48,866 bases of DNA from a virus. The position numbers and the translations under genes are program-made. The notes under the pieces are model-generated. The model saw only the letters and a program-made list of their open reading frames with translations, did no database searches and was not told the origin of the DNA. The stretch is from the IMG/VR virus record IMGVR_UViG_3300046694_000073, positions 1-48,866 of that record. One strand, 5' to 3'. Shown piece by piece: positions 1 to 48,866 of the stretch (its first letter is position 1; every line of letters starts with the position of its first letter).

Positions 1-94
1 TTCATACAGCCTGGCACACAGATATAGCGTGATGCTGACCATCGAAGTGCCTGACGACATCCACTTAGTGACTGGTGAAAGCGATGACGACTAA
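1..94 (+). CDS. C-terminal end of the hypothetical protein that starts at 48507
   Basis: This is the last part of the gene cut by the opening of the circle; its full copy is at 48507-48833. The frame reads through the repeat and stops at 92-94. It should be counted once, in the copy at the right end. Function unknown. Confidence 0.85.
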   Translation, partial: SYSLAHRYSVMLTIEVPDDIHLVTGESDDD

Positions 95-127
95 CACAGC
101 AGAGGTGCAGATGAAGCCAGTGAGTGA
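1..127. repeat. Left copy of the 127-bp terminal direct repeat
   Basis: Bases 1-127 are identical to bases 48740-48866. The length is exactly 127, and a reading frame cut at the right end is completed at the left end. This is what an assembler leaves when it opens a circular contig, so I read it as evidence of circularity (one unit of 48739 bp) and not as a biological terminal repeat. Confidence 0.95.
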
Positions 128-452
128 ATCAGCATCATCGTTGCAATTACGGAATCTCATTCGCCAGCGTCATGCAGAGTGGTCACAGGAAACTTTCGGT
201 GACGTTGGCCCGATTGGCCCGCTAAAGCATCTGAGCAAAGAGGCGCTTGAAGCTGCAGCGGAACCTGACGACCTGAGCGAATGGGCTGATATGCAGTTTC
301 TCCTGTGGGATGCCCAGCGCCGCGCCGGTATCAGTGACGCTGAAATCACCGCAGCGATGGAAGAAAAGCTGAAAGTGAACATGGCCCGCCAGTGGCCCGA
401 ACCGAAAGACGGTGAGCCACGCCTTCACATCAAAGGAGCAAGCCATGAATAA
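111..452 (+). CDS. DUF550/MazG-like nucleotide pyrophosphohydrolase-type protein
   Basis: A protein of about 113 residues with the block WSQETFGDVGPIGPLKHL followed by LSEWADMQFLLWDAQRRAGI and a C-terminal WPEPKDGEPRLHIK. I recognise this as the DUF550 type found in enteric phages, distantly related to MazG dNTP pyrophosphohydrolases; the enzymatic role is inferred from the family. ATG 111 is chosen because GAGG lies 5 bases upstream. ATG 84 is in frame but overlaps the preceding stop and has a weaker site. The gene overlaps the next one by 8 bases, as part of the distal pL operon. Confidence 0.75.
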   Translation: MKPVSESASSLQLRNLIRQRHAEWSQETFGDVGPIGPLKHLSKEALEAAAEPDDLSEWADMQFLLWDAQRRAGISDAEITAAMEEKLKVNMARQWPEPKDGEPRLHIKGASHE

Positions 453-1131
453 GGGAACCGAAGCTGTGCTGGCTGAAATTAATCGCGCTGCTCATCATGC
501 AAAGACGGTTGATGACTGGGGCGAGGATGAAAACAACTTCCACGACGTAATGACACCAGACGTTGCTTTGCAACTGATAGCGGCGCTGGAGCAGTTGCAA
601 CGGTACGCCAAACAATGCGACGAAGAGAATCAGGATTTGATGCTAACCATTGGTCGCTTTCGTGTTGAGCGTGAGCAACTGGAGGCCAGCAAGCTATCCG
701 TGAAGCTGCCTGATGAATTTACCTCCATCGGTGAAAACTTGCGCAACCAGGACAACCGCTTCACTTCCGATCCGATGTTCTGCGTATTCCAGAAACGCGA
801 AATCGTTGTTGACGAAGATTATGACTGTGACCGCATCGTTTGGGTTGATGAAGACGGCAGAGAGGCCACGGAGCGTCAGCGCATGCGCCTGGAACTTCTT
901 CACCAAAACTTTCGCGAGCCACCTGAAAAATGGCGGCGCGTAGCCGTGAAAGATATCGATGATTTCGTTACCTGCTGCTTTACCGAGCAGGGTTGTAAAG
1001 ACTACCTGGCATGCAATGGCCACAACCTACGATTGCCGTTTATTTATGTGAAATCTGGCTTCAGGAACGCTGAATACCAAACCTTGCGCAACTGGTTGAT
1101 GAGCATCGGCACCGTAGAGGGGAGTGATTGA
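445..1131 (+). CDS. Ea22-like accessory protein
   Basis: A 228-residue protein. The N-terminal part (about 1-85) resembles the Ea22/ead type seen in the lambda b/red interval, with TPDVALQLIAALEQLQ and a short coiled stretch. The C-terminal part (about 95-228) has a cysteine pair (VTCCF) and the block YLACNGHNLRLPFIYV. These genes are modular and of unknown function. ATG 445 follows AAAGGAG at good spacing; the frame is open further upstream from a GTG. It overlaps DUF550 by 8 bases. Confidence 0.65.
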   Translation: MNKGTEAVLAEINRAAHHAKTVDDWGEDENNFHDVMTPDVALQLIAALEQLQRYAKQCDEENQDLMLTIGRFRVEREQLEASKLSVKLPDEFTSIGENLRNQDNRFTSDPMFCVFQKREIVVDEDYDCDRIVWVDEDGREATERQRMRLELLHQNFREPPEKWRRVAVKDIDDFVTCCFTEQGCKDYLACNGHNLRLPFIYVKSGFRNAEYQTLRNWLMSIGTVEGSD

Positions 1132-1132
1132 T

Positions 1133-1501
1133 ATGGGGAAAGTAACTTTCGTAGTTGAGTATGAAGATGGGAAAGAGCCAGCCGTAAATGGGCATACTGA
1201 AATCCTCGGTGGCCGCCTATGTCGCGTTGCCTGGCTGGACGTCATTGCGCTGGACAATGAGGATGGCGAGACTGCCAATGACGGCTGGAATAGTGTGCTC
1301 GACTGCCTGCCCCCTGCTAATACAAACGTACTGCTATTTGATTCCGGTGGCGAAGGTCTGCTTATTGGCTGGCGCTCTCTCTGGTACGGACCTGGGCAGG
1401 TTGAAACCGGCGAATGGGAATGGTCATTCCAGATTGAAGGCATGACAGACCTCGACATAACTCACTGGGCGGCAATTCCAGAAGTTCCGGAGGCTTTATG
1501 A
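1133..1501 (+). CDS. DUF551-like accessory protein
   Basis: A 122-residue protein whose C-terminal half has the DUF551 pattern: W-x-x-LPP (here DCLPPANTNVLLF), a GW pair, and an end reading THWAAIPEVP. DUF551 proteins are common in enteric phage early operons and have no known function. ATG 1133 follows GGGGAG; a TTG at 1124 is an alternative. The stop overlaps the start of the next gene (ATGA). Confidence 0.65.
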   Translation: MGKVTFVVEYEDGKEPAVNGHTEILGGRLCRVAWLDVIALDNEDGETANDGWNSVLDCLPPANTNVLLFDSGGEGLLIGWRSLWYGPGQVETGEWEWSFQIEGMTDLDITHWAAIPEVPEAL

Positions 1502-1920
1502 GCAATCAGACCAATAACAAACTAGAAGATACAGAAATAGCGGAAATATTGTCCGGAGTGGTCAATGGTGTCCAGCCAACAACTCACGAAATCTCTATGG
1601 CCAGCGAGATTAAGGAATACCGCAAAGCCAGCAGGGAGCCTGTTTATTGGCAGTTTAAATCAGTAAACGGAGACTGGCTTGGTGTTGGGAAAAGTGGTGC
1701 AGAGCAAGCCACTGGGGAGGGTTGCGAAGTTCGACCACTCTACGCAGCCCCACCACTACAGGCTGTGACTGTGCCGGATGGTTGGCAACTGGTGCCGATT
1801 GAGATAACAGACGAAATAGCAGAAGCCATATCTAAGGAAGCGCGATGCTGTGGCGGCATAGCCCTGGATGTTTATGAGGCTATGCTCAACGCCGCCCCGC
1901 AACCGCCAAACAACAATTGA
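1498..1920 (+). CDS. Hypothetical phage accessory protein
   Basis: A 140-residue protein that I cannot assign. The middle has the motif EPVYWQFK and VRPLYAAPP, and the end has AMLNAAPQPP; both are recurrent linker-like pieces in Ea22-type accessory proteins of enteric phages. It overlaps the preceding gene by 4 bases and is probably cotranslated with it. It is the last gene before the antirepressor leader. Confidence 0.6.
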   Translation: MSNQTNNKLEDTEIAEILSGVVNGVQPTTHEISMASEIKEYRKASREPVYWQFKSVNGDWLGVGKSGAEQATGEGCEVRPLYAAPPLQAVTVPDGWQLVPIEITDEIAEAISKEARCCGGIALDVYEAMLNAAPQPPNNN

Positions 1921-1935
1921 TCGGTACAACCGATC
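1919..1935. promoter_or_regulatory. Short perfect inverted repeat after the Ea22-like cluster
   Basis: GATCGGT-ACA-ACCGATC: 7-bp arms with a 3-base spacer, overlapping the stop of the preceding gene. No T-run follows on either strand, so it is not a standard terminator. It could be an operator for the leader transcript downstream. Bases 1936-2056 contain a further hairpin (CTATCT/AGATAG near 2025-2040) and no gene that I can support. Confidence 0.35.
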
Positions 1936-2056
1936 GATATCACCTTTTCGATCTGTCACACCTATTTGTTAACAATCACTTAGCAAGCCACACTCAATCA
2001 GTGCGCACATAAACGCAGGGAGGCTATCTAACAATTTCAGATAGTTGCGAGGCTTT

Positions 2057-2350
2057 ATGTCTAAATTATTATTGAGCTATGGAAAATGTTGTGATGTTCG
2101 GGCTATTATCTCTGTGCACCTGCAAAATCAGGTGCCGGGATTAGCCTCTCGAAACTCACAAAAGCGCATAACCGCGCCACGCGGTTTTTTTATGCGTGCT
2201 CGGTCACATCTATCAATGGTGGGCTGGGTGGGGGCATCGAAAGATGCGCCGGGTTCTTTTGTGACCGGTAAGGCTAACCCTGCTCAGTTCACCACCAAAG
2301 AATTAGCCTTCTTAGTGGTGAATTCCAAAATCACAAAAGGAATTCGCTAA
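2057..2350 (+). CDS. icd: Icd-like leader reading frame coupled to the antirepressor
   Basis: A 97-residue frame spans the whole C4-type leader and stops in a TAATG overlap with the antirepressor start, as icd does before ant in P1. The segment RARSHLSMVGWVGASKDAP is typical of enteric phage proteins annotated as Icd-like host cell division inhibitors. ATG 2057 follows GCGAGG. Because the frame crosses the RNA elements, some of its sequence is constrained by RNA pairing. Its main role may be translational coupling; a growth-inhibiting peptide is possible from the P1 precedent. Confidence 0.6.
   Translation: MSKLLLSYGKCCDVRAIISVHLQNQVPGLASRNSQKRITAPRGFFMRARSHLSMVGWVGASKDAPGSFVTGKANPAQFTTKELAFLVVNSKITKGIR
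2129..2349 (+). ncRNA. c4: C4-type antisense RNA leader of the first antirepressor (locus A)
   Basis: The leader has three blocks. The upstream block carries TTAGCCT (2141-2147) and TCACAAAAG (2156-2164). Next is a terminator hairpin, then the middle block with the complements CTTTTGTGA (2256-2264) and AAGGCTAA (2270-2277). The downstream block repeats TTAGCCTT (2303-2310) and TCACAAAAGG (2331-2340), the latter containing the ribosome binding site of the antirepressor. A GAAA-capped hairpin lies at 2234-2247. This is the arrangement of the C4 RNA of P1 and P7, which blocks translation of icd and ant. Boundaries are approximate. The same pattern with different sequences occurs at 32679-32902. 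Confidence 0.75.
2170..2191 (+). terminator. Intrinsic terminator inside the C4-type leader (locus A)
   Basis: AACCGCG-CCA-CGCGGTT followed by a T-run. It sits between the upstream and middle blocks of the antisense leader, at the same relative place as the terminator at 32837-32856 in the second locus. It probably ends a short RNA and may be attenuated. Confidence 0.75.
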
Positions 2351-2916
2351 TGAAAACTCAAATCATTGAAGTACCATTCCGCTCAGATGTTATCAATGCC
2401 ATCGAAGTTGATGGTGTTATATATGTGGCTATGCGTCGCATTGTTGAAAACCTCGGTATGAGTTGGGCGACACAGACCGTCAAGCTCAATAGGCAGCGAG
2501 AGAAATTCAGTTGTTTCGATATCGAAACAACTGGTTCTGATGGCAAGACGTACCAAATGCTCTGCATCCCACTTCGCAAACTCAATGGCTGGCTGTTCAG
2601 CATCAATCCCAACAAAGTGCGTGCCGACATTCGTGATGGGCTCATCGCTTATCAGGAAGAATGCTTTACCGCACTTCACGACTACTTCACCAAAGGCGAA
2701 GCTAAGCGCAAAGCTCCTGTGAAGAAAGAGCCTGAGTATCGTTACCGCGTGAAACTGATTATCTGTGATGGCCTGACGGGAACAACGGTTGAGATGCTCG
2801 GTAAAAGTAACGAGATGCGTGACGTTGCATCGGGCATATCAACAGACCTCGGGTTCAAGCCGAATGCTTTCACGCTCGTACCGATGAACATGCGAAAATT
2901 TAAACAGATACATTAA
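2350..2916 (+). CDS. ant: Antirepressor with P22_AR_N-type N-terminal domain (locus A)
   Basis: A 188-residue protein. Residues 1 to about 115 match the P22_AR_N antirepressor N-terminal type (EVDGVIYVAMRRIVENLGM and the block around LRKLNGWLFSINPNKV). Residues 125-188 form a second domain (YRYRVKLIICD, then DVASGISTDLGFKPNAFT) that also ends the protein at 32103-32678. Antirepressors bind phage repressors and cause induction; the target here is unknown. Translation is coupled to the Icd-like frame. The ribosome binding site lies in a hairpin GAATTCC (2320-2326)/GGAATTC (2339-2345) and in block pairing of the C4-type leader. Confidence 0.8.
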   Translation: MKTQIIEVPFRSDVINAIEVDGVIYVAMRRIVENLGMSWATQTVKLNRQREKFSCFDIETTGSDGKTYQMLCIPLRKLNGWLFSINPNKVRADIRDGLIAYQEECFTALHDYFTKGEAKRKAPVKKEPEYRYRVKLIICDGLTGTTVEMLGKSNEMRDVASGISTDLGFKPNAFTLVPMNMRKFKQIH

Positions 2917-2937
2917 TCGCAACGAACAACAACCCAA

Positions 2938-2959
2938 CCTCGCCACGGCGGGGTTTTTT
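2938..2959 (+). terminator. Intrinsic terminator after ant (locus A)
   Basis: CCTCGC-CACG-GCGGGG followed by six T residues, just downstream of the antirepressor and before xis. Confidence 0.8.
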
Positions 2960-2976
2960 ATTGCCTGGAGGAAACC

Positions 2977-3225
2977 ATGAGCGAAGTGATCCAACTGGTG
3001 CCCAACAAGTGGGTATCCGAAGATGTTTTGAAGCAGATAACTGGCCTGACGCACAATGCGATCAAGTCTGCCAGAGAGAAGTCCTGGCTTGAAGGTCGGG
3101 AGTACCGGCACTACTCCGGCGACTGTAATCCCCGAGATAACAGCCCGATTTTATACAACCGACATGAAGTCGATAACTGGGTAGAGAGACAACGCCCGGC
3201 GATCCCCCGCCAGAAATCTGCTTAA
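2977..3225 (+). CDS. xis: Excisionase (DUF1233/Xis type)
   Basis: An 82-residue small winged-helix type protein: LVPNKWVSEDVLKQITGL, then IKSAREKSWLEGREYRHYS, with YNRHEVDNWV near the end. This is the DUF1233 excisionase family of lambdoid phages. Xis binds near attP and directs integrase towards excision. GGAGG precedes the ATG. It lies 33 bases before int in the same direction, as in lambda. Confidence 0.85.
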   Translation: MSEVIQLVPNKWVSEDVLKQITGLTHNAIKSAREKSWLEGREYRHYSGDCNPRDNSPILYNRHEVDNWVERQRPAIPRQKSA

Positions 3226-3258
3226 ATACCCTCTCCTTTCACCAACGAGGAAGTACGC

Positions 3259-4542
3259 ATGTCCAAATATCCAACTGGCGTGGAGAATCACGGCGGCACG
3301 TTGCGCCTGTGGTTTATCTACAAAGGTAAGAGGGTCAGGGAGTCGCTGGGCGTAGAGGATACGCCGAAGAACAGGAAGATAGCCGGGGAGTTACGAACGT
3401 CTATCGGGTTCGCAATCAAAACAGGGACGTTTAATTATGCTGCTCAGTTTCCGCAGTCTCCAAACCTTAAGAGGTTCGGCATTACCGGGCAGGACATTAC
3501 GCTCGGGGCGATTTCTGCAAAGTGGCTCGAGCTTAAGAGGATGGAGATAACGGAGAACGCATTCAGGAGGTACAAATCATACATCAAGATAACTACTGAG
3601 GAGCTTGGGCCGGATCGGCTCCTCTCATCCATCACACACGAAGACATACTCACCATGAGAATGGAGTTGCTGACCGGGTATCAGGTTAACGGAAAGCATC
3701 AGCTGAACAGGTCTGCAAAAAAGGGTCGCACGGTAAGAACAGTGAATGTCTACCTTGCCTGCCTTTCAGGGATGATGGAATTTGCTGTCCATAACGGTTA
3801 CATCGTGAAAAGCCCATTCACTGGTGTTGATCCGCTTCGCAAGAGCAGACCAGAACCAGACCCACTCAGTAAGGATGAATACCGCCGCTTACTTGATGCG
3901 GCACCGGCTGAGCAGATACGTAATCTGTGGGTGCTCGCTGTAAACACAGGATTGCGACACGGTGAGATAAGCGCGCTGGCGTGGGAGGATATCGATACCA
4001 GGCAATGGACGATAACCGTTAGTCGAAATCTGGCAATTAAAGACCACTTTACCCCGCCTAAAACTGAGTGCGGCAATCGCACCATTATGCTGACCCAGCC
4101 GGCCATACAAGCGTTGAAAAGTCAGATGGCTTATACCCGCATGGGGAAGCAACACAAGATAAAGGTTCATCTGCGAGAGTTTGGTAGAACGCGCACAGAT
4201 GAATGCACTTTTGTCTTTGTGCCGAAGCTTACCGCAAGAAATGGTATTGGGGGAGACTGGTACGCGCCAGGGTCATTTGGTGCTACGTGGAATCTGATGT
4301 TGCAGCGAGCCGGTATTCGTCACCGGAAAGCTTACGAGTCGAGACACACATTTGCATGCTGGGCATTAAGTGCGGGGGCCAACCCTAACTTTATCGCCTC
4401 ACAGATGGGTCACACTTCAGCGCAGATGGTTTACAACGTTTACGGAAAATGGATGAGTGATAACAACGGCGATCAGATGAGCATTATGAACGCTAATTTT
4501 AGTGAAGATGCCCCACAGATGCCCCAGACAGTATCGCAGTAA
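3259..4542 (+). CDS. int: Tyrosine recombinase integrase
   Basis: A 427-residue integrase. The N-terminal arm-binding region (1-65) is of the DUF3596 type; the catalytic domain starts near 200. Arg233 lies in NTGLRHGEIS, the second arginine in YESRHTF (Arg362), and a GH pair (385) precedes VYNVYGKW, with Tyr392 or Tyr395 as nucleophile. The usual first histidine of the HxxR box is Tyr359, which is common in this subfamily. GAGGAAG precedes the ATG. It is the last gene of the pL operon and borders the likely attP. The 3' end carries two of the repeated TGCCCCA motifs. Confidence 0.95.
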   Translation: MSKYPTGVENHGGTLRLWFIYKGKRVRESLGVEDTPKNRKIAGELRTSIGFAIKTGTFNYAAQFPQSPNLKRFGITGQDITLGAISAKWLELKRMEITENAFRRYKSYIKITTEELGPDRLLSSITHEDILTMRMELLTGYQVNGKHQLNRSAKKGRTVRTVNVYLACLSGMMEFAVHNGYIVKSPFTGVDPLRKSRPEPDPLSKDEYRRLLDAAPAEQIRNLWVLAVNTGLRHGEISALAWEDIDTRQWTITVSRNLAIKDHFTPPKTECGNRTIMLTQPAIQALKSQMAYTRMGKQHKIKVHLREFGRTRTDECTFVFVPKLTARNGIGGDWYAPGSFGATWNLMLQRAGIRHRKAYESRHTFACWALSAGANPNFIASQMGHTSAQMVYNVYGKWMSDNNGDQMSIMNANFSEDAPQMPQTVSQ

Positions 4543-4742
4543 GGCAAAACTCCTTTCAAATCAACGAATCAATCAGCCCACTCGGGTTTGTTTAAAATAG
4601 GGTCCCGTTAAAAGTGGTTGTGCGATGAAGTGAGATGGAAGTAGTCATAAAGCAATGCATTAGCGCAAGACGAATCGACGCCTTAAGTGGTTTTGAGTTG
4701 TTTTGCGCTAATTTTTTGCCCCTTATATGCCCCACTGCCCCA
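4509..4742. other. attP: Probable phage attachment site region (attP)
   Basis: The int-to-umuD' gap (4543-4743) has no gene. TGCCCCA occurs at 4509-4515 and 4520-4526 on one side, and at 4728-4734 and 4736-4742 on the other, with a near copy (TGCCCCT) at 4717-4723. Spacings of 11, 11 and 8 bases suit integrase arm-type sites flanking a core. A 9-bp inverted repeat, TTAGCGCAA (4660-4668)/TTGCGCTAA (4703-4711), lies between. The core itself cannot be named without the host junction. Position next to int is as in lambda. Confidence 0.55.
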
Positions 4743-4743
4743 C

Positions 4744-5133
4744 TCACATCACCGGCACATCGTCGAACTCACCGCTGCGGGCATCGTTCAGTATCCACGT
4801 CACGACGCCGTAGACCACATCATCAGGGTCCCCCTCAACATATCCCGGTAGCGGATACGTTACGTTCGGCCTGTCGATGTTCTCTAGGTGCGGAGATGGA
4901 TACTTGCGGAAGCGGCGCATCTTGAACTCGCCGTTCTGCGCGCAGACAACGATTGAGCCGTCGATGGGATTGCGCGCCATGTCAACAACGAGCAATGCAT
5001 CTTTCATGATACCTGCGCGCCACTGCGGTTCTGAGGCTCGAAACAGGTAGGTACTGCTTGGACGGCTAACCAAGTGCCTGTCGAGGTTTACGCGCTCTTG
5101 CAGAAAGTCTGCAGCTGGAGATGGAAAGCCCAT
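4744..5133 (-). CDS. UmuD'-like protein lacking the catalytic dyad (HumD type)
   Basis: A 129-residue protein aligned by eye to E. coli UmuD from Gly25 onward: it begins M-GFPSPAADF, so the start lies at the UmuD self-cleavage point. UmuD Ser60 corresponds to Gln37 (ASEPQW) and Lys97 to Arg73 (GEFKMRRF), so no protease activity is expected. P1 HumD is a known UmuD' homologue of this kind, and UmuD' partners UmuC in DNA polymerase V. ATG 5133 overlaps the preceding stop (TAATG) and follows a G-rich site. The operon has a LexA box. No umuC is present in the window. Confidence 0.8.
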   Translation of the reverse strand: MGFPSPAADFLQERVNLDRHLVSRPSSTYLFRASEPQWRAGIMKDALLVVDMARNPIDGSIVVCAQNGEFKMRRFRKYPSPHLENIDRPNVTYPLPGYVEGDPDDVVYGVVTWILNDARSGEFDDVPVM

Positions 5134-5372
5134 TATCTCACCCCGCCCATGTTCATCATGAAATAGACTTTGTTCTCGCCTTCGTGCGGCGTGAAGTCCC
5201 GGAACGAGCCCTGATAGAAAGATATCCACTCGTTAGCCTGGCGCAGTGACCAGTGATGGTTCACTTTCGCTAGCTCGCGCACAAAGTCAGCGGCTGATAC
5301 AACCTGACCCCGCACCGGGTCTTGCTTGATGGCACTGACGAACGCCACCCTAATGTCATAGTCTCGCGGCAT
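5133..5372 (-). CDS. Small SOS-operon protein upstream of the UmuD'-like gene
   Basis: A 79-residue protein starting MPRDYDIRVAFVSAIKQDP and containing FVRELAKVNHHWSLRQANEW. I do not know its function. It is first in a two-gene operon with the UmuD'-like gene (TAATG overlap), directly behind a LexA box. ATG 5372 is chosen because AAGGGAG lies 6 bases upstream; the in-frame start at 5390 would lie almost on the LexA box. The pair with UmuD' recurs in enteric phages as far as I recall, so a role in the SOS response or translesion synthesis is plausible. Confidence 0.7.
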   Translation of the reverse strand: MPRDYDIRVAFVSAIKQDPVRGQVVSAADFVRELAKVNHHWSLRQANEWISFYQGSFRDFTPHEGENKVYFMMNMGGVR

Positions 5373-5392
5373 GATGAACTCCCTTACCAAAA

Positions 5393-5412
5393 CACTGTAT
5401 GCATAAACAGTA
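5393..5412 (-). promoter_or_regulatory. LexA (SOS) box
   Basis: On the minus strand the 20-mer reads TACTGTTTATGCATACAGTG: CTG, ten bases, CAG, close to the LexA consensus (CTG-N10-CAG within TACTG...CAGTA). It lies 21 bases upstream of ATG 5372, so the UmuD'-like operon should be repressed by host LexA and induced by DNA damage, together with prophage induction. Confidence 0.88.
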
Positions 5413-5519
5413 TTTCAAAAATGGTAGTTGATCAAGTGCTGATCAGACGCGTCCGAGGTGCTAAACTTCGAGCCTCTTCAAAACTACTCACACAGACAAA
5501 TGCTTATAAAGAGGAACCA

Positions 5520-6611
5520 GTGGAAAAGATAAGATCAATTCATTATCTAAGAGGGATAGCAGCGCTGCTCGTCGTAGCATTTCACTTAAGGTCCAATCTT
5601 AATAATGTTTATGCACAAAAGGATCTAGGTTCATTGCTTTTTTCAAGCGGTTCTGCTGGTGTTGATTTATTTTTCATAATAAGCGGTTTCATAATTGCAC
5701 TTTCAACATCATCTATTAAAAGCTCTAGGCCTGTTGATTTTATTGTTAAGCGTTTCTTTAGAATTTACCCAATGCTAACTTTATCTTTAATTGCATTATT
5801 TTTTATCATGCCAAATCAGTCAGCAATTGAATATTTAAGATCAGCCATACCCCTACACCTAAACTATCATGATGCAGCGCCATTCTTTGGGTTCAATTCT
5901 TTGATGACAGCGTGGACCTTAACATTTGAACTATTTTTCTACATTCTATTTGTTATATCAATGAGTTTTTCACACAAAAATAGAACCTTCATCTGCACTA
6001 TGTTGATAGTGATGCTGTTCGTATCTACACAAATGTATTATAACGGCAGTATAGACTTTTCAGGCCATGCTTCTGCTGAAATTTCTAATGTTAGTAATGC
6101 AATTCTAGTTCTAGCCAAACTTTCATCATCACCGATGATGCTGGAGTTTGTATTTGGCATGTTACTTTTTGAGTATCGAAATCAACTTTCCATGGTGCTT
6201 GGCTCAAAGCAAGTACTGACTTTGTGCATTGTAACGTATATTGTTTTCTTTATTTCTGGTTACAGATACTTTTTCGGACCGTTAAACTTTGGGCTTTGGG
6301 GATTAATACTTGCGATTGGAACTGTAAGCTACGAGCAAAACCACGAGATAAAGCATAACTCAACGCTCTCTTTCTTCGGTGATATTTCATACTCGATCTA
6401 TCTAGTGCATATTTTAGTGATAGAGTTTTTCAGAACATACTGGCCTGATTTCCCGATTTACAATCAAGGTCCGGGCTTCGCCAGATTTATAATGTTAATG
6501 TCTATTTCAATTGGACTTTCCTTTCTTTCGTTTAGATATATTGAGATGCCATGCGTAAAACTTGGGAAAAGGTTGACACGCAAAAGCAAGCCGTTGGCAG
6601 TGAGCGCATAA
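5520..6611 (+). CDS. Acyltransferase-3 family protein, likely O-antigen or surface-sugar acetylase
   Basis: A 363-residue multi-pass membrane protein. The N-terminus shows the family hallmark: IHYLRGIAALLVVAFHLRS with His22, then VDLFFIISGF. About ten hydrophobic segments follow. Such enzymes O-acetylate lipopolysaccharide or other glycans and in prophages cause serotype conversion. I start at GTG 5520 because GAGG lies 5 bases upstream and the hallmark motif begins at residue 6; the open frame reaches further back without a good site. The DNA is clearly richer in A+T than the structural genes, suggesting separate acquisition. It converges on the tailspike gene and needs its own promoter. Confidence 0.85.
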   Translation: MEKIRSIHYLRGIAALLVVAFHLRSNLNNVYAQKDLGSLLFSSGSAGVDLFFIISGFIIALSTSSIKSSRPVDFIVKRFFRIYPMLTLSLIALFFIMPNQSAIEYLRSAIPLHLNYHDAAPFFGFNSLMTAWTLTFELFFYILFVISMSFSHKNRTFICTMLIVMLFVSTQMYYNGSIDFSGHASAEISNVSNAILVLAKLSSSPMMLEFVFGMLLFEYRNQLSMVLGSKQVLTLCIVTYIVFFISGYRYFFGPLNFGLWGLILAIGTVSYEQNHEIKHNSTLSFFGDISYSIYLVHILVIEFFRTYWPDFPIYNQGPGFARFIMLMSISIGLSFLSFRYIEMPCVKLGKRLTRKSKPLAVSA

Positions 6612-6645
6612 AAATAAATGAAGTGGCCCATCCTTGGGCCGCTTC
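6611..6645 (-). terminator. Terminator of the tailspike/late operon
   Basis: Hairpin at 6620-6645, GAAGYGGCCCA-loop-TGGGCCRCTTC, 11-bp stem, directly after the tailspike stop. On the minus strand it is followed by ATTTATTTTTAT. It separates the leftward late operon from the convergent acyltransferase gene and may act in both directions. Confidence 0.7.
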
Positions 6646-8619
6646 CTACACACCAAATCTTGCTTTGGGTTTTATGATTATTGCATCAAACATGCTATCA
6701 ACTGATGTTCCTGATGTGTTGGTAATTATAACGTCAAATATGCTGGATGAAACCTTGGTTACGTGTGCGATAAGGTTCCCTGATTGTGGCGTGCTTGCAA
6801 CTACCTGATATGAGTCCTTGTCTGGTCCTAAATTGGATGTGCTCGTAAACCTGTACGTTCCTGTACTGGTTTTAGTTGCAGTCATTCCATTCGGCCCTGT
6901 TAGTATTGCTCCAGATGAGCTTACGCTAAGGCCGGTAGAAAGAGAACGCGAATTTAAAGCGGGATCTACCCATTGCTGATGGCTGTAATAACAAGTATCA
7001 AGCCCACTACAATATAGATAACTTTTATTAGGTATGTAGTAATCAGATGTCCCGGGTGTAAATCCAGAGGCGGTCTGCACATAAAACTGACATCCCATAA
7101 AGTTAAATATAATGGATGCACCAGAAGGGCTAAATGTCTGAATAACAAATTTTGTACCCTTCCCCCTGCTATTTCCTCTACCAAATTTACATCCGATAAA
7201 GTTAACAATCACAGGAGCGCCATTTGGTGTGTTATTCCTAATGATTATATCAGCCAAGCCTTCATTTGCTTCAAAGTAACAGTCCTTAAATGTCATTACT
7301 CCCATCGGCTCGATTATTGACAAATCTATGCATCCTGTAGATTCAGTCCCTCCAGACTCGTCAAGGCTCCAGCCATTGCTTTCAAAGCTACTTTGCTCGA
7401 ACGTAACACGCGTGCCAATTTCTCCTCTGACCGCGAACTCATAATTACTGGCTATTTTATCGCCGATAAAATTAACGTTATTAATCGGGCTAAAATTTCC
7501 GTGCTCAAGATATATCCCAATCCTGTTACGGTCTATTCCGCAGTTATTAACTTGCCCACTCAAAGCGCCGCTCAGCGTGATACCCGTATCCATTTTCCTT
7601 ACTAACACTGTTTCAATATTAGTGCTGATGCAGTCCCTGATATCCAGCCCTGTACCTACCGGATTTCCTGATGTTGTTGGAAATATGCAGAAATTTTTAA
7701 ATTGCATCCAACTTAGCTGGCCCTGCCCAGGTGCAGTATAGTCGTTACCGATATAGCGAAGGAAGTTACCCGCTGGCAGGAACGTTGTTTCGTGTGGGGA
7801 TGTGCCGATCAGGTCGAAGCGCTTGCTTTTGCGCCCAAGGCTTGGGAATAATGCCCCTGTTGTGTCAACGTTGATTCGGCCAGAGACGGGGTATTGGCCG
7901 TCTTTTACTTCAATTTTACCGCCCGTGTTTACTGCCGCCTGTAATGCTGCTGCCGCGTCAACGCCATCTTTAACACCAAACCATGCTGCCTTCTTTGAGC
8001 CGTCAAAAGCACGTTTCCAGCGGCGATTAGAGGCGTCAATAAGCACGGTACCGTCATCGTCAGCTGTTGTTGTGTCTGCTTCGTCCAGGAAGAACCAGCC
8101 TTCGCCACCATCGCGTTTAGCAGAACGACCGATGCACTTAATCTCATCCCCGGTAACGTTTGATGAGCGAATCTGTGCGTATGTTGCCCCGCCTATATAT
8201 GATTCTCCATCCTGAGCAGCAATATCTGCCCGAAACACTGCATCACCAACACCTAACCACGCCCCTGGCCCAATGCCGCCAGTAGTTTCTGGGGTCGAAT
8301 CTGCTGGTACTGTTTTTGGGAATACCCCGTCCCAGCGATAATACTCACCGTCGCCATCAGGTAGCGCCCAGCGAAGAACCTGATTAGGTAGTGTTAGCGT
8401 GGCTCCGTCCTGGAATGAATCCATTGTGATATAGCCATACTGAGCAATAGCCTCGTTAGCGTCCTGCTGGATGCCATACCATGTTTTAATATTCTCGCCG
8501 AATCTGTCTATGGTTGTTGGCTGTTGAAGGTGAACAATCTCATCAACAATCTTAGCGTTATCACTGAAATCCTTTACTTCGTTCGAGGGTACGGGGTTGT
8601 TCGTATTGTATCGGGACAT
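6646..8619 (-). CDS. Tailspike protein with beta-helix, candidate polysaccharide depolymerase
   Basis: A 657-residue protein. Residues 1-140 form a head-binding/adapter region (NNPVPSNEVKDFSDNAKI, then GYITMDSFQDGATL), which joins many tailspikes to enteric siphophage tails. Residues about 215-540 show the pectate-lyase-like beta-helix pattern (AWFGVKDGVDAAAALQAAV, then repeated FxxCxFxxN segments). The C-terminal 100 residues are a separate beta-rich tip. Such proteins bind and often cleave O-antigen or capsule; the substrate cannot be read here. It is the last gene of the late operon and lies beside the acyltransferase, which may alter the same surface sugar. Confidence 0.85.
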   Translation of the reverse strand: MSRYNTNNPVPSNEVKDFSDNAKIVDEIVHLQQPTTIDRFGENIKTWYGIQQDANEAIAQYGYITMDSFQDGATLTLPNQVLRWALPDGDGEYYRWDGVFPKTVPADSTPETTGGIGPGAWLGVGDAVFRADIAAQDGESYIGGATYAQIRSSNVTGDEIKCIGRSAKRDGGEGWFFLDEADTTTADDDGTVLIDASNRRWKRAFDGSKKAAWFGVKDGVDAAAALQAAVNTGGKIEVKDGQYPVSGRINVDTTGALFPSLGRKSKRFDLIGTSPHETTFLPAGNFLRYIGNDYTAPGQGQLSWMQFKNFCIFPTTSGNPVGTGLDIRDCISTNIETVLVRKMDTGITLSGALSGQVNNCGIDRNRIGIYLEHGNFSPINNVNFIGDKIASNYEFAVRGEIGTRVTFEQSSFESNGWSLDESGGTESTGCIDLSIIEPMGVMTFKDCYFEANEGLADIIIRNNTPNGAPVIVNFIGCKFGRGNSRGKGTKFVIQTFSPSGASIIFNFMGCQFYVQTASGFTPGTSDYYIPNKSYLYCSGLDTCYYSHQQWVDPALNSRSLSTGLSVSSSGAILTGPNGMTATKTSTGTYRFTSTSNLGPDKDSYQVVASTPQSGNLIAHVTKVSSSIFDVIITNTSGTSVDSMFDAIIIKPKARFGV

Positions 8620-8632
8620 GAATTTATTCCAT

Positions 8633-8658
8633 AAAAAAGCCAGCGGCTAGGCTGGCTT
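8633..8658 (-). terminator. Intrinsic terminator between host-specificity gene and tailspike
   Basis: Minus strand AAGCCAGC-CTAGCC-GCTGGCTT followed by a T-run. It lies 19 bases after the J-like stop and upstream of the tailspike start, so tailspike expression probably needs Q-antiterminated polymerase or is reduced relative to J. Confidence 0.75.
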
Positions 8659-8677
8659 GTTGTGTGTGGGCAGTTGT

Positions 8678-11194
8678 TTAGTCGAACTCAAACATTCTTT
8701 CGTCGTACTGAGACAGGGATATCTTTACTTGTGTTGGGTCATCGCCTGGTCCTTTTTCAGCCAGAATAAAATCCATTGGTTCCGATGCAACTGAGGGTGT
8801 AAGGATAAACCTGGAGCCGAGCATTGCGCTGATATTGTCTGCGGTGTATGCGTTACTGAAGCTGGCCTGGAACGCTGAAGGGTCATTATTTGCCGGAATA
8901 GCTGTTATCCATTGGGATGGGTAACCGTACTGGTCCGTGATGCTTACTTTGTATGTCACACCAGCTTCGAATATCAGGGTTTCCGATGTGGAAAAAACAT
9001 TGCCATTAATCTGCAATATCTCACCACTCGCCACAGCCTCATCGTAAACATCCGCCCAACGCACGCGATCCCCAAGCTGCACCATATTGGCATCGCTCAG
9101 TGCGACATCTTCAACTGCCGTACGCTGATAGATGAGTCGCCGTGCTTCCAGTTGGGCGCGGTTCATTGCCTGGTCTCGGTTGCGACATCCTGCCAGTTGA
9201 ATTTTATTTGGCCTTATTGCTCCCTCTTCCAGTATCTGCTTGTTCGCAGCATCAATGCGTAGCCTGATGTAAGCCTTTTTATCTGTACCATCATCGTTCG
9301 TGTCGGTTGCATCCACCCATTCGAGTTCTATGCCATCGTAACTTGTTGGAAGATGTCCCTTATACTGCAGCGTACCTCCTGTATCGTCGTTAGCGAGGTT
9401 TCTCGCATCAAACTGCGCGGAGATCAGGTCCTTTTTCTCTTCGCGTACAAATCGCCACTTAAGTCCGTCTCTGAAAACCGTCACTCGCGCAGCATTGCAG
9501 ATGCTTTGCATTCTCTGACCCAGCGAGATATCCATGTCATCAAATGAAAAGTCGAACCAGCCGAGTCGTTCATTTTTTGCTTTGATTGACGCGCTAATTG
9601 CATAGAGCTCTTCGAGATCCAGCTCACTTGCGTCACGACCAGCGATTTTTACGAAGGAATGCAATACGGCATCAGCAAAATCCCGGCTTGGGTTGAGCGT
9701 ATTGACGATCTGCGAGCCATCCCATGTAATGGTTTTGCGCGTTACCTCCGCATTAAACTTTCGGTCTTTAATGCCGGTAGCTTGCTCTGTAGCTGTCGTG
9801 ACGCATCGAATGAGCGTGTCTTCGGCTACGACATTATTACGCACCTGAACAGAATACACCTCTTCCAGTTTTGCCTGGTCCGTCAACTGATCGGAGCCGT
9901 TATTTGTGCGGACAATGCGAAATGCATATCTCCCACGACCAGCTAAAGGGATAATCTTTCTTGTGTAATACTGGCCTTCATAAGTATCAGCACTGTACGT
10001 AAATGATTCAGACTGATTGGTGCCTGGTATTTCATCGTTGTTCGAATCTACCTGCCACCACTCTGCAGTGAAGTCAGCAGAGCCATTAAGCCCTCGCTGG
10101 AAGATCACGTTATACCAGAGCTGGTCAGAGTCCGAGGCCATGATGAACGGGCCTACATATAACGCCTCCATATCCTCAAGCTTCAGATAAGTGCCCTGGA
10201 CTTCACCATCAACAGGGAAATCATTGCCTGGGCTGACGGCATTAACACTAATGTCGTAATATTCCTCTGGGGTAACAATAGAGCCATCATCGCTGATCCC
10301 CATCCCGACCAATATCCCACTGAGTTCAAACTGCCCACCTGCATCCGATGTTGTCCCGTCAGGATTTGCAATTTTGTATTTCACATCAACAGTGAAGCGA
10401 ACATTGATTGGCTTTGACTTATCGTAAAAATAATCAAATTCATCACTTTTCAAAATACGTATGGTGGCTATCTTCCCTGAGTATGAGAGCGAGATAACAT
10501 CAGTTGTCTCAGCGGTATACAGCACACTATCCCCGAGATTGGGCGGGGTTATCTCCTGACCATCAACATCAGGCGACTCTGCAGCATCATAAATCGTTGG
10601 GATAATGTCACCTGGATTGAATATTTCATACGATGCCCCGCTGATCGTGCTTAACAGTGTGTCCGCATATTTAACATTCTCGATAAGGTAATTACCTATA
10701 CCGATGCAAAGCACTTCTGTTATGTTTTTTATGTTGTCCACATATTCAGAGAGCGAGGGTTCTACAAGGTCAGGAAATGCGCGCACTTTCCCATAAATAT
10801 CCGGTATCGCCTGGTAAAGCCTAGCAATGTTCGTCTGCCCGGTAAGGTCATTATTTGGGCTGTCTTTCTGCGAACCCAGATCGTTAGGAATGGTCGGCTT
10901 CGGCATCAAAATAACAACCGCCACAGCGGCTACTGCGGCAATCACCGCACCAACAATCAAGCCTGTAGCCTGCTGCCGAATGATGATTTCCATCCTGTCG
11001 AGTTGTGTTGCTTTACGGGACAAATCGATTTCAAGAGGATTGATTTTTCTGCCATTGAGGGTGACTGAAGCGGTGTTTGCGTCCAGACCTTTAGGAAAAT
11101 GCCTCGATATGTTTTCTTGCAAGGAAAGCGAGTTATCCAGCTCATGAATATCTTTCCCCATCACACCGCGAGGATCACGCCAGATTATAAGCAT
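8678..11194 (-). CDS. Host-specificity (J-like) tail tip protein
   Basis: A protein of 838 residues in the J position, after the NlpC/P60-type gene. The N-terminal region (1-75) resembles the small ubiquitin-like part of lambda tail tip proteins, followed by a hydrophobic segment at about 77-98 (GLIVGAVIAAVAAVAVVILM). The body includes IPDIYGKVRAFPDL and QQTAV-type repeats of the central tip. It forms the tail tip that contacts the receptor. I choose the second ATG (11194), 7 bases from GAGG; ATG 11200 is too close. It overlaps the preceding gene by 10 bases. Confidence 0.85.
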   Translation of the reverse strand: MLIIWRDPRGVMGKDIHELDNSLSLQENISRHFPKGLDANTASVTLNGRKINPLEIDLSRKATQLDRMEIIIRQQATGLIVGAVIAAVAAVAVVILMPKPTIPNDLGSQKDSPNNDLTGQTNIARLYQAIPDIYGKVRAFPDLVEPSLSEYVDNIKNITEVLCIGIGNYLIENVKYADTLLSTISGASYEIFNPGDIIPTIYDAAESPDVDGQEITPPNLGDSVLYTAETTDVISLSYSGKIATIRILKSDEFDYFYDKSKPINVRFTVDVKYKIANPDGTTSDAGGQFELSGILVGMGISDDGSIVTPEEYYDISVNAVSPGNDFPVDGEVQGTYLKLEDMEALYVGPFIMASDSDQLWYNVIFQRGLNGSADFTAEWWQVDSNNDEIPGTNQSESFTYSADTYEGQYYTRKIIPLAGRGRYAFRIVRTNNGSDQLTDQAKLEEVYSVQVRNNVVAEDTLIRCVTTATEQATGIKDRKFNAEVTRKTITWDGSQIVNTLNPSRDFADAVLHSFVKIAGRDASELDLEELYAISASIKAKNERLGWFDFSFDDMDISLGQRMQSICNAARVTVFRDGLKWRFVREEKKDLISAQFDARNLANDDTGGTLQYKGHLPTSYDGIELEWVDATDTNDDGTDKKAYIRLRIDAANKQILEEGAIRPNKIQLAGCRNRDQAMNRAQLEARRLIYQRTAVEDVALSDANMVQLGDRVRWADVYDEAVASGEILQINGNVFSTSETLIFEAGVTYKVSITDQYGYPSQWITAIPANNDPSAFQASFSNAYTADNISAMLGSRFILTPSVASEPMDFILAEKGPGDDPTQVKISLSQYDERMFEFD

Positions 11195-11613
11195 CGGCAT
11201 CCCTCATACTTATAAAACACCATCTCACCACGGTGGAAACGCCTGAACACGTCGAGCTTGTCACACCTGACCTGACCTTCATACCCTGCACTGCCGGCTG
11301 AGTGCAATGCATGCTTTCCGTCAACAATGACTCCCACGTGAGCGGCCACGCCCTGCTTAAACAGCATGAATGCAATGCAGTCGCCATCAGGCTTATCGAC
11401 CTGTCGCCACTTACCGCTCTCAATCTGCGAGCTAAATCCGTCGATAATTGAGGTTTCGCCAGTGTGGTAACCCTCTACACATGGCAGTTCCTCGCCGTAG
11501 ACGTAGCGGAAATACATCACCACCACACCCCAGCAGTCCATCGCAGCCCAGCTACAGGCGCGGTCAATCCACGGCAGGCCAACCGATCGGCTTATAAATT
11601 CATTTTTGTTCAT
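11185..11613 (-). CDS. NlpC/P60-type tail endopeptidase (lambda K-like)
   Basis: A 142-residue protein with the catalytic cysteine in DCWGVV (Cys27) and histidine in AHVGVIV (His92), followed by LHSAG. The family cleaves peptidoglycan peptides and helps DNA entry through the tail tip. It is shorter than lambda K, which also carries a JAB domain; that domain is absent. It lies between the DUF1833-type protein and the J-like protein, the usual order. Confidence 0.88.
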   Translation of the reverse strand: MNKNEFISRSVGLPWIDRACSWAAMDCWGVVVMYFRYVYGEELPCVEGYHTGETSIIDGFSSQIESGKWRQVDKPDGDCIAFMLFKQGVAAHVGVIVDGKHALHSAGSAGYEGQVRCDKLDVFRRFHRGEMVFYKYEGCRCL

Positions 11614-11622
11614 TGTCGTGCC

Positions 11623-12120
11623 CTAGATGTATGAAAGTCCTGGGTAGCGGTCGAGGTCGTAAACCTGAGACATATTGAGGATCATCGGGTTGTCGTCTGA
11701 TGCCTGAATTTCCAGCGTCTCACGACTGATGCGAACGCCATCCTCAGTGACATATAGAGTCCAGTCCTGAATCGGCGTATTCCCATCATCCTCTGTGAAT
11801 TGCTGAAGAGTGAGTGTTATCGGAGACGCCAGCCAGTCAAAGGGGTCCATCGCGCCGATTATTGCCTTGAACTCATCGCCAACCTGAGTTCGTGCAAACT
11901 TAACGCCAATGGCGCTCACGGGATCTTTACCTTGCTCAGGTTTGGTTAGCTCCATCGAGCACGCCCGGTACGTATTGCCATTGAATGACATATCACTGTA
12001 GACGTTTGCAACGAGGTGAACTGGGCTGGCAAATGCGGGATGATTGAAGGTTATTGTGTCGAATTCTGCTGCAGGATTCTTCTGACTCCAGAATGCTCTT
12101 TGGTCATCGGTGATGGGCAT
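11623..12120 (-). CDS. DUF1833-type minor tail protein (L-like position)
   Basis: A 165-residue protein beginning MPITDDQRAFWSQKNPA. The pattern ITFNHPAF, then MSFNGNTYRACSMEL and a C-terminal MSQVYDLDRYPGLSY fit the DUF1833 family found in the lambda L position. It is a baseplate or tail tip component by context. The start overlaps the stop of the preceding gene by one base. Confidence 0.7.
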   Translation of the reverse strand: MPITDDQRAFWSQKNPAAEFDTITFNHPAFASPVHLVANVYSDMSFNGNTYRACSMELTKPEQGKDPVSAIGVKFARTQVGDEFKAIIGAMDPFDWLASPITLTLQQFTEDDGNTPIQDWTLYVTEDGVRISRETLEIQASDDNPMILNMSQVYDLDRYPGLSYI

Positions 12121-12593
12121 TACGGATCCTTAGGCCAGTACCAGTTGACTGCCGGGTCGAGAATGTTGCGTTGCTTGAAGATGTCAGGGTCTACCCAGAT
12201 GTCATCCGGGTACCAGTCAGGGATTATGAGCTTGCGAGCTAATACCTGGGCTGAATACGTGAATACGTCACTTTCTTCACTCACCGGCAGCAGGGTATCA
12301 GGCAAGAACATCACTTCATGGTCTACCAGTTCAAACTCCGTGCTGATCGGGAGGATGAAGTTTTTACGCCCCCTGTCGATAGCGTTCTCGAACCACGACC
12401 AGAAGATAGTGGCATCATCGCCTTTGAACTTGAATGTGACGTCCCAGATAACCGGAACGTCGTCACTCAGCCTCTTACGATATGGTGGCCCACTTCTCGG
12501 ATCTGCCATCTGGAATGCGGCAAGCTGATTGCGTGCCTTACCGCTTTTGAGGATTGTCTGGAGCCCTAACGGCCACTTGATATCTGTTGCCAT
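12120..12593 (-). CDS. Minor tail protein (M-like position)
   Basis: A 157-residue protein starting MATDIKWPLGLQTILK. It contains VPVIWDVTFKFKGDDATIFWSWFENAI and ends VNWYWPKDP. It has no catalytic motif that I can see. Position directly after the tape measure gene and before the DUF1833 type points to a distal tail or tip protein. It overlaps both neighbours by one base. Confidence 0.7.
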   Translation of the reverse strand: MATDIKWPLGLQTILKSGKARNQLAAFQMADPRSGPPYRKRLSDDVPVIWDVTFKFKGDDATIFWSWFENAIDRGRKNFILPISTEFELVDHEVMFLPDTLLPVSEESDVFTYSAQVLARKLIIPDWYPDDIWVDPDIFKQRNILDPAVNWYWPKDP

Positions 12594-15500
12594 TATTGTG
12601 ATTTCCCTGTTGTGTTCCAGCCCTCACCCAGCGCCCTCGATACGTCCCCTGTTCTGGTTCTGAGTTGGCGGGCCACCTCTTTAACTGCAAGCGTGATGGT
12701 CTTCGTGTCAGGGTTATATCCCTGATTCTCGACAGTCGTTCCGTTTGCCATGTTGTTGATGACTACATTTACCGGAGAGGAAGATCCGCCACCGCCAACA
12801 TCGCTCGCCGGAACGACCTTTCCGCTTGTAGTGGGCATCATGTACTGCTTGCCACCGCTGGACTGGAACATCTCTGGCTCACCGGATTCGTTCACCCGGT
12901 ACATATTCCCGGAGGATGTAGTCCCGCCGTAACGACGCCCACCGCTATAATTTATTCCACTGATAGCTGAGGCAATTTGTGCACCTGCAGCTGCAGCGGA
13001 AGCCATAGCTGGTATATTCGCCGGGAATGGAAGTGCCATCGCATTGGATATAGCCGTCGCCATATTCAGGGATGCCTGAGCAATAGAGAAACCTTTGCTG
13101 ATAGCAAATATAGCTTTGTATGCAGCGCTGGTTTCACCACCTGATGAAGCAATAATACTTGCAAGCGAGTCAAAGCTTGAGGCGGCAATACCCATGAGTT
13201 GGCTTGTCTGCATAGCTTGTCTGGTGGATTCGTCTATAAGAATCCTTTCGCGTTCAGATGCGGCTCGCTGCTGTATTGCTGTTTTGGCGTCTTCGTACAG
13301 TTGAGAGTTCTGGAGATCAAGGGCCTGATATTTGGCCACTGTTGCAAGTTTCTGCTGTTCCTGTAAGTCAATTGCAGCAGTAGGGTTTGCCGCTTCTCCA
13401 GTTAGCGGGTCTGCCGTTGAATTAATCTGGGCTATTTCCTGCGTAGCAAACTTCTGTCCTTGCTCAGCCTGCTGCCTGGCTTTCAGGGCATTTGTTGTAT
13501 CCCACGTCTTAGCTGCATACTCACCTGCAAGTTTAATCTGTTCTTCTGTCGCTTCATTACCGAGTGACTGCTGAGCCGTCAATATTGCCTGCTCACGACT
13601 TAACTCACTTGTTGAATCAGCAGATACTTCAGACTTCTGTCTAAGCTGTTCCAGTTTTTGAACCACAGCATCCTGCTGAGCTGCCTGTTTACTTGCAGCA
13701 GATCCAGATGCTTTTGCAGATGAAGTCGCGGCTTTTTCTGCTTGCTGTAAATCGTACAGAGCAGCAGCCTGTGCTTCAATCTGCTTTATCTGTGCTGAGC
13801 CTTCTTCAACACCTTTTTCCAGTGCCTGTTGTCTGGCTGCAGCAACTGCTCTCTGTCGCTTGTCTGTGATTTTGAGAAGCTCACTTTCTTGCTCCAGGTC
13901 TTTTAAAAGTTCATCACCTTTTGCACTCCTGGACTCAACCGGGGTTTGAGATAGAGATGCGATGTCGGCCTGTAACTGCTGAGCCTTCTGAGAGAGAATG
14001 TCTAAGCCGCCGGCCAATCTTGCGTTTACGCTTGATAGCAGCCCGCCAGTTTTAGCTAATTTCTCTTGAGCCACATCCAGATCGGCAACTGCGACCTTAT
14101 TATCTCTGACCGCTTGCTCATAGTTATTCTGTGCCTGTGTATAGGCAGGGCTGTCCTTGCCTATACCATCCATCTGAGCCTTATAAACCTCCATCACCCT
14201 AGCAGTAGAATCCACAGTATCCTGCAGGTCAGCCATCGCGTCTTTTTGAGCAATTACCGACTCCTCAAGCTTTGCCTGAGTCCCTTCTAGTTGAGCGTGA
14301 TTAAGCTTTGTGTATGACTCGGTCAGCGTGTCGATATTATCTGCAAATGATATGGCTTCTTCTTTTGCCTGCTTGGCACTTTCATACCAGGAATATAAAG
14401 CCACAGCAGCTATCGTAACTATCCCAGCTGGGCCGCCGAGCAAAGCCATTACACCTTTCAGGCCATTCATAGCCACTGAAGCCCCACGCGCAGCGGCAGC
14501 GGAGGTTGTCATCGCTGCGGCTTGCGTCTTTTCAGCAACAATAAGGTCTGCAGAAGCCGCGGTTGCTGCAGCCTTCTTAGCGATAAGGTTATCCATAGCC
14601 AGAGCTTCTGCTGATGTACTCTTGGCAACGTTATATTCAGCCTGGGCAAGATTCATTGCGGAGATTGCAGCATCCCTGTCTGCTGTAGCTTTTCTTACAG
14701 TGCTGTTAGCTGCGATTTCTGCTGATTTTGCTTGTTGGGCGTATGCTTTGGCCTGTGATGCAGAGGCTACGGCATTCTTTGCCATTGCAGCTGTAGAGGC
14801 GACAAGAGCGCCGGCAAAGCGTGAACCCATTACAGCGGCAAGAGCTACAAACACATTTGACAGAGTGTCGAGATTTTCGCTTACGGTGACGACGGCCGAA
14901 CTGATGCCAGCAACGGTTGACTGTACGGTTGATGACTCGCCGACAAATTTAGTGATGTTGTTTGTAGCTACTGTAAAAGCCTGGCCGATAGTCTGTGTAG
15001 TTTTCGCGAATTCAGCACCGATCTGATTACCCTGCTTCAGCAGTCCATCAACCACGACTTTAGTGGTTAACTGACCTGCGGCGGCCATTGCACGCAACTG
15101 CCCAACATCCACCCCGAGAGAATCAGCCAGAGCCTGCGCCAGCCGACTTCCATTTTCCGTAATGGAGTTAAATTCTTCCCCTCGCAGAACGCCGGAGGCC
15201 AGCGCCTGAGATAACTGCACGGTTGCAGATGAGGCTTCTTCAGTTGTCGCGCCGGATACGACCAGGCCTTTATTAATTGTCGTCGTGAGCTGAGACATTT
15301 GTTCAGCAGATAAATTATATTTGCGTGTAGCCTTCTCCAGCCTTCCGTAGAGGGTCGCCGTGGCCTCAACACTTGTTCTGGTTTGTTGGGAGATGTCGAA
15401 TACGCGGTTTGTGACATCAATTAGCTGCTCATTAGATCCAACGGAGTTGACCAGTTTGTTATTCAGCGTTGTCCATGCGTCTGCATATTTGAGGACCTCG

Positions 15501-15703
15501 TTCGCCGACAGCGCCCCCATAACACCAGTGGCTACAGCACTAAGTTTTCCAAATGAGCTGGTTAACGTCGCTACCGAAGCATCCGTCCTGTCAAATGAGC
15601 GCTGCATGTCGCTATTTATGGAGCCAACCGAACGACCGGCTGTAAGTAATGCCGCCGTGTCTGCTTTGACTGTGTACTCGATTGTGCCGACGTTCTCAGA
15701 CAT
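12593..15703 (-). CDS. Tape measure protein
   Basis: A protein of 1036 residues. The N-terminal 270 residues match the tape measure N-terminal domain (LATLYGRLEKATRKY-like and SITENGSRLAQALADSLGV). A long alanine, glutamine and lysine-rich helical region follows, with a hydrophobic stretch near 415-435 and a glycine-rich C-terminus (SGGRRYGGTTSSGNMYRVNE). It sets tail length and is injected with the DNA. I start at ATG 15703 because GGAG lies 5 bases upstream; ATG 15718 abuts the terminator hairpin. It is the longest gene in the window. Confidence 0.93.
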   Translation of the reverse strand: MSENVGTIEYTVKADTAALLTAGRSVGSINSDMQRSFDRTDASVATLTSSFGKLSAVATGVMGALSANEVLKYADAWTTLNNKLVNSVGSNEQLIDVTNRVFDISQQTRTSVEATATLYGRLEKATRKYNLSAEQMSQLTTTINKGLVVSGATTEEASSATVQLSQALASGVLRGEEFNSITENGSRLAQALADSLGVDVGQLRAMAAAGQLTTKVVVDGLLKQGNQIGAEFAKTTQTIGQAFTVATNNITKFVGESSTVQSTVAGISSAVVTVSENLDTLSNVFVALAAVMGSRFAGALVASTAAMAKNAVASASQAKAYAQQAKSAEIAANSTVRKATADRDAAISAMNLAQAEYNVAKSTSAEALAMDNLIAKKAAATAASADLIVAEKTQAAAMTTSAAAARGASVAMNGLKGVMALLGGPAGIVTIAAVALYSWYESAKQAKEEAISFADNIDTLTESYTKLNHAQLEGTQAKLEESVIAQKDAMADLQDTVDSTARVMEVYKAQMDGIGKDSPAYTQAQNNYEQAVRDNKVAVADLDVAQEKLAKTGGLLSSVNARLAGGLDILSQKAQQLQADIASLSQTPVESRSAKGDELLKDLEQESELLKITDKRQRAVAAARQQALEKGVEEGSAQIKQIEAQAAALYDLQQAEKAATSSAKASGSAASKQAAQQDAVVQKLEQLRQKSEVSADSTSELSREQAILTAQQSLGNEATEEQIKLAGEYAAKTWDTTNALKARQQAEQGQKFATQEIAQINSTADPLTGEAANPTAAIDLQEQQKLATVAKYQALDLQNSQLYEDAKTAIQQRAASERERILIDESTRQAMQTSQLMGIAASSFDSLASIIASSGGETSAAYKAIFAISKGFSIAQASLNMATAISNAMALPFPANIPAMASAAAAGAQIASAISGINYSGGRRYGGTTSSGNMYRVNESGEPEMFQSSGGKQYMMPTTSGKVVPASDVGGGGSSSPVNVVINNMANGTTVENQGYNPDTKTITLAVKEVARQLRTRTGDVSRALGEGWNTTGKSQ

Positions 15704-15718
15704 GTTATCTCCGGGCAT

Positions 15719-15739
15719 AAAAAAAGCCCCGAAGGGCTT
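15719..15739 (-). terminator. Intrinsic terminator just before the tape measure gene
   Basis: Minus strand AAGCCC-TTCG-GGGCTT followed by seven T residues, overlapping the stop of the preceding gene and ending 16 bases before the tape measure start. Without antitermination it would cut expression of all distal tail genes, so it fits a Q-modified late transcript or stoichiometric control. Confidence 0.85.
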
Positions 15740-16382
15740 AATGTTTTCTGTTGTTGTCGCGCTGCATTAACCTTTCTGCCCAATCCATTGCTTGGTCATA
15801 GTTTTTCTGTGATGGGATTTTGGCTTTTGGCGGTGATGGGTATTTTGCTTCCATAGCGGCGCGGAAGCTGGTCATCGTCATGTTCCACGCTTCTCCTTCG
15901 CTCATACTCAGGTGGGCAACGGCCAGGTAAACGAATGACCGGGCATCAAAGCGGTTTGTGTACTCACCATCCTTCGCGACATCTTCGTTATCCTGATCGC
16001 CCATGACGCCATGTTTAATCAAGTGACGCGCCAGCGTGAGAACATCTTCAAGTGGCATGAACCCCTTCTTCATGACGAGCTTACCGCGTGGTGTGTAGGC
16101 ATAACCGCCCACGAGGTGAGATATATCTTCCTCACAGCAGGACTGAACTATCAGTGCTGCTGCCTTAACCATTCTGGCGAAGCAAACTGCGCGAGTATCC
16201 TGGAGCAATTGTTCGTTGCGTATTTCATGTTGCGGATAGTGGCCGCCATGAACATGCACCATTGCCGTAACAATCTCTTCAGGCGTACCGATGCGCGTCA
16301 TAGCCAGGAATGACGGGTTCAGGAAATAAGTGTGACCGACAAGCTTTATTTCTGCCTGCCCTATGTCTGTTATCGCTGCCAT
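15738..16382 (-). CDS. DUF6246-type protein in the tail assembly chaperone position
   Basis: A 214-residue protein with DIGQAEIKLVGHTYFLNPSFLAM at the start and a C-terminal MDWAERLMQRD. I recall this type as DUF6246 in enteric siphophages. It sits between the tail tube and tape measure genes, where lambda has gpG/gpGT. No second overlapping frame of T type is visible, so if it is the chaperone it seems to work without the usual frameshift product. Function is inferred from position. Confidence 0.6.
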   Translation of the reverse strand: MAAITDIGQAEIKLVGHTYFLNPSFLAMTRIGTPEEIVTAMVHVHGGHYPQHEIRNEQLLQDTRAVCFARMVKAAALIVQSCCEEDISHLVGGYAYTPRGKLVMKKGFMPLEDVLTLARHLIKHGVMGDQDNEDVAKDGEYTNRFDARSFVYLAVAHLSMSEGEAWNMTMTSFRAAMEAKYPSPPKAKIPSQKNYDQAMDWAERLMQRDNNRKH

Positions 16383-16400
16383 ATCATCCCTGTAATTTAG

Positions 16401-16416
16401 AGGGGCCGAAGCCCCT
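16401..16416 (-). other. GC-rich hairpin after the major tail protein gene
   Basis: Minus strand AGGGGC-TTCG-GCCCCT directly behind the stop at 16421, with no T-run on this strand. A similar hairpin follows the capsid gene (19118-19135). These may stabilise 3' ends of highly translated messages or act as weak terminators. Confidence 0.5.
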
Positions 16417-16420
16417 TATT

Positions 16421-17158
16421 TTATGGTGCTGCAGCCACTGTTACGGTTGCCGAATTGGATGTGACACTACCCGATGTAGTGGATGTCACAACGACGGTGT
16501 AATCGCCAGCATCCGCAGTGACCGTACCTGTTTTGGTATACGTCGCGGAAGTTGCTCCTGTTACGTTTGAACCGGCTTTCTTCCACTGATACGTCAGCGT
16601 TGAACCATCAGTGGCATGTGCCGCAACAGACAGAACGAGAGTTTGACCAGCAGTTAGATCCTGATTAACAGGCTGGGTGTCGATGATAACTTCGTCAGGA
16701 ACATCACGCACCTCTACCAGTCCAGCGCTTGAAGCCTCGAGTGACCATGTAGCAACATCATCATGCGGCGCTTCATCTTCCCATGAGGTAACGAGGAATG
16801 GCCCTTCTGTAATGTCATTCGGCGACACGATTTTAAACCAGACAAAAGGCTGGTTGCTTGTCTCTGCTGGCGGACTGTATACATGTCGCTTCAGCGCGTT
16901 CTGCGCATAAGCATCTTCTTTTCGGGTCACGCCATCACCAGAGAATGATACGTCTTTATACGTAACCAGATTCTCTTTGGTGTATGACGCACTCATGTCG
17001 CCGGTCGCATCAGCGGTGTCCCACTCAACTGACGTGGTCTTACCGCGCATCATGCCAAGGCGCTTATATTCACTTGCTGTAGGTTGTGCTTCCGGACAAG
17101 CAATCGCGTAATAAACGACGACGTCGCGCCCTGTGAATGCACCTGATTCACATGCCAT
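16421..17158 (-). CDS. Major tail tube protein with C-terminal Ig-like domain
   Basis: A 245-residue protein. Residues 1-160 form the tube domain (MACESGAFTGRDVVVYYAIA, then TTSVEWDTADATGDMSASY). Residues 165-245 form an Ig-like beta-sandwich: DTQPVNQDLTAGQTLVLSV, then LTYQWKKAGSNV and ADAGDYTVVVT. Such added domains on tail tubes are known from lambda gpV and are thought to decorate the tail surface and weakly bind carbohydrates. Position before the chaperone and tape measure genes supports the assignment. Confidence 0.88.
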   Translation of the reverse strand: MACESGAFTGRDVVVYYAIACPEAQPTASEYKRLGMMRGKTTSVEWDTADATGDMSASYTKENLVTYKDVSFSGDGVTRKEDAYAQNALKRHVYSPPAETSNQPFVWFKIVSPNDITEGPFLVTSWEDEAPHDDVATWSLEASSAGLVEVRDVPDEVIIDTQPVNQDLTAGQTLVLSVAAHATDGSTLTYQWKKAGSNVTGATSATYTKTGTVTADAGDYTVVVTSTTSGSVTSNSATVTVAAAP

Positions 17159-17173
17159 AGTATTTTTGCTCCG

Positions 17174-17560
17174 TTAGCGAGAGATTATGGTCTGAAAGTT
17201 AATATCGAAGAGGTAACGACCTTCTTCGGTGAGAATTGAGGGGATGCCGCCGATGGGCTGCATCGAGATGAGACATTCAGTTTTATGTTCGTCTATCATC
17301 GCCTGCCGGATAGCATCGGCGCGGCTTTCAACATCATCGGGCGATGCGTCATTTTGCGCAGAGAGAAGGATGAAACGGAAATAATCGCGGGTAAGAGCTT
17401 CTTCGGTACTCCCACCACCGTTCTGCTGAATGATTAGATATCGGTCGGCCTGCTGCGCCGCCTGCTCATTCCAGAAGCGTTTCTGGACGCGATAGCCAGT
17501 ATCGAAACCGTGCGCCTGTAACCAGGCCCGCAGCGCGTCATAAACCTCTGCTCGGGTCAT
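17174..17560 (-). CDS. Tail terminator-like protein (lambda U position)
   Basis: A 128-residue protein starting MTRAEVYDALRAWLQAHGFD, with FRFILLSAQNDASPDDVESR in the middle. The size, the position before the tail tube gene and the four-base overlap with the preceding gene fit the tail terminator that caps the tail at the head side. No sequence motif alone is decisive. Confidence 0.6.
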   Translation of the reverse strand: MTRAEVYDALRAWLQAHGFDTGYRVQKRFWNEQAAQQADRYLIIQQNGGGSTEEALTRDYFRFILLSAQNDASPDDVESRADAIRQAMIDEHKTECLISMQPIGGIPSILTEEGRYLFDINFQTIISR

Positions 17561-17952
17561 ATGCTATAACCTCGCTTAATGACTTCCTTGATATCGTCGA
17601 TACCGTCTCGCTCAAAGCCTTTTCTGAGGAAATCAGGCTCACCATTAGGGTCCCAATAGTAACCATTTCCATCAGGGCGCTGAGTGTGGGCCAGCTTCCC
17701 GCTGGAGTCATTTACGTATTGGGCATAATTTGCCGCATAGCCAACCTTGCCAATGAGTCCGCCAGTAGCAGGAACCAGCTTGCGATATTGGCTATTGATG
17801 AGAGTTGAAGTATCAATGGGTGTGATTGCTGCCGCGTATGCCTGTCCTGTAATCAAAACCTCGACCATGGTTTTTTCTGTCACATGCCCAGCTAATTTAG
17901 CCAGGAGGCGAGTAGTATTTTGCTGTACCTGCTTTATCCCTTTAACTGGCAT
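17557..17952 (-). CDS. HK97 gp10-like neck or tail completion protein
   Basis: A 131-residue protein. It has MPVKGIKQVQQNTTRLLAKL and a small-beta pattern around STLINSQYRK and VGYAANYAQYVND, typical of the HK97 gp10-like family (tail completion/neck). ATG 17952 is chosen because GAGG lies 5 bases upstream; the in-frame GTG 17958 falls on that site. It overlaps the next gene by 4 bases. Confidence 0.65.
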   Translation of the reverse strand: MPVKGIKQVQQNTTRLLAKLAGHVTEKTMVEVLITGQAYAAAITPIDTSTLINSQYRKLVPATGGLIGKVGYAANYAQYVNDSSGKLAHTQRPDGNGYYWDPNGEPDFLRKGFERDGIDDIKEVIKRGYSI

Positions 17953-17959
17953 AAGCACC

Positions 17960-18325
17960 TCACGTCATAACTTTGTAGTCAGGGTCTTCCGCGAAGAATG
18001 ACATGTCCCATTCTTTAACTGCCTTCACCTTGTCAGCACCAGCTGCAATCGGTTCTGTCTGTGCTGTCTGGTCGCCTTTCTGGATATAGTCATCACGCGC
18101 CGGTAGTCGAACGCCAGCCCCCTGATATTTCGACTCGGTATAGAAAATCAGGTTGGTGGTGAACTCCTTCCCTGCGTCATCAATAGCTATCTCGTTATTG
18201 GCTTCCCAGGTGCAGGCGATAAGATAAGGAGCACCGTAGGTCTGCTTTCCGGTCCAGTCGTCGAATGCACCTAGAGGCCAGATGGTTGCGACATTGGTGT
18301 AGACCCATTCACTTGTTGCGCTCAT
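17960..18325 (-). CDS. Head-tail joining region structural protein
   Basis: A 121-residue protein, MSATSEWVYTNVATIWPLGA then YLIACTWEANNEIAIDDAGKEF. I know similar proteins only as hypothetical virion-region proteins. Its place between connector and neck genes suggests a head closure or stopper role. It overlaps the short gene upstream by 17 bases, suggesting translational coupling. Confidence 0.55.
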   Translation of the reverse strand: MSATSEWVYTNVATIWPLGAFDDWTGKQTYGAPYLIACTWEANNEIAIDDAGKEFTTNLIFYTESKYQGAGVRLPARDDYIQKGDQTAQTEPIAAGADKVKAVKEWDMSFFAEDPDYKVMT

Positions 18326-18470
18326 GGCTCCACCTCACTATCGCTTCCCCTGCTTTGCGTGCTTTCGGACACAGCAGATACCATTCTCCTGACTCAGTGA
18401 CATAGGCCGTGGTGACACGTCCTGAATCAGTTGTCACCCATACACGTGATAACGGTTCTGGTTTGCCCAT
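18309..18470 (-). CDS. Small hypothetical protein in the connector cluster
   Basis: A 53-residue frame, MGKPEPLSRVWVTTDSGRV then WYLLCPKARKAGEAIVRWSH. Its ATG overlaps the stop of the connector gene (ATGA) and its end overlaps the next gene by 17 bases, so it fills an otherwise empty gap in a tightly packed operon. That packing is the main evidence that it is real. Function unknown. Confidence 0.6.
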   Translation of the reverse strand: MGKPEPLSRVWVTTDSGRVTTAYVTESGEWYLLCPKARKAGEAIVRWSHERNK

Positions 18471-18853
18471 CAGTAGCATCCCCCTACCACGTCAAAGAAG
18501 CCAACCGAGTTACCTGCAGTGATTGGGAGTTCTTCCGTGCATCCGTTGGCATCAAGCCGCGCCAGTGAATCACGCAACCACGCTATCGAATCATCACCGT
18601 AATCAAACGAGCGCGATGCTCCGTTAGGCGCGCCCTGTGACTTAATGCGCCGGGCCCCGGACGAGGCCGACATTAGAGCGGCTGCATACAGCAAGATTAA
18701 TTGCTGCGTACAGTCGTCATATCCGGCCCCGTCCATGCATTCGATTATTGAGTTAACGCGACACAGGATAGGCTTTAGAAGAGCGTCAGGAATCGAGTAG
18801 CCCAACTCAGCGAGAAAGGCCTTTACGTCTGCTGCTGTAATTGGGGCTACCAT
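18470..18853 (-). CDS. Head-tail connector (adaptor)-type protein
   Basis: A 127-residue protein: PITAADVKAFLAELGYSIPD, an alpha-helical core with QQLILLYAAALMSA, and RIKSQGAPNGASRSFDYG. The helical core plus SQGAPNGASRSF block is typical of adaptor proteins that dock under the portal. ATG 18853 has AAGG 9 bases upstream; a GTG at 18859 is in frame but overlaps the preceding stop. Confident as a connector-region protein, less as to exact role. Confidence 0.65.
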   Translation of the reverse strand: MVAPITAADVKAFLAELGYSIPDALLKPILCRVNSIIECMDGAGYDDCTQQLILLYAAALMSASSGARRIKSQGAPNGASRSFDYGDDSIAWLRDSLARLDANGCTEELPITAGNSVGFFDVVGGCY

Positions 18854-18855
18854 AA

Positions 18856-19101
<246 letters not shown>

Positions 19102-19117
19102 ATCAACTCCATTAACA

Positions 19118-19135
19118 AAGGGGCCAAAGCCCCTT
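19118..19135 (-). other. GC-rich hairpin after the major capsid gene
   Basis: Minus strand AAGGGGC-TTTG-GCCCCTT overlapping the capsid stop codon, with no T-run. It pairs in design with the hairpin behind the tail tube gene. Confidence 0.5.
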
Positions 19136-20183
19136 AACCCTGTGCATTGAACACTTTAGAGCGACCATTAAAGTCACGTTTGATTTGCAGACCGACAGCA
19201 CTCCAGACCAGAGTGTTGTAGTTATCAAACGGGTTCTGGCGCGGGATCATGAAAGAGCCCACCGGCGCGGCGATACGCGTTTTGATGTACTGCGAGTTGC
19301 GCACGTATGCGATGAAGTGGTTGCCGGTCAACTTAAAGGTCTGGTTGATAGATTCGATGCGGCCGTAACGCAGGATGTACTCCAGAACGGTGCCTTCTTT
19401 GAAGCCAGCAGCGTCAGAGTACGGGCGGTTCAGGTTGCGCATGATGTCCGGGGATACCCACAACTTGACCTTCTCCTGAACAAAGTTATCGTCCAGCAGT
19501 TTGGCAAACGGACCGGTGAAGAAAGCAACGGTCTGATCAGGTGTTGATGTTGTCAGGTTGACGTTTAACCCTGATGCGCTCAAATCAACCTGGTTAGTGT
19601 TGGCGTGGTTGGTGATGCCCGCACCGACGTAACCCTTCACTTTTACCTTAGCGTCACCGGACAGCATATAATCAGCCATATCCTCGCGGATGGCAGCTAC
19701 GTGTGCTTCCTGGTCGTCAGCCATGGCGTCGAGGTTCTCGGACTGCATGCCGTTCCACTCACGCCATTCGCGACTGTAGCCAGTGTTGAAAATTGGGATC
19801 GGGTCGCCAGCTTCGTCGTAGATGACTTTATCCAGCTCTTCCGGCACGTGACCGGTCAGCGAGCGGTGAACCTTGCCAGCATCGCTTGATACGCGGTACA
19901 GAGCTGCTGTTTTGCCGATGGAGATCGGAGTGCCCAATCCCAGCAGGTCGTCCAGCAGACCATTCCCTTCGTCGTTACGGAACACTCGGGTGGTGATGTT
20001 ATCCACTTCACGCCAGTAGTCTTTGGAGATCAGCGCGGATTGGTTTGCTTCCAGTGCGCCGCCGTACTGTGCTGAAATGGTGTTCTGATTGACGTTGAAG
20101 GATTCACGCTGCATCAGCAGTTGATTCCACGCCTGCTTCACCTGGTTATGTTCGGTGATCAACTTTTTATTAAATACGATCAT
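19134..20183 (-). CDS. Major capsid protein
   Basis: A 349-residue protein following the protease/scaffold and decoration-type genes. It starts MIVFNKKLITEHNQVKQAW and has DYWREVDNITTRVFRNDEGN, YSREWREWNGMQSENLDA and a C-terminal RQNPFDNYNTLVWSAVGL. The pattern fits the DUF2184/DUF6260-type HK97-fold capsid proteins of phages with DUF2213 proteases. The N-terminus lacks a long cleavable arm. Position and length support the call strongly. Confidence 0.85.
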   Translation of the reverse strand: MIVFNKKLITEHNQVKQAWNQLLMQRESFNVNQNTISAQYGGALEANQSALISKDYWREVDNITTRVFRNDEGNGLLDDLLGLGTPISIGKTAALYRVSSDAGKVHRSLTGHVPEELDKVIYDEAGDPIPIFNTGYSREWREWNGMQSENLDAMADDQEAHVAAIREDMADYMLSGDAKVKVKGYVGAGITNHANTNQVDLSASGLNVNLTTSTPDQTVAFFTGPFAKLLDDNFVQEKVKLWVSPDIMRNLNRPYSDAAGFKEGTVLEYILRYGRIESINQTFKLTGNHFIAYVRNSQYIKTRIAAPVGSFMIPRQNPFDNYNTLVWSAVGLQIKRDFNGRSKVFNAQG

Positions 20184-20641
20184 GCGGTAGCTTTCCCTGA
20201 TTTGCGAACCTTCACGAGCTGAACTTCAGCGCCAACTGTGATTTTTTCGCGTGAATAGAAGAGGACGACATCGGTTTCTGGCGCTGCAGATTTCTGTAGG
20301 GTGCCATCGCCGGCAGAAACCAGCCCTTCGTTCTCAAGCAGCACCTCACCGGCTTTGACGCGCATATGGTAATCAACGTCGTCTTCGCACATGATTGCCG
20401 CTCCGGTATCACCAGCTGGGACAGCATCGCGAATATCTCCGCCACCGATGTAGTTATGCTGCATCGCCAGTGCTACGCCAGCACCGCCTGCAGTAGCATG
20501 GTTTTCCAACTTTCCTGTTGCATCCAACTGAACCAGTGCGCCTGGCATAATGTCTTCTACGGTAAGGGCTTCAATGACCTGAGGGTCATTCTTGCGGGCC
20601 GGGCCCGCGATTACGGTATGGAAACGAGGTGCGAGTGCCAT
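20180..20641 (-). CDS. Capsid decoration or head-stabilising-type protein
   Basis: A 153-residue beta-rich protein: LTVEDIMPGALVQLDATGKL, VALAMQHNYIGGGDIRDAVP and VDYHMRVKAGEVLLENEGL. Proteins of this shape between scaffold and capsid genes act as cement proteins or small head proteins. The family is not certain. It overlaps the capsid start by 4 bases and the protease stop by one base. Confidence 0.55.
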   Translation of the reverse strand: MALAPRFHTVIAGPARKNDPQVIEALTVEDIMPGALVQLDATGKLENHATAGGAGVALAMQHNYIGGGDIRDAVPAGDTGAAIMCEDDVDYHMRVKAGEVLLENEGLVSAGDGTLQKSAAPETDVVLFYSREKITVGAEVQLVKVRKSGKATA

Positions 20642-21099
20642 TATTCAGGTGCCTCCATGGTTAAAATTTCGCTGTCTTTGCTGTTACCCAGGAAACGGCT
20701 ATTCAGGCCGAGCGTGGTCTGGCACTGAGCAAACATTTCGTTCAGAGCATCACCCTGCAAAGAGTTAACAGCTGCTTCAGTCATGAACGGGAATTTGGTT
20801 TTCACTGCCTGACGCTTTTCATCAAGCTCTTTGTTGGCGTTGGTCTGCAGCTGCTCCTGCAAGGGCTTCACTGCTGCGTTTACAGCGGAGATGATCATGT
20901 CCTGCAATTGCTGGTTAGTTGCTGTCTCAGGCTTGACCTTCGGCTTGCCTGTTTCGGGGTCAATTTCCTCTTCGCCTTTCGTCTTGGCGGTGGCTTCATC
21001 GGCCTTCATCTGGTTGTAGGCGTCCATCAGTTCGGCATCGGTCTTGCCGTCTGTCGGCTTACCAGCGGCCTTGAGCGCGTTGATAATCAGGTCTTTCAT
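20641..21099 (-). CDS. Nested in-frame scaffold start (lambda Nu3-like)
   Basis: Inside the protease gene, ATG 21099 (codon 315) has AAGGA 9 bases upstream and is in frame. It would give a 152-residue protein made only of the helical, glutamine- and lysine-rich scaffold region. Lambda C/Nu3 uses exactly this arrangement to make excess scaffold. The start is seen in the sequence; its use is inference. Confidence 0.55.
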   Translation of the reverse strand: MKDLIINALKAAGKPTDGKTDAELMDAYNQMKADEATAKTKGEEEIDPETGKPKVKPETATNQQLQDMIISAVNAAVKPLQEQLQTNANKELDEKRQAVKTKFPFMTEAAVNSLQGDALNEMFAQCQTTLGLNSRFLGNSKDSEILTMEAPE

Positions 21100-22041
21100 T
21101 GGTGATTGTTCCTTATTGGTTTGAACTTCTTCGTACTCGGTAGGTTTGCGCACGACTTCTACGGGTTCGCCGACGAAGACAGCCTTGCCGTCATCATCGA
21201 TGAGGTACTTCTGTTGCAGGTATTTACCGTCTTCTTCGTAAACGAACCGGTCAGGCCATAACCCATCCGGATAGAAGTAATAGTTTTCAGGCTTGCCCTC
21301 GCTCATCTTGTTTCGGATGGCGGCGCAGATTTCTTCGAAGGAGTAGTTGGATGCGTTGGTCAGGTAGAATTTCGTTTTCTCCCACCAGTTAACCTTCATG
21401 TAGTTAATTGCTTCACTCAGGTTTACCTGCTCAATCTCGATTTTCTCGCCATCAGAGTTTACGAAGATGCCCACTCCTTCTTCCGGCGTAGCGGCACCCG
21501 GTTCATCAAGCAGAATGGCGACATGGTCGAAATTCATGTTGCTCGCCACCCATGAGTATTTCTTACCCTTGGATTCGCCAGACTTCGTTTTCTTATTCAG
21601 GAGGAGGCCGGTGCTGATATGGATTGGATCAGTGCTTTCACCCTTCTCCATTCCCTCCAGACGGTTGACGAGTCGCTTCCCACCCTCTGTGGCTTCCGCG
21701 TATCGCACATCAACGTGCATATCGAGAGTGACGCGACCGTTAACCTTGCGGACGTTCTGCGCATACACACCGACATGGAAGTTATGAACCGCCTCCGGGT
21801 CATTCGCGCTGATGTACTGACCATCGACTTTCGGATGGCTCAGCGGCATGAGCTTTCGCTCCATGCTTGCGTAGCTTTGGTTTATTTCTGCTGCCGGATA
21901 CAACCCGCCATTCATGACGACGTCGTCAACAATCGGCACGACGTCTTTAATGACGATGTGCTCACGCCCGTTAACTGTTTCGCGGTAGATGTTTGAAGCG
22001 GAGTTGATGACGGTCAGCACGTTTACGCTCTTGCGTGACAT
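20641..22041 (-). CDS. DUF2213-type prohead protease fused to scaffold
   Basis: A 466-residue protein. Residues 1-180 look like a DUF2213 prohead protease with a possible Ser-His-His triad: His69 in PLSHP, Ser143 in HISTG, His173 in FDHVAIL, spaced like herpesvirus assemblin. Residues 195-300 hold an insertion (YFYPDGLWPDRFVYEEDGKY). Residues 315-466 form a helical, charged scaffold region (NALKAAGKPTDGKTDAELMD). A separate start for the scaffold lies inside. It would cleave scaffold and itself during head maturation; the triad is inferred. Confidence 0.75.
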   Translation of the reverse strand: MSRKSVNVLTVINSASNIYRETVNGREHIVIKDVVPIVDDVVMNGGLYPAAEINQSYASMERKLMPLSHPKVDGQYISANDPEAVHNFHVGVYAQNVRKVNGRVTLDMHVDVRYAEATEGGKRLVNRLEGMEKGESTDPIHISTGLLLNKKTKSGESKGKKYSWVASNMNFDHVAILLDEPGAATPEEGVGIFVNSDGEKIEIEQVNLSEAINYMKVNWWEKTKFYLTNASNYSFEEICAAIRNKMSEGKPENYYFYPDGLWPDRFVYEEDGKYLQQKYLIDDDGKAVFVGEPVEVVRKPTEYEEVQTNKEQSPMKDLIINALKAAGKPTDGKTDAELMDAYNQMKADEATAKTKGEEEIDPETGKPKVKPETATNQQLQDMIISAVNAAVKPLQEQLQTNANKELDEKRQAVKTKFPFMTEAAVNSLQGDALNEMFAQCQTTLGLNSRFLGNSKDSEILTMEAPE

Positions 22042-22052
22042 GCTGTGCCCTC

Positions 22053-22226
22053 TTAATTGAGTTTATTCTTACGAGCTTTACGAAGTTGTTTCTTGGTTGG
22101 CCTGGCAGGGAAGAAGTGGCATAGGCGCACTCTCTCAGTACCTCCAGTGTCCCATCGCATTTCTAAAGGCTTTGAGTACACCCAGCCCCTGATGGGGAAA
22201 TTAAGATCGTAGGATAGTTGCCACAT
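22053..22226 (-). CDS. Small hypothetical protein between MuF-type and protease genes
   Basis: A 57-residue basic protein, MWQLSYDLNFPIRGWVYSKP, ending in a lysine/arginine-rich tail KKQLRKARKNKLN. ATG 22226 follows GGGG at 5 bases; the frame is open up to ATG 22301, which would cross the terminator hairpin and overlap the MuF-type gene. Function unknown. Confidence 0.5.
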   Translation of the reverse strand: MWQLSYDLNFPIRGWVYSKPLEMRWDTGGTERVRLCHFFPARPTKKQLRKARKNKLN

Positions 22227-22253
22227 AGCGTCCCCTATGTCGGATTTCAGGCA

Positions 22254-22277
22254 ATAAAAAAGGCCGCCGTGGCGACC
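22254..22277 (-). terminator. Intrinsic terminator after the MuF-type gene
   Basis: Minus strand GGTCGC-CACG-GCGGCC followed by six T residues, overlapping the stop of the MuF-type gene. One of several intrinsic terminators inside the late operon. Confidence 0.7.
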
Positions 22278-23260
22278 TATGCTGGTTCTGTTTCTTTCCA
22301 CGCCTCACGCTGCTTCGTCATTTTGTCTATCAACTTCTGGCTCCGTGGTTTGCCTGAGTCGTCGACCAGAATGGATTGCTGCGAGCAATAACATCGATAT
22401 CTGTTACCGTCTTTCGCGTAGAAATCTTTTACCTCTTCGCGAGTGTAGACATTCCCATGTCGTGAGGCGTGCCACGGTCGGGTTGTGGGCTTGAGCGCAG
22501 ATAGCCAGAGGAGGCGTGACTTAATACCCAGCCGCTTCTCAGCATCCTCATCTTCATCCCACTGCGCCTTACGATAAGCGCCTACCTGCTCGGTCTGCGC
22601 TATGTTCTTTGCTTTCGACATCGACACATCAAGACGCTGGCTGATTATCTTCGCCGTCTCGCGCGGGTTGATTCCTCGAGCGACTGCATCGGATATCACA
22701 TTAGCCAGATCGGAGCGTGCCGTATCAGACAGCCCTTTCCAGTCGCTGTACGTCTGCGCATAAGCGATGCCGATGCGTGTCTGATATGGCTGACTGAAGA
22801 GGAGCTGTGAGAGCGTCGTCTGTTGCGCGTAAACGTCACTCTGCGATGAGAGGTTGGTGAAGGCGTACTGTGTCCCGCGCTGATACTCCTGCGCGACGTA
22901 CTCGCCTGACCATATTTGTGTCGGGCCACCCTCAAGCAGCCAATCATCCAGTATCTGCTGAATCCTCGTGAACAGGTTAGCCAGTTGCATGGCGTCTAGG
23001 TCATATGAATACGCATTAACCTTCACCCAATAGAGCGACGGTTCTGTGTCTTCGCTATTGCAGACCATTGCGCCGCGCTGTGCGTTAGTCTGCGTTTCGA
23101 GCCCGGTCAGATACGGAATGATGTAGTCAGCTAAATCCTTCTTGATGCCGTAATAACGTTCCTCAATATCACGCTGCATCCGGTTGACGGCTTTGCTGCT
23201 CTGCGTCGGATCCTTTTGGTTGCGTGGTAGCAGCGGCATCTTCGCTTGTTGTGTCGACAT
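22277..23260 (-). CDS. MuF-type minor head protein
   Basis: A 327-residue protein. The C-terminal domain (about 200-310) carries the Mu gpF-like signature: NIAQTEQVGAYRKAQ, then TTRPWHASRHGNVYTREEV and YRCYCSQQSILVDDSGKP. MuF proteins are minor capsid components near the portal and in some phages carry effector domains; none is evident here. The ATG at 23260 overlaps the portal gene by 92 bases, and a later in-frame ATG (23239) is possible. Confidence 0.85.
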   Translation of the reverse strand: MSTQQAKMPLLPRNQKDPTQSSKAVNRMQRDIEERYYGIKKDLADYIIPYLTGLETQTNAQRGAMVCNSEDTEPSLYWVKVNAYSYDLDAMQLANLFTRIQQILDDWLLEGGPTQIWSGEYVAQEYQRGTQYAFTNLSSQSDVYAQQTTLSQLLFSQPYQTRIGIAYAQTYSDWKGLSDTARSDLANVISDAVARGINPRETAKIISQRLDVSMSKAKNIAQTEQVGAYRKAQWDEDEDAEKRLGIKSRLLWLSALKPTTRPWHASRHGNVYTREEVKDFYAKDGNRYRCYCSQQSILVDDSGKPRSQKLIDKMTKQREAWKETEPA

Positions 23261-24665
23261 CTAATGGATTACCAGCCTCCGCTTCTGTTGGCCTTGCTCG
23301 CTCATTCTCAGCGTCAGTAAGTGGCTCAAGTTCGCCTACCTCACGAACCTCGTTAGGCTCGATTGCTGATGCCCCGAAGGCCTGATGAGTTTTATAAGCA
23401 ACGTCGGCCATAGATGCCATGTTAGCAATCTTATCCTTCTCGCTTGGTGCAAGCAGGTCAGGCCATGACACAGTGATTTCTCCAGACTTCGGCGGGTCGA
23501 TAATGCCGATAGTCCAGAAGCGTTCAATTAATGCGGAGATGCGGCCTGAAAGGAAAGTATTGCGCCGCTGATTCCTTCGAATGGCCCAGTCCTGTTTATC
23601 CTCATCACTCGCCAGTCGACCGGTCTGCTGACCAAACAGGATGGTGAAGGGAATCTGGATTGACGCTGCAAATTCGTTAGCCGTTACTCTCCACGTTGGC
23701 TCAGGGTCGCCAGGGGTCACAGACAGAACATTCAGCCGCCCCGCTTGCATAACGGCTGCAGCATCAGTACCGCGATTTAGCTTGTTGACCTTGTCACCCA
23801 TCGCTTCGCCGAGGTCTTTGTAACCTGACTTCTTCGCCATGTCGTCAAGGGTCTGCATATTGGTGTCTTTATCGAACTCGACTCCAATTTGCCGAGAAGC
23901 ATTCTTCAAGAAGCCTTCTGCCGCTCCACCTGATACTTTTTCGAGGTCCTGAGCCTTATTGAATCCGGCCTCAAGCAACGGGATACCAGAGAAGATGTCA
24001 TCATCCTCAGCACCCTCGCAGAACACAATCACGCGATCTGGATGCACTTGGGTATAACGCGCAGGTCCATGCACGTCTTCATTTCCAACCGGCTGCTCGC
24101 TGAAGTTATACATCTTCGGCATGCCAAAGTTTTTGGAATTAATATCCATATCCCAATCAGCGACTGTTAGCTGGGGCTCCCAAACAGGTATCAGTTTGAC
24201 GAGCGCTTTATCACCCTGCGCCTTGACAGTTGGGTAGTTTACTGGCTCATCCCATTTCGAAGAGTCGTTAAGCTGGATAAGCAGTGCCGAATAACGGCCA
24301 ACCATGTTTCTTCGGTCAGCATCCTTGAGCTTTGCCCATTGTTTTTTCATCAGCCTCGCAACTGACTTTTCCCACTTCGTCGTCTTCTTTGACTCTTTGC
24401 TGGCATCGCCATCAATGATATCTGGTGTGTCATGCCAGCATCCATCCAACAGCCGATGCACTGCGGCGAATGCAGCGGCGTTGCGGCGATATGTGTCGTA
24501 GAAGTCCCGAAACAGGATTTGCTTGGGATAACCGAATTCTTCGTACAGATGCGGGCGCTTGGTGTTACTACCGCCTATCCCCATAACTCGCATGAAGTTG
24601 TTTCGCCGCATTTCAGTGGCGAGATCGTTCACAGCCAGTTCAAGGCTGTTATTTTGCTTGCTCAC
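23169..24665 (-). CDS. Portal protein (DUF1073 type)
   Basis: A 498-residue protein in the portal position after the terminase. It matches the DUF1073 portal type: RNNFMRVMGIGGSNTKRPHL, FRDFYDTYRRNAAAFAAVHR, then IPFTILFGQQTGRLASDEDK with a helical crown region and a low-complexity tail rich in threonine, glutamate and glutamine. The portal forms the twelve-subunit DNA entry ring. Some pipelines name the DUF1073 region after anti-CBASS Acb1; I see no pair of H-x-T motifs to support that activity. Confidence 0.88.
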   Translation of the reverse strand: MSKQNNSLELAVNDLATEMRRNNFMRVMGIGGSNTKRPHLYEEFGYPKQILFRDFYDTYRRNAAAFAAVHRLLDGCWHDTPDIIDGDASKESKKTTKWEKSVARLMKKQWAKLKDADRRNMVGRYSALLIQLNDSSKWDEPVNYPTVKAQGDKALVKLIPVWEPQLTVADWDMDINSKNFGMPKMYNFSEQPVGNEDVHGPARYTQVHPDRVIVFCEGAEDDDIFSGIPLLEAGFNKAQDLEKVSGGAAEGFLKNASRQIGVEFDKDTNMQTLDDMAKKSGYKDLGEAMGDKVNKLNRGTDAAAVMQAGRLNVLSVTPGDPEPTWRVTANEFAASIQIPFTILFGQQTGRLASDEDKQDWAIRRNQRRNTFLSGRISALIERFWTIGIIDPPKSGEITVSWPDLLAPSEKDKIANMASMADVAYKTHQAFGASAIEPNEVREVGELEPLTDAENERARPTEAEAGNPLDVDTTSEDAAATTQPKGSDAEQQSRQPDAA

Positions 24666-24677
24666 TGAGCGAACTCC

Positions 24678-26150
24678 TTAGAAGTAAACGAAACCGACTT
24701 GTTTGTGGTTGTTCTTCGCTACTGCAAAGTAACGGAAGCCGTCAGCGCCGTGTGATGTGAAGTCGTGAAGGGGCTTGTCTTTCCAGCAGCCGCGCTTGTC
24801 GTCCCACTCCTTGCGATATCCCTCGAGATGAGAGATCCCCTCTGAGCATTTCTCTTCGTCGAAGACGCAGGACGGAAGGATTTCGCGCACCGATTCAATG
24901 CCGGTATCGACCCCTACTTTCGGCACGACCCGGAATGTCATGGAGTATGTCTGTCCATCGATTTCGTAACCTTCCCGGGCGAGTTCCCGGCGCGATTTAG
25001 CGTCAGACCCGAATTCACGATTATCGATGTCGTGCGGCCCCCAATGCTCCCCGTACTCATAGCCACGGTCTTTCAGCACCTTCATGTAGTGACGGAGACC
25101 TTCGCCTGAGTTTTCGTAGTAGTCGATGACGTGAAACTCTTCACCCACTTCACGCACGAACCAGATAGCCGTTGAGTCACCCACACCGATATCCCAAAAC
25201 GTGTGAACCGGTAGATGTGAGTTATCCGGGATTTGGCCGATCCGCTTGTTGGTGTAGAGCCAACGGAACTGTTTGGCGTAATACGCGCCTTCGACCGATT
25301 GCTGGAATGCTTCGGCGGGGATCGTCGGGTATTCCCGTTTCATATCGTCGCCGAGCGTTTTATCTTTGGCGTAATACCAGGCTTTCTGGCGCTCATTGAC
25401 GACTACGCCGTGTTTGGCTTCCATCTCAGCAAAGTAATCAACCAGGCGCTGCGGTAATGGCTCTACCGGGTCGATTGCATACTGCGGATTCTTCCACCAG
25501 GAGAAGAAGAAAAACTTCCAGTCGAGTGCGGATAATTGCTTGCCCTGCAACTGAGCTTTCTCAGCTGTCTGGCAATAATCGAAGAAATAACCCGCCCGCC
25601 CTTCAGCTGTACTTTCAATCGTCGCGAAGCAACCGGTTGATACCGCCTCAAACGCACCTGTGACAATCTCACGCGCTTTGTCTGGATACTTAGCGCATAT
25701 CTTTCCGAACTCTGAAACGTGCAGGTAACGCAGCGTACCGCCACGGAACGAGGTGCTTACGTAGAGTGAGCCGCCTTTCTTGAATACCAGTTCGCCAGAC
25801 GAGTCATTGCTTGCCGGGTTAGCAGCTTTGATTTCGTCGGGCAGATTGTCGTATGCGTATTTAACCTTTTCACGAAACAGGCGCTTTGCGTCGTTTAACG
25901 TATGGGCTATCAGTGCGCACTTGGCCGACTCGAACAGCGCTGCATCCAGCTGAATGATGCACACCTCTGTTGTGAAACCGAGCTGGCGAGCCTTCAGGAT
26001 AATGTTTCGGGTGTGGATCCCCTCAAAGTATTCGCGTTGTTCCGGGGTCATCCTGAACCGGGTCGGCTTGCCTTCTTTGTCGGTTATCCAGTAGAGATTA
26101 TTCAGCCGCCAGTCTTTATCGGCCAGCAGCTTGAGGTGCTCAGGTTTCAT
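24678..26150 (-). CDS. terL: Terminase large subunit
   Basis: A 490-residue packaging motor. The ATPase domain has an unusual Walker A, ILKARQLGFTT (residues 51-61), without GKS but with the adenine-binding Q, and an acidic Walker B at LHVSE (Glu147). The nuclease domain starts at FWDIGVGDSTAIW (Asp320) with VIDYYE at 341-346, an RNase H-like fold that cuts concatemers. It overlaps the small subunit stop (TAATG). Headful or cos cutting cannot be told from the protein alone; the circular assembly favours headful. Confidence 0.92.
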   Translation of the reverse strand: MKPEHLKLLADKDWRLNNLYWITDKEGKPTRFRMTPEQREYFEGIHTRNIILKARQLGFTTEVCIIQLDAALFESAKCALIAHTLNDAKRLFREKVKYAYDNLPDEIKAANPASNDSSGELVFKKGGSLYVSTSFRGGTLRYLHVSEFGKICAKYPDKAREIVTGAFEAVSTGCFATIESTAEGRAGYFFDYCQTAEKAQLQGKQLSALDWKFFFFSWWKNPQYAIDPVEPLPQRLVDYFAEMEAKHGVVVNERQKAWYYAKDKTLGDDMKREYPTIPAEAFQQSVEGAYYAKQFRWLYTNKRIGQIPDNSHLPVHTFWDIGVGDSTAIWFVREVGEEFHVIDYYENSGEGLRHYMKVLKDRGYEYGEHWGPHDIDNREFGSDAKSRRELAREGYEIDGQTYSMTFRVVPKVGVDTGIESVREILPSCVFDEEKCSEGISHLEGYRKEWDDKRGCWKDKPLHDFTSHGADGFRYFAVAKNNHKQVGFVYF

Positions 26151-26752
26151 TACGCCCCCTGAGACAAGGAATCCATCAGGTCAGAAAGTTTCTTAACCGA
26201 AGTGTCGCCTTCCGGCCCGTCGATGTCGTACGCCTGACGCTCCAGGCCGATGAGGTTCTTCAACGCTTCGCTCAGAGCCTTAACCGATTTGACGCGCTCC
26301 GGCATGCTGATCACCTTCTGATAAATCTCGTTCAGACGGTCCTGGCCTTTATCGTCTGGGTTGAGCATCAGCTCACCCAGCTTCTCCAGCGCGGCCACGT
26401 CGGCGCATTCAGCACCAAGCTCATCGAACAATGCGTTCGTAATTGCTCTGGCCCGACGAATATCGCCACGATGTTCCATGCGGACGTTAGCAATAACCTC
26501 GGCGTTAGCCTCAATCAGTATCCGTTCGTTGGTAGCCGCTTGAGTGGATACCTTGCTGGATACCTCACGTTTGGATACCAGCGCATCAGCCTTGGCTTTT
26601 ATCTTCGCCTTGAGGTCACGCTCCCATCCGTCACGCTTCGCACGCTTGTTGACTGCGCCATGAGTGATGCCATGTAACGAGGCGATTTCCCTTATGGACA
26701 TCAAGCCAGCCCGGTAAGCCGATTCGATGGCCTCCCAATCTGGTTTGGTCAT
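26150..26752 (-). CDS. terS: Terminase small subunit
   Basis: A 200-residue protein with an N-terminal helix-turn-helix (YRAGLMSIREIASLHGITHG, residues 12-31, with AVNKRAKRDGW) and a long helical oligomerisation region. The small subunit recognises the packaging start site and recruits the large subunit. The gene itself contains three copies of GGTATCC (see 26546-26579). CGGAG precedes the ATG at 7 bases. Confidence 0.88.
   Translation of the reverse strand: MTKPDWEAIESAYRAGLMSIREIASLHGITHGAVNKRAKRDGWERDLKAKIKAKADALVSKREVSSKVSTQAATNERILIEANAEVIANVRMEHRGDIRRARAITNALFDELGAECADVAALEKLGELMLNPDDKGQDRLNEIYQKVISMPERVKSVKALSEALKNLIGLERQAYDIDGPEGDTSVKKLSDLMDSLSQGA
26546..26579. other. pac: Candidate packaging recognition site (pac) in terS
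   Basis: Three exact GGATACC repeats (plus strand) at 26546-26552, 26558-26564 and 26573-26579, spaced 12 and 15 bases. They encode Val-Ser three times in the small terminase. In P22 and other headful phages pac lies inside the small terminase gene. The repeat is seen; its role is inference. Confidence 0.4.
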
Positions 26753-26755
26753 GCG

Positions 26756-26962
26756 TTACTCCGTTTTGTCTTCTGTTGGCTCTTCCACTACCGGAATAAA
26801 GTGAAATTGCTCCACGCTCTCTGGCTTGAAGTATCTCCAATCGCCATTGTCCTGAGCTAACGCTACGAAGCCGTTAACGATTTCAGGCTGGCGGCGGGTC
26901 ATCTTCCCGGTGAATGTTTCGTTGGATGTGGTGGTGATAGTGATTTGGTAGATGTCGGACAT
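26756..26962 (-). CDS. Small hypothetical protein upstream of terS
   Basis: A 68-residue beta-rich protein: MSDIYQITITTTSNETFTGK and DNGDWRYFKPESVEQFHFIP. It looks like a small SH3- or Sm-like fold but I cannot name it. ATG 26962 follows AGGAG at 5 bases; the upstream ATG in frame has no good site. It ends 3 bases before terS. Confidence 0.6.
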   Translation of the reverse strand: MSDIYQITITTTSNETFTGKMTRRQPEIVNGFVALAQDNGDWRYFKPESVEQFHFIPVVEEPTEDKTE

Positions 26963-26980
26963 GTCATCTCCTGAAGTCAT

Positions 26981-27003
26981 AAAAAAGCCACTGAGAAGTG
27001 GCT
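26981..27003 (-). terminator. Intrinsic terminator upstream of the terminase genes
   Basis: Minus strand AGCCACT-TCTC-AGTGGCT followed by a T-run. It separates the small gene at 27037-27252 from the packaging and head genes. Confidence 0.8.
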
Positions 27004-27036
27004 ATTGCGATGACAACAAATTCTTTCCGTCATGCA

Positions 27037-27252
27037 CTACTCGATAAGGCGAATAATTCTCAGTTCTTTATTTTCCTTGCCTTCAACAAGAATTGGGACA
27101 TGATGCACCTTATCATCCTCATGAAAGATGGCGGAATATCCCTCGCTAATATGAGAAAATTCTCCCAAGACATCTTTCGCAATTATAAATCGCTTACCCT
27201 TAGCCGCCTCAATCCCGCCAGGTGCATGAAGAAATTCACTAAACGTTTGCAT
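27037..27252 (-). CDS. Small hypothetical protein
   Basis: A 71-residue protein, MQTFSEFLHAPGGIEAAKGK then IFHEDDKVHHVPILVEGKEN. No family recognised. GAGGAG precedes the ATG at good spacing, and a terminator follows its stop, so it looks like a real single gene. An 18-bp palindrome lies 30 bases upstream. Confidence 0.6.
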   Translation of the reverse strand: MQTFSEFLHAPGGIEAAKGKRFIIAKDVLGEFSHISEGYSAIFHEDDKVHHVPILVEGKENKELRIIRLIE

Positions 27253-27281
27253 TTCCGCTCCTCATTAGGTTAACAGTCACA

Positions 27282-27299
27282 AGGAGTATAGATACTCCT
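27282..27299. promoter_or_regulatory. Perfect palindrome upstream of the 27037-27252 gene
   Basis: AGGAGTAT-AG-ATACTCCT, 8-bp arms with a 2-base centre. On the minus strand it contains TATACT, a possible -10 element. It resembles an operator; the binding protein is unknown. Confidence 0.4.
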
Positions 27300-27629
27300 C
27301 CACCATCGGGTGCGCCATAGCAAGAATATTTAATCAGTTCAGCTTTCTTCTGCCATCGCAGCTGATGCGACCATGAGCACTCAAACCCTGCTGGTTGCTA
27401 CAGCAGGAAAACACGCGGCATTACTCGTTACGTGGAATACAGCACACTCGTCAGAGGGAGTCTTCAATGGAGGCTGAGTCTTCGTTAATGCTGTCACGGG
27501 TTTACGTGGAGAGGGATCGGCTCACACGCCCACGGTGTGGAAGGAGTATTCTGTTCGCAGGGTTGCCGTGCTTCACAGCAGGACTTCCCCACTTACGGCT
27601 TACCCGTCAGCAAAATGAGGATCACCTCG
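27300..27629. other. Gene-poor stretch left of the IS element
   Basis: I see no convincing gene in either strand. The plus-strand frame at 27395-27706 runs into the IS and has no good start site. A small hairpin CTGCTG-loop-CAGCAG lies near 27389-27407. The interval lies between the lysis and terminase genes. It may be old regulatory or gene-remnant DNA that tolerated the IS insertion. Confidence 0.5.
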
Positions 27630-27640
27630 TTTTGAAGTGG

Positions 27641-28809
<1,169 letters not shown>

Positions 28810-28948
28810 TGGTGCACCTGTGTTGTTCTGAGGTGAGCATATCACCTCTGTTCAGGTGGCCAAACTCAGTAAACCACTTCATTTCCGCCACGGAATTGAT
28901 GAGAGCCGTTGTGAAAGTGGCTCTCTTTAATCAGCATCTTTTCGCGGG

Positions 28949-29476
28949 TTAAGCTACCTTCCCTTCCATCAAAGACACCATGTCTGGATCCATCTGGTCG
29001 ATGATTCTCTCCCGGGCACCATTGAGTAATTGCTTTCGACCACCTACTCCCCATTTATTCATGGTCTTCGCGCAGTTGCTTACCTCTTTAGTCTCGTTCG
29101 CAATCAGCAAATCAAGGCGGTTGAGACGGTTCATATTGCTAACACCATTAAGCACTGCCTCTCGAAAGGTGTTGTATACCCTGATTTCAAACTCCGGCCT
29201 CAGCCAAGCTGCATAGCGGATCACCACCAACTCAAGCGCCCATGTACCTTGTTGCAGGCCACCCTTGATGACATTGACCGATGCACTTTTTGTTGCATCG
29301 CTCAATGCTTGTACAAATCTCTTCACTTGATTGCTCTTGAGAAAGACGCCCGGTCGCTGTGACTCCGTCGCCTCCCCATTTGTTACTGCAGCAGCATGGA
29401 GATCGTTCAGGTTGTATCGGCCTTCGTTATCAACGCGAACGGGAACGCCGTTAACTACTACGGTTGGATATTGCAT
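28949..29476 (-). CDS. KilA-N domain protein, possible antirepressor
   Basis: A 175-residue protein. The KilA-N domain spans about 5-110: VDNEGRYNLNDLHAAAV, FLKSNQVKRFVQAL, then GGLQQGTWALELVVIRYAAW. A short helical tail follows. KilA-N proteins of phages bind DNA or act as antirepressors. Its start directly follows a leader frame (29477-29764) whose stop abuts the ATG, like icd-ant. AAGGAA lies 7 bases upstream. A hairpin (GAGAGCC/GGCTCTC) lies behind the stop, next to the IS. Confidence 0.8.
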   Translation of the reverse strand: MQYPTVVVNGVPVRVDNEGRYNLNDLHAAAVTNGEATESQRPGVFLKSNQVKRFVQALSDATKSASVNVIKGGLQQGTWALELVVIRYAAWLRPEFEIRVYNTFREAVLNGVSNMNRLNRLDLLIANETKEVSNCAKTMNKWGVGGRKQLLNGARERIIDQMDPDMVSLMEGKVA

Positions 29477-29764
29477 CTAGGTATTCCTTTTAGAAAAGTG
29501 AGCCTGTTCGCACAGAAAAGCCGCCCCGAGAAGGTCCGCACCTATACGGCAGTTCTCAGGCTCAGCTTTCTGAAAGACTCGGGATGATTCGCGCTGCGAC
29601 GCGCGGTTTAAAGCGGAATGATGGGGTTTCGTGGTGTTCTTTGATAATGGATCGCCACAAGACAAAATTTGGGCATAAAAAAACCCCGGCGATTGCCGAG
29701 GCTTATAATTTTTGCGCATACAGCGACTAATTTTAATGAGTGCGTTACGACTCAGGTGCAACAT
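29477..29764 (-). CDS. Leader reading frame before the KilA-N gene
   Basis: A 95-residue frame crosses a terminator hairpin and stops (TAG) just before the KilA-N ATG, so it can couple translation in the way of icd and ant. AAGGGTGG precedes the ATG 29764. The protein contains SPGFFYAQIL at the hairpin, similar in place to PRGFF of the Icd-like frame at 2057. It may be a coupling peptide and not a functional protein. The three-block antisense pattern is not evident here. Confidence 0.4.
   Translation of the reverse strand: MLHLSRNALIKISRCMRKNYKPRQSPGFFYAQILSCGDPLSKNTTKPHHSALNRASQRESSRVFQKAEPENCRIGADLLGAAFLCEQAHFSKRNT
29677..29701 (-). terminator. Intrinsic terminator after the lysis genes
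   Basis: Minus strand CCTCGGC-AATC-GCCGGGG followed by seven T residues, about 110 bases after the Rz stop and inside the leader of the KilA-N gene. Confidence 0.85.
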
Positions 29765-29809
29765 CCACCCTTAACAAAAATCTATCACTCAAGTGCCATT
29801 GTTGTCTAT

Positions 29810-30265
29810 CTAATTTTGACATTGCTGCCGGATATATTCTTGCAAGCCTCTCAGGGCCGCCTGGTCTTGCTTGATTCCGGCTCTGATACCGAGAACGTTT
29901 CGTCCAGCAACGTCAGAGAGTTCGACGGTGCCGACATCATCCACGCTGGCGGGGCCGGTCTTGGCTGGCACTGGACAACGGCCTTTGACGAGCACCCTGC
30001 CACCATTATCAAGCTTGCGCTGCAAAGCAGCATTCTCAGCGTTTGCATCAGCTAGTTCCTTTGTGTATTTCTCGTCGAGCACTGCAGCGTCACGTTGCCG
30101 GGATTGCATATCCGCTATTGTGGCCTGCGAGAGCTTTAGCTCATGCTCAGAAGCAATAGCCCGGTCGTAATTGCTGCGCGCTATCTTCGCTGTGATTATG
30201 AGCATGAGGACTAGCATTGCGGCCGCAATAATTCGCCAGTGAGTCTCTATGGCTTTCCATAACAT
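29810..30265 (-). CDS. Rz: i-spanin Rz
   Basis: A 151-residue protein with an N-terminal membrane anchor (HWRIIAAAMLVLMLIITAKI, about 9-28) and a long periplasmic coiled coil. Rz links with Rz1 to fuse inner and outer membranes in the last step of lysis. ATG 30265 follows GGAG at 8 bases and overlaps the endolysin end by 19 bases; the open frame further upstream lies inside the endolysin gene. Confidence 0.88.
   Translation of the reverse strand: MLWKAIETHWRIIAAAMLVLMLIITAKIARSNYDRAIASEHELKLSQATIADMQSRQRDAAVLDEKYTKELADANAENAALQRKLDNGGRVLVKGRCPVPAKTGPASVDDVGTVELSDVAGRNVLGIRAGIKQDQAALRGLQEYIRQQCQN
29851..30048 (-). CDS. Rz1: o-spanin Rz1, nested in Rz
   Basis: A 65-residue lipoprotein in another frame wholly inside Rz. 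The lipobox is MVAGC (Cys19), and the mature part is proline-rich (QPRPAPPAW). This nested arrangement is typical of lambda-like spanins. Rz1 sits in the outer membrane and binds Rz. Confidence 0.88.
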   Translation of the reverse strand: MQTLRMLLCSASLIMVAGCSSKAVVQCQPRPAPPAWMMSAPSNSLTLLDETFSVSEPESSKTRRP

Positions 30266-30729
30266 AATTGCCGCTCCACTTCGCGCCGGGTGATTAATCC
30301 CTTCCACTGCTTGCCACCGGCATACGTCCATCTGCGCAGCTGGTCGCATGCGCCGGGAATATCGCCCTGATTGAGCTTCTTAAGCAGAGTTGATGACTTA
30401 AAAGCACCTACTCCGACGTTATAGGTGAAGGAGTAAAGTGAGGCTTTCTGGTAATCGTTGAGCGGGACTTTTACCGATCCATCGACAGCCTTCACAGCTG
30501 GCAACATGTGCTTATAAAGCAGCTTGTCGCATTCTGCTTTGGTGTAGGTCTTGTTCATCACCACGTCAGAGCCGGTCACGCCAGAGCATACTGTTGGGAT
30601 GCCAATCGGATCGAGATAAGGGGTGTACTTAATCCCCTCCTGGTCAGTGATGAGAACACCACCAATCGCAATTGCTCCGGCTGATGCTGCACCAATCAGC
30701 GCTTTACGAAGCTTGCTGGGTATCGGCAT
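30247..30729 (-). CDS. SAR endolysin, T4-lysozyme-like muramidase
   Basis: A 160-residue enzyme. An N-terminal signal-anchor-release segment spans about 9-28 (KALIGAASAGAIAIGGVLIT). The catalytic triad has the canonical spacing: Glu31, 8 residues, Asp40, 5 residues, Thr46 (QEG...LDPIGIPT). Cys48 follows Thr46, as in redox-regulated SAR endolysins of the P1 Lyz and P21 type. It is exported by Sec, stays tethered inactive and is released when the pinholin depolarises the membrane. Confidence 0.92.
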   Translation of the reverse strand: MPIPSKLRKALIGAASAGAIAIGGVLITDQEGIKYTPYLDPIGIPTVCSGVTGSDVVMNKTYTKAECDKLLYKHMLPAVKAVDGSVKVPLNDYQKASLYSFTYNVGVGAFKSSTLLKKLNQGDIPGACDQLRRWTYAGGKQWKGLITRREVERQLCYGKP

Positions 30730-31033
30730 ATGTCACCTGTGCTTTCTTCATCGCTTCACTGACAACCTCAATGGCCGCAGGACGTTCGCTTTCTGGTTTG
30801 CTCATGACCGTAGTCAGGTAGCTTTCCATCAGTGCTGTACGCTTGCGCTCTTCGTCCATTCGCTCTTTTTCTTCTTTACGTTTTGCGTAATAGGTTTTGA
30901 TAGTGAAGAACGCCGATATCAAAGCACCGAGAATAAAAACGTAATCCTGAAGACTGAGCACGGAGAAGAAGCCAAGCAGACCCGACCACCAGTACGGCAT
31001 GTTGTGTCCTTCGGCTGGATTCATTCTGTGCAT
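30704..31033 (-). CDS. Holin-type protein
   Basis: A 109-residue protein with one or two hydrophobic segments (PYWWSGLLGFFSVLS and YVFILGALISAFFTIKTYYA) and a charged cytoplasmic tail (AKRKEEKERMDEERKR). Position directly upstream of the SAR endolysin, overlapping it by 26 bases, makes a holin or pinholin likely. ATG 31033 follows GAGG at 8 bases. Confidence 0.75.
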   Translation of the reverse strand: MHRMNPAEGHNMPYWWSGLLGFFSVLSLQDYVFILGALISAFFTIKTYYAKRKEEKERMDEERKRTALMESYLTTVMSKPESERPAAIEVVSEAMKKAQVTYADTQQAS

Positions 31034-31159
31034 CTCTTTCACCTCGCTGTTAATGCGGGTGCTGTTTCTGTGTAGTTGGGAAAGCGCCTCATCCAGGCTG
31101 CGATAAGAGGGTATTGGTTAGCTGTTTGGATGGGCGCGAATATGAAAAAGGGAGTTGCA

Positions 31160-31180
31160 TATAATCAATTTTTGATTATA
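31160..31180 (+). promoter_or_regulatory. Promoter -10 overlapped by a perfect palindrome (toxin-antitoxin operator)
   Basis: TATAATCAA-TTT-TTGATTATA, 9-bp perfect arms. Its left arm contains a consensus -10 (TATAAT, 31160-31165), preceded by TTGCA. It lies 34 bases upstream of ATG 31214. An HTH protein bound here would block transcription, so autoregulation by the downstream HTH gene is likely. Confidence 0.6.
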
Positions 31181-31213
31181 TTATTTATATCGAAACACAT
31201 TGAGGTTATTGAA

Positions 31214-31672
31214 ATGAAACTCTTCCACGGCTCATACAGCAACACAGCACCAACCATCAAAATCGGTGAGTTCGCAATGTCAGGAGATAATGTGTTCGAT
31301 GGAATTTTTGCCTGTGCTGATGCCGATGTTGCAGGCTCTCACGGCACGTTTCTTCACTCTTACCAGGTCGAGTCTATCGCCGACAGCTCAGATTTAAATG
31401 CGCGCATTGATGACGCGATTTCATTCCTACGCGGCGAAATTGAAGCAGATGAAGAGCAGTTGGAAGCCCTGGCAAATGCCCTTGCTGACGATGATTGCGG
31501 CGACACTTTCGCTGATATCCTCACGCCTCGCTCAATCACCGGAGATGCGGGCTGGGAAATGCAGCGACTACGAGGTCGCGTTGCAGCTCATCTGGGTTTT
31601 GATGCTGTAGAGATGGGAGATGAGCATGGAACCAGTTATTTAATCGTTAACCCGAACATTATCGCGGAGTAA
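31214..31672 (+). CDS. ADP-ribosyltransferase-like protein, candidate toxin
   Basis: A 152-residue protein. The N-terminus has KLFHGSYSNTAPTIKIGEF and FDGIFACADADVAGSHG, then FLHSYQVES. The HG-S/T motif plus G-[IL]-F/Y and an alternating A-S-H region recall the PARP-like/DUF3990 ADP-ribosyltransferase fold, but I am not certain of the family. ATG 31214 follows GAGG at 8 bases. It is transcribed against the late operon, with its own promoter-operator, and is followed after 3 bases by a small HTH gene, the layout of a toxin-antitoxin pair. Confidence 0.55.
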   Translation: MKLFHGSYSNTAPTIKIGEFAMSGDNVFDGIFACADADVAGSHGTFLHSYQVESIADSSDLNARIDDAISFLRGEIEADEEQLEALANALADDDCGDTFADILTPRSITGDAGWEMQRLRGRVAAHLGFDAVEMGDEHGTSYLIVNPNIIAE

Positions 31673-31675
31673 GTT

Positions 31676-31846
31676 ATGAGACTCATTGAATACATCACGA
31701 TTCACTTTGCTGGCAACAAAGCCGAGTTTGCCCGCCACATGGATGTTCTTCCGCAGCAAGTTACAAAATGGATTAATGATGAATGGATCGTAGTAGACGG
31801 AAAGATTTATAGCCCTCGCCGGGATATACCCTCACCTTGTGCATGA
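31676..31846 (+). CDS. Small HTH protein, candidate antitoxin/autoregulator
   Basis: A 56-residue protein, MRLIEYITIHFAGNKAEFAR then HMDVLPQQVTKWINDEWIVV and a C-terminal YSPRRDIP. The helix-turn-helix spans about 15-35 (NKAEFARHMDVLPQQVTKW). It lies 3 bases after the putative toxin. Similar short HTH proteins occur in enteric prophages and plasmids. It is the likely ligand of the palindrome at 31160-31180. Confidence 0.65.
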   Translation: MRLIEYITIHFAGNKAEFARHMDVLPQQVTKWINDEWIVVDGKIYSPRRDIPSPCA

Positions 31847-31868
31847 AGTTTTATGCCCCCAGAAATGC

Positions 31869-31894
31869 AAAAAACCACCGGGATTAACCAGTGG
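31869..31894 (-). terminator. Intrinsic terminator after the second antirepressor
   Basis: Minus strand CCACTGG-TTAATC-CCGGTGG (one G-U pair) followed by a T-run. On the plus strand it can also end the toxin-antitoxin transcript, which stops at 31846. Confidence 0.7.
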
Positions 31895-32102
31895 CTTCTT
31901 ATGCAAACCTCTCAGCTTGCGATGGTTGGAGTTCCAGCCCTGAGGCGAAGTGACCAACTCGGCGGTGTCAGTGAATCAGGAGCCGCCGCTATTTCCTGAA
32001 TCACCCATCTTTTTAATCCACCGTAACAATCAGACGGATTTGTAGTGTTAGGAGATTATCGGGCTGTTTTCGTCAGAATGCAACCATTACCTGTCAAAGC
32101 GA
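31895..32102. other. Intergenic stretch with an imperfect inverted repeat
   Basis: No gene is supported here. An 11-bp inverted repeat with one mismatch lies at 31971-31981 and 31994-32004 (GTGAATCAGGA/TCCTGAATCAC). It separates the convergent toxin-antitoxin pair and the second antirepressor. Confidence 0.45.
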
Positions 32103-32678
32103 TCAGTAAATCCGCTTCATTTTTTCTTTACAGGCAGGGACATGAGTAAAGGCGTTAGGTTTGTAACCCAAATCGGTGGATATTCCGCTGGCTATATCTC
32201 TAAATGTTTCAGCTTTCCCAAGCATTTCAACACAGCCGCCAAAGAGTTCGTCGTAAATGATAACTCGAACACGATAGCGATAATCACGGCCACTCGGTTT
32301 TACCGTATCTACCTGCTGATTTTCTTTCTGGTTGAAGTAGTGATCTTCAAGTTTCTCGAACACTTCCCATGCCTGGTCGGTCTCCAGCATCTTAGCGTGA
32401 CGGGCAGCGCCGCGTTCTGTCCAGAGGATGAGAAATCTGGTCTTTGGTGATATTGGATTTTGTGAGTAGTTTAAAGCTACTCGCAAATCTTTGAGTTCGT
32501 CACCAGTAACCTTGAAGTAATGCTTGCCCTCAACGAAACGAATTTTATTTTCATGATGGTTTTGCCGGATACGAACCGGGTCAGTGCCGTACAAAATTGA
32601 AAGTGATTCTGTGGTTATAACCGGGATCTGGTTGTGGGTGATCGGCGAAAGAGTTTCTACTGTGATTTTAGTTGTCAT
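32103..32678 (-). CDS. Antirepressor with ORF6N-type N-terminal domain (locus B)
   Basis: A 191-residue protein. Residues 12-110 are an ORF6N-type domain: HNQIPVITTESLSILYGTDP, then FVEGKHYFKVTGDEL and RFLILWTERGAARHAKML. Residues 130-191 are homologous to the C-terminal domain of the protein at 2350-2916: YRYRVRVIIYDELFGG against YRYRVKLIICDGLTGT, and DIASGISTDLGYKPNAFT against DVASGISTDLGFKPNAFT. It is the first gene of the late operon. The ribosome binding site (GGAG) is held in CTCCTG/CAGGAG and in the C4-type leader pairing. Confidence 0.78.
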   Translation of the reverse strand: MTTKITVETLSPITHNQIPVITTESLSILYGTDPVRIRQNHHENKIRFVEGKHYFKVTGDELKDLRVALNYSQNPISPKTRFLILWTERGAARHAKMLETDQAWEVFEKLEDHYFNQKENQQVDTVKPSGRDYRYRVRVIIYDELFGGCVEMLGKAETFRDIASGISTDLGYKPNAFTHVPACKEKMKRIY

Positions 32679-32902
32679 GATGTAGCTCCTGTTAGCTTTA
32701 TCAGGAGTCGCCGCGCAAGTGAGATTTTGGCGGTGACCCGAATGAGGATCTCACAACCGGCCTAACAGGTACCGGCCCAGCCGAAGCTGGCCTCACCCGA
32801 GCCACCATAATTTGGATGTGCTGGGGTTGCGACAATAAAAAAGACGCTGGCGCGTCCTGTGTCGCCTGTTAGATATCCGGGGTGAGATTCCCGACACCTC
32901 AT
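32679..32902 (-). ncRNA. C4-type antisense RNA leader of the second antirepressor (locus B)
   Basis: Minus strand blocks: upstream ATCTCAC (32882-32888) and CTAACAGG (32865-32872); a terminator; then in the middle CCTGTTAG (32762-32769) and GTGAGAT (32748-32754); then downstream ATCTCAC (32719-32725) and CTAACAGGAG (32686-32695), which holds the ribosome binding site. The hairpin CCAGC-TTCG-GCTGG (32777-32790) corresponds to GCATC-GAAA-GATGC of locus A, with compensating base changes. A short Icd-like frame (32762-32902) stops inside. The order terminator, ATGGTGG, hairpin, CCGG, gene is the same as locus A. Confidence 0.75.
32837..32856 (-). terminator. Intrinsic terminator ending the pR' leader RNA
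   Basis: Minus strand GACGC-GCCA-GCGTC followed by six T residues. It lies about 75 bases after the predicted pR' start, so it would release a short leader RNA unless Q modifies the polymerase, like tR' of lambda. Confidence 0.8.
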
Positions 32903-32918
32903 GAGGAGGCGCAAAGGG

Positions 32919-32948
32919 AATATATCCCCGGATATCTGCTTGTGTCAA
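32919..32948 (-). promoter_or_regulatory. Late promoter pR'
   Basis: TTGACA (plus 32943-32948) and TATATT (plus 32919-32924) with an 18-base spacer, overlapping the end of Q. The -35 is a perfect consensus. Position right after Q and before a leader terminator matches lambda pR'. Confidence 0.8.
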
Positions 32949-33757
32949 CGAGTCACACCATCCAGCTTAATATCGGCATCAGACTCTTCTTTGTGGCATT
33001 GTGTTATCAGCAGCTCGTAGAACGGTTTAAAGTTGCGCCGCCATGTTGGTTCAGTGATTTCCATTACGTCGCAGCAGATGGCCTTGCGTACTGTTTCCGC
33101 TGGCAACCTTGCATACCCTCGGCCAGAGCACTTTGGGCACTCCTTGTTAACCGGGATGCCCTGCAGTTCCGTTTGCACCTTGTCCAGCACGAAACCTTTT
33201 CCGTGACAGCGACACGCGTTGCTGACGACCTTCTTCCCGCCGCATGGTTTGCAGAGAACGCGTACCACCTCCCGCTTCGGTTTTAGGTCGTTCCCCGGCA
33301 TTGGGCTGGCAAATCGCATGAGTTGCACATCTGCGGATCTGGTCATCTGTCCCATAGCGGCTTTCATGGTGAATGTTTCAGCCTCTATGAATCCTTCCCC
33401 AGCGCAGCATTCGCATTGACGAACACTAGCAGCACTGCGTGAATAATCCTGATAAGCGAAAGTTGCGAGTATTTGCAGAACCCTTTGCTTAATATCATCA
33501 TCAAGTTCTGAGATTGCCCGACATTGCCCTGCAAGGCGCTGTGCGATTTCATAAAGCCCCTCTACTGCTTTATCTGGTGCGCTGATACCAATCTTCGCCA
33601 GATATAAATCCAGACCAATGCCGCTTTTAAGTCCTGCAAGACCTAATGCGGCCATTGCTTCACTAATGCTCAATGCGTCAGAAGCTGTTGCCCTGGGTGC
33701 GTCAGTGATATGTGGTGATTTAGGTGCGAAGTATTTTCCGATAGCTTCAAGTCTCAT
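32945..33757 (-). CDS. Q: Late antitermination protein Q (phage 82 type)
   Basis: A 270-residue protein of the Antiterm family. It has zinc-finger-like CxxC clusters: [26 protein letters not shown] and CPKCSGRGY, then a C-terminal helical region ([20 protein letters not shown]). Q binds near pR', joins the paused polymerase and lets it pass terminators in the late operon. It overlaps the phosphatase gene by 4 bases. Confidence 0.9.
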
Positions 33758-34419
33758 GCCTCCCCCTGCAACTGGCGTAATGTGAGATTACCGCAGTACA
33801 CGGCACCGGTATCGATGTAGCTTAGGTTCCAGTATTTGAGCGGATTCTTTGCCGGGGTATGCCCGAAGATAAACTCATCTGCACCGGTGATCTGATTGCC
33901 GATCCCGTCCCACGCATTACTGACGCGCTCACGATTCCAGATGACCTGCTCGGCGTTAACCGGTTTGCCAAACTCATATTCGTTGTGTGGATAGTCGGCG
34001 TGGCAGATGACGTATTTCTTGTCGCCAGATACCGTCTCGATAATCAGCGGAAGCTCAGCCACTTTGTGCAGCAGCGACTTCGCAAACTGTGCTTTGTCTA
34101 CATCAAGATAGAAGTACCAACTGCCGCCATTGGCTCTCCAATTGCGCTCATGAGGCGCACTGACAACGCCATCCAGCATCATCTGTTCGTGATTGCCGCG
34201 TACTGCGCGGAACCATGGGAAGGTGATTAGCTCCATGCACTCTACGTTTTCGGTACCACGGTCGATTAAGTCACCAACGGAAATAAGCAAGTCTTGCGTG
34301 GTATCGAATCCGATTTCATCCAGCTTGTTCATCAGTAGCGTGTAGCAGCCATGAAGGTCGCCGACCACCCAGATGTTTCGATAAGCGGAACCGTCTATTC
34401 GCTGATAGATTTCTGTCAT
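33754..34419 (-). CDS. Metallophosphatase of the nin region (NinI/lambda PP type)
   Basis: A 221-residue serine/threonine protein phosphatase with the three metal-binding motifs: GDLHGCY (22-28), [10 protein letters not shown] (near 50) and VRGNHEQMM (near 75). It closely follows lambda phosphatase (Orf221). Its target in infection is not established. Overlaps Q and NinG by 4 bases. Confidence 0.92.
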
Positions 34420-35018
34420 GCTGCATGCTCCATTGTTCGCTTGCGTAGTTTTTCGTAATGGCGAGCCCGGCGCGTGAAGATGAATTTCACCCGCTTTAAA
34501 TACTCGATATCGAACTTGCGTGTTTTGTTGTCATGCTCAATGCGCTCTAGGCGCTCCGGGCCGATTTTCTCGATAAGGTTGATACGGAATGGAATAAGGT
34601 TGCCGGATAGCTCCCTGTTGCATCTCACGCAGCCAGCGTGGATGTTGAAAACGTTAAATCTTAAATGTGCTGCCGAGCCTCTTGAGCGGTAATGACTTGC
34701 GTCTACTGCCCCACCTCTTACCCCGTAAACCAGCGGCTTTCCGCATGCTATGCACGGCTTGCCGTAATCACGCCAAAAAATAAACCTATTAACCGCCGCC
34801 TGTGCTTCTTTGTTCCAGTCGGATGCGGTCTTGAGTTTCTCCCGTCTAACCTTCAGGCTGGCACGTTCGGCCTTGTCTTTTTTGGCTTGCTCCTTCTGCT
34901 TGCCGTGGGCAATAGCGCAAGGGATTGAGCAGGTTTTTTGGAGTGAGTTACGAGGGGTAAATTCTTCGGAGCAGATGGCGCATTTCTTAGGCTTCGGCGG
35001 CTTGTGCCTGTCAGCCAT
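34416..35018 (-). CDS. ninG: NinG recombination-associated protein
   Basis: A 200-residue protein, with a zinc finger at the N-terminus ([20 protein letters not shown]) and a C-terminal HNH-like region ([10 protein letters not shown], then [16 protein letters not shown] and [16 protein letters not shown]). Lambda NinG (Rap) is a nuclease that resolves recombination branches. I choose the second ATG, 6 bases from GGAGG; ATG 35021 lies one codon earlier. Confidence 0.9.
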
Positions 35019-35161
35019 CATCTTCCTCCCCCATAGCGAAATTAGGATCGGCTTCGATTGCGTACTCACTCGCGCAGGTTTCGCAGACGTGGCTTTCATC
35101 TGGCTGCTGCTGCATTGCACTGTCGCTCGTATCTGGCTGTTTCTGTCGGGCTAAGCATCAT
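35011..35161 (-). pseudogene. ninF: NinF-like gene split in two frames
   Basis: From ATG 35161/35158 a frame reads MLSPTETARYERQCNAAAAR and stops at 35096. In another frame from 35115 comes QPDESHVCETCASEYAIEAD and an end MGEEDDG. Together these make one NinF-like protein: the typical N-terminus, the CxxC, and the acidic end before NinG. A single-base shift near a CAGCAGCAG run (35103-35113) would join them. Either a real frameshift or a sequencing slip. Confidence 0.45.
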
Positions 35162-35357
35162 CTTTCCTCTTCTGCTTGTTGTAGACAGCCCAGCTGATTG
35201 CATCAAGCTTCTTGCGTCCGGCAGCGTCGATAAGGTGAATACCTTCGTGACAGCTGTGATTGGCTTTCACATCATCTTCGAGTTGCTGCAACTGCTCGTA
35301 TGTGTGGGTTGATAGCTTGAGCCGGTTCCAGCCGAAGTTTCTCGGTAACGCTGTCAT
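35151..35357 (-). CDS. Small nin-region protein
   Basis: A 68-residue protein, MTALPRNFGWNRLKLSTHTY then QLEDDVKANHSCHEGIHLID, ending KKLDAISWAVYNKQKRKDD. It occupies the NinE-like place between NinB and NinG. ATG 35357 follows GAGG at 8 bases. Function unknown. Confidence 0.6.
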   Translation of the reverse strand: MTALPRNFGWNRLKLSTHTYEQLQQLEDDVKANHSCHEGIHLIDAAGRKKLDAISWAVYNKQKRKDDA

Positions 35358-35554
35358 TGCCAGCACCTCTGTTGATATTTATTGCTCACTCGCGGCTCAG
35401 TGCTGCCCTCAGGCAAAAGCGCCATTACTACCCAATATCTCGGGTCAGCACTTAGCGTCTTTGAGGTTTTTACGTTGCGAAGGGTGTAGCGTTGGATTAG
35501 TTCGTCGGCTTCTGCGGTTGTTACATCGTGGTGATAGAACCAGGTTTTGCGCAT
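35354..35554 (-). CDS. Small nin-region hypothetical protein
   Basis: A 66-residue protein, MRKTWFYHHDVTTAEADELI with RYTLRNVKTSKTLSADPRYW. ATG 35554 follows GGGAG at 6 bases and overlaps the NinB stop by one base. Function unknown. Confidence 0.6.
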   Translation of the reverse strand: MRKTWFYHHDVTTAEADELIQRYTLRNVKTSKTLSADPRYWVVMALLPEGSTEPRVSNKYQQRCWQ

Positions 35555-35961
35555 CAGTATCTCCCGTCGGTGAACCTCACTCCCTGCCCAGCCGCCCATG
35601 CTGTGACATATTCGATAAGGCTCGCCATGCGGCTGACGCTCATCTCTGCGCTGCTCTCACGGATGTTTACGAACTCACCCTCAATGCCCGGCACAATCTC
35701 GGCCTGCTGCTTTGTGGCGACGGCGTGACCGCTGATGAGCAATACTTTCCACTGCTCGGGTTTCAGCTTCTTGCCACACCATTCAGCCTGGCGAGCAATG
35801 TCACCCAGGAGCGCATGAAATTTTGCATTCTGTTCGAGGTTTCGTTTGTAGTCGGAGATGCGGATTGTTACGGGTCGGTCTTTGTCGGTGATGAGGGAGT
35901 TGATGATGTTTAATGCGTTCTGCCTGACTTGCTCGTCACGAAGCATCAGGGTTTGTTTCAT
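35554..35961 (-). CDS. ninB: NinB (Orf) recombination protein
   Basis: A 135-residue protein: [20 protein letters not shown], then RNLEQNAKFHALLGDIARQA and KLKPEQWKVLLISGHAVAT. This is lambda Orf/NinB, a single-strand DNA-binding recombination mediator that can replace host RecFOR. Strong match in length and sequence pattern. Confidence 0.92.
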   Translation of the reverse strand: MKQTLMLRDEQVRQNALNIINSLITDKDRPVTIRISDYKRNLEQNAKFHALLGDIARQAEWCGKKLKPEQWKVLLISGHAVATKQQAEIVPGIEGEFVNIRESSAEMSVSRMASLIEYVTAWAAGQGVRFTDGRY

Positions 35962-36136
35962 GTTTCACCTCTGAATGGCGTTGAAGAAGCACGACGACAC
36001 GCATCATCTTTTCGACAAGTTCAGGCTCGCCGAATAAGTGAGTTGGTGTGTTTTTAAGTTCAATGTAGAGGGTTTGTGCTTCGATGATGGCTTGCTGTAG
36101 GTAGTCAGGTCGTAACTGGTGGATTGTGGCTGTCAT
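35936..36136 (-). CDS. Small nin-region hypothetical protein
   Basis: A 66-residue helical protein, [25 protein letters not shown] precedes the ATG. It overlaps NinB by 26 bases and the upstream gene by 32 bases, a degree of overlap that suggests coupling. Function unknown. Confidence 0.55.
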
Positions 36137-36293
36137 CAGGCCTCCTGTGTGCGTCTGTCTCCGGTATCGGGAAATCGCCAGTGGGTGAGTTTTCGCAACG
36201 GATGCACCACCTATTCCAGTACGGAAGATTTGCCCGGAATCGACCTTCCTCCTTCGGAATTCCGCATCTGTCGCAACGAATTAACGTTGACAT
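36105..36293 (-). CDS. Small zinc-ribbon-like protein
   Basis: A 62-residue protein with [16 protein letters not shown] and [10 protein letters not shown]: two CxxC pairs 20 residues apart, as in a zinc ribbon. GGAG precedes the ATG. Function unknown. Confidence 0.6.
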
Positions 36294-36574
36294 CAGCTAT
36301 CTCCTTTAACGGTTATGCCCGCGGCGCGGAGGGTGGCTTCGCAGTATTCGATTGCATCATCCCACACCGATTCTTCACCGTTGTCACAGTTGCACTTATC
36401 AAGCTCTACGACGATTGCAGCGCGTGATGCCTGCCAAATTAGCCATGCTATTTGCATCCTGTGCCCATCGGTGTACCTATACTCGTCACCATCGCGCATT
36501 TTCTCAAGCACGCTAACCGGAGTACCCATTAGCTCGCTGTATTCAGCTTCAAACTGCTCTCTCGCTGTTGTCAT
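36293..36574 (-). CDS. Hypothetical early protein
   Basis: A 93-residue protein, [20 protein letters not shown] then [20 protein letters not shown] and a C-terminal [17 protein letters not shown]. The [10 protein letters not shown] segment recurs in many enteric phage early proteins of unknown function. ATG 36574 follows GGAG at 9 bases and overlaps the upstream stop (ATGA). Confidence 0.6.
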
Positions 36575-36741
36575 GATGATGTCTCCAGTAGTGCGCGGGC
36601 CAGCCAAGCCGACCAGAACCCATATTTAATATGTGGCACCACATCAGTGTATTTTGACGATTCCAGATGCTTGTATTCGCGTTCAAACCACGCTTCAAAC
36701 TTAGCCCGCTCTTCATCAAGCTTTAGTGTTTCAGTGGTCAT
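36571..36741 (-). CDS. Small hypothetical early protein
   Basis: A 56-residue frame, MTTETLKLDEERAKFEAWFE then [17 protein letters not shown]. It has the same FEAWF...WSAWLAR pattern as other short phage proteins of the F-x-x-W-x-x-W-x-x-R type and overlaps the next gene by 4 bases. GGAGG lies upstream. Function unknown. Confidence 0.6.
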   Translation of the reverse strand: MTTETLKLDEERAKFEAWFEREYKHLESSKYTDVVPHIKYGFWSAWLARALLETSS

Positions 36742-36780
36742 AAATCCTCCATAAAATTAAGGCCCGCGTTTGCGAGCCTG

Positions 36781-37080
36781 TTATTCGTCATGGTTCCGGT
36801 AAACGCGCCACTTACCAACGCCTTCCCACTCAAATTGCCGGTTACTGATGCGCGTCCAGCTTCGACCAAAAAGTAAATCCAGATACCACTTAACCAGCGT
36901 TCGTTGGATTTCTCGAAGAGTAGGTTTGCCCCCGCAGGATTTTGAAGCACGGATGAAGCATCGAGTAATGCTGATAGCCTCTACCAGCGGCCAAATGAAC
37001 CACACCCAGATTACGAGTAGCGCGGTCAGTGCAATCAGGGCGTTCAGAACAATGCCTGATGTTATGAGATACCATGTCAT
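36781..37080 (-). CDS. Hypothetical membrane protein
   Basis: A 99-residue protein with one long hydrophobic stretch (IVLNALIALTALLVIWVWFI and on to about 34) and a positively charged C-terminal part (LREIQRTLVKWYLDLLF). Probably anchored in the inner membrane. ATG 37080 follows GGAG at 8 bases; it overlaps the upstream gene by 4 bases. Function unknown. Confidence 0.6.
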   Translation of the reverse strand: MTWYLITSGIVLNALIALTALLVIWVWFIWPLVEAISITRCFIRASKSCGGKPTLREIQRTLVKWYLDLLFGRSWTRISNRQFEWEGVGKWRVYRNHDE

Positions 37081-37352
37081 TCCCAGCACTCCTCATTGTT
37101 TCGCTCAGGCCATGTTAGCCAGACGCAGCGGTAAACGAACGGGATAAACTCACTGAAGAAAGCTTCCCACTGGTCTTGCGCAAACCCGGTAGCCTTATCG
37201 ACCATGACCTCAATTGGCGAACGGCGCGTTGGCGGGCGGGTTATTCCGGTCAAGCGCTCGAACTGGGCTATCAGCTCTTCCTCTTCCAGGCATTTATCCA
37301 GAACTGCAGCGAAACGTGGGTTGGTTAACAACTCCTGCATTGCTTCGTTCAT
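37077..37352 (-). CDS. Hypothetical protein after the helicase gene
   Basis: A 91-residue protein: MNEAMQELLTNPRFAAVLDK then FERLTGITRPPTRRSPIEVM and QDQWEAFFSEFIPFVYRCVW. No family recognised. It follows the DnaB-like gene by 2 bases and overlaps the membrane protein gene by 4. Confidence 0.6.
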   Translation of the reverse strand: MNEAMQELLTNPRFAAVLDKCLEEEELIAQFERLTGITRPPTRRSPIEVMVDKATGFAQDQWEAFFSEFIPFVYRCVWLTWPERNNEECWE

Positions 37353-37354
37353 AG

Positions 37355-38692
37355 TTATCTCCAGTCTTTTGCAGGCTCCTGCTTGCGCTCGTTTTCTGCA
37401 AACTGACGCGCTGCATCTTCCTGATCGATGTTTGTGAAATGTCCGTTACGCCAGCCCATGTAAAACGTCTTTGGCTGTCCTGAGCGGTATTTTCCAACGA
37501 TGATTTCGGCTATCCCTTTCATGCTGCTGTGGTCGTTATAAACCTCATCGCGATACGGGAAGATAATCACGTCAGCGTCCTGTTCAATCGCTCCAGAGTC
37601 CTTAAGATCAGCCAGAGTTGGTCGCTTGTCAGTTCGCCCTTCTACGCCACGGTTAAGCTGCGAAAGGAGAATTACCGGGACTTTGTTGCGAAGGGTGAAG
37701 CGCTTTAGCTTGCGGGTTATTTCTGCGATGGCGATATCGTTTCGCTCTGCCTTTGGCTTCACAATCAGGCCAAGGTAGTCAATTGCCAGAAAGCTCAGGC
37801 CGCCGTCCATATTCATTCGTTCAGCGTGGGCTATGCACTCGTCGACAGTGAACGAACCATCAAGAACATAGTTGTTCTCATCCAGCAGTGTGCCGGTTGC
37901 AACTGTGAGCCGGGTGTATTGCTCGTCAATCATATCCAGAGGGTTACGCAGTGCACCAATTGACAGGCCAGCACGGTCTGCAACGTGACGCTCAACAACC
38001 TGCATGTCGGACATCTCCATCGATATTAATAACCCTTTCCCCTTCTGCCGGCCGATTGAGTTTGCGATGTTAATTGCCAGTTCCGTCTTGCCCATGCCAG
38101 GGCGACCGGCAATGACGATCAGGTCTGTTCTGTCGAATCCGCCATAGGTGTCGTCCATCGGTTGGATACCGGTTTTCAGATACAGGCCGGACTCAGCACC
38201 CTTCATGCGGTTTTCGAGAACGGTCATGTAATCGTCAAGCAGGTCACCGATTCGACGCGGCAGCTTGTCGTTGGTTTCGAACTGAAGCTTACCGACGATA
38301 CCGCTGACTTCTGCGATCCGCTCGTTGATGTCGTGCGTACCGGCCGCGTTGAGAAGCGAAGCAGCATGGATTAACTCAGCCTCACCCTTTCGAAGCATCC
38401 AGCATTGACGAACGCGTTTAGCCCAGCCTCGGATATTGGCGGCCGACTTGCAGCGGCTGGCAACTTCCAGAACGTAATGCTTTGTGGATTCCGGTACACC
38501 CTCCTGGACAGCAAAGACCTCCAGCGGCTCAGCCTTGTTCAGCAAAGCGGTGATGGTCTGGTACATGGTACGCAGGTGGTGATTTGCAAATGCTTCGGCA
38601 GGTAGCTTCCCGATGACATCACGGCATTCGATGTGATCGCCCTGAATCATCATGGCCCCAACAAGCTGCTCTTCAAAATCGTAGCTATCCAT
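37355..38692 (-). CDS. DnaB-like replicative helicase
   Basis: A 445-residue protein. The N-terminal collar domain spans about 1-110; the RecA-like motor has Walker A GRPGMGKT (196-203), LLISMEMSD, Walker B LSFLAIDYLGLI and the DnaB signature VILLSQLNRGVEGR. The phage brings its own helicase, as P22 does with gp12, instead of a lambda P-type loader. It overlaps the initiator stop by one base. Confidence 0.93.
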   Translation of the reverse strand: MDSYDFEEQLVGAMMIQGDHIECRDVIGKLPAEAFANHHLRTMYQTITALLNKAEPLEVFAVQEGVPESTKHYVLEVASRCKSAANIRGWAKRVRQCWMLRKGEAELIHAASLLNAAGTHDINERIAEVSGIVGKLQFETNDKLPRRIGDLLDDYMTVLENRMKGAESGLYLKTGIQPMDDTYGGFDRTDLIVIAGRPGMGKTELAINIANSIGRQKGKGLLISMEMSDMQVVERHVADRAGLSIGALRNPLDMIDEQYTRLTVATGTLLDENNYVLDGSFTVDECIAHAERMNMDGGLSFLAIDYLGLIVKPKAERNDIAIAEITRKLKRFTLRNKVPVILLSQLNRGVEGRTDKRPTLADLKDSGAIEQDADVIIFPYRDEVYNDHSSMKGIAEIIVGKYRSGQPKTFYMGWRNGHFTNIDQEDAARQFAENERKQEPAKDWR

Positions 38693-39594
38693 CAGGCGCT
38701 TTCCCCCAGAATCTGGTCAATCTTCTCCTGGCGGAGCGCAGTATCAATCCCGAACCTCTTGCCTTCAGGATTTTCACCACACGCCCACTTAGTCGGCTTG
38801 TAGCCAAACTCGATGTAGCCATTCAGGAATGAGTCGATTTCTTTTGGGGTGGTGCCCAGCTCTTTGCACTGCTTCAGGTAGGATTTCCAGAGGCGCTTCA
38901 GGCCGTTTTCCGTAGTGGTGGTTACGCTGCGGATTTTCGGTAGCCCGAATGTTTCGGCTTTGCAGTTCCAGGTGTTCTTCAGTCGCTCACGATCAAACGC
39001 TGGCATTGCAGAGCGTGGATTTGTTCCAGTTGCTCTCGGGTTTGTTCCTGCCTGACGTGGTGTTAATTTTTTCTCATCTGGCAATCCCACATCGTGGGTT
39101 TGGGTATCTTTTAAATTGTCTTTGGTAAGACTGTTTAGGGTGTCGGGTGGTTTTACCCAACTTGAAACCTTTTTTTGCCCAACTTGTTGGGTGGTTTCGC
39201 CCAACATTTTAACGGGCGCTTTTTTAGTCTTATTTAGCTGCCATTTGTCGATATCGACGTTGACACTGACAAGCTTAAAACCTCCAACTTTCCTGAGATT
39301 TATAATCTTCCTGGAAGCCAGTACATTCAGCGCTGCCGCCACATCCGAATCATCAAGATCGGTCACATCCGCAAGGTAAGTATTGGTTACCTTGTCCTCT
39401 GACTTATTCCAGCCGAAGGTGCAATAGATAACCGCATCGAGTACTTGATGTTCACGACCTGCAAGCTTCAGTTTTGGCTTCAGCTTCCCGATGCTTGTCG
39501 CTATCCGAAGATAGCCATCATCAAGACTCGCCACTTTCCGCTCCACGGCCTCCTGTGGTGGCCTGTAATCAGATATCTGCCTAACGACGCCCAT
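38692..39594 (-). CDS. Replication initiator protein (lambda O/P22 gp18 type)
   Basis: A 300-residue protein. The N-terminal winged-helix domain (about 1-115) has VLDAVIYCTFGWNKSEDKV and VAAALNVLASRKIINLRKVG. A linker with iterons in its DNA follows, then a C-terminal domain (LKRLWKSYLKQCKELGTTPK). It binds iterons and loads the helicase encoded next to it. Confidence 0.85.
   Translation of the reverse strand: MGVVRQISDYRPPQEAVERKVASLDDGYLRIATSIGKLKPKLKLAGREHQVLDAVIYCTFGWNKSEDKVTNTYLADVTDLDDSDVAAALNVLASRKIINLRKVGGFKLVSVNVDIDKWQLNKTKKAPVKMLGETTQQVGQKKVSSWVKPPDTLNSLTKDNLKDTQTHDVGLPDEKKLTPRQAGTNPRATGTNPRSAMPAFDRERLKNTWNCKAETFGLPKIRSVTTTTENGLKRLWKSYLKQCKELGTTPKEIDSFLNGYIEFGYKPTKWACGENPEGKRFGIDTALRQEKIDQILGESA
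39142..39204. other. ori: Candidate replication origin with iterons inside the O-like gene
   Basis: Two 20-mers match in 17 of 20 positions: GTCGGGTGGTTTTACCCAAC (39142-39161) and GTTGGGTGGTTTCGCCCAAC (39185-39204). Each is a dyad (GTTGGG/CCCAAC). A half-copy TTTTTTTGCCCAAC lies between (39169-39182). A+T-rich runs flank them. Lambda ori is likewise iterons inside O. Confidence 0.6.
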
Positions 39595-39742
39595 CTTTCT
39601 TCATCCCTGCTTTAGCCAGTCTGTAAACGCCGATAAACCGCTCTGCGAACGGCTTACTGTTAGCCGCTGCCACGACCAAACCATCAGGTGAATCAGGGTG
39701 TCGCCGCTCTTCTTTTTCCTGGTAATTTCTACGCTTTGTCAT
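39581..39742 (-). CDS. Small basic protein between cII and the initiator
   Basis: A 53-residue protein, MTKRRNYQEKEERRHPDSPD then GLVVAAANSKPFAERFIGVY. This kind of short protein precedes the initiator gene in several lambdoid phages. It overlaps the initiator start by 14 bases. Function unknown. Confidence 0.6.
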   Translation of the reverse strand: MTKRRNYQEKEERRHPDSPDGLVVAAANSKPFAERFIGVYRLAKAGMKKDGRR

Positions 39743-39771
39743 TAGAATTACTCCTGTGAATTGATCCAGTG

Positions 39772-40089
39772 CTAAAACTCGATTGATATCTGAGAGTCGT
39801 TATCTGTTCCCGCAGATAGCGACTTTTTCTTTGTAAGCATCCTCTCTATCCTCAACAGCGAACGCGCTATATCAGACTCAGGCGCTTCAACTTCCAGCAT
39901 TGCCATTACCATGCTCATCAGCTCAAAGAAGCTGTGCTTCTGGTTTCCTGCTGCATGCTTCATGCGTGTTACTGCTGCTTCGTTCATTCCGATGAACTGG
40001 GCCAGCTTCGACTGCCCTACCACTGCCAGCTTGCTCAGAAGCTGACTCTCGATGCGCTTAGCGCTTTTGCGTTCTCTTGCAAAGTCCAT
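39772..40089 (-). CDS. cII: CII transcriptional activator
   Basis: A 105-residue protein: RKSAKRIESQLLSKLAVVGQ, helix-turn-helix QSKLAQFIGMNEAAVTRM, and FFELMSMVMAMLEVE as oligomerisation helix. CII activates pRE by binding TTGC-N6-TTGC and promotes lysogeny. That site is present over its own start (40067-40080). Confidence 0.9.
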   Translation of the reverse strand: MDFARERKSAKRIESQLLSKLAVVGQSKLAQFIGMNEAAVTRMKHAAGNQKHSFFELMSMVMAMLEVEAPESDIARSLLRIERMLTKKKSLSAGTDNDSQISIEF

Positions 40090-40099
40090 TAGTTATGAT
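40067..40099 (+). promoter_or_regulatory. pRE promoter with CII-binding site
   Basis: TTGC-GTTCTC-TTGC (40067-40080), then 13 bases, then TATGAT (40094-40099). The spacing equals lambda pRE, and the site overlaps the start of cII as in lambda. It faces cI, so CII would activate repressor synthesis. Confidence 0.8.
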
Positions 40100-40152
40100 T
40101 TCCATAGTTGAATTAAGTACGTGGCGAACCCATAGCAGGTGCCACTTGAGTT

Positions 40153-40190
40153 TCGGATGAATCACCCGAGGCCAGATCTGTTAAAGAGCG
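40153..40190 (-). promoter_or_regulatory. nutR: nutR (boxA and boxB)
   Basis: Minus strand boxA CGCTCTTTAACA (plus 40179-40190) is the perfect consensus. BoxB is a hairpin TCGGGTG-ATT-CATCCGA (plus 40153-40169). It lies directly after cro, as in lambda. Confidence 0.8.
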
Positions 40191-40200
40191 GGGTTACTGC

Positions 40201-40440
40201 TTATGCTGCTGTCAGGCGGTTAAAGGGGATGCCATCTGTTTTGTTTGGGTAATCCTCATCATTCAGCTCGTGAGGAGTTACTTGCCAGTTGGTGGCCTGT
40301 GACCAGATGATTGCCTTTCGCCCTTTAGGCTTGTACTTACCAGCAATCACCTGGCTAACAAAACCCTGGCTAACTCCAGCGCGAACCGCATACTCAGCCT
40401 GGCTAATGCCGTTATGTTTTAAGTAGTCATTCAGATTCAT
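40201..40440 (-). CDS. cro: Cro-like repressor
   Basis: A 79-residue HTH protein: MNLNDYLKHNGISQAEYAVR then AGVSQGFVSQVIAGKYKPKG. It is the first gene behind pR, opposite to cI, in the YdaS/Cro-like family. ATG 40440 follows GGAG at 6 bases. Confidence 0.85.
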   Translation of the reverse strand: MNLNDYLKHNGISQAEYAVRAGVSQGFVSQVIAGKYKPKGRKAIIWSQATNWQVTPHELNDEDYPNKTDGIPFNRLTAA

Positions 40441-40466
40441 AAAATTCTCCATTTCCGAATACCACA

Positions 40467-40525
40467 ATATTAGTGCTACTGATTTACCAAGTCAATAGTG
40501 GCACTATTTTATTAATATTAGTAAT
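40467..40525. promoter_or_regulatory. pR promoter and three operators (OR)
   Basis: pR on the minus strand: TTGACT (plus 40490-40495), 17 bases, TAATAT (plus 40467-40472). Three 15-bp operators are recognisable: ATTAGTGCTACTGAT (40469-40483), AATAGTGGCACTATT (40494-40508, a perfect palindrome around its centre) and ATTAATATTAGTAAT (40511-40525). Half-site consensus is AATAGTG. pR overlaps the first two. The third lies close to the cI start and probably regulates cI. Confidence 0.8.
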
Positions 40526-40543
40526 GCAAATAAAATGCGGGCT

Positions 40544-41269
40544 ATGGCTAAGAAAAACGTTATTACTGAAGAAGACATCCAAGTGTCGAACCGCTTAAGG
40601 CAGATATGGGATGCGAAAAAAGAACAGTTGGGGTTGAACCAAGAGAAGGCAGCTGATTTCTTTGGGTTCAGTACCCAGGCTGCTATAAGTCAATTCTTGA
40701 ATGGGAAAGCAGCAGTAAACACTGAAAATATCTTGAAATTTTCATCACTTCTGGAGGTTCAACCAGAAGAAATAAAACCTAGCATCGCGCCGCTGCTCTC
40801 ACATATAAGAGGCAATCCTGCATCTCAAGTGTTCATGAAAAGGCCAGCAGAATACCAATACCCACTCTTCACAACGGTACAGGCTGGTCAGTTTGCTGAG
40901 GTCGGCACGTTCACCGAGCGTGATGCTCAAACGTGGGTCGCTACAACTAAGAAAGCCAGCAAAGACGCATTCTGGCTAGAAGTAAACGGCCACTCAATGA
41001 CGGCACCGCAGGGCGTCAGGCCGAGTTTTCCTGAGGGTATGCTGATACTGATTGATCCTGCCGAAGACGTGGGGCCGGGAGATTTCTGTGTTGCCAGTGT
41101 TTTTGGTGATACTGAGGTGACGTTCAAGAAGTTGACGTGGGATGACGGCAAGGCATGGCTGGAGCCGCTTAACCCTAATCCGCGCTACCAGAGCATTCCA
41201 TGCAACGAAACGTGCAGGGTTGTTGGTAAGGTCGTTAAAGCGCAGTGGCCTGAGGATATCTTCGAGTAG
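40544..41269 (+). CDS. cI: CI repressor with LexA-like autoprotease domain
   Basis: A 241-residue repressor. The HTH region (about 30-60) is [20 protein letters not shown]. The C-terminal domain is very like lambda CI: cleavage at Ala114-Gly115 (TVQAGQF), Ser151 in VNGHSM, Lys195 in VTFKKL. RecA-stimulated cleavage after DNA damage should induce the prophage. I choose ATG 40544 by alignment with lambda CI; ATG 40535 is in frame 3 codons earlier. No strong ribosome site is seen for either. cI is followed by the BstA-like gene on the same strand. Confidence 0.92.
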
Positions 41270-41358
41270 GTGGGGTAATGCGGTCTTTGGGATAACCCCA
41301 GCAAGAAATGCTTTAGTGATTATCAATTTTAATTAACACAGCTATGGCTTCACAAATG

Positions 41359-41384
41359 GTGTTGCCGATCGGGTCAAACAACAC
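41359..41384. promoter_or_regulatory. Nested palindromes upstream of the BstA-like gene
   Basis: GTGTTG (41359-41364) and CAACAC (41379-41384) flank the perfect palindrome CCGATCGG (41365-41372). The element lies 17 bases upstream of the start. In BTP1 the self-immunity element aba lies at the 5' region of bstA; this is the candidate counterpart, by position only. Confidence 0.35.
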
Positions 41385-41401
41385 AAGGATATCAATAAGA
41401 T

Positions 41402-42307
41402 ATGGCAAATTTCCCCAATAGCGGATCGCAGGGTAATTTAGCGCTTTTCCCAACGGTTGAAGTTGTTGCTGACGGCATACCAATGGGTGTACTGAGCGAT
41501 GGAACACCATATTTAACCCTTTACGGCCTAGCTAAACTTTGCGGAATTGATGAAGCCCCGCTTCGAATGTTTACATCCAACTGGGATGCAGAAAAGATTA
41601 AGCCCAGAGGGCAAAAAATAGCCTCTTATTTAGCTGACCGGGGATACGTTAATGTTGATCGCCTTTATACTCGAGTAGTGAACAGCTCCAACGTGGAGAC
41701 TCATGCCTACCCTGACTACGTCTGCATGGCTATAATGCGATACTACGCAATGGACGCTGCGAATTTTGATAGATCCATTGCAGTTGGTAACTTCGTTCGC
41801 TTAGCGGAGTACACGCTGAAGCGCATGATTTATGAAAAAGCCAATTACAACCCCAATGCTTCAATCGATCTATCTTTCGAAAATTACCGAGCAAGAATAA
41901 AACTGAATGACCAAATACCTACATCCCACTTCGCCGTATTTAGAGAGATAGCAGACATCGCAATGAATCTAATAGGCGGTGGATTCCCTATGGATGATAC
42001 GACTTCATTAGACGGGAGTGTGGGTAGCCACTGGGGTCGGTACTGGGCAAAAAACCGCCTTTCAGAAAAATTCGGCGAGAGAATTCAGCACCCTCACCTT
42101 TACCCTGATAACTATAGACAAGCGGCGGCCAACAAATTTATAACGGCTTGGATTTACCCCATCGAAGCCCTTGGTACATTCAGAAAATGGCTTCATGAAA
42201 ATTATGCAATGGATAAATTGCCCAAGTATCTCGACAACAAAAATATCGGCAACGCAGTAGCCATGCTGGAGGCGGTGAAGAAACCTGAGCTCCCTAATAG
42301 GCATTAA
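41402..42307 (+). CDS. BstA-like abortive-infection protein
   Basis: A 301-residue protein. The N-terminal part (about 18-110) is KilA-N/Bro-like: VVADGIPMGVLSDGTPYLTL then YGLAKLCGIDEAPLRMFTSN and RYYAMDAANFD. The C-terminal part (170-285) has PTSHFAVFREIADIAMNLIG, HWGRYWAKNRLSEKFG and YPIEALGTFRKWLHENYAMD. In Salmonella phage BTP1, bstA is a KilA-N-containing prophage gene downstream of the repressor that halts superinfecting phages. Here too it follows cI on the same strand and shares its terminator. I recall the family from its place, length and N-terminal domain, not from an alignment. AAGGAT precedes the ATG. Confidence 0.55.
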   Translation: MANFPNSGSQGNLALFPTVEVVADGIPMGVLSDGTPYLTLYGLAKLCGIDEAPLRMFTSNWDAEKIKPRGQKIASYLADRGYVNVDRLYTRVVNSSNVETHAYPDYVCMAIMRYYAMDAANFDRSIAVGNFVRLAEYTLKRMIYEKANYNPNASIDLSFENYRARIKLNDQIPTSHFAVFREIADIAMNLIGGGFPMDDTTSLDGSVGSHWGRYWAKNRLSEKFGERIQHPHLYPDNYRQAAANKFITAWIYPIEALGTFRKWLHENYAMDKLPKYLDNKNIGNAVAMLEAVKKPELPNRH

Positions 42308-42318
42308 GTTCACCACTC

Positions 42319-42343
42319 AACCCGGCCACCGAGCCGGGTTTTT
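42319..42343 (+). terminator. Intrinsic terminator of the cI-BstA-like operon
   Basis: AACCCGGC-CACCGA-GCCGGGTT followed by T residues, 12 bases after the stop of the BstA-like gene. Confidence 0.85.
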
Positions 42344-42349
42344 ATTGCC

Positions 42350-42547
42350 CTACTCCATCACATCCCGCGCCACAGTATAAATCCTCTTCAGATACGCATC
42401 ATCGTTTTGGTCAGCGTGCGCCTGTAGCATCAGCTTGATAGTGTTGTTATTCACCACTTGACCTGACTGCTTGAGCATAACCGCCGCCCGGCCTATCACC
42501 CGACACACATCATCAAACACCGCCTGCGCTTCTTCTTCGACTTCCAT
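42350..42547 (-). CDS. DUF2767 (FumD-like) small protein
   Basis: A 65-residue protein, MEVEEEAQAVFDDVCRVIGR then AAVMLKQSGQVVNNNTIKLM. The CRVIGRAAVMLKQSGQ block resembles E. coli FumD/YdhZ of the DUF2767 family. ATG 42547 has GAGG 8 bases upstream; the preceding ATG is too close to it. It lies between the repressor operon and pL, transcribed leftward, so it may be expressed in lysogens. Confidence 0.55.
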   Translation of the reverse strand: MEVEEEAQAVFDDVCRVIGRAAVMLKQSGQVVNNNTIKLMLQAHADQNDDAYLKRIYTVARDVME

Positions 42548-42639
42548 AGCCATTCCCTCGCTTAAATTTCGACCGCATCAGGCTATCACATAGCCGCCGA
42601 GATGGCATTTACAAAAATAAATATCATTTATATTCAATA

Positions 42640-42705
42640 AGTAGTGCAGTTAATAAAATAATTATTAGAAGCACTATTGACCACAATAATTAGCAGCACT
42701 ATTAT
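42640..42705. promoter_or_regulatory. pL promoter and three operators (OL)
   Basis: pL on the plus strand: TTGACC (42677-42682), 17 bases, TATTAT (42700-42705). Operators, same family as OR: AGTAGTGCAGTTAAT (42640-42654), ATTAGAAGCACTATT (42664-42678) and ATTAGCAGCACTATT (42689-42703). Bases 42548-42639 hold nothing else that I can name, being A+T-rich. Confidence 0.8.
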
Positions 42706-42745
42706 ACATCCATCAGCAGGACGCACTACTCACCAGGATGGTGAA

Positions 42746-42781
42746 TGTTCTTTAACAAACAGGAATGCGGGTGATTCACCC
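42746..42781 (+). promoter_or_regulatory. nutL: nutL (boxA and boxB)
   Basis: BoxA TGTTCTTTAACA (42746-42757) and boxB hairpin GGGTG-ATT-CACCC (42769-42781). The boxB core GGGTGATTCA is the same as in nutR. Both lie just behind their promoters. Confidence 0.75.
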
Positions 42782-42863
42782 CACCAAGTGCTCAGTTAGC
42801 CTTGGACTGAACGATTACACACTAAGTCGGCAGTGCCAAAGCTAACTAACTGGAGAAATCCAC

Positions 42864-43148
42864 ATGCCAAGAAATAAACAGAAAAACGTTGCTCGCGCTG
42901 TAGCTCATCAGGCCAGCATTCGCGAGAAGAAGCAGTACATCGGAAAGATTAACCGGGCATTCGCAAAGCTGTCTGGTGCTTCATTGCCAAGAGTTGAGCA
43001 AGCTCTTCGCGCTCCAAACTGGCGTGAGCCTAAAGAAGAAGAGTTCGTGACCAGAGAAAGCCAGCAGTATCGCAAGGTACGCAATCCAATCGGTCAGCAG
43101 ATTAATGCGCGGCAGAAGATTCGCGGCAAGAGCATTCCACTAATTTGA
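42864..43148 (+). CDS. N: N-like antitermination protein
   Basis: A 94-residue, strongly basic protein, first gene after nutL. The N-terminus MPRNKQKNVARAVAHQASIR is an arginine/lysine-rich candidate RNA-binding helix. The C-terminus RQKIRGKSIPLI resembles the C-terminal end of HK97-group N proteins. N binds boxB and makes polymerase resist terminators. GGAG precedes the ATG at 8 bases. Assignment by position and composition, with weak sequence support. Confidence 0.65.
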   Translation: MPRNKQKNVARAVAHQASIREKKQYIGKINRAFAKLSGASLPRVEQALRAPNWREPKEEEFVTRESQQYRKVRNPIGQQINARQKIRGKSIPLI

Positions 43149-43157
43149 GGTAACGAA

Positions 43158-43331
43158 ATGGCCCTCAACAGAATAACAAACGAGTCTGTCGGCTGGGGAA
43201 TTGATGCTCTCGGTAACAAAGTGTTGTTTTGCAACGACTGTCGCGCTGTTTTCTACAAAACACAAAGCGGTTCGAAGATAGTCCAGGCGAAGCAGATATT
43301 CAGCAAGAAGCACAAATGCAGAGTGGAGTGA
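43158..43331 (+). CDS. Small hypothetical early protein
   Basis: A 57-residue protein, MALNRITNESVGWGIDALGN then LFCNDCRAVFYK and KKHKCRVE. A CxxC pair plus a C-terminal Cys suggest metal binding. GAGG precedes the ATG at 8 bases; its stop directly precedes the next gene. Function unknown. Confidence 0.6.
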   Translation: MALNRITNESVGWGIDALGNKVLFCNDCRAVFYKTQSGSKIVQAKQIFSKKHKCRVE

Positions 43332-43604
43332 ATGATGACTATGGGGCCTCGAATGAAAAAGCCATGGAGTGTTGTAGGTGCTGGATTTAATGATGATGGC
43401 GTTTATTTCACTTTTGATGACACAACCATTAATGGCAATGACATCAAGCTAATGCAAGCAGCACCTGACTTGCTGGAATCCTGCCAGCGGGCCCGCAACC
43501 AGTTTTACGCAGCAGGATATGCGCCTAAAGCGGGCTCAATGAACCCTACCGAATGCTTGCTGGCTCAGTTAATCGCCGCTATCAGCAAGGCTACAGGAGA
43601 ATAG
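43332..43604 (+). CDS. Hypothetical early protein
   Basis: A 90-residue protein: MTMGPRMKKPWSVVGAGFND and LMQAAPDLLESCQRARNQFY. The LMxAAPDLLE segment is frequent in short enteric phage early proteins with no known role. GGAG of the previous gene end serves as its ribosome site. Confidence 0.6.
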   Translation: MMTMGPRMKKPWSVVGAGFNDDGVYFTFDDTTINGNDIKLMQAAPDLLESCQRARNQFYAAGYAPKAGSMNPTECLLAQLIAAISKATGE

Positions 43605-43606
43605 AT

Positions 43607-44053
43607 ATGAAGTGGGTTAATTATTCAGAACGAAAGCCAGAAGCTGCTGGCGTGTATCTATGGAGAATGGGAAGCCGTGTCGTGAAGGGGCTTTATGTTA
43701 TCGCACGGGCAAAGTTCAGGCTTCGCGGGGCTGGATATGAAAATGTGCTTTCTCCTGAATTCGACCGCTGGGATGGATATTCGGTGCAAGTACCCGGAGA
43801 GCTTCAATGGGCAGAAGACGATGCGTCAGTTTCGGATATTTCATTTGAAAACCTGCCAGATGCAAAAGAGTGCCCGTTCTGCAAACGGAAGCCAACTATC
43901 AAGGCCTTTGAGTGGAATCAAGGTTGCCGAGTAAATCCTGAACCCTACATCCTCAATAAATTCCAGTTGAAGTGCTGCGGGTGGATTGCTGCTGTAACTT
44001 TCGAGAATCCAGTGACCGCCATTGAAGCCTGGAATTTAAAACTAACCGACTAA
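43607..44053 (+). CDS. Lar-like restriction alleviation protein
   Basis: A 148-residue protein. The C-terminal half has the Lar pattern: CPFCKRKPTIKAFEW, then FQLKCCGWIAAVTF and AIEAWNL, with two cysteine pairs as zinc ligands. Lar of Rac prophage modulates EcoKI restriction. The N-terminal half (WVNYSERKPEAAGVYLWRMG) is of DUF551-like type. GGAG precedes the ATG. Confidence 0.65.
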   Translation: MKWVNYSERKPEAAGVYLWRMGSRVVKGLYVIARAKFRLRGAGYENVLSPEFDRWDGYSVQVPGELQWAEDDASVSDISFENLPDAKECPFCKRKPTIKAFEWNQGCRVNPEPYILNKFQLKCCGWIAAVTFENPVTAIEAWNLKLTD

Positions 44054-44116
44054 CCCCCTTCCGTATCTGCTTTCATTCCCTGAGAACAGATACTGAAAGC
44101 CCTCGTTGTCCTTATT

Positions 44117-44140
44117 GCCCACTCCGGTGGGCTTCTTTTT
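44117..44140 (+). terminator. Intrinsic terminator upstream of the methyltransferase gene
   Basis: GCCCAC-TCCG-GTGGGC followed by TTCTTTTT, 17 bases before the methyltransferase ATG. In the pL operon it would be read through with N antitermination. Confidence 0.75.
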
Positions 44141-44156
44141 GCCTGGAGAAAATTAA

Positions 44157-44909
44157 ATGCGAGTTGATAACGAAGTGCTGAACGTGCTCAGCGCTGCCGA
44201 ATGTATTGGCAATAACCTCAAATTAACAGGCCAGCTTGACCGCAATCTCTATACCAGAACAAACAAAGTTCTTGAGGCTGCTGGAGGTAAATGGAATCGC
44301 AAAGCTGGCGCTCACATTTTTGAAGCGGATGCATCAGATCGTATTGAGCAAATCATCCTTACCGGTGACGTTGTTGTGCCTAAAGATGATTTTGAGTTTT
44401 TCCCGACCCCGCCTGGCGTTGTCAGACATGTAATACAGCTGGCAGATATTCGGGATGGAATGCGAGTTCTAGAACCTAGCGCGGGTCAAGGTGCAATTGC
44501 TAAAGCGGCTCATGATGCGGCAGCAGATGTGATGATTGATATGTATGAGCTGATGCCAGCCAACAATGATGCGTTGCACTCACTTAATCTGCGACTGTCC
44601 GGCATTGGCAAGCCAGTCGATTTTCTCACGGTTGAGCCAGAGCCAGTCTATGACCGCGTGGTCATGAATCCTCCATTCGGTCGTCAGGCTGATATTAAAC
44701 ATGTTAATCACGCACTGGAATTCCTGAAATCAGGCGGCAGGCTGGTATCGGTTATGTCTTCATCAGTCACGTTCCGTAGCAATAAGCTTGCAGCTGACTT
44801 CCGCCAGATGGTTGAAGGCCGTGGCGGTCATATCGAAGAGTTGCCAGAAGGTTCCTTTAAGTCATCCGGAACGATGGTTAACACCGTGATTGTCGTCATC
44901 CCAAATTAA
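44157..44909 (+). CDS. N6-adenine DNA methyltransferase-like protein
   Basis: A 250-residue protein. Motif I is VLEPSAGQGAIAKAA (around 102-116) and motif IV is MNPPFGRQ (around 173), the N6-adenine type with NPPF. A short N-terminal DNA-binding-like region precedes (KWNRKAGAHIFEA). Such early phage enzymes may protect the DNA from host restriction. No matching restriction enzyme is present. GGAG precedes the ATG. Confidence 0.85.
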   Translation: MRVDNEVLNVLSAAECIGNNLKLTGQLDRNLYTRTNKVLEAAGGKWNRKAGAHIFEADASDRIEQIILTGDVVVPKDDFEFFPTPPGVVRHVIQLADIRDGMRVLEPSAGQGAIAKAAHDAAADVMIDMYELMPANNDALHSLNLRLSGIGKPVDFLTVEPEPVYDRVVMNPPFGRQADIKHVNHALEFLKSGGRLVSVMSSSVTFRSNKLAADFRQMVEGRGGHIEELPEGSFKSSGTMVNTVIVVIPN

Positions 44910-44916
44910 ATACTAG

Positions 44917-44936
44917 CCACCTTCGGGTGGTTTTTT
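44917..44936 (+). terminator. Intrinsic terminator after the methyltransferase gene
   Basis: CCACC-TTCG-GGTGG followed by six T residues, 8 bases after the stop. Confidence 0.85.
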
Positions 44937-44941
44937 AATGC

Positions 44942-44975
44942 GTCCATCCCTGAGCGTTGACGCTCAGGGATGGAC
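44942..44975. repeat. 34-bp perfect inverted repeat
   Basis: Arms GTCCATCCCTGAGCGT (44942-44957) and the exact complement (44960-44975) with a 2-base centre. It is the strongest hairpin in the window. No T-run follows, so it is not a normal terminator. It lies 5 bases behind a terminator and 26 bases upstream of the next gene. Confidence 0.9.
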
Positions 44976-45001
44976 ACAACAAACCTTAACAGGAGCACAC
45001 C

Positions 45002-45184
45002 ATGCAAGATCTAGCTATTGCAGGGGCGGCATCGGTTCGCCCTTTTAACGCCATCAAATCCATTGAGTTTGCCCGCAATAACGTATTAACCAGCGCAGAC
45101 TTCCGCCAGCCAGATTTAAAGACGCAGCTGCAAAAGCTGTTTGAGCGCCTTACCGCATTTCTCTGCCAGCCGGGGCAGCCGTAA
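45002..45184 (+). CDS. Small hypothetical early protein
   Basis: A 60-residue protein, MQDLAIAGAASVRPFNAIKS then FRQPDLKTQLQKLFERLTAF. AGGAG precedes the ATG. It overlaps the next short gene (TAATG). It lies behind the perfect 34-bp hairpin. Function unknown. Confidence 0.6.
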   Translation: MQDLAIAGAASVRPFNAIKSIEFARNNVLTSADFRQPDLKTQLQKLFERLTAFLCQPGQP

Positions 45185-45285
45185 TGAGCCAGCAGCCAGC
45201 ACCAAAAATGCCAGAGCCTGAGTTTCTGGAACTCATGACCAAAATGTTCGGCGGCAAGAAACAGCCGCAGAAGGAGTCAGCATGA
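45184..45285 (+). CDS. Very small protein coupled to its neighbours
   Basis: A 33-residue frame, MSQQPAPKMPEPEFLELMTK, with start overlapping the previous stop and stop overlapping the next start (ATGA). The tight coupling on both sides is the main evidence. Function unknown. Confidence 0.5.
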   Translation: MSQQPAPKMPEPEFLELMTKMFGGKKQPQKESA

Positions 45286-45581
45286 ACGCATATCGTATGT
45301 ATGACCGCACAGAAGCCGCCAGAGAGTCACAGCACGACCATCAGGTGTTACGTGATGAATGGGTGCGCAACAAAGCCAATGAGCTCGCTGAGCTATTCCC
45401 AGAGCTCGTAACCGACTTTGCCACACCGTTCGGCAACAGCAAGTTTTACGTGAAGCTTATAGGCGATGAAGATGCACAGGACGCTTATGCAACTTTCGTC
45501 GATACCTTCTGCCTTGCCAAGGCTGAAAAACAGGCGCGCGAAAATGAGTTTTTACATGGAAGCTATAGCGAGGTGGCGTGA
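45282..45581 (+). CDS. Hypothetical early protein upstream of recT
   Basis: A 99-residue protein: MNAYRMYDRTEAARESQHDH then FYVKLIGDEDAQDAYATFVD. No family recognised. GGAG precedes its ATG. It is coupled to the RecT gene. Confidence 0.6.
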   Translation: MNAYRMYDRTEAARESQHDHQVLRDEWVRNKANELAELFPELVTDFATPFGNSKFYVKLIGDEDAQDAYATFVDTFCLAKAEKQARENEFLHGSYSEVA

Positions 45582-46507
45582 TGGGTAGTCAATTCGTCGA
45601 TCGGGTATTCGATATCGTAAGCCCACTCAAAGCAGAATTCGAACAAGTCTGTTCCGAGCCGTCGCTTAACTTCAAGCGTGAATCAGAGTTTGCTATGCAG
45701 ATATTCGCAAACAACGATTATCTGGCTGGCGTAGCGGCAAACAACACAGTTTCAACCCGCAGCGCCATCATGAACGTTGCAGCAATCGGCGTGACGCTAA
45801 ACCCAGCGCAAAAACTTGCTTATCTGGTGCCGCGGAAAGGCGCTATATGCCTAGATATCAGCTATATGGGGCTGATGCACATTGCCCAGCAGTCTGGCGC
45901 GATTAAGTGGTGTCAGTCGGATATCGTCAGGAAGAACGATAAATTCAAATTGGTTGGTATCGACAAGGCACCGGCGCATGAATACAGCGTATTCGACACC
46001 ATCGAGCAGCGCGGCGATATCGTCGGGGCATATACGGTAATCAAGACCGATGACGGCGACTACCTGACCCACACCATGCGGGCAGAAGACATCTTCGCTA
46101 TTCGTGACCGCTCAGAAGCATGGAAGGCATATAAGACCAAGGGTAAATCTTGCCCGTGGTTAACTGACGAAGAGCAGATGATTCTAAAGACTGTCGTCAA
46201 ACAGGCTGCCAAGTACTGGCCTCGCCGTGAGCGCCTGGATGCCGCTATCGACTACGTGAATACGGAGAGTGGCGAAGGAATCAACTTCAATCAGGATCGG
46301 ACGCCTGAACGCGATATCTCCCCCGCCACCGAAGAAACGCTGCAAACCATCACTGACCTGCTTATCCAGCTGAACAAAACATGGGAAGAAGACCTTCTCC
46401 CGCTTTGCTCCAACTTGTTCCGTCGCAAGATAACTGAGCCGTCAGTATTAACGGAAATCGAAGCGGTGAAAGCTCTCGACTTCTTAAGGAAAAAGGCGGC
46501 GGCATGA
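45581..46507 (+). CDS. recT: RecT-type single-strand annealing protein
   Basis: A 308-residue protein of the RecT family: [40 protein letters not shown], then [20 protein letters not shown]. It anneals single strands made by the exonuclease. It differs from lambda Beta although the exonuclease is of lambda type. The first codon in frame is a GTG one codon earlier; I use ATG 45581. Confidence 0.92.
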
Positions 46508-46791
46508 CTGGAAAAACTATTGAAGTTACTTGCAAGTGCTGCCCAGACAAATTTATAGCCCGAGCTGCCGACAGGAAAAGAGGATGGGCGAGGTTCTGCA
46601 GTAAATCATGTGCGGCATTCTGGAAGCAGTACGGTCGTCGTCGCGGGCATCAGTCACTTGAAATGCGAGAGTCCGCTATCCACAGGAATGGCATTGAACG
46701 CCTCCAGGGTGAGGGCAGTGTTAGTTATGCCCCTCGTGAATTCGTATATGTCGGTGGGTTTGGATCATGGGATGACCATAAGGATTGTTAA
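46504..46791 (+). CDS. Small zinc-finger-like protein between recT and exo
   Basis: A 95-residue protein with [18 protein letters not shown] and [11 protein letters not shown]: two cysteine pairs about 28 residues apart, as in a zinc finger of the HNH-less type. It overlaps recT by 4 bases. Function unknown. Confidence 0.65.
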
Positions 46792-46792
46792 C

Positions 46793-47473
46793 ATGACACC
46801 TGAAATCATCCTGGAGCGCACCGGAATTGATGTGCTTCACGTAGAGCAAGGAAGCGATGACTGGTTGCGGCTCAGACTCGGCGTCATTACGGCATCGGAA
46901 GTATCGAATGTCATCGCAAAGCCACGGAGCGGCACCAAATGGACAGATATGAAGATGTCCTATTTCCACACATTGCTCGCTGAAGTTTGTACTGGTGTAG
47001 CGCCGGAGATTAACGCGAAAGCGCTGGCCTGGGGTAAGCAAAACGAAGACTCAGCAAGGACGCTGTTTGAGTTCACAACGGATGTGCAGGTAACGGAAGC
47101 GCCGATCCTCTTCAAGGATGAAACTCTGCGAACTGCATGTTCTCCCGATGGCCTTTGCAGTAACGGATTTGGCCTTGAACTTAAATGCCCTTTCACCTCC
47201 AGAGATTTCATGAAATTCAGGCTCGGTGGCTTCGATGCCATCAAGTCAGCCTACATGGCGCAGGTTCAATACAGCATGTGGGTTACCGGCAAGGATGCCT
47301 GGTTCTTTGCGAACTACGACCCGCGCATGAAGCGCGAAGGGATTCACCATGTGGTTGTTGAGCGTGACGAAAAATACATGAGCGACTTTAACGAAATGGT
47401 GCCGGAGTTCATCGAGAAGATGGATGAAGCGCTGGCTGAAATCGGGTTTGAGTTTGGCGAGCAATGGCGGTGA
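46793..47473 (+). CDS. exo: Lambda-type 5'-3' alkaline exonuclease (Exo)
   Basis: A 226-residue protein, the same length as lambda Exo and very close along its length: [39 protein letters not shown], and the C-terminal [16 protein letters not shown]. The active-site residues Asp119 (ACSPDG), Glu129 and Lys131 (LELKCP) sit at the same positions as in lambda Exo. It digests double-strand ends to leave 3' overhangs for RecT. ATG 46793 follows AAGGA at 8 bases. Confidence 0.97.
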
Positions 47474-47476
47474 CGC

Positions 47477-47773
47477 ATGAAAGAATCCCACGACAACATA
47501 CGGTGCGGGACTACCGTATTGCGCTACTACAGCGCTTATGGCGGCTGGATGCTGCCCGACAAAACCTTCACCAGAAACCCTCTTAAAGCACATCGAATCG
47601 CAGAAGAAACCGAGGCAGCAAAAGAGCATCACAAGCAGGAATGGGAATTGTACGAACTGCAGCTTCTCAAAGAGCGCAACCCCAACTGGAACATAGTCAC
47701 CATCGCCCGCCGCCTCGACAGAACTAACTCAGACGTTAAGAACATGCTTAACGCTATCTCAGCGAGTAACTAA
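47477..47773 (+). CDS. Hypothetical early protein
   Basis: A 98-residue protein: MKESHDNIRCGTTVLRYYSA with GGWMLPDKTFTRNPLKAHRI and a C-terminal HTH-like segment (WNIVTIARRLDRTNSDVKNM). The last part could bind DNA. Function unknown. Confidence 0.55.
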   Translation: MKESHDNIRCGTTVLRYYSAYGGWMLPDKTFTRNPLKAHRIAEETEAAKEHHKQEWELYELQLLKERNPNWNIVTIARRLDRTNSDVKNMLNAISASN

Positions 47774-47775
47774 TC

Positions 47776-47946
47776 ATGCGTAACGGAATTTATAACCCGG
47801 ACTTAACCCCGGGCGACATTATCGCTCGGCCTAAATTCAAGCAATCGCAAATGCCATCAGAGAAAGAGCTTAAAGCTCGTCACAGCTTCCCCGGCCCGGA
47901 CGATAACCGGCACATCGACAAGTTCATTAAGCAGACGCGGCACTAA
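47776..47946 (+). CDS. Small hypothetical early protein
   Basis: A 56-residue protein: MRNGIYNPDLTPGDIIARPK with SEKELKARHSFPGPDDNRH. It fills the gap between two early genes. Function unknown. Confidence 0.55.
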   Translation: MRNGIYNPDLTPGDIIARPKFKQSQMPSEKELKARHSFPGPDDNRHIDKFIKQTRH

Positions 47947-47956
47947 GGAAAAGACT

Positions 47957-48517
47957 ATGACAGTTAAGCGCTATGACGCACACACAAACAATAACGATTT
48001 CAAATCTGACTGGCACGAAAAGAAAGATGGCCCGATGGTTCGATATGACGATTACGCAGCACTGCTGAAAGAGCGTGACGCGCTGGCTGCGGAGAATGCC
48101 TACCTGCTTCCGAAAGCCGCCAGCGAGCTATCGAATGCCTGGATGCTTCACAAATATTGGGTAGGTATTCAGGTGGCGCTGATGCACATGCGAGTCGGGC
48201 GTTTAACCAGTGCAGAAGAATGGCTGATCGGTACGGTATCAGGCCCGGGCATTGAAGCCCCAGATTTGAAGCTATTGCCTGAAATCGAAGCGTGGGCGAC
48301 TGAGCAGCAGAAAGACAGCATCGGTCATGTTCGAGCGCTGGAAATCATCAAATCTGAAACCCCAGCCACCGACGCCGCCATTGCAAATATTAAGGCGCGG
48401 GGCGTGGAGATGTTTGCAGACAGCTTGAGAGCTGTTGGTGGTCATGCGCATCCATATTCAGTAGTGGCTATTGAGTTCGCCAATCAGATGCGCAAGGAGG
48501 CTGGCAATGGGCAATAA
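47957..48517 (+). CDS. Ea22-like accessory protein
   Basis: A 186-residue protein. The N-terminal half carries MVRYDDYAALLKERDALAAEN, a coiled-coil region. The C-terminal TPATDAAIANIKARGVEMFA is a hallmark of Ea22-type enteric phage accessory proteins. AAGGAA precedes the ATG. Function unknown. Confidence 0.65.
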   Translation: MTVKRYDAHTNNNDFKSDWHEKKDGPMVRYDDYAALLKERDALAAENAYLLPKAASELSNAWMLHKYWVGIQVALMHMRVGRLTSAEEWLIGTVSGPGIEAPDLKLLPEIEAWATEQQKDSIGHVRALEIIKSETPATDAAIANIKARGVEMFADSLRAVGGHAHPYSVVAIEFANQMRKEAGNGQ

Positions 48518-48833
48518 CATCGAAGCGAAGCAACTGCATTTTTATGGGGGCAGTGATGATTTATTTGAAATGGAAGGCGCTCTCCGCGAAGAGGTTGGCT
48601 GCTTCAATGATCCGGGTATTTATCATCTGAAATCATCTGAGGGCGAGATGCTAGTTGTCGCCTATTACCTCCGCAGCGGCTGCTGGTCAATAGGTATCGC
48701 GCAGGTCGATGAAGAAATACCAGTGCCGAAATGGCCGGTTTCATACAGCCTGGCACACAGATATAGCGTGATGCTGACCATCGAAGTGCCTGACGACATC
48801 CACTTAGTGACTGGTGAAAGCGATGACGACTAA
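48507..48833 (+). CDS. Hypothetical protein, complete copy at the right end
   Basis: A 108-residue protein starting MGNNIEAKQLHFYGGSDDLF with a C-terminal VMLTIEVPDDIHLVTGESD. AAGGAGG precedes ATG 48507; it overlaps the previous gene by 11 bases. Its last 94 bases are repeated at the left end. No family recognised. Confidence 0.65.
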   Translation: MGNNIEAKQLHFYGGSDDLFEMEGALREEVGCFNDPGIYHLKSSEGEMLVVAYYLRSGCWSIGIAQVDEEIPVPKWPVSYSLAHRYSVMLTIEVPDDIHLVTGESDDD

Positions 48834-48866
48834 CACAGCAGAGGTGCAGATGAAGCCAGTGAGTGA
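48740..48866. repeat. Right copy of the 127-bp terminal direct repeat
   Basis: Exact copy of bases 1-127. It contains the end of the 48507-48833 gene and the start region of the DUF550-type gene. Only one copy should exist in the circular genome. Confidence 0.95.

Follow-up and report, generated by a model that had tools for sequence, protein, structure and literature searches.

The C4 RNA family, the logic of target copies upstream and downstream of the antisense RNA, and the role of the address in specificity are already known from P1/P7, RF03163 and Acinetobacter baumannii. A 4-nt deviation separates the addresses of P1 and P7 and sets their specificity, as cited in PMC5320573. A C4 position in a late leader is known from Gifsy-1. 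The study of that locus (PMC4825925) describes it as a pairing between IsrK and orf45 and does not name C4; 'phage P1', 'Citron' and 'C4 RNA' are absent from its text. Here we analyzed a viral DNA stretch of 48,866 nucleotides, referred to as the window. The record holds only two C4 RNAs, at locus A on the plus strand and locus B on the minus strand. We conclude that locus B very probably belongs to the late leader of a lambda-like temperate phage and there forms a C4 antisense-RNA module.

On the minus strand, locus B runs from a Q gene through a sigma-70-type promoter, a short leader, an intrinsic terminator and the C4 RNA to an ORF6N antirepressor. The gene of the Q antitermination protein (32945–33757; Antiterm, PF03589; Pfam 146.5 bits, E 2.6e-43) is located upstream of the leader. 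The pR'-like late promoter (32919–32948) has TTGACA at 32948–32943 and TATATT at 32924–32919, separated by an 18-nt spacer. It matches the consensus at 11 of 12 positions, and there is no other promoter-like site in the region. The terminated leader RNA (32837–32912) is isrK/c4-a1b1-like. It scores 46.6 bits (E 4.4e-9) with the isrK model RF01394, slightly under the curated cut-off of 50, and does not match c4-a1b1 (RF03163). Copies of both C4 targets are present in it ahead of the terminator. The linker target ATCTCAC (32882–32888) is located in a hairpin loop closed by CGGG...CCCG, and the loop target CTAACAGG spans 32865–32872. The tR'-like terminator (32841–32858) is composed of GACGC-GCCA-GCGTC followed by a T-run. 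Of the marks of late (pR') lambdoid leaders, locus B has the promoter behind Q and the early terminator. The placement in a late leader proposed from the letters alone is supported by these features and by the Gifsy-1 precedent.

The C4 RNA of locus B (C4-B, minus strand, 32726–32812) matches RF01695 with 70 bits (cut-off 45; E 1.1e-11 over the window) and our own model R1 with 75.5 bits. The sequence-only reading had called the element a C4-type leader, and the RF01695 match is well above the cut-off. It had also described correctly that hairpin GCATC-GAAA-GATGC of locus A is replaced by CCAGC-TTCG-GCTGG in P2 of C4-B (32777–32790); all five pairs of this helix show two-sided changes. The loop address TACCTGTTAGG (32761–32771), which contains CCTGTTAG, is presented by the CCGG/CCGG hairpin P3. 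The linker address TTGTGAGAT (32748–32756) contains GTGAGAT. Both are complementary to the targets. In the antirepressor leader, the linker target ATCTCAC is found again at 32719–32725. The loop target recurs within CTAACAGGAG (32686–32695), where CTAACAGG overlaps the Shine-Dalgarno AGGAG of the antirepressor. The complementarity between C4-B and this ribosome site extends over 8 nt in the loop and 7 nt in the linker. A putative short reading frame of 35 codons (32701–32808), the counterpart of Gifsy-1 orf45 as judged from the position of Gifsy-1 AUG107, overlaps C4-B and ends 22 nt before the antirepressor start. The antirepressor (32103–32678; PF10543, E 2.9e-19; PHROG 2379 anti-repressor, E 5.7e-63) is located 47 nt downstream of C4-B. 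Its family and position fit an antirepressor operon, which C4-B would control.

All segments quoted in the sequence-only reading are present on the minus strand at the leader, the C4 and the antirepressor ribosome site, at confirmed coordinates. They are inside the interval that it gave, 32679–32902; the promoter (32948–32919) and the first leader bases, from about 32912, are just outside. The pattern ATCTCAC-N(5-30)-CTAACAGG occurs exactly three times on both strands of the 48,866 bases, in the leader, in the C4 (antisense) and at the ribosome site. Dinucleotide-preserving shuffles gave a chance expectation of 0.00. Permutation of the locus B flanks gave four match probabilities with a product of about 2e-7. 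A megablast search with locus B against phages and E. coli returned nothing beyond the antirepressor domain and some short pieces.

The anatomy of locus A is the same as that of locus B, but the segments are unrelated, and each address pair is confined to its own locus. The isrK-type leader of locus A (plus strand, 2116–2191) scores 74.9 bits with RF01394, which passes the curated score, and carries the targets TTAGCCT (2141–2147) and TCACAAAAG (2156–2164). Downstream on the same strand are the C4 RNA (2212–2299; RF01695, 79.3 bits), a second, sequence-matched target pair (TTAGCCT, TCACAAAAG) at the antirepressor ribosome site (2303–2339) and an antirepressor in which a domain search identified a P22_AR_N domain (2350–2916). 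This address pair is also found in exactly three copies in the window, with none expected by chance. A weak match to Phage_ASH (Ash family) at 2045–2350 (plus strand) spans both the leader and the C4 at this locus. Translated C4 leaders may account for part of the Ash/Icd-like annotations.

Cross-talk between the two loci was gauged by duplex energies at the level of single segments (loop and linker). On their own ribosome sites, C4-A reaches −12.4 (loop) and −9.7 kcal/mol (linker), and C4-B −12.4 and −8.9 kcal/mol. On the ribosome site of the other locus the values are weaker, −7.7 and −4.6 for C4-A on B and −5.2 and −6.2 kcal/mol for C4-B on A. These values support, at the sequence level, the earlier proposal that the two switches have different addresses and work without cross-talk, with one exception: the linker of B pairs over 7 nt with leader A (CTCACAA, −9.1 kcal/mol), though not with the ribosome site of A. 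This pairing is possibly a weak contact with the leader rather than with the antirepressor start. The energy of the whole CCGG-to-CCC segment, which was −31.3 for C4-B with leader A, was dropped as a gauge, since any GC-rich site will pair with scaffold bases like CCGG.

We aligned the scaffolds of 28 C4s from the window, its relatives and bacterial genomes. In the three-stem scaffold, 98.7% of cells are paired, and 122 two-sided changes are found compared to 36.8 in shuffles. Two-sided changes occur in 13 of the 25 pairs, with a covariation score of 0.577 (0.214 shuffled), and slid versions of the alignment all score much lower. A covariance model built from this alignment identified 185 C4s among the loci retrieved, corresponding to 160 unique cores, 157 of them with usable flanks. 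For these 157, the P3 loop and the following linker were compared with the leader and the ribosome-site region of every locus. Each core sequence entered only once, which places identical multi-copy C4s within one genome outside this comparison. In the four comparisons, matches to the own locus average 7.3, 7.1, 6.8 and 6.2 nt, and those to other loci 4.8, 4.9, 4.7 and 4.5 nt. None of 2000 permutations gave as high a match to the own leader and own ribosome site. Covariation, whose absence had been named beforehand as a refutation, is therefore present in both the scaffold and the address segments.

The addresses are diverse, with 149 distinct loop-linker pairs among the 157 RNAs. Among RNAs from genomes that carry three or more C4s, 74 of 75 have their strictly best combined match at their own ribosome site, and 111 of 127 have it at their own leader. 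At 96 of the 157 loci, both the loop and the linker match a ribosome-site target over 6 nt or more. Terminator-like sites within 110 nt before the C4 are present at 93 of the 157 (10 in shuffles). The reading frame overlapping the C4 is open in 60 of 74 loci, compared to 31 and 34 for the other frames, a count biased by the conserved scaffold. Selection for divergence among co-resident C4s was considered but not supported: at the 6+6 threshold, cross-matches number 27/1324 within genomes and 466/23168 between genomes. With no excess divergence within genomes, orthogonality appears to arise from general diversity and not from detectable selection between co-resident copies.

The order Q, leader, C4 and ORF6N gene recurs in Gifsy-1 and elsewhere behind other Q families. 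The families behind which C4s are found include PF06530 and DUF1133, although the Q match of DUF1133 is weak and under the cut-off. A single C4 is the rule in C4-bearing virus records of at least 33 kb. The idea that two C4s in one phage are unique was rejected: 5 of the 38 records have at least two matches, and the relatives G001, G004 and G005 have 2, 3 and 2. Up to 24 C4s occur in one genome. Forty-five C4s, mostly in Xenorhabdus and Acinetobacter calcoaceticus, are orphans, with matching leader targets and no matching target within 130 nt downstream (for example L194, L196, L210, L216 and L157–L172); 12 of them are in the A. calcoaceticus genome. Arsenophonus triatominarum (G027) has 17 C4s in one genome, five of them with identical scores. 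These five probably represent a multi-copy prophage, which suggests that identical addresses probably do coexist in one cell.

Our analysis of Gifsy-1 indicated that isrK-orf45-anrP, a locus already published, is of the C4 type. A C4 core of 69 bits (L003, 2617–2700) is located between the isrK/c4-a1b1 leader, itself behind Q, and the ORF6N gene. With +1 set at the A of ACGCCAG, all 12 checked positions of published IsrK/orf45 mutations carry the expected base. The leader target TTGGCG contains G28 and G31, the C4 linker TTACGCCAA (156–164) contains C159 and C162, and G114 and C175 are C4 stem positions. The start codon of orf45 (AUG107) is in the 5' end of the C4. When the linker (C159/C162) is mutated, translation of AnrP rises from 4 units to 484 and 926, about 100- to 200-fold (PMC4825925). 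IsrK supplied in trans raises AnrP from 3 to 417, about 140-fold, and IsrK-G28A or -G31A gives no activation (PMC4825925). An RNA of about 80 nt, STnc1160, is processed from the read-through transcript (PMC4825925); its size and place are those of a mature C4. These published mutants thus amount to a mutational test of the orthologous locus, and their behavior is consistent with a C4 switch whose leader is an antagonist. In cis, the leader mutations G28A and G31A raise AnrP and do not lower it (PMC4825925), so pairing in cis contributes to silence and a pure decoy model is insufficient. Compensated double mutants restore repression only partly, and constitutive orf45 does not relieve IsrK toxicity (PMC4825925). 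The published mutations fall in the C4 linker, the C4 stem and the leader target and thereby join the literatures on P1 C4 and on Salmonella IsrK. This suggests that IsrK is part of a C4 switch.

By analogy with P1/P7 and Gifsy-1, most transcripts in a lysogen would end at the terminator of locus B. Leaky read-through would yield a precursor, from which C4-B would be cut; as in P1/P7, and in line with the ~80-nt STnc1160, RNase P may process it to a trans-acting RNA of about 77 nt. C4-B would pair with the ribosome site and keep the antirepressor off. The target copy in the leader may pair with C4-B, whether in cis or as a small RNA on its own, and counteract or tune it. Q may increase read-through, as analogy suggests. 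With different addresses, each C4 would silence only its own antirepressor.

A cis-acting, riboswitch-like leader has been proposed for Gifsy-1. Pairing between leader and C4 in cis would close the overlapping short frame, to which antirepressor translation would be coupled, with no free C4 on the ribosome site. In the minimum-energy fold of the whole B leader, the leader target is indeed paired with the C4 loop and linker, and B has the putative 35-codon frame close to the antirepressor start. Native-gel conformers, compensatory mutants and the dependence of AnrP on orf45 favor such a mechanism in Gifsy-1 (PMC4825925). However, it does not explain why the ribosome-site target co-varies with the C4 addresses, as found in the permutation test and at the 96 loci described above. 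Nor does it account for the stronger derepression by C4-linker than by leader mutations in Gifsy-1 (PMC4825925), or for the accumulation of a C4-sized RNA there. We consider it rather unlikely at locus B, although cis and trans modes can coexist.

That C4-B serves mainly in superinfection immunity, silencing an antirepressor of the same address in an incoming phage, is a serious possibility to which we give somewhat less than even weight. P1/P7 c4 provides the precedent, as cited in PMC5320573 and PMC12197685, and the diversity of addresses is in keeping with it. Immunity is, however, a consequence of trans action rather than an alternative mechanism, and the equal cross-match rates within and between genomes show no sign of selection for divergence. 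It is very improbable that the locus is a non-functional remnant or a set of chance repeats in a GC-rich leader, a reading left to it as a single sequence. All stems are intact, the four address matches are all perfect with none expected by chance, and the antirepressor frame and promoter are intact.

The two antirepressors share their C-terminal 60 residues with 63% identity (2734–2913, plus strand; 32106–32285, minus strand), whereas their N-terminal domains are unrelated, P22_AR_N in A and ORF6N in B. Outside the window, the shared tail was found only in a related 48-kb virus record (G005; L016/L264). A tblastn search of this domain against phages found nothing, and a PDB search with the antirepressor gave chance-level matches only. 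The simplest inference from the shared tail is that both antirepressors, expressed from two operons with different timing, would have a common partner, probably the CI repressor of S24 type (40535–41269). Placing two regulators of one target under different RNA addresses would give the lack of cross-talk a purpose. Directly downstream of the repressor gene is a BstA-like abortive infection gene (41402–42307, plus strand; PHROG 6287, E 1e-127). A KilA-N gene (28949–29476) is a possible third antirepressor and may be interrupted. Directly behind it is an insertion sequence (27641–29476, minus strand) with rve and HTH_Tnp_1 transposase frames.

On the wider meaning we are evenly balanced. C4s may constitute a broad and modular code of addresses by which phage antirepressors are controlled. 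On a conserved scaffold, the address of loop plus linker would be exchangeable and change together with its two target copies. Several antirepressors could thus be independent in one phage or cell, with the terminated leader (IsrK) as a built-in C4 antagonist. Here, two switches, one near the end of the rightward-transcribed arm before excisionase and integrase and one in the late leader, would serve two antirepressors that have in common an end which probably binds the repressor. The specificity question from P1/P7 is now directly testable, since two natural C4 pairs in one genome provide a two-by-two orthogonality test. Relief of the antirepressor from C4 would offer a simple basis for the growth-arrest phenotype of IsrK. 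Genomes with many C4s provide a gauge of how many independent addresses a cell may hold.

Compared to known systems, locus B is similar to P1/P7 C4 (RF01695; upstream target RF03163, c4-a1b1) in its scaffold, in the order of upstream target, antisense RNA and ribosome-site target, and in the kind of gene controlled. In P1, the C4 is in immI ahead of icd/ant; at locus B it is behind the late promoter and directly before the ORF6N antirepressor. Unlike P1/P7, the phage here has a second C4 with another address. Gifsy-1 shares with locus B the location behind a Q gene, the promoter spacing, a terminated leader, the C4 core and an ORF6N antirepressor (AnrP). Its Q protein belongs to PF06323, which is unrelated to PF03589 in B, its addresses differ, and it holds one C4 rather than two. 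The CI RNA of satellite phage P4 (seqA, seqC) is likewise antisense to, and processed from, the transcript under its control, and it has a complementary site on either side, upstream and downstream (PMC4825925), but it acts on transcription termination of replication genes and belongs to another RNA family. The Group 1 C4-like sRNAs of A. baumannii similarly have many addresses per genome and are processed from longer transcripts, but are mostly without a nearby antirepressor target (PMC5320573). Our analysis newly describes two C4 switches paired with two antirepressors whose C-terminal domain is shared, recognizes the IsrK locus as a C4 locus and tests the addresses on a large scale.
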